Origin: a virus
Virus record (IMG/VR): IMGVR_UViG_3300017996_000024
Location: 1 to 20,253 of that record
DNA length: 20,253 nt
Reading direction: 5' to 3' (one strand)
This document shows positions 1-20,253 of this stretch, in pieces. The notes under the pieces were generated by a model. That model searched no databases, had not been told where the DNA came from, and was given only the letters and a program-made list of their open reading frames with translations. A program made the translations under genes and the position numbers. Every line of letters starts with the position of its first letter. The first letter of the stretch is position 1.

Positions 1-1011
1 GATGCACATAAGCCAACCGAGATTCATTCAGATACCATGCGGCAGAGCGTTATTGATAACTATAATCAAACAATAAAGCCTCGTCCTCGTGGTCCTAATG
101 TACCTATTCTATTTATTGGTCAACGATTGCATGAGCAAGATTTAGCTGGATATCTATTATCTGGCGCTGATGGCTATGATTGGAAGTCAGTTGTATTAAA
201 AGCTAGGGATGAGGCAGGTAATGCACTATATCCTGAGGTTCATAACCTAGCATTCTTGGACCGTGAAGAATCTTTTAATATTTACACGTTTCATTCTCAA
301 TATCAGCAAGACCCACAGCCCAGTGGTGGCGGTATATTTAAGCCAGAATGGTTACACATACATGATATGGAGCCACCTAACATCGTTAGGACTTTCGTTA
401 CGATTGACTCAGCTGAAACAGACAAATCTTACAATGATGCTACAGTATTCAGCTTCTGGGGCCTGCACAAGATTAAATACGGAATGGTTGATACAGGAGT
501 ATGGGGTCTACATTGGATTGACTGTAGAGAAATACGCGTTGAACCAAAGGACCTGGAGCCACAGTTTTTTTCCTTTTATATGCAATGCATGGGCCATAGT
601 GTGAAACCTGACACAGTATGTATTGAGAAGAAAAGCACAGGCACCACACTGATATCAACGCTTAAACAAGCTCAAGGTTGGCGAATATTAGAAGTTGAGC
701 GTAATAGGCAGAATGGTCGCTCAGTGAGCAAGATTGATAGATTGCTTGAATGCCAGCCTTATTTAGCCTCTCGCCGAATCTCTTTTACCCGTGGTGCTAT
801 GCATCTTGATATGTGTAAAGAACACTTACGCAAGATAACTGCAAATGGCACTCATTCTTTTGATGATATAGCTGACACAATGCAGACAGCTATCCAATGT
901 TCTTTGATAGAAGGTACGCTTCTACCTTATGACAATCAGAAAGAAAATGAAGTCATGGACGCCTTAGCGCAATCCTTTAGCCATACCCAACAAATGCGAG
1001 CAAACCGATGA
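1..1011 (+). CDS. Terminase large subunit, C-terminal part (5' end outside window)
   Basis: This is the DNA-packaging motor subunit that cuts concatemeric phage DNA and drives it into the procapsid. The frame is open from base 1, so the gene is truncated at its 5' end by the window; the ATG at 37 is an internal Met. Residues below are counted from that Met. The segment PILFIGQRLHEQDL (about 23-36) resembles the end of the ATPase domain. SQYQQDP (87-93) and GGGIFKPEW (97-105) form the typical linker before the nuclease. The RNase H-like nuclease carries acidic residues in TIDSAE (D124), CIEKKS (E197) and HSFDDIAD (D276, D280). The Walker motifs must lie upstream. The stop overlaps the portal start as ATGA, which suggests coupled translation. 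The identity is firm from the linker and nuclease motifs and from the adjacent portal gene. Confidence 0.95.
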   Translation, partial: DAHKPTEIHSDTMRQSVIDNYNQTIKPRPRGPNVPILFIGQRLHEQDLAGYLLSGADGYDWKSVVLKARDEAGNALYPEVHNLAFLDREESFNIYTFHSQYQQDPQPSGGGIFKPEWLHIHDMEPPNIVRTFVTIDSAETDKSYNDATVFSFWGLHKIKYGMVDTGVWGLHWIDCREIRVEPKDLEPQFFSFYMQCMGHSVKPDTVCIEKKSTGTTLISTLKQAQGWRILEVERNRQNGRSVSKIDRLLECQPYLASRRISFTRGAMHLDMCKEHLRKITANGTHSFDDIADTMQTAIQCSLIEGTLLPYDNQKENEVMDALAQSFSHTQQMRANR

Positions 1012-3179
1012 CCATCGCTAAAAAACATAGTGAACAACTTAAACGAATCAAAGAAAATGTGAGCAATTCTTACAATTCTCAGCGTCATAATCGTGACAGA
1101 TTCAATGAGTTTCGTAGATTTGTATTTGTTACCACGCTTAATGATAATGATTTGTCATATCTAAAGACTGTGCAAAAACCGCAATTAGAGTTCAATACAT
1201 TAGAGGCTTATGTGAGCCGTTTAGTAGGTGAGTTCACTAAGCATGATATTGGTATTCTAGCTGTAGGCAAAGACAATGTTCCTGTTGATACGCAACAAGT
1301 GAATGCTATTGAAGGTTTGATACGTAACTGTTTCTACGAAGCTGAAGAGCAGAGCATGCAGCGTGAGTTATTTAAGGATTGCTTAACTGGTGGTTATAGT
1401 TGCATGAAAGTGTACACGGATTATGAGCACGATCGCAGCATGCAATTAAAGATATTTAGTCGGCGTGTCTATGACCCAACAATGATAGGGTTTGACCCAT
1501 TGGCTATCGAAGCAGACAAAGGCGATGGCGAATATTTCTTTGAGTTAATACCTATGCGCAAAGAAGTATTCGAGCAAGAACACCCTGAAATTAGCACCAA
1601 GAATATAAAGTTTAAGCGCGCATTAGAAGACATTGATACTTCAAATAACTTTGGTCCATTCAATTGGAGCTATGAGACTAAAACCGAAAAGGTCTTATTA
1701 TTATGTGATTATTACGAGAAAAAGCATAAGAAAGGAACGCTTGTAGAGTTATCTACAGGCGAAATAATGATGAAAGATGAATATAATAAATTCGTCAAAG
1801 ACTGGGAATTAATGGGCATTAATGAACAGGTACCCGCTATTGTCCGTGAACGTCCTACAACTGTGACCACTATTGAGCGCTATAAAGTAATCGAAACCGA
1901 AGTATTAAGCCATGAAAAGACTGAATTATTAAGTTTCCCTTATGTGTTCATTGAAGGTAGCGGTATGATGGTCAAAGATAATAATAGTCATGGAGCACGT
2001 TACTTCACAAGGCCTTATGTCTTTAATGCAATAGGCGCACAGAAATTAAAGAACTTTGCTGGTCAATCTCTTGCAAATGAAATAGAAAATATGGTGATGC
2101 ACAAATTTATAGTCGCCAAAGATTCAATACCGCCCGCTTATAAAGATGCTTATATTAATGTTCAACAAGCTAGTGTGTTGGTATTTAATGCATTTAAAAA
2201 CGATAATCCCGATATTCCATTACCACCACCACGCGAAGTACAAAGACCACCGATACCGCCAGAGTTATTACAAACATTTGATATGTGCGACCAGTTAACA
2301 CAAGTTATATTAGGTAATCATGATAGCTCTATTGCTAAGATGACTGAGCGTCAATCTTCTGGTATTGCTATTCAGACAGCGGTTTCTTTAAGTAATTCGG
2401 CTGCTATGCCTTTTGTTGATAACTTTATATCTGGCATACGCTCATGGGCACATAAGGTTGTAGAGCTTGGGCCGCTGGTGCATGGTGAAGAAGATCGTGT
2501 TCATTCTATGGCTATAACGAATGGTCGCGGCAAGCGTGAGTATGTTGATGTTGGCGCCGGTGGTGTATCGATGGATTACGATCCGAGAAATCTCGACGTT
2601 AAGATTACTGCAGGTGCCAGCTTTAACATGGAACAAGAGAAAGCTCTTCAATATATTAAAGAACTTATGTCTATCTCTCCTGAAATCAATGAGTTTGTTA
2701 ATACTAATGGTTTAGACCTATTGTTAGATAACATCCAAATGCGTGGCATAGATGAATTCAAAGAGCGGGCAGAGCAATTTATGCAGCAAAAAGCGGAAGC
2801 TATGCAACAACAAGCTGCACAAGGTGGACCTCCTAATATTGACCAAATGAAGATTGATAGCGCTAATGCAAAAGTTGCTCAAGATACTGAAATAGCATAT
2901 GCTAAGCTGGCTACAGAAGAGCGTAAAAACCGCACCGAAACCTTATTAGAGCTAGCTAAGATTGGTGTAGACAAAGACCAACAAAGAATAGAAAAAGCTA
3001 AATTATTAGCTGAAATGAATCTAGCTGGCTTTGATGTTGCGCTGAAACTAGATGAATCACAGCAAGCCAAAGTGCGTGATTATATTGAGACTCAGTTTAA
3101 AGCTGGTGCAGCTGAACAAGAGCGCATTGATAGTGAATTTGCACGGACTACAAAGGAGATAGCGAAAAATGAAGATTAG
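1008..3179 (+). CDS. Portal protein (P22 gp1-like)
   Basis: This protein forms the dodecameric ring at one capsid vertex through which DNA enters and leaves and to which the tail attaches. It has 723 residues, close to the P22 portal (725). The N-terminal half has the P22-type pattern: an early YxxxxxPQLEFNTLEAYVSRLVGEF-like helix, then VYTDYEHDRSMQ and a YDPTMIGFDPLA wing segment. A Pro-rich loop (PLPPPREVQRPPIPPEL, around residues 405-421) is followed by the TERQSSGIAIQT crown-side segment. The last 130 residues are a long Ala/Gln/Lys/Glu-rich helix, as expected for the P22 C-terminal barrel. It starts with ATG overlapping the terminase stop (ATGA). Its 3' end overlaps the next small gene by 11 bases. 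The assignment rests on length, position and fold pattern. Confidence 0.93.
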   Translation: MTIAKKHSEQLKRIKENVSNSYNSQRHNRDRFNEFRRFVFVTTLNDNDLSYLKTVQKPQLEFNTLEAYVSRLVGEFTKHDIGILAVGKDNVPVDTQQVNAIEGLIRNCFYEAEEQSMQRELFKDCLTGGYSCMKVYTDYEHDRSMQLKIFSRRVYDPTMIGFDPLAIEADKGDGEYFFELIPMRKEVFEQEHPEISTKNIKFKRALEDIDTSNNFGPFNWSYETKTEKVLLLCDYYEKKHKKGTLVELSTGEIMMKDEYNKFVKDWELMGINEQVPAIVRERPTTVTTIERYKVIETEVLSHEKTELLSFPYVFIEGSGMMVKDNNSHGARYFTRPYVFNAIGAQKLKNFAGQSLANEIENMVMHKFIVAKDSIPPAYKDAYINVQQASVLVFNAFKNDNPDIPLPPPREVQRPPIPPELLQTFDMCDQLTQVILGNHDSSIAKMTERQSSGIAIQTAVSLSNSAAMPFVDNFISGIRSWAHKVVELGPLVHGEEDRVHSMAITNGRGKREYVDVGAGGVSMDYDPRNLDVKITAGASFNMEQEKALQYIKELMSISPEINEFVNTNGLDLLLDNIQMRGIDEFKERAEQFMQQKAEAMQQQAAQGGPPNIDQMKIDSANAKVAQDTEIAYAKLATEERKNRTETLLELAKIGVDKDQQRIEKAKLLAEMNLAGFDVALKLDESQQAKVRDYIETQFKAGAAEQERIDSEFARTTKEIAKNED

Positions 3180-3366
3180 AGGTCAAATCCAAAGAAGCGC
3201 TGAGATTTCAAGACTACAAAATTTAGTGTCTACCTTAAGCCCAGAAAAGGGAAAGCACCCAAGATTTAAGATATTATTTGATAAAGCATGCGCCAAACTT
3301 AAAAAGTTATTAAAAAGGCATAATAGAAAAGAAACGCGTCGTAGCTTAATAAGAAATCAAAAATGA
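3169..3366 (+). CDS. Small basic protein, unknown function (65 aa)
   Basis: The function is not recognised. The product is strongly basic, with many Lys and Arg residues, especially a KLKKLLKRHNRKETRR stretch near residues 43-58 that could bind nucleic acid or the acidic portal barrel. No membrane segment or Cys cluster is seen. The ATG lies inside the 3' end of the portal gene, with GGAG at 3155-3158 ten bases upstream. Its stop overlaps the next ATG (ATGA at 3363-3366). The good ribosome site and overlaps on both sides support a real, translationally coupled gene. Confidence 0.7.
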   Translation: MKIRGQIQRSAEISRLQNLVSTLSPEKGKHPRFKILFDKACAKLKKLLKRHNRKETRRSLIRNQK

Positions 3367-3515
3367 AATTGATTAGATATAAAGATTTTGTACAGCTTGA
3401 TGATTCAGTTGAATTACCAATAAATCCAGGGTGCTTTCTTGAATATTTTGAAGATAGCACGCCACCTGAATTTGAGAAAATATTTCAAGAAAATTATTGG
3501 GATTTATTGGCATGA
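3363..3515 (+). CDS. Small acidic protein, unknown function (50 aa)
   Basis: A 50-residue reading frame runs from ATG 3363 to TGA 3515. The product is acidic, with several aromatic residues (for example FLEYFEDS and ENYWDLLA). I recognise no family. The start overlaps the previous stop as ATGA, and the stop overlaps the next start as ATGA, so it sits in an unbroken coupled chain between the portal and the next gene. That architecture, rather than any domain, is the reason to call it. It has no clear Shine-Dalgarno of its own, consistent with reinitiation. Confidence 0.6.
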   Translation: MKLIRYKDFVQLDDSVELPINPGCFLEYFEDSTPPEFEKIFQENYWDLLA

Positions 3516-3703
3516 AGCGCCAAATTCCTAATCGCTTCGGATATAAAATCATTCAAACTCTAGCTGATGATAGAAAATCAAGAAAGATGATTAACTTTAT
3601 TGAGGAATGGGATAAGATTGAGCATCGATGTGATCAACTAATATATGAGCCATATAATCTACGTTCTCCCGCCAGCTTTACACGCTTTAATTTCTTCGAT
3701 TAA
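3512..3703 (+). CDS. Small protein, unknown function (63 aa)
   Basis: The function is not recognised. I chose ATG 3512 (MKRQIPNRFGYK) because it forms an ATGA overlap with the preceding stop; an upstream in-frame TTG at 3497 would add only five residues. The product has a basic N-terminal third, a central IEEWDKIEHRC helix and an aromatic end (FTRFNFFD). It is the last gene of the three-gene chain after the portal and is followed by an AT-rich gap of 70 bases. Confidence 0.6.
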   Translation: MKRQIPNRFGYKIIQTLADDRKSRKMINFIEEWDKIEHRCDQLIYEPYNLRSPASFTRFNFFD

Positions 3704-3729
3704 GCAAACTAAGAAATATCGACTATCAT

Positions 3730-3757
3730 TTAATTAATTATTGCATCTATTAATTAA
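3730..3757. repeat. AT-rich inverted repeat before the 300-aa virion gene
   Basis: TTAATTAAT (3730-3738) and its exact reverse complement ATTAATTAA (3749-3757) flank a 10-base loop and are followed by TTTTATG. It lies just ahead of a GAGG ribosome site (3764-3767) for the gene at 3774. It could be a weak hairpin or part of a promoter, but no convincing -35/-10 pair is visible. The pairing is all A-T and may be chance in such AT-rich DNA. Confidence 0.35.
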
Positions 3758-3773
3758 TTTTATGAGGTATTAA

Positions 3774-4676
3774 ATGGCTTACGTTATCCCAGCTCCTACA
3801 AATTTTTCTACAACTCCTGACGTGTCCTCAACTTATGGCGTGCCTATGGCGTTCATCAGTGGTTTTGAAATGAAGTATGTTAGCAATACAGTATTTACTG
3901 TTAGCTCTGGCAATGCCAATGCTGAAAACAATGGCTCAACTATTCAATATCCATCTGTTAACCCAGGATTGCCAGCAAATATCACTGTTGATATTACTCA
4001 ATTAGCAAGTGCTGGATTAACTCAAGGCAATCAAATATTGCCTGGTACTAGTGGCGTATTCCCTGTTTCTATTGCTAGTTTAGGATTAACCTCATTTACC
4101 ACTTTCGCTGTATATGTTATTAGCGATAGCTCCGGTAGAAATAGTCCGATTGTTGTTGTGGCCACAGGCGATAACTTTATCCCTGGCGTTGCTTCTCCAG
4201 CTAGAGATTATGATTCAATGCGCCGTATTGGTTTTATTACTATTGACGATGCTACCGGCTTTATATTGCCATTCATTCAATCAGGTTCATTTACCGATAG
4301 AGAATATATCTATGCTAATGCTATTCCTGTATTAAGCACTGGTGCTTCACAAACTGTAGCTTTAGTAGATTTGAGCTTAAATGATGCGCCGATTGTTCCA
4401 GGTCCAACTAGTAAAGTTAAGTTACGTTCATTGTGGCTGCCTGCCGCCGCTGCAGATACAAGCTCTTTAACACCTACGGGCTTAACTTCTACTACCTATC
4501 CAGTTGTGTTACAGAATGCTGCTGCATTAGGAGCTCAAGAAAACTTTGAGTTAATCCCTGGTATAGATGGTGCTACGGGTCATGCTGGTATTAATTATAT
4601 CAACAGTGCTGCTGCTGGTGCTTTAAGCTTATGGGTAGTTGGGTTTACTGATAGTTTACGGTTACAAGTGGTTTAA
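3774..4676 (+). CDS. Putative virion structural or decoration protein (300 aa)
   Basis: I do not recognise a named family. The 300-residue product is rich in Ser, Thr, Ala, Gly and Val with short alternating hydrophobic runs, few Cys and no obvious membrane anchor. This is the composition of a beta-structured virion protein such as a capsid decoration or head-fibre protein. Notable stretches are FTTFAVYVISDSSGRNSPIV (about 109-128), DYDSMRRIGFITIDDATGFI and LWVVGFTDSLRLQVV at the C-terminus. ATG 3774 has GAGG seven bases upstream. The gene stands alone between the portal cluster and the reverse-strand cassette, followed by a hairpin at 4698-4721. P22 has no gene here. A structural role is inferred from position and composition only. 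Confidence 0.6.
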   Translation: MAYVIPAPTNFSTTPDVSSTYGVPMAFISGFEMKYVSNTVFTVSSGNANAENNGSTIQYPSVNPGLPANITVDITQLASAGLTQGNQILPGTSGVFPVSIASLGLTSFTTFAVYVISDSSGRNSPIVVVATGDNFIPGVASPARDYDSMRRIGFITIDDATGFILPFIQSGSFTDREYIYANAIPVLSTGASQTVALVDLSLNDAPIVPGPTSKVKLRSLWLPAAAADTSSLTPTGLTSTTYPVVLQNAAALGAQENFELIPGIDGATGHAGINYINSAAAGALSLWVVGFTDSLRLQVV

Positions 4677-4697
4677 TAAAGTAATTTTATTCGAGAT

Positions 4698-4721
4698 TCG
4701 CCTTAATAAAAATTAGGGCGA
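4698..4721. terminator. Hairpin between convergent transcription units
   Basis: TCGCCTTAAT (4698-4707) pairs with ATTAGGGCGA (4712-4721) over ten positions with one T-G wobble, around an AAAA loop. On the + strand it is followed by TTTAATATATT, a weak U tract, so it best serves the 300-aa gene upstream. On the - strand the downstream bases are not T-rich, so termination of the cassette there is less certain. Its place between convergent genes supports the call. Confidence 0.6.
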
Positions 4722-4731
4722 TTTAATATAT

Positions 4732-4804
4732 TGCCGCAAGATGGAATCGAACCACCGACGCCCTGCTCTTCAAGCAAGCGCTCTACCAACTGAGCTATTG
4801 CGGC
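4732..4804 (-). tRNA. tRNA-Phe (anticodon GAA), phage-encoded
   Basis: Read on the - strand, all four arms fold in 73 bases. The acceptor GCCGCAA pairs with TTGCGGC, the D stem is GCTC/GAGC with an AGTTGGTA loop, and the anticodon stem is CTTGC/GCAGG with one T-G wobble. The anticodon loop is TTGAAGA, the variable region is five bases (GCGTC), and the T arm is GGTGG/CCATC with loop TTCGATT. The discriminator is A, and CCA is not encoded. The anticodon is GAA, for Phe. Position 37 is G, whereas bacterial tRNA-Phe normally has A37. The first tRNA base is the G of the TAG stop of the preceding gene, so it should be processed from the cassette mRNA. Confidence 0.95.
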
Positions 4805-5232
4805 TAATTGAATATATTACAGAGTTTAGACCAGAAAGATTGAGCTGGCTCAGGTTCTTTCTTTTTAATCTTATCTAATAATGAAGGTAGATTTTTAAAT
4901 TTATTCTCTTTATTTATTCTTCGAACTTCATTAGATAAATATATAACTTTTTCAATCAATGCTTCATCAGGCTTGGGTGCAAAGTAGGACGATTTACCTT
5001 CTGGATTATCCATAAATCCAACGACAAGAAAATCCATATATCCTGTTTCCACAAACTCTTTTCTTATATCACCATCAGAATATTCATCAGTCATCCAGAT
5101 ACCATTCATGTTCATATAGCCGCGATAAATAGCAACTTTACATTCATATATGACAGGCCTCATTCCAATCATCCAATAAGAATGATTGGAAATTATCACA
5201 TTAGCCTCAGTTAAAAATGTCCATTCACTCAT
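4804..5232 (-). CDS. Unknown cassette protein (142 aa)
   Basis: No family is recognised. The N-terminal two thirds alternate hydrophobic and aromatic residues (FLTEANVIISNHSYWMIGMRP, then VAIYRGYMNMNGIW, GYMDFLVVGFMDNP) and look like a compact beta-rich fold. The last 50 residues are a charged helix (EALIEKVIYLSNEVRRINKENK) followed by a Lys/Glu-rich tail ending SFWSKLCNIFN. The ATG at 5232 has AGGAAAT upstream, overlapping the end of the gene before it. The TAG stop shares its last base with tRNA-Phe. It is the last protein gene of the reverse operon. Confidence 0.7.
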   Translation of the reverse strand: MSEWTFLTEANVIISNHSYWMIGMRPVIYECKVAIYRGYMNMNGIWMTDEYSDGDIRKEFVETGYMDFLVVGFMDNPEGKSSYFAPKPDEALIEKVIYLSNEVRRINKENKFKNLPSLLDKIKKKEPEPAQSFWSKLCNIFN

Positions 5233-5233
5233 T

Positions 5234-5443
5234 TTATTTCCTAAATTTATATCTCTCTGGATTGGTAATACCTAATTGGAATAATTCAAATCTTTGTTGC
5301 TCACTTATCTGTGCAGTTTCCACGCAGCCTAGAGAATAATTAATTGAATCTTCTACGCGGAATAATCCATCTTGTCCCTGCTTCCAATAGGTAATAGGAT
5401 GACAAGGCTTGGTTATATCCATATCAAGTATGGGATCATTCAT
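5234..5443 (-). CDS. Unknown cassette protein (69 aa)
   Basis: The function is not recognised. I placed the start at ATG 5443 (MNDPILDMDITK) because it overlaps the preceding stop as ATGA and has GAGAG upstream; a TTG at 5461 would add six residues. The product contains TYWKQGQDGLFRVED, a polar middle, and the ending QLGITNPERYKFRK. It has two Cys residues but no metal-binding pattern. It lies two bases from the next gene and is clearly in the same operon. Confidence 0.65.
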   Translation of the reverse strand: MNDPILDMDITKPCHPITYWKQGQDGLFRVEDSINYSLGCVETAQISEQQRFELFQLGITNPERYKFRK

Positions 5444-5622
5444 TTTATGTTTCTCTCGCAAATAGTTCCTATTATCCAGAGTATCATTATGGTAAGATAT
5501 AATGTCACTGTAAATATACTAGGCGAAAGCACCAGCCACCAAGACCAGGTGATAACTCCACAAAGCTTTAATACTATAAAAACTATTGTTAATAAATGCC
5601 ACATGCTAATACTTATATTCAT
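5440..5622 (-). CDS. Small two-span membrane protein (60 aa)
   Basis: Two hydrophobic segments (about residues 7-30 and 33-53) joined by a short turn make this an inner-membrane hairpin protein with a charged tail, CERNIK. The segment IVFIVLKLCGVITWSWWLVLSP resembles a small phage membrane family that is often annotated as 'transmembrane fragile-X-F protein', a name that carries no function. ATGA overlaps at both ends tie it to its neighbours. A holin-like role is conceivable from topology. No endolysin is adjacent, though, and the family name gives no support, so I leave the function open. Confidence 0.7.
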   Translation of the reverse strand: MNISISMWHLLTIVFIVLKLCGVITWSWWLVLSPSIFTVTLYLTIMILWIIGTICERNIK

Positions 5623-6014
5623 TTATCATTTTCCATTTTTATAAAATCTACTTCTTCTGAATAATAACCATTGCTTTCCCCATACCATCGGATAGTGACA
5701 CATCCCTTAGCGCTAGATATTTTATAAAAAGTCCAAGTACAAGATTCGTCGATATAACCATCATCAGATTTAGGATTTTCATCATTTGATATTTTTTCGG
5801 CATTAATAATGGTAGAGTTGTGCAAATCGTGTAAATCACCGCATATATCCTCAATAGAAACACTTTCGCAGCAATCTTGCGAATGATACATTTTATAATG
5901 CTCACCAGTAGAGCAAATAAAATCTAATTCTCTATTATCATCCTTAATTATGGCAACTATAGTTTTGCCAATAAGCTCAGATATATTTACGTCTTCACCC
6001 TTATACCACGCCAT
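5619..6014 (-). CDS. DUF7448-like conserved phage protein (131 aa)
   Basis: The sequence matches my memory of a protein family found in many phages and some bacteria (DUF7448), whose function is unknown. Diagnostic parts are ELIGKTIVAI near residue 13, YKMYHSQDCCESVSIEDICGD (about 40-60, with a His and a Cys-Cys pair) and the C-terminal TWTFYKISSAKGCVTIRWYG followed by SNGYYSEEVDF. The fold is probably small and beta-rich. The start has AGAGGTG just upstream, and the gene overlaps the end of the nicotinamide phosphoribosyltransferase gene by 14 bases. Its stop overlaps the next start as ATGA. The conserved HSQDCCE motif could bind a metal or a small ligand, but that is inference. Confidence 0.75.
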   Translation of the reverse strand: MAWYKGEDVNISELIGKTIVAIIKDDNRELDFICSTGEHYKMYHSQDCCESVSIEDICGDLHDLHNSTIINAEKISNDENPKSDDGYIDESCTWTFYKISSAKGCVTIRWYGESNGYYSEEVDFIKMENDK

Positions 6015-7335
6015 TTTTCATCACCTCTTTAATATCCCCCAAACTTTGCTCACGTGTTAATTCACCATTTAGAAAAACTGTTTGCAATCTAGGGTCGTTG
6101 AAGCGTCCCGCCTTAGAATTCTTAAATGGATCGCTTTTAGGTCGCTTTTGAACTGGAGTAGCAACACCATCAATAGTAACCTCTGATGCCTTCATAACGA
6201 TATCGTAAGTAGAGCGAGTGCAATTTTGTAATAATCCTGCACCCATGCCCAGCATAATATTAGACATGCATAATCTAGCGTCAGTAATGCTTTTGCAAAT
6301 TGTGCGTAATGAATTTAAATCTTGAATACCATCACCTTGTAAGACTTTAATATTTTGCGGCAATCTAGAGAAAGTATTGCAATGACCATGCATTGTGCAG
6401 CCAAATTGGCGACGCAATAATTTAAGTATTTCCACAGGTTTTGTATGGATATTTCCGCTATCAGGCCTAAATACGGTAGTACCTGGACGCTCAATAATCA
6501 TTTTCCTAAGCTCGATATCTCCCGCAAGATAATGATTGATGGCCTTAATATCATCGTAAGTATCGATAACAATAGAAAGTGTGGCTTCAGGAGGGCAAAC
6601 AGCAAAAAATCTCTTATAAGCATCTAATTCTCTTTCTCGACCATAAGCCATAGTAACAGAATGCTCGCTAGCCATAACGCTAAAGCCTGATACGGGCGCG
6701 TTATAATAATCCATTAGATACTTAACGCCTTCAATATTGTCAGTACCTTCAAAATTTAATAAATGAGAAGCACCGCCAATTGCAGCAGCCTCATGACATG
6801 TCGCACCACGTGCGCCAAAATCTAGAAGATGGAATGGTGAAACTTCACAACCTGATATATCGCAAAACTCTTTAATGATGCGCTTGGCTTCCATGCTTCT
6901 TGATGCCACTGTAATCGGGTACCAGAGCCTATCCAGCATTGTTTCTAGATATTGAGGCAACCACCAGCATTTTGGGTCGGTGTTCTCTATAGTCATTAGA
7001 GGCGTTCCACGTGGCACTATTGATCCCTCTGGGAGAGCGCGAATATGGATTGGTAAACCACCTTTAAAAACATGTTCCCATCCATCATGATTAAAATAAT
7101 CTTGCCCAAATCCTTGATGAAGTAAATCAATAGCCGAAAGTAAATTTTTAGATCCTGACCACTGTGTTCCACATAGGTATTGCTTCAAAAATCCTTGTAA
7201 CCCAAAGAATAAAACATCATGCGTAGAGCTACCACGTGATTCAATATATGAGTGACAATATTCTGTTTTTTCAGGCCACATAAGATGATGCGTATGTTTG
7301 TAATAATCGGTCATTAAGAGAATATTATTATCCAA
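6001..7335 (-). CDS. nadV: Nicotinamide phosphoribosyltransferase (NAMPT/NadV)
   Basis: It makes NMN from nicotinamide and PRPP, the committed step of the short NAD+ salvage route, in the cytoplasm. At 444 residues it is near bacterial and phage NadV length. Matches to human NAMPT include NILLMTDYYK (4-13; dimer-site Asp10 and Tyr12), FEGTD (Asp199), ASEHS (His225, the catalytic His247 equivalent), FRPDSGN (Arg290, Asp292), QGDG (333-336), GMGAGLLQ (363-370) and the Lys/Arg-rich KRPKSDPFKNSKAGR near 397-411. All key residues seem present. The start appears to be TTG 7335, with GGGGA upstream; ATG 7314 is a less likely alternative because it removes the conserved NILL. It overlaps its neighbours at both ends. 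Confidence 0.95.
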   Translation of the reverse strand: MDNNILLMTDYYKHTHHLMWPEKTEYCHSYIESRGSSTHDVLFFGLQGFLKQYLCGTQWSGSKNLLSAIDLLHQGFGQDYFNHDGWEHVFKGGLPIHIRALPEGSIVPRGTPLMTIENTDPKCWWLPQYLETMLDRLWYPITVASRSMEAKRIIKEFCDISGCEVSPFHLLDFGARGATCHEAAAIGGASHLLNFEGTDNIEGVKYLMDYYNAPVSGFSVMASEHSVTMAYGRERELDAYKRFFAVCPPEATLSIVIDTYDDIKAINHYLAGDIELRKMIIERPGTTVFRPDSGNIHTKPVEILKLLRRQFGCTMHGHCNTFSRLPQNIKVLQGDGIQDLNSLRTICKSITDARLCMSNIMLGMGAGLLQNCTRSTYDIVMKASEVTIDGVATPVQKRPKSDPFKNSKAGRFNDPRLQTVFLNGELTREQSLGDIKEVMKNGVV

Positions 7336-7492
7336 GTTCTTTCCCCATAATAAATCCAGCGATGAATGGAATCGCCATGATTGCTACTATTGTTAAAAAT
7401 ACTTCAAATCCACCAGCTTGATTTTCCGCCTGTTTTTCAAAACAAGCATCTAAAGCAAGCTGATATGTAATAAAATCACTATTATTATCCAT
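7328..7492 (-). CDS. Single-span membrane peptide (54 aa)
   Basis: ATG 7492 to TAA 7328 gives a 54-residue product. The N-terminal half is soluble (MDNNSDFITYQL, ACFEKQ), and a hydrophobic span VFLTIVAIMAIPFIAGFIM (about 31-49) precedes a GKELG tail. It overlaps the adenylyltransferase gene by 8 bases and the phosphoribosyltransferase gene by 8 bases. The two overlaps share the same 12-base sequence. The function is unknown. A membrane-tethered partner of the flanking NAD+ enzymes is one possibility. It has no strong ribosome site of its own, so coupling to the upstream gene is likely. Confidence 0.65.
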   Translation of the reverse strand: MDNNSDFITYQLALDACFEKQAENQAGGFEVFLTIVAIMAIPFIAGFIMGKELG

Positions 7493-8423
7493 TTTGTACT
7501 ATCCATTTCTTGAATTTTTGAAATATTGGCCAATGAGAAGGAATGACCATACTGATATATAATCCATCATCGCCCTCCTCAAAATCCATCCATTTAACTT
7601 CCTCAATATCATCACCAGCAGTAATCGGAGTATCGTGAGAAATATCGCAAGTAAATATATGCGTCATAACAACATCAGTCTCATGCTTGTATCGCCAATC
7701 TTGCACTTGTAGGCTGTCGATATATTCCATTTGATCTTCGATAGGAGCAAGATTAGTTTCCTCATAAAGCTCTCTGGTGGCTGCATGAACTAAAGACTCA
7801 TCGACAATATCTACAAATCCGCCAATAAATCGCCATTTTGTTTCATCCTTCTTTCTGCCTACAAGGATTTTATTGTAAGCCGTATCAAAGGGAATAATAT
7901 CTACAGTTGAATAAACTACTGGAAAGCGATTATATGCTGCCCAAATAACGCCATGCCTAAATTCTTTACTGAAACCATGGGAACATGCCAATTCTTTACG
8001 GCGCAGCGTTGCTGATATTTCTTTGCCTAAAATGCTGCATGCGTCATCAATCATCTTACTTTCATATTTACCGGTGTAATCATCAATAAATGATTCTCTT
8101 CCACCTAAAAGTATTGGCGTCATGCCTTCTATTAACTGTTCTTGAATCATCTTGTCTAAATTTTCAGACCAAACATCATCGTCAGAACAGTCATCCAATT
8201 TCCTGAAAATACATCTTTCCTCAGCACCCATCTGATTAACAAACTCAGAGACAGCCCGAATAGTGCCATGTGCTGGCAATGGATTTCTTCTAGTATTTCT
8301 TAACGGAGAAGTTCCAGCCAGAATAAGCACTTTGTCATATTCAAGGGCTGCCTTAATTAGCATCTTATGGCCCATGGTTAATTCATCAACCTGAAATCTT
8401 CCTACTACTACAGCTAATTTCAT
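7485..8423 (-). CDS. Bifunctional NMN adenylyltransferase / Nudix hydrolase (NatV/NadM-like)
   Basis: The N-terminal domain (about 1-145) should join NMN and ATP to give NAD+. The C-terminal Nudix domain probably hydrolyses ADP-ribose or a related nucleotide. In the first domain, GRFQ (8-11) and TMGH (16-19) form the T/HxGH nucleotidyltransferase site, and ISATLRR (136-142) is the second signature. In the second, GGFVDIVDES (201-210) and RELYEE (217-222) form the Nudix box, with one extra residue in the glycine loop relative to Gx5Ex7REUxEE. The same fusion is known in Synechocystis, Francisella and phage KVP40. ATG 8423 forms TAATG with the stop of the regulator gene and has GGAG upstream. 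It supplies the second step after NadV in the same operon. Confidence 0.92.
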   Translation of the reverse strand: MKLAVVVGRFQVDELTMGHKMLIKAALEYDKVLILAGTSPLRNTRRNPLPAHGTIRAVSEFVNQMGAEERCIFRKLDDCSDDDVWSENLDKMIQEQLIEGMTPILLGGRESFIDDYTGKYESKMIDDACSILGKEISATLRRKELACSHGFSKEFRHGVIWAAYNRFPVVYSTVDIIPFDTAYNKILVGRKKDETKWRFIGGFVDIVDESLVHAATRELYEETNLAPIEDQMEYIDSLQVQDWRYKHETDVVMTHIFTCDISHDTPITAGDDIEEVKWMDFEEGDDGLYISMVIPSHWPIFQKFKKWIVQNG

Positions 8424-8641
8424 TACACTTTCTCCTCAAATGATTTCATATATTCAAGCACGTCACGTTTCCTATAAACGTTCCTGTGAAACATTTTAAT
8501 AGGTATCGGTCCTTGACCATGCTTAAGAGTAGATTCACCCATATTCAGCACCAAGGCTACAGTTCGCGTATCAAATAATTGCTCTTCGGGAAGCTCCCAG
8601 AACAATTTAATTAAATATTCATCAGTTTTTTTGATTTTCAT
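8423..8641 (-). CDS. Small winged-helix/AlpA-like DNA-binding protein, likely cassette regulator
   Basis: From ATG 8641 the product has 72 residues (MKIKKTDEYLIKLF). The second half has the pattern of an excisionase/AlpA-type helix-turn-helix: LFDTRTVALVLNMGESTL (helix-turn-helix), then GPIPIKMFHRNVYRKRDVLEYM, where a wing-like Arg/Lys segment is followed by the typical 'Y-R-K-x-D-V' end. It is the first gene of the reverse operon and lies next to the divergent control region, so autoregulation is the simplest reading. The start is uncertain. The frame opens at TTG 8677, a GGAGG at 8669-8673 is too far from ATG 8641 for a standard site, and ATG 8650 is also possible. Confidence 0.65.
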   Translation of the reverse strand: MKIKKTDEYLIKLFWELPEEQLFDTRTVALVLNMGESTLKHGQGPIPIKMFHRNVYRKRDVLEYMKSFEEKV

Positions 8642-8682
8642 ACTACACATCTTACACCAACAAACAAGCCTCCGCAAAGGTA

Positions 8683-8702
8683 TGCATCGATTTGCATCGA
8701 TT
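8683..8702. repeat. Tandem 10-bp direct repeat in divergent control region
   Basis: TGCATCGATT occurs twice head to tail (8683-8692 and 8693-8702), each copy holding the palindrome ATCGAT. It lies just upstream of the regulator gene of the reverse cassette. Paired 10-bp copies place the sites on the same DNA face, as in operators bound by two protein units. An operator for the adjacent helix-turn-helix protein is inferred, not shown. Confidence 0.5.
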
Positions 8703-8721
8703 AATCAATAAATTCAATCGC

Positions 8722-8749
8722 TTGCATAAAATTATTTATGGTCAATAAT
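8722..8749 (+). promoter_or_regulatory. Possible sigma-70-type promoter for the scaffold-coat operon
   Basis: TTGCAT (8722-8727) and AATAAT (8744-8749) are spaced by 16 bases and point toward the scaffold gene. The -10 matches TATAAT at five of six positions, but the -35 matches only the TTG. The region is AT-rich, so a chance match is quite possible. A palindrome at 8758-8769 (CCGATCTATCGG) lies just downstream, where an operator could act. Confidence 0.3.
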
Positions 8750-8757
8750 TTAACTAA

Positions 8758-8769
8758 CCGATCTATCGG
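8758..8769. promoter_or_regulatory. Near-perfect 12-bp palindrome, possible operator
   Basis: CCGAT and ATCGG are exact inverted copies around a two-base centre. The site sits in the intergenic space between the two divergent operons, about 9 bases after the possible -10 box. It could be an operator for the cassette regulator or for a regulator outside the window. Confidence 0.35.
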
Positions 8770-8843
8770 GCAAAATAGACAGCAAACTTGAGCTGAGATC
8801 AAGCGCTTAACCGTGATGGGGCAAAAGTCAAAAAGAGGTTTAT

Positions 8844-9542
8844 ATGTCTGAAAATGCTGTATCAGAATCTATTGTTTCTGGAAGTGCTCCTATTCAACAA
8901 AATGAAGTGCCTACTGAAAAGATGGTTCCTCAATCTGAAGTTGATAGGGTAGCTGGCTCTGTCCGTAAAGAAGGATATGAGAAAGGTAGGCGTGAAGCTT
9001 TAGCTGAACTTAATGCTCAAAAATCTGTTGGAGAACCAATACCTTCGGGTATGACTCCAGAACAAATTGAGCAAGTAAGAAAAATTGCTCTTGAAGCAAC
9101 TTTAAAGCAACAAGAAGAAGCTGGCCATCTAGCTGTAGCCCAAAAGATTATTGGGGAAGTCACAACCAAGCTTAATGCAGGTTACCAGAAGTTTACTGAT
9201 TTTGAACCGGTTGTTAAGACTCTTGAGTTACAAAGAAATCCGTTGTTATTTAAAGCTTTAAACGCTGTCGATAACGCTGACGAAGTAGCTTATGAGATTG
9301 CTAAGAGTTCTAGAAAGCGTTTGTTAATGAAGCAAGCCTCTAGGTCTCCAGATGACTACAATGATTTAGTTGAAGAGATAAGAAATATATCCGAATCAAT
9401 TAAAACTAACAATGTAGCACTTAGCAATGCGAAGCCGGTTAAACAACCATTAGGACAAGTAAAGCCTTCATCTACTGGTGTTGGTAGTGATGGTCCCACA
9501 ACGGTTGCTGAGTTCAAGAAAATGTCTTGGCTTAAAAACTAA
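8844..9542 (+). CDS. Capsid scaffolding protein (P22 gp8-like role)
   Basis: The scaffold directs coat assembly into procapsids and exits before packaging. This 232-residue protein is charged and helical: an acidic low-complexity N-terminus, a KEGYEKGRREALAELNAQ helix (about 42-59), and a central FTDFEPVVKTLELQRNPLLFKALNAVDNADEVAYEIAKS segment. It ends with a Pro/Ser-rich linker (KPVKQPLGQVKPSS) and a short conserved-looking tail, TVAEFKKMSWLKN, of the kind that contacts coat subunits. P22 gp8 is longer (303). ATG 8844 has GAGG at 8834-8837. It begins the forward block after the divergent control region and is followed directly by the coat gene, which is the expected order. Confidence 0.85.
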   Translation: MSENAVSESIVSGSAPIQQNEVPTEKMVPQSEVDRVAGSVRKEGYEKGRREALAELNAQKSVGEPIPSGMTPEQIEQVRKIALEATLKQQEEAGHLAVAQKIIGEVTTKLNAGYQKFTDFEPVVKTLELQRNPLLFKALNAVDNADEVAYEIAKSSRKRLLMKQASRSPDDYNDLVEEIRNISESIKTNNVALSNAKPVKQPLGQVKPSSTGVGSDGPTTVAEFKKMSWLKN

Positions 9543-9549
9543 ATATTGG

Positions 9550-9590
9550 GGAACTCCCTATCAACGAAACAAATAGTTGATTGGAGTTCC
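9550..9590 (+). promoter_or_regulatory. Hairpin burying the coat gene ribosome-binding site
   Basis: GGAACTCC (9550-9557) pairs perfectly with GGAGTTCC (9583-9590). Inside it, ATCAAC (9560-9565) pairs with GTTGAT (9576-9581) around a 10-base loop, leaving a 2x1 internal bulge. The right arm contains GGAG (9583-9586), the Shine-Dalgarno for the coat ATG at 9595. No U tract follows, so it is not a normal terminator. Translational control, or an RNase-cut 5' stabiliser for the coat message, fits better. Confidence 0.65.
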
Positions 9591-9594
9591 TATA

Positions 9595-10845
9595 ATGTCA
9601 CAACCCTCAAATTTTTTGGTCCAGGTCCAGACCTATCAAATGGCCCAACTTGCATTTCTTTTAAACTATGGCTGCTTTATTCATACAGCTAATAAGAAAT
9701 TCAAAGACTTTAATAAATTAACCGCTAACCTTGGCGACACAGTTACTTTTGACTTGCCACCACGTTATGTTACTCAAGCAAGCTTAGTTGCTACATTCCA
9801 AAGTTCTGAACAACGCGTTCAAACATTGGTATGTAATAACCCTGTAAATACTTCTTACGCTTTCACAACCCAACAATTCATCTTCAACGTTGAAGACTAC
9901 ATGAAACGTTTCGGTCGTGCAGCTGTAGCTGAAATTGCAACAAACATCGAAGCTGGCGTAGCTAGATTAGCTGAAACACAACCTTACCGTTTTTATGGTG
10001 ATGGCGTGACTCAAATCTCTAGTGCTGGTCAATTAGCAACAATGTTAGCGTTATATCGCACATATGGCTTTGCTCACAATGAAAACGTAAAAGTTTATTT
10101 GTCAGATTTAGCTGTACCGCAAATCGTTAATAACATGCAAAACCAATTCACCATTGACCGTAACAATGAAAATGCTATGAGCTGGATGGTTGGCGATTGG
10201 ATGGGTGTTGATTATTACCAATCAAACTTGTTACCTGTTCATATAGCTGGTTCTGTTGGTCAAAATGCTCAAACTTTGACTGTTGTTTCAACAAACGATC
10301 CTACTGGTAATAACATCACTCAAATCACTTGTTCAGGCGCTAATGTGAGCGATCCAGGTGCAGTGGTTCAGTATGATAGTGCTCAGTTCAATGATGGCGT
10401 ATCTGGTCAACCTAATATGCGTTATTTGACTTTCGTTGGTCACAAACCATCTGGCGCACCAGTGCAAGTTCAAATTACTGCCAATGCTGGCTCTGACGGC
10501 TCTGGTAACGTGATTTTAAACATCAGTCCTGCACTTTGCTATGTATCAGGCAATCCTTTCCAAAATATTTCTTTCAACGTTGTTGCTGGCATGCAGTTAT
10601 CTATATTGCCTTCTCATCGTTGCGGATTGGTATTTGGTGGCGATGCAATGTTCTTGGCTATGCCTCAATTGAACGATCAACCTCCTTATCCTACAGCGGT
10701 TTCTGTTGATGAAGAAAGCGGCGTAAGTACTCGTTTAACTTACGGTACCGTCTTCACACAAAACCAACAAGGGTTTGTTCATGATGCGTTATGGGGTGCG
10801 ACCTTACCAGCAGAATACTCTCTGAAATTGGCTTTCCCTCTGTAA
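9595..10845 (+). CDS. Major capsid (coat) protein, P22 gp5-like
   Basis: This is the main shell subunit, 416 residues from ATG 9595 (P22 coat is 430). GGAG lies eight bases upstream, so a TTG at 9577 is a worse start. The N-terminal arm (about 1-60) leads to DTVTFDLPPRYV, a coat P-domain-like strand. The helical FNVEDYMKRFGRAAVAEIATNIEAGVARLA segment around 100-130 resembles the HK97-fold spine helix region. A beta-rich stretch, about residues 225-320, holds GQNAQTLTVVS, NPTGNN-like turns and GNVILNISPA, consistent with the inserted I-domain of P22-type coats. The order scaffold, coat, gp4-like, gp10-like supports the call. A hairpin covers the ribosome site, and a strong terminator follows the gene. 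Confidence 0.9.
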   Translation: MSQPSNFLVQVQTYQMAQLAFLLNYGCFIHTANKKFKDFNKLTANLGDTVTFDLPPRYVTQASLVATFQSSEQRVQTLVCNNPVNTSYAFTTQQFIFNVEDYMKRFGRAAVAEIATNIEAGVARLAETQPYRFYGDGVTQISSAGQLATMLALYRTYGFAHNENVKVYLSDLAVPQIVNNMQNQFTIDRNNENAMSWMVGDWMGVDYYQSNLLPVHIAGSVGQNAQTLTVVSTNDPTGNNITQITCSGANVSDPGAVVQYDSAQFNDGVSGQPNMRYLTFVGHKPSGAPVQVQITANAGSDGSGNVILNISPALCYVSGNPFQNISFNVVAGMQLSILPSHRCGLVFGGDAMFLAMPQLNDQPPYPTAVSVDEESGVSTRLTYGTVFTQNQQGFVHDALWGATLPAEYSLKLAFPL

Positions 10846-10853
10846 TAAGTAGT

Positions 10854-10884
10854 GGGGCAAAGAATTTGCTTTGCCCCCCTTTTT
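10854..10884 (+). terminator. Rho-independent terminator after the coat gene
   Basis: GGGGCAAAG (10854-10862) pairs perfectly with CTTTGCCCC (10869-10877) around a six-base loop, followed by CC and five T residues (10880-10884). It lies nine bases after the coat stop and directly ahead of the AAGGA ribosome site of the next gene. With no room for a promoter after it, it probably attenuates rather than ends transcription, keeping coat mRNA above tail mRNA. Confidence 0.88.
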
Positions 10885-10896
10885 AAGGACGTGTAA

Positions 10897-11604
10897 ATGG
10901 CATTTACTGCAAGACAGCTTATTACACAAGCCTATTATTTAACAGGCATTGTGAGTAGAGGACAACAAACCGCATCAGATCAATATATTTCTGATGGTTT
11001 AAATCGTCTTAACGCTTTTTTAGCAGTAAAGTCTGCCGATATTGGCATGATTCCTTATTATGATGAACTTATATTTAACGCTGTAATTGGCAAACAAGCA
11101 TATCCAATACCAAACTTATTAGATATCGAAACTTTTACTTTTAACATAGGTCCAGTTCGGTATTCAACGATGAGAGCATCGCGTCAAATGTTCTTTGCAA
11201 CTGGACGTGTTGATAACATCGAATCATTAACTTATCAATGGCACTTTGAAAGAGACCTTGATGGTGGCGTTCTATATGTTTATTTTTTACCACAAGATAC
11301 TTATGTTTTTAAATTATGGGGTAAATTTGCTTTAACTAGCGTTGCCTTAAATCAAGATTTAACAACCATTTTAGATAGTTTCTACATTGAATATCTAACC
11401 TATGGTTTAGCCGAATATTTATGTGAATTTTATAATCAAGTTCCTCCTCGTTCCATCACTATGCGCACGCAACAATATGACCAAATAGTACGTGACATAA
11501 GTCCATTAGATTTAACTATGCGCAAAGTCACAGGCTTTGCTGTTGAAGCTGGATTTAATTATGGAGATGTGAATATTGGCCGAGGTTGGAGACCTTCACA
11601 ATGA
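10897..11604 (+). CDS. Tail accessory factor, P22 gp4-like head-tail adaptor
   Basis: The P22 gp4 family forms a ring below the portal that starts to seal the packaged head and receives the next tail protein. This 235-residue protein begins FTARQLITQAYYLTGIVSRGQ, the usual N-terminal helix of the family. SDGLNRLNAFLAVKSADIGMIPY follows, then a DLTTILDSFYIEYLTYGLAEYLC helix region and a long C-terminal helix (RTQQYDQIVRDISP). It is longer than P22 gp4 (166) because of a beta segment near residues 60-150. ATG 10897 has AAGGA upstream. The stop overlaps the next ATG (ATGA). Confidence 0.85.
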   Translation: MAFTARQLITQAYYLTGIVSRGQQTASDQYISDGLNRLNAFLAVKSADIGMIPYYDELIFNAVIGKQAYPIPNLLDIETFTFNIGPVRYSTMRASRQMFFATGRVDNIESLTYQWHFERDLDGGVLYVYFLPQDTYVFKLWGKFALTSVALNQDLTTILDSFYIEYLTYGLAEYLCEFYNQVPPRSITMRTQQYDQIVRDISPLDLTMRKVTGFAVEAGFNYGDVNIGRGWRPSQ

Positions 11605-13292
11605 TGGTACCAAAAACTTATAGACCCGATGCAGAACATGTACTTGGTATGGTTGGTAGTAACAAATATGGTCGTTATCCAAAAATAACCGATGAACAAA
11701 CATTTAACATGATTGTTGCCGGCGCTTCTCAAAAAGATAATTGGTTAACTTCATATCCAGGTTATAAAAAAGTTCTATCTGTACGTCAAGGAACTGTTTT
11801 AGGTCGCGCACTTTATACAAGCGATCGGGGAAATTTCATGATTGCTGTTATTGATAATGGCATCTATAAAATTCAAGGTTTAGCAAACAGTCTTTCTAGT
11901 CAGCTTTTATTTACTATAGATACTTATGACACTGATGTGTTTATCGATGAAAATTTTAGTTATCAAATTGCTATTTGCGACCAAAAGTCTTTATGGATTT
12001 ATGATTGGCGCATTAATGAAGTTAACAAAGCAGTTCTTCCAATCAATACACAAACCGGCGTAGAAATTACCGCAGGTTATGTAACTTTTCATGATGGCTA
12101 TTTTATTGTTCCTGATTCTACCTCCCAATTTTGGTATTTATCAAAACCTGGTGATGGATTAACTTGGAATTGGAGCGCAGGCACTCCTGCTGGTCCCGTT
12201 GCAGGTTCTATTCAAACTAAACCTGGTAATGCTGTAGCAGTGCTGCGTGCACCTGGTAAAGGTAATTTAATTTATGTATTTGGCTCTAATGTAACGGAGA
12301 TGTGGTATGACAATGGTAATCAGTTATTTCCTTATCAGCGCAGCAACTCTGTTAGTATTGATTATGGATGTTTAAGCCCGCCCACTATTGCGGCAATGGA
12401 TGAATATGTTGTTTGGCTAGGTATTAATGAAAAATCTGGCCCTGCTTTAATGGTCACGACCGGCTCTAGCGCCAAGAAATTAACCAATTCTGAAGAAGAT
12501 GGGATTGATTTTAAACTTCAACAATTAGTAAATCCTCAAGATTCTTTTGCTTTTTTCTTTAGAGAAAGTGGTCATATATTTTATCAAATCACTTTTTTAG
12601 ACCCTAAAGATAATCTGACGCTAACATACGATTTCAATACTAATCGATTCTATACAATGACCAATGAGCACATGAATTTTCATATCGCTCAACGGATGGC
12701 ATTCTTCAATAATACTAATTACTTCACCTCATTGGTGGATGGTGATATTTATGAATGCAATTCCCAGATTACATATTACGATTACACAACACCTTCTAAT
12801 TTACCGATTGATTTTGCGGACAGGGATATCAAAGAGATCCCTCGCGTGCGCGTGTGTCCTCCTATTCGCACTAAAGATTCATCACCATTCATTGGCACAG
12901 GCATAACCTTCCCGATAGAACAAGGTAACGATCCATATTTTAAATCTAGCCGCTTAAGATTTCTTACAACCGAAGGCGGTGTAGTGATTAGAAAAGAAGC
13001 GCCCCAAGGTTTCATTGGAAATTTTTTAAGCACCGAGCAGGTTCTAAATCCATATGTACCAAGAATAGATATGTCTTTATCACGTGATGGCGCTGAGAAC
13101 TTTGGTAGTTCTGTTAATCAACCATTGCAGCCACAAGGCGTCAGACAGAACAAAATGAATTTTTATCAATTAGGTCGCGCGAATGATTTAACTCCACAGT
13201 TTAGATTCTGGAGCAAATCTCGCGTGGTAGTGGGCGAAGGCATCGTACAAATTAGGCACCAAGATGTGGGGCCGGATGTAGGTGGACAATGA
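11601..13292 (+). CDS. Packaged-DNA stabilisation protein, P22 gp10-like
   Basis: In P22 gp10 binds under the gp4 ring and helps keep the genome in the head while forming the tail hub. This 563-residue protein is beta-rich and looks like a propeller: repeated short Gly/Tyr/Trp strands such as NWLTSYPGYKKVL (about 46-58), GDGLTWNWSAG, LIYVFGSNVTEMWYD and EYVVWLGINEKSG. The C-terminal part has MSLSRDGAENFG, then QPQGVRQNKMNFYQLGR and FRFWSKSRVVVGEG, which match the pattern of the family's end. I chose ATG 11601, which overlaps the gp4-like stop and has GGAG at 11588-11591; the TTG at 11586 adds only five residues. It is somewhat longer than P22 gp10 (472). Confidence 0.85.
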   Translation: MMVPKTYRPDAEHVLGMVGSNKYGRYPKITDEQTFNMIVAGASQKDNWLTSYPGYKKVLSVRQGTVLGRALYTSDRGNFMIAVIDNGIYKIQGLANSLSSQLLFTIDTYDTDVFIDENFSYQIAICDQKSLWIYDWRINEVNKAVLPINTQTGVEITAGYVTFHDGYFIVPDSTSQFWYLSKPGDGLTWNWSAGTPAGPVAGSIQTKPGNAVAVLRAPGKGNLIYVFGSNVTEMWYDNGNQLFPYQRSNSVSIDYGCLSPPTIAAMDEYVVWLGINEKSGPALMVTTGSSAKKLTNSEEDGIDFKLQQLVNPQDSFAFFFRESGHIFYQITFLDPKDNLTLTYDFNTNRFYTMTNEHMNFHIAQRMAFFNNTNYFTSLVDGDIYECNSQITYYDYTTPSNLPIDFADRDIKEIPRVRVCPPIRTKDSSPFIGTGITFPIEQGNDPYFKSSRLRFLTTEGGVVIRKEAPQGFIGNFLSTEQVLNPYVPRIDMSLSRDGAENFGSSVNQPLQPQGVRQNKMNFYQLGRANDLTPQFRFWSKSRVVVGEGIVQIRHQDVGPDVGGQ

Positions 13293-13555
13293 ATATACCA
13301 AATTATTTAACAGACAAATTAGTTGATGAGAATGGTGAATTAACTACGCCTTGGGCCAGATCTATTTCCCAATTGCTCGTTGAACTTGAAACTAATTTAT
13401 CTAACGAAGGTTATGTTTTACCACAGCAACCTACAACAAACATTAATTTAATAAATGAGCAGCCAAAAACAGAAGGCACGATGATTTGGGACTCAACAAC
13501 TAAACAGATGAAAGTAAATGATGGCACTAATTGGAAAGTGGTGACATTAACATGA
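13289..13555 (+). CDS. Small virion-associated protein (88 aa)
   Basis: The specific family is not known to me. The N-terminal half (NIPNYLTDKLVDENGELTTPW, then ARSISQLLVELETNL) is an amphipathic helix region. After a Pro/Gln linker, the C-terminal GTMIWDSTTKQMKVNDGTNWKVV is the short beta motif often seen in phage tail and fibre proteins. The ATG overlaps the gp10-like stop (ATGA), with AGGTGG upstream. By position it could take a tail-needle or tail-completion role, but it is far shorter than P22 gp26 and lacks a long coiled coil. Confidence 0.65.
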   Translation: MNIPNYLTDKLVDENGELTTPWARSISQLLVELETNLSNEGYVLPQQPTTNINLINEQPKTEGTMIWDSTTKQMKVNDGTNWKVVTLT

Positions 13556-13565
13556 GGATGAAATT

Positions 13566-14147
13566 ATGTTAAGTGCATTATTTGGTGGCGGCTCATATGA
13601 ACCTTTATATTCATATGAAGATGTAGAAAATATGTTGATGCAATACTTCGGTGGTTACATCGAAGAAGGCGACGTTGCGTTACAAACTTTAGCTGAACAA
13701 TACACAATGTTATTGAACGATCCAGCTGCTATGCAAGCCATGTTAGGCGCAGGATTTGAAGAATCCCCAGGTTATCAATATCAATATGAACAGGCAATGA
13801 ATGCAGCTAATCAATCAGCGGCTGCTGGTGGCATGTTAGGAACTCCTGCACATGCTCAACAATCTATGGGAACAGCATCTGGTTTAGCACAACAAGATTA
13901 TGCCAATTATTACAATCGCAATGCCAATCTTTACGGCCAAGGTTTAAGTACCGCAACAGGTATTAATCAAATGGGTTATCAAGCAAATGCCGCTATGGCA
14001 GGCGGCATGGGTAATTACATGGGATCAACCATGACTGCTGATTACAAAATGCAAGCATCACAAATGGATGCTCTAGCAAGTTTATTGGGAATGGCAGCTG
14101 GTGGCGCTTCAGCTTATGCAAGCGGTGGCTCTTCTTTATTTTTATAA
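13566..14147 (+). CDS. Ejection (DNA-transfer) protein, gp7-like candidate (193 aa)
   Basis: The product is rich in Ala, Gly, Gln and Met with a repeating helical pattern. SPGYQYQYEQAMNAANQSAAAGGMLGTPAHAQQ (about 67-99) and LAQQDYANYYNRNANLYGQGL (about 107-127) match the pattern of small podovirus DNA-injection proteins that are packaged in the head and enter the cell ahead of DNA. The end is a Gly/Ala/Ser-rich segment, GMAAGGASAYASGG, possibly membrane-seeking. ATG 13566 has GAGGAT upstream. It is the first of three such genes before the tail fibre, where P22 has genes 7, 20 and 16. Family assignment is by pattern, not alignment. Confidence 0.7.
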   Translation: MLSALFGGGSYEPLYSYEDVENMLMQYFGGYIEEGDVALQTLAEQYTMLLNDPAAMQAMLGAGFEESPGYQYQYEQAMNAANQSAAAGGMLGTPAHAQQSMGTASGLAQQDYANYYNRNANLYGQGLSTATGINQMGYQANAAMAGGMGNYMGSTMTADYKMQASQMDALASLLGMAAGGASAYASGGSSLFL

Positions 14148-14155
14148 GGTGAAAT

Positions 14156-15241
14156 ATGTTTCCATATATTGGCGGACAAATACCACAACCTAGAAATCCT
14201 GTTGAATCAGCAGCCGCTGGATTTAACATGACTCAGCAAGCTATTGCTAATCAATTGAAAATGGAGCAACAACGCGAATTAAATAAAGTTTATCCGCAAA
14301 TGTTGCAAGACCAATTAAATTTAGCTGGTGCTCAACTTGCAGAGCAACAAATCAAAACACAATATGCACCACAAACTGCTAAAGCTAATTATGCGAAGTT
14401 ATTGGCTGAAACTGAAAAAAGCAGAAGAATAAATGAAACTGATTCTGGTGTAACAACTGGTATAGCCGGTCAATTGCTTGCTTACAATGATGCAATTGAA
14501 CGAGGAGATCCAAATGCTAATTTGATTCTTGAAGGAATTAAAAAAGGAAGTGCATCTAATATTCCATTTAGAGCATGGCCAATGGATGTTAAACGCTCAA
14601 CAATTGCCCAAGGTGTGGCATTTGGCTTAGATCAAGCTTATGTAGCTGATAGATTATTTCATGGCGCTACATTACAAGAATTGGCCGCAGAATCAGGAAT
14701 TAATCCAGAAGAAATGGCTAGTTATACTCCTATATTTAATCCAACTCAGCCATCTATTACCGCAGCACAAAAACGTATTGCAGCAGAAGCAGAAATGCAA
14801 TATTTGACCCCAATCGTAACTGAATGGATGGAACCATATATTGATCCAATTAAAATTGGCAGTTATTCACCCACACAAATGATGGATGCTATTAAAGGTG
14901 AAAATCCAGATCAACAAGCTAAATTCTTTGCTGCCACAGCATTATTACCTGAAATAAATTATTTAAGACTTAGATTAGCCGGTGGTGAAACTGCAATTAG
15001 TTCTTTATTGCATATTGAGGAGCGAGTTGTAGGTAATTATCAAGCTTTTGAAAAATTTATGACACCTGAAGTTTTCTCAAAAACACAAGAACTTATCAAT
15101 GAATCGCTTTATGAAGCCGCTAATGTTTCTAATGAAGCCATTTTTAATCCGATTGCTCATCATCAAAAAATTGAACGAGTTAAAAAAGAGAAGACTCTTG
15201 AAGAAGATCCCTTATCAGACGATCCTTTAGGAATTAGATAA
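14156..15241 (+). CDS. Ejection protein candidate, gp20-like position (361 aa)
   Basis: This is a largely helical, Gln/Ala-rich protein of 361 residues with no Cys and no evident enzyme motif. The start PYIGGQIPQPRNPVESAAAGFN leads into a long helical region, MTQQAIANQLKMEQQRELNKVYPQMLQDQLNLAGAQLAEQ (about 24-63), that looks like a coiled coil. The C-terminus is acidic (LEEDPLSDDPLGIR). AAGGTG precedes ATG 14156, and the stop overlaps the next start as TAATG. Position between the other ejection-type genes suggests a head-packaged injection protein. I cannot confirm homology to P22 gp20. Confidence 0.6.
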   Translation: MFPYIGGQIPQPRNPVESAAAGFNMTQQAIANQLKMEQQRELNKVYPQMLQDQLNLAGAQLAEQQIKTQYAPQTAKANYAKLLAETEKSRRINETDSGVTTGIAGQLLAYNDAIERGDPNANLILEGIKKGSASNIPFRAWPMDVKRSTIAQGVAFGLDQAYVADRLFHGATLQELAAESGINPEEMASYTPIFNPTQPSITAAQKRIAAEAEMQYLTPIVTEWMEPYIDPIKIGSYSPTQMMDAIKGENPDQQAKFFAATALLPEINYLRLRLAGGETAISSLLHIEERVVGNYQAFEKFMTPEVFSKTQELINESLYEAANVSNEAIFNPIAHHQKIERVKKEKTLEEDPLSDDPLGIR

Positions 15242-17088
15242 TGAAGTCATTAAAAGAAATCAGACAAAAATATCCACAATATAATGATATGAGTGATGAA
15301 CAGCTTTCATCTGTTCTTCATCAAAAACATTATAAAGATATTCCCATTGAAGAATTCAACAAAAGAATTGGGTTAAATGCAAATAAAACCATTCCTCAAT
15401 ATATGGGAGATTTTGGAAAGGCAATTCAAGGCACATCCACAGTTAAAGCTGGCACAAGTTTTGTTGATGCATTAGGAAATCTTGGCATAACTATTGGCAA
15501 TACTCTTATTAGTCCATTCACAGAGCAGCGCGTCCAAACACAAAATACTATTCCAGGCGAAGATTTTAGCAAAAGTCTAGGTCGTTCTGCCGGTACTGCA
15601 TTAGGTCTTACTGGATTGGGTGCCGGGATAGGAGCAGGAACTACAAAAGGATTGCAGGCTGCTGGGACTGCTATTCCAGCCACTCAAAAAGCAACAGGAT
15701 ATTTAACTAGTGGTAGAGCTGTTCCTGCAACTGTTGGTAGATTTGGAGAAGCTGGAGTGTCAGGCGCTTTATTAAGTCCAGAAGAAACCATGAGAGCTGC
15801 TGAAGAAGCGCTTTTATTCCAAGCAATCGCCGAATCTATTCCTTATATTGGAAAGGCTGCAAAAGGAAGCTTGGATTATATTCCTGGTACAGAATACATG
15901 AAAGAAATGACTGCTCGTTTGAAAAGTCAAATGGATATTCCTGAAGTAGAGGCTAGTAAATATTTTGAAATGGCCCAAGAAGGTGCGGGAACTAAAAAGC
16001 TTCCTTTATATAATGAAGAAAAGGCAATTAGAGACACTCAAAAATATAATGATGAAGTAGTTGCAGCTCAAAAGAAATATGACGATCAGGTTAAATCTGC
16101 CACCAAACACAATGAAGAAGTGGTTAAAGCCAGCGAGGGATCTGCTTCTGCTCAAAGAAAGGCTCAAGAAGAATATATAAAAGAGCTTGATTTTTATAAA
16201 AAAGAATTAACTAAACATGAGCAAGATTTAGCTGGGAAATATCTTCGCACGAGCGCTAAGCCTTCTGCACCATCAGTTCCAATAGCAACTTATAATCCTG
16301 CTGAATTCGGTGCGGTAATTGATGTTTCAAAAATTCCATTACCTGATATTGAGGCAATTGCCAAACCTAATATACCTGAAAAAACAAGATTTCAACAAAT
16401 CATGGCTGGTGAAGATGCTCCTAAACTTGATACTAAATTAAAGGCGACACAAGATAAATATTTAAAAGATTCTTCTTATGAAAATGCCTTTAAATTACAA
16501 AGTGATTTAGCAAAGCGTGAAAGAGAAATCAAGCCAATCACTGATGCCGACATTAGCGCCAAAAATAAATTAACCGCTGCAAGAGAGGCTCTTTTAGAAG
16601 ATATCAATATTTCCATGTTGGGTGAAGATTCTGAAGCTGCTCGTTATTTAGAAAAAGCCATGTATCAATATGCAACAGGAGTTTCCCCAACAAAATCTAA
16701 TGCCAAATTCATGCAGATTCAAGAGGGTTTAATTGGTCCTTCTGGTCCACATGTTAGAGAGGGAATGTTAGGAATTCCTTCAATTAAAGAAATGCAAGAA
16801 TTATTAAAAAAAGAATTAAGCGCCACTAAAAAAGGAGGTGGCTTTAAATTCCCTGAAACTCATCCATTCCATAAAGAATTAGCAGATTTAAATAAACGCG
16901 CAGGTCGCTCAACAATGGCGGCTGCGGTTAATCCAGTAGCATGGGCAATGTTGATTGGTAAGCATTATGGATTGAATACATTCGATTTATTACAAAATCC
17001 AGAAATTTTAAATTCTCTTGCAACCGCAGGAGAAGCAACACGCTTCGCAGGTCCAAAAGCTGCGGCTGGCATAGCAGGAGGCCAATAA
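15241..17088 (+). CDS. Ejection protein / internal virion protein, gp16-like position (615 aa)
   Basis: The start, IRQKYPQYNDMSDEQLSSVL followed by HYKDIPIEEFNKRIG (about 7-44), is a motif I recall from many podovirus and siphovirus injection or internal virion proteins. A Gly/Ala-rich hydrophobic segment (about 115-150, GTALGLTGLGAGIGAG) may enter membranes. Residues about 265-330 are a Lys/Glu/Gln coiled coil (KYNDEVVAAQKKYDDQV). A Pro-rich stretch follows, then helices, and the C-terminus AAAGIAGG is again Gly/Ala-rich. No lysozyme or transglycosylase motif is seen. It is coupled by TAATG to both neighbours. It is the largest of the three ejection-type genes and probably helps DNA cross the host envelope. 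Confidence 0.7.
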   Translation: MKSLKEIRQKYPQYNDMSDEQLSSVLHQKHYKDIPIEEFNKRIGLNANKTIPQYMGDFGKAIQGTSTVKAGTSFVDALGNLGITIGNTLISPFTEQRVQTQNTIPGEDFSKSLGRSAGTALGLTGLGAGIGAGTTKGLQAAGTAIPATQKATGYLTSGRAVPATVGRFGEAGVSGALLSPEETMRAAEEALLFQAIAESIPYIGKAAKGSLDYIPGTEYMKEMTARLKSQMDIPEVEASKYFEMAQEGAGTKKLPLYNEEKAIRDTQKYNDEVVAAQKKYDDQVKSATKHNEEVVKASEGSASAQRKAQEEYIKELDFYKKELTKHEQDLAGKYLRTSAKPSAPSVPIATYNPAEFGAVIDVSKIPLPDIEAIAKPNIPEKTRFQQIMAGEDAPKLDTKLKATQDKYLKDSSYENAFKLQSDLAKREREIKPITDADISAKNKLTAAREALLEDINISMLGEDSEAARYLEKAMYQYATGVSPTKSNAKFMQIQEGLIGPSGPHVREGMLGIPSIKEMQELLKKELSATKKGGGFKFPETHPFHKELADLNKRAGRSTMAAAVNPVAWAMLIGKHYGLNTFDLLQNPEILNSLATAGEATRFAGPKAAAGIAGGQ

Positions 17089-19523
17089 TGTCATTAGATC
17101 CAAGATATATAACCGCCCCAAGTTTACAAGAATATTTTGTTGACAAAGATTCTGGATTTCCATTAGCTGGCGGTAAAGTATTTTTCTATTCCGATGTAAA
17201 TCGTACTACGCCCAAAGATGTGTTCGAGCTGACAGGCTCACCACCGAATTACAGTTTTTCTCCGCTGCCTAATCCGGTGATACTGAGTTCTGTCGGCACT
17301 ATGATGGATAATAATGGCAATGACATCATTCCTTATTACTTTCCATTTGATGCTAATGGCAATCAAGAACTTTATTATATTGTTGTACAAAGTGCGACTG
17401 GTGTTCCGCAATTTACACGTGAAGCGTGGCCAAATCCACAGACCGGTGAAACTCCTGTTACGCAAAATAATTTTTTTAATTATATTCCTAATGGTCAGTT
17501 TTTATTACACACTGATTTACCAAATAATGAATTAGTTGCTGGCTCAAATGTTATTGCACAAGGTGGATGGACATTTGAGCTACCACTTACTCTACATTCA
17601 ATAAATACGCTTCAATATATACCTATTAATTTTACAGAAAATCCATCTAATAGCCCTAGATTTTATGCTCAATTCACCTGTGGAGCTGCTGGATTAGATA
17701 CAATTAAGTCTGTGCGCATCAAATGGAATGATGTCAATAAATTTTCTGCCACGACCGATTTCTTTACATTTGCCTTTTGGGCACGAACAGATATTGATGT
17801 ACCTATTGCGATTGATATTATTAAATATTGCGGCACAACCGGCTCTGTAGTTCCACCGCAAGAGATATTTACTGATGTTATTACACCTGCTGGACAGATG
17901 TATGTTTATTCATTTCAATTCCCAAGCAATGCGGGATTAGTAATCGATACAGTAAATAATGATGATTATATCGCTCTAGATATTTCTCTACCCGTTGGTA
18001 TTTCATTTGTATTAACTATGACCGATGTCGCAATGGTTGACGGAGAAGTTAACTTACAAGAATTTCCTCTGCAAACAAATGCCGATATGGTGACACGCGG
18101 CAATGATGGATGGACTAATATATCTGCTTATAATGGATATGATTTAAGTTTACCCAAAGTACAAACTCGTTATGGCTATGAATATGCAGATTGGGAAGTT
18201 GGTGACGGTGGATTTACATATGGAAATATTGTTAGCCCATTAAGCACAAGTCCATTACCACGAGGCAATAGAATGGCTCTGGATGGTGCCTCATATATCT
18301 ATGCTGATTATTCAACTATTGGAATTCCATTTGCTCGATTAGGTGATTTTTTAATTGCCAACAGTCCAATTCCTAATACACCGATGTTTGGTACGGGAGC
18401 AGATTTTGCAACTGCTTATACCAATGCGGGTAACGTAGATTTATTTAGATTAACTGTGAACTCTGATGGTTCAGGTCCAGCTTATGCTATTGATGGTTCA
18501 GCACCTACTGGATTTACCTTCACAGGAATTCCAACTTATAACGGCTCAACTGTAGGGTCAGGATTTTTGAACTGGACTGCATGGACTTTAGGATCTATTC
18601 CAGCAACCTTTTGGATGAAAGCTAATTTTTCTCAGCTATCAACTGGTAATACAACAACCCAATATGTTATTGTTGGAACATCAGGATTTGCTTTACATTT
18701 TCAAGATTTCTTTCAAGGTTTATTAGCCCAACAATCTGCAAATTCAGTTGTTCAATGCAATGCGGCCAGTACATTAATTACAGGTGCAGCTGGAAAATAC
18801 TTTTATTTTTATACAGACACCGCATTAACGGCTGCATTATCTTATTATGTTTGGTTTAATACAGGTACAGAAACAGATCCAGGCGCACCAGTAGCAGGAT
18901 CGCGTCCAATCGAGATTAAAGTAAATTCAACTGATACTGCGCAAGATGTTTCTAATACAATTCAAGAAGTAATAAACGCTTATCAGAGCACAAATATAGA
19001 TGTTGGTGTAGTTCCACCGGCAAGTTCATATTTTACCTTCCAAAGTAATCCAAGTGCGGTGACCACTTATTTTGTTTGGTATGAAGTTAATGGGGCGGGA
19101 AGTGAACCTATAGTTGCTGGCGCAATTGGAATTAAAGTTTCAATATTAAACACTGATTCCCATGCAATTATTGTCACTAAAACATTAATCGCCATTAATA
19201 AATATAAATATGCTGTTCCTGCTGCGCAAGGTATGTTTTTTAGAAATTACGATCCAAATGGGATTTGGGACACTGATAATCTTGCACGGTTTTCAAGTGT
19301 TACCGGCATTAAAGGCCCAGATTTAGGTACTTTCGAATATTCTCAATTCTTATCGCACAACCATACGGTTACTGTGCGGAATGCAACTGTTGGTTTTGGT
19401 AGTGATATTCAAAGAGCTGAAAATGGTAACACACCTGGATTAAGTGATGACAACACCAATCTAACCGGCGGCAATGAAACAAGACCAGTCAACATGTACG
19501 TCAATTATTACATTAAATATTAA
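17088..19523 (+). CDS. Tail fibre protein with collar-like C-terminus (811 aa)
   Basis: This is the likely receptor-binding tail fibre. The N-terminus (PRYITAPSLQEYFVDKDSGF, then LAGGKVFFYSDVNRT) is a phage-fibre pattern that should attach to the tail. The middle is Ser/Thr/Asn/Gly-rich beta structure. Two diverged copies of one module, about 569-633 and 645-707, share YF.F, YxVW and an I(E/G)IKV strand followed by a helix. The C-terminus (SHNHT at 756-760, then GGNETRPVNMYVNYYIKY) is the tail-collar-type ending with a His-x-His metal-site pattern. AGGAGG lies six bases before the ATG, and the start overlaps the previous stop (TAATG). No tailspike endorhamnosidase-like domain is visible, so it differs from P22 gp9. 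Confidence 0.88.
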   Translation: MSLDPRYITAPSLQEYFVDKDSGFPLAGGKVFFYSDVNRTTPKDVFELTGSPPNYSFSPLPNPVILSSVGTMMDNNGNDIIPYYFPFDANGNQELYYIVVQSATGVPQFTREAWPNPQTGETPVTQNNFFNYIPNGQFLLHTDLPNNELVAGSNVIAQGGWTFELPLTLHSINTLQYIPINFTENPSNSPRFYAQFTCGAAGLDTIKSVRIKWNDVNKFSATTDFFTFAFWARTDIDVPIAIDIIKYCGTTGSVVPPQEIFTDVITPAGQMYVYSFQFPSNAGLVIDTVNNDDYIALDISLPVGISFVLTMTDVAMVDGEVNLQEFPLQTNADMVTRGNDGWTNISAYNGYDLSLPKVQTRYGYEYADWEVGDGGFTYGNIVSPLSTSPLPRGNRMALDGASYIYADYSTIGIPFARLGDFLIANSPIPNTPMFGTGADFATAYTNAGNVDLFRLTVNSDGSGPAYAIDGSAPTGFTFTGIPTYNGSTVGSGFLNWTAWTLGSIPATFWMKANFSQLSTGNTTTQYVIVGTSGFALHFQDFFQGLLAQQSANSVVQCNAASTLITGAAGKYFYFYTDTALTAALSYYVWFNTGTETDPGAPVAGSRPIEIKVNSTDTAQDVSNTIQEVINAYQSTNIDVGVVPPASSYFTFQSNPSAVTTYFVWYEVNGAGSEPIVAGAIGIKVSILNTDSHAIIVTKTLIAINKYKYAVPAAQGMFFRNYDPNGIWDTDNLARFSSVTGIKGPDLGTFEYSQFLSHNHTVTVRNATVGFGSDIQRAENGNTPGLSDDNTNLTGGNETRPVNMYVNYYIKY

Positions 19524-19533
19524 GGAGATTTTT

Positions 19534-19926
19534 ATGGCCGCAAGATTAACATCATTATCAATAGTTCGTGATATCAATGGTTATCCACAAACACAAGCAA
19601 ATGATGCTCGTGCTTTTTCAAGTGCAAATCAAGATTTTACTTTAACCGCAAGCTCTATCACGACAGTAACTGTTCCATCTTTTCCAAATGCAAACATAGG
19701 TGTACTCGCTTATTTTTACTTTACACCCAATAAAGAAGTTTATGTATTGCCTGCTGCGGCTCCTACATTAACCGTTGCTAGTGGAACTGTAAGAGAAACT
19801 TTAGCAACTATTAACCCATTAACGCGACCAGTTGTTCAAGGTCAATCTATTCAGTTTTTAACTGCAGATACTGGGGTTACTGTAAGCATTTCTTATTACG
19901 CTGTATTAACACAACCAGGATCTTAA
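19534..19926 (+). CDS. Small virion/tail-associated protein (130 aa)
   Basis: I recognise no named family. The start is ATG 19534, with AAGGAG at 19522-19527; an upstream in-frame start would lie inside the fibre gene without a ribosome site. The product is Thr/Ala/Val-rich and beta-type: SLSIVRDINGYPQTQANDARAFS, FTLTASSITTVTVPSF, and SIQFLTADTGVTVSISYY near the end. The composition resembles decoration proteins or small subunits on fibres. It follows the tail fibre by ten bases and precedes a second fibre-like gene, so a tail-tip or capsid-surface role is plausible but unproven. Confidence 0.65.
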   Translation: MAARLTSLSIVRDINGYPQTQANDARAFSSANQDFTLTASSITTVTVPSFPNANIGVLAYFYFTPNKEVYVLPAAAPTLTVASGTVRETLATINPLTRPVVQGQSIQFLTADTGVTVSISYYAVLTQPGS

Positions 19927-19928
19927 TT

Positions 19929-20253
19929 ATGAGCATGTATGATTCAGAACCAATAAGCCAGTTGCCATTAATTACTAGCTTAAATTTTCTAGATGCGATT
20001 CCTATTGTAGATACATCAGATACAACAGAATCTCCTAGTGGTACCACAAAAAAAGTAGAGTTACAGCAATTAGCAAATTTTCTTTTAACTTTTAATCCAT
20101 GGATAACAGCAACATCTAGCCCTGTTCAGCTTGTGCCTTATCAAGGTTATTTTGCTGATGGTTCTGTGCGCATCTTATTTAATTTGCCATTGACCGCCAA
20201 TGTAGGCGATGAATTTTATATTGAAGGTCTAGGCCCAAATCTATTCAACATTA
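19929..20253 (+). CDS. Second tail fibre/spike protein, N-terminal part (3' end outside window)
   Basis: An open frame starts at ATG 19929 (AGGA at 19917-19920) and runs off the window after 108 codons. The start SMYDSEPISQLPLITSLNFL followed by DAIPIVDTSDTTESPSGTTKKVELQQLANFL matches the pattern I recall for phage fibre or spike N-termini, with a 'D..P.VD.S...T...T.K....QL..' motif. VPYQGYFADGSVRILFNLP follows, a strand-rich stretch. The rest, including any receptor or enzyme domain, is not in the window. Confidence 0.75.
   Translation, partial: MSMYDSEPISQLPLITSLNFLDAIPIVDTSDTTESPSGTTKKVELQQLANFLLTFNPWITATSSPVQLVPYQGYFADGSVRILFNLPLTANVGDEFYIEGLGPNLFNI

Follow-up and report, generated by a model that had tools for sequence, protein, structure and literature searches.

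Why should a P22-like phage carry, in the midst of its forward-running structural genes, a block of reverse-strand genes that includes a predicted route for the rebuilding of NAD+? The question is raised by the window analysed here, the whole 20,253-nt stretch of IMG/VR record IMGVR_UViG_3300017996_000024, a structural fragment of a phage genome of roughly 40 kb. We consider that the reverse unit is probably a self-contained moron-type operon lodged in a cargo slot, with a nicotinamide-salvage core and with NARP2-type counter-defence as its likeliest benefit. A complete predicted nicotinamide-to-NAD+ route is thereby placed in a small P22-like phage.

Phage backbone and placement of the reverse unit

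A first-pass annotation of this DNA had called the backbone P22-like, and the order of terminase, portal, scaffold, coat and head closure genes agrees, with phrog_38, 156, 283, 578 and 598 matching in that order. Tail needle and tailspike genes were not identified in the 20-kb fragment. The portal gene (1008..3179, + strand; phrog_156, 2.5e-59) is the upstream landmark. Downstream, the scaffold gene (8844..9542, + strand), assigned from its position ahead of the coat gene and from homologues in relatives, is followed by the coat gene (9577-10845; phrog_283).

Eight open reading frames (ORFs) and a tRNA-Phe, all on the minus strand, lie between the portal-side genes and the scaffold gene; the ORF listing and a tRNA search recovered every one of the eight genes and the tRNA that the first-pass annotation had placed there. 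Its further statement that the cassette is inserted between portal and scaffold stands in that a discrete reverse unit does interrupt the structural block, but the unit does not directly follow the portal gene, from which it is separated by forward ORFs of 65, 50 and 300 aa. The 300-aa gene (3774..4676, + strand), last of the forward genes ahead of the cassette, has homologues in related phages, in several of which it is found downstream of the coat gene.

The two proposed bounds of the cassette, a convergent hairpin and a divergent control region, are both present. The hairpin (4698..4721), between the convergent genes, has a 10-pair stem and is terminator-like for the plus strand, which its T-run favours; it is poor on the minus strand. 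From the regulator gene to the tRNA the successive junctions measure -1, -8, -8, -14, -4, -22, +1 and -1 nt, and because of this tight packing we read the eight ORFs and the tRNA as one transcription unit. Its final element is the tRNA-Phe (GAA; 4732..4804, minus strand; ARAGORN; RF00005, 66.7 bits), in which CCA is not encoded and whose first base is also the last base of the stop codon of the preceding 142-aa ORF.

The natV-nadV enzyme pair

The NadV protein (6001..7335, minus strand; PF18127, PF04095) contains the Pfam domains NAMPT_N and NAPRTase, scores 426 bits against NF006629, over the equivalog cutoff of 405, and has NAMPTs as its closest solved structures (PDB, 1e-85 to 1e-88). In alignment with these, the GTD aspartate, the catalytic histidine of EHS and the RPDSG motif all match. 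Its earlier identification as a nicotinamide phosphoribosyltransferase (NAMPT) is thus upheld, and on sequence grounds we regard it as secure. The companion gene, natV (7485..8423, minus strand; PF00293 and a family profile), had been described as an NMN adenylyltransferase fused to a Nudix hydrolase, which is likewise what we find: the adenylyltransferase motifs GRFQ, TxGH and ISATLRR are present, and the family profile matches 2qjt over its full length (E 7.4e-42) and also 2qjo, both of them solved NMNAT-Nudix proteins. The Nudix motif is conserved as well, although its box departs from consensus by one residue in its loop spacing and by an N in place of the last G. A weak, Nudix-type PADLOC match of NatV was discarded.

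Beyond sister contigs, the nearest relatives of NatV are only about 37-39% identical to it, and IMG/VR scans with the single NAMPT or NatV protein matched only the sister contig L002, which shows only that close relatives of these two proteins are rare. Among 14 other phage loci with enough flanking sequence, natV is followed directly by nadV in 12: Tunturi_5, PG07, Colwellia 9A, LR745206, LR756502 and, from an IMG/VR scan with a NatV profile built from three sequences, all of the loci L266-L272. The other two NatV relatives, LR756500 and L274, which apparently represent one phage, have no adjacent NAMPT match. Judged from gene order, natV-nadV is a conserved pair. The first-pass annotation had held that its reading would fall if the neighbours never recurred with nadV/natV; the accessory neighbours largely do not recur, while the enzyme pair does. 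In published work, all phages with NadM carry NadV too (PMC9503650; PMC7139368), and according to one survey just ~2% of small phages have NadV and 0.25% have Nudix genes (PMC9503650).

Acting as predicted, NadV would convert nicotinamide and PRPP to NMN, and the adenylyltransferase domain of NatV would combine NMN and ATP into NAD+; the likely role of the Nudix domain is to trim NAD+ or ADP-ribose. Nicotinamide freed by TIR or SIR2 NADases could in this manner be returned to NAD+, allowing the infection to finish. The same reactions might instead lift the NAD+ supply as a whole, to the benefit of replication and nucleotide metabolism, where the host salvages nicotinamide poorly, since a host unable to use nicotinamide would gain a route with or without a defence to be countered. 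The relatives of this phage are of interest here: one coat-gene relative lies within a 3.31-Mb Legionella contig, as an integrated prophage, and a family search for NAMPT_N that detected the positive controls Synechococcus and Deinobacterium gave no match in any of 22 sampled Legionella genomes. Some relatives of the phage are prophages of Legionella, a genus whose sampled genomes yielded no NAMPT, but Legionella is not known to be the host of the window phage itself, a lytic cycle lasts only briefly, and such enzyme pairs have been linked in phage studies to NAD+-depleting defence (PMC12300627; PMC9503650). We therefore find general metabolic supply rather unlikely, and counter-defence remains our preferred reading of the pair.

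The predicted regulator and its control region

The first gene of the unit (8423..8677, minus strand) encodes a protein of 84 aa from a TTG start, or 72 aa from the ATG at 8641. It had been annotated as regulator-like, and a match to phrog_2528 (6e-9) and a homologue at the same place in the relative L193 support that description. The structural model (pLDDT 88) predicts a winged helix, with GIsul2 excisionase as best match (Z 6.3; 1.5 A over 52 residues) and RdfS, TorI and BldC as the next-nearest folds, MerR proteins also being near; these scores are modest. Pfam gave no match (HTH_17 or Phage_AlpA) for the window's protein, the L193 homologue reached 0.0019 against HTH_17, below cutoff, and tblastn against public phage records gave no match. 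A weak PtuB-like PADLOC match was discarded.

The regulator and scaffold genes diverge from a control region of about 200 bp (8642..8843). At 8683..8702 it contains a tandem 10-bp direct repeat, TGCATCGATT twice, of which these are the only exact copies in the window; such a repeat arose by chance in 0 of 2000 shuffles and, under a less strict test, in 1 of 300. Direct repeats are found in the corresponding control regions of L193 and L250 as well. No sigma-70-like site matching at least 9 of 12 positions was found in the divergent region. With a modelled winged helix and a tandem repeat upstream of the regulator's own start, self-regulation of the unit is plausible: the protein probably binds the repeats, as a candidate operator at its own promoter, and probably thereby sets expression of the unit apart from that of the late genes.

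A variable cargo slot

In 104 relatives the portal-to-coat interval ranges from 0.9 to 5.7 kb, with a median of 2.0 kb, and the terminase-portal interval has a median of 27 bp. The contents of the slot vary among tRNAs, toxin-antitoxin genes, Ro60, HNH and methylase genes; a Y-RNA was looked for beside the Ro60-like gene of L005 and not found. An empty site is provided by the close relative L103 (coat 71% identical), in which the homologue of the 300-aa gene occupies the same place and is followed by scaffold with no cassette. The place divergent from scaffold is held by the regulator homologue in L193 and by excisionase/AlpA-like genes in L115, L132 and L250. In L250, an independent relative, an AlpA gene, a 110-aa gene and a tRNA-Asn are all reversed, giving the same layout of regulator, cargo and tRNA.

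With a homologue occupying the scaffold-divergent place beside other cargo, the regulator appears to belong to the genomic slot and not to the enzymes, and the tRNA-Phe likewise appears to be part of the recurrent slot content rather than of the NAD+ pathway. Tentatively, it is possible that this P22-like clade, with its Legionella prophage members, maintains a dedicated slot in which reverse modules combine an AlpA/excisionase-like autoregulator by scaffold, cargo of counter-defence or toxin-antitoxin type that can be swapped, and a far-end tRNA, that cargo is exchanged between those ends, and that the NAD+ cassette is one such load. The slot can be read in at least 104 related contigs, out of at least 541 relatives in IMG/VR, and can be mined for other counter-defence and toxin-antitoxin genes.

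The reverse orientation, the separate regulator and control region, the toxin-antitoxin genes and methylase in the slots of relatives and the integrated coat-gene relative would also fit a unit expressed from its own promoter during lysogeny, aiding the lysogen through nicotinamide use or through superinfection or self-protection, and not the lytic cycle. No integrase or repressor is visible in the window, as expected of a 20-kb structural fragment, and we judge a benefit confined to lysogeny to be distinctly unlikely. A benefit through NARP2-type counter-defence is the reading that we carry forward.

Accessory genes

The first-pass annotation had treated the eight genes as one anti-defence operon. 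On that reading they would form a single coordinated NAD+ counter-defence system, in which the DUF7448 protein and the small proteins might serve as additional sponges or sensors. The tight overlaps do suggest co-transcription, and helpers of this sort have a precedent in phage RyR-domain proteins feeding NAD+ synthesis (PMC13232231). The distribution of the genes argues otherwise. DUF7448 (5619..6014, minus strand; PF24240, 2.9e-28) has 194 relatives in IMG/VR, and in none of 88 loci was it near nadV or natV within a window of up to 5 kb. It is widespread among SPO1-like Bacillus phages, which by itself is no pointer to a sponge. A role as a Tad1-/Tad2- or Acb4-like sponge gains no support: neither the single sequence nor the profile had a significant PDB match listed, and no solved sponge was matched with confidence at the level of fold. 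DUF7448 was not found by name in the literature searched.

The 60-aa small membrane protein (5440..5622, minus strand; phrog_1374, 9.6e-16) has relatives in 154 phage records. Near nadV, one occurs in only 1 of 7 IMG/VR loci, L272, where a phrog_1374-like protein is encoded 0.6 kb past nadV. A Pfam match to Tmemb_185A was below cutoff and looks like an effect of composition. Three further ORFs have no informative relatives, so that their coding status depends on tight packing: the 54-aa ORF between natV and nadV (7328..7492, minus strand), in which inspection by eye suggests one membrane helix and which is also kept at 100% in the near-identical L002; the "69-aa" orphan (5234..5461, minus strand), of 75 aa from TTG or 69 aa from the ATG at 5443; and the 142-aa orphan (4804..5232, minus strand), for which 15 pattern matches in IMG/VR included no relative. 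L002, at 99.7% identity, has 566 bp of added genes within the same operon, and the regulator follows the slot. We conclude that a single eight-gene system is very improbable, and that DUF7448, the small membrane protein and the orphan ORFs are probably independent cargo.

Comparison with known systems

As with AlpA/excisionase-type regulators, the window's protein is a predicted winged helix with direct-repeat sites nearby, but it has no Pfam match, no integrase beside it and only modest structural scores. The cassette resembles moron and cargo operons in its reverse orientation between structural genes, its divergent control region, the empty site in a relative and its variable content, and differs from morons in including a tRNA and an excisionase-like regulator. 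With NARP1 (Adps-Namat) it shares the goal of rebuilding NAD+, Namat being a NAMPT homologue; the cassette, however, has an NMNAT, its NadV matches NAMPT structures best, and no cassette ORF matches a phosphoribosyl-pyrophosphate-synthetase-like family, as an Adps (ADP-ribose-5-PP synthetase) would, in Pfam, PHROG and NF-family searches.

The predicted pathway is instead NARP2-type, or KVP40-type. NARP2 (Osterman et al. 2024) and the NadV-NatV pair of KVP40 (Lee et al. 2017) likewise consist of adjacent NAMPT and NMN adenylyltransferase-Nudix genes, and the order of natV before nadV is as in other phages. The enzyme pair is thus already known. Two things are unusual: the phage that carries it is small and P22-like, neither a large myovirus nor a jumbo phage, and the pair is packaged in a structural-gene slot with a regulator and a tRNA of its own.

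Gene content and layout of the cassette

The window is a 20,253-base viral fragment whose forward genes encode a terminase, a P22-type portal, 65-aa and 50-aa ORFs, a 300-aa protein, scaffold, coat, and head-closure and ejection proteins. The 300-aa and scaffold genes flank eight ORFs and a tRNA-Phe(GAA), all on the minus strand (4732-8677). The first-pass annotation placed this reverse cassette and its genes correctly, and the cassette is real, but the portal is not its neighbor, as 1.5 kb of forward genes intervene. Adjacent ORFs share 1-22 nt or have a gap of 1 nt, and the TAG stop codon of the 142-aa ORF (4804) contributes its G as the first base of the tRNA; because of these tight junctions and the shared base, the cassette reads as one transcript. 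When RNase P cuts the tRNA 5' end, that last base of the stop codon would be lost, so a complete last message and the tRNA could not both be obtained from one transcript, and maturation of the tRNA would leave the 142-aa mRNA without a complete stop.

The NAD+ enzymes

The 444-aa cassette protein is, judging from its sequence, a NAMPT (NadV): it has both NAMPT Pfam domains, scores over the NCBIfam equivalog cutoff, and finds its best structural relatives among solved NAMPTs, to which its substrate Asp, catalytic His and RPDSG motif align. The 312-aa NatV is weak in a single-sequence search, while a profile of seven phage NatV relatives matches the solved NMN adenylyltransferase-Nudix protein 2qjt over its full length (7e-42). 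The GRFQ, TxGH, RNP and ISATLRR motifs are kept, as is the Nudix REL-EE core, with a loop one residue longer. Both identities originally proposed for these enzymes are upheld by this evidence.

The two genes also recur together. NAMPT is directly downstream of a NatV relative in five of six phage-collection records and at every one of the IMG/VR loci L266-L272; L273, which ends too early, was left out of the count. Locus L274 has a NatV with no adjacent NAMPT match, and its match figures are identical to those of the phage-collection record LR756500, so these are apparently one phage.

Accessory genes

The accessory genes had been expected to be partners of the NAD+ system, an expectation that was largely not borne out. 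DUF7448 is very common in phages (106 annotated phages and 194 IMG/VR relatives) and its neighbors vary from locus to locus; matches to NAMPT, NatV, the regulator or the membrane gene were found near it at none of 88 loci with flanks of up to 5 kb. A natV-nadV pair (L268) and the top DUF7448 relative (L021) do share one 90.8-kb contig, IMGVR_UViG_3300017991_000084, but lie in separate regions far from each other. The confident DUF7448 model (pLDDT 90) has no good match among solved folds; its only structural resemblances are to other members of the DUF7448 family and to some proteins of giant viruses (Mimivirus, Tupanvirus, Hokovirus). A nearly invariant signature, HxQDCCE ... WYGxSNGYYSE, runs through the family (5619-6014 in the window; L021-L100). 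The 60-aa membrane protein is phrog_1374, found across many phages; nadV was not found in five phrog_1374 neighborhoods examined, and a protein of this type recurs once by nadV, 0.6 kb after it in L272. The 54-, 69- and 142-aa ORFs are orphans. Most likely, the accessory genes are independent cargo carried in a variable slot.

The portal-scaffold slot

Backbone relatives were collected by coat-protein searches, and the interval was measured in the 104 loci having both portal and coat. The median portal-to-coat distance is 2.0 kb (range 0.9-5.7 kb), against a median terminase-to-portal gap of 27 bp; the window, at 6.4 kb, exceeds all 104. Apart from the near-identical contigs, L103 is the closest relative (coat 71%); there the 300-aa homologue is followed by scaffold with no cassette, an empty site. 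Cargo elsewhere includes a Ro60/TROVE-vWA protein (PF25045, PF05731, phrog_850; L005:11221-12828, plus strand, also in L006 and L007), beside whose gene in L005 no Rfam RNA was found; HNH genes, a DNA methylase, an OmpA-like barrel and tRNAs; a YoeB-YefM pair and ribbon-helix-helix and Cas2-like proteins, the last of which we take to be VapD-like (L219:5088-5590, L232:4435-5009 and L207:8320-8673 for the YoeB-YefM and Cas2/VapD-like genes, minus strand); and a 394-aa protein with no family match (L241:7693-8877, minus strand). In L232 a ribbon-helix-helix gene adjoins the Cas2/VapD-like gene. The sister contig L002, 99.7% identical to the window over 2.9 kb, differs by 566 bp that separate regulator from natV and contain two extra ORFs (L002:2895-3461), either gained there or lost in the window; these ORFs encode a 126-aa basic, cysteine-containing protein and a 68-aa protein. 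Given the varied interval and cargo, the empty site and the extra 566 bp, both the slot and the cassette itself are sites of gene gain and loss. In the related phage of L007, a terminase-region ORF (L007:101-2317) is intein-like by eye, with a Hint-like start and a homing-type segment.

The regulator had no match in Pfam. Modeled from a three-sequence alignment (pLDDT 88), it is nearest to excisionases, BldC and MerR-type winged helices, at modest Z scores of at most 6.3. A homologue (38% identity) lies on the reverse strand of the L193 slot, upstream of scaffold, and excisionase-, HTH_17- or AlpA-like genes occupy the same position in L115, L132 and L250. A perfect 10-bp tandem repeat is present in the window control region (1 of 300 shuffles), an 11-12-bp tandem repeat in that of L193 (2 of 300) and an 11-bp repeat at 21-bp spacing in that of L250 (4 of 300); the slots of L115, L132 and L108 had no repeats beyond chance in the shuffle test. 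L250, with its near-identical relatives L251 and L253, has an AlpA gene, a 110-aa gene and a tRNA-Asn, all reverse and converging on the last portal-side gene; slot tRNAs outside the window and this group are on the forward strand. A slot-specific module format of regulator, exchangeable counter-defence cargo and tRNA is a lead rather than a rule, because the L250 group is its one independent instance.

Host and genome size

Coat relatives among genome contigs come from the isolate Legionella maceachernii and one Legionella bin; those in bins of other phyla are less reliable. In Legionella's family, 3 of 140 genomes have such a relative, in one case inside a 3.31-Mb contig and hence a prophage. 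The coat relatives share about 54% identity, from which we infer a putative Legionella-like host for the window phage. P22-like prophage coat genes in Legionella were seen at G014:C1:1751599-1752894 and in L179 (L. maceachernii). NAMPT_N was found in none of 22 Legionella genomes, with positive controls found in two other genomes.

The enzyme core is a known kind of NAD+ pair in an unusual, small-phage setting. The window is an incomplete genome, and the small size is likely because long contigs among its backbone relatives are mostly 37-42 kb; all nine annotated-phage-collection records with NatV relatives are at least 104,936 bp. A survey found NadV in every NadM phage, and in about 2% of small phages versus 33% of jumbo phages (PMC9503650).

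Proposed function

The regulator would set cassette expression apart from the late genes, and NAMPT and NatV would rebuild NAD+ from nicotinamide freed by NADase defences. DUF7448, the membrane protein and the orphans would be passengers, and tRNA-Phe would be matured from the transcript 3' end. In vibrio phages, a NARP2 homologue belongs to the core genes, and virions were found to contain its protein (PMC12028318). We favor counter-defence as the purpose of the cassette, on the model of NARP2 (see the review PMC12300627), whose enzyme pair it shares.
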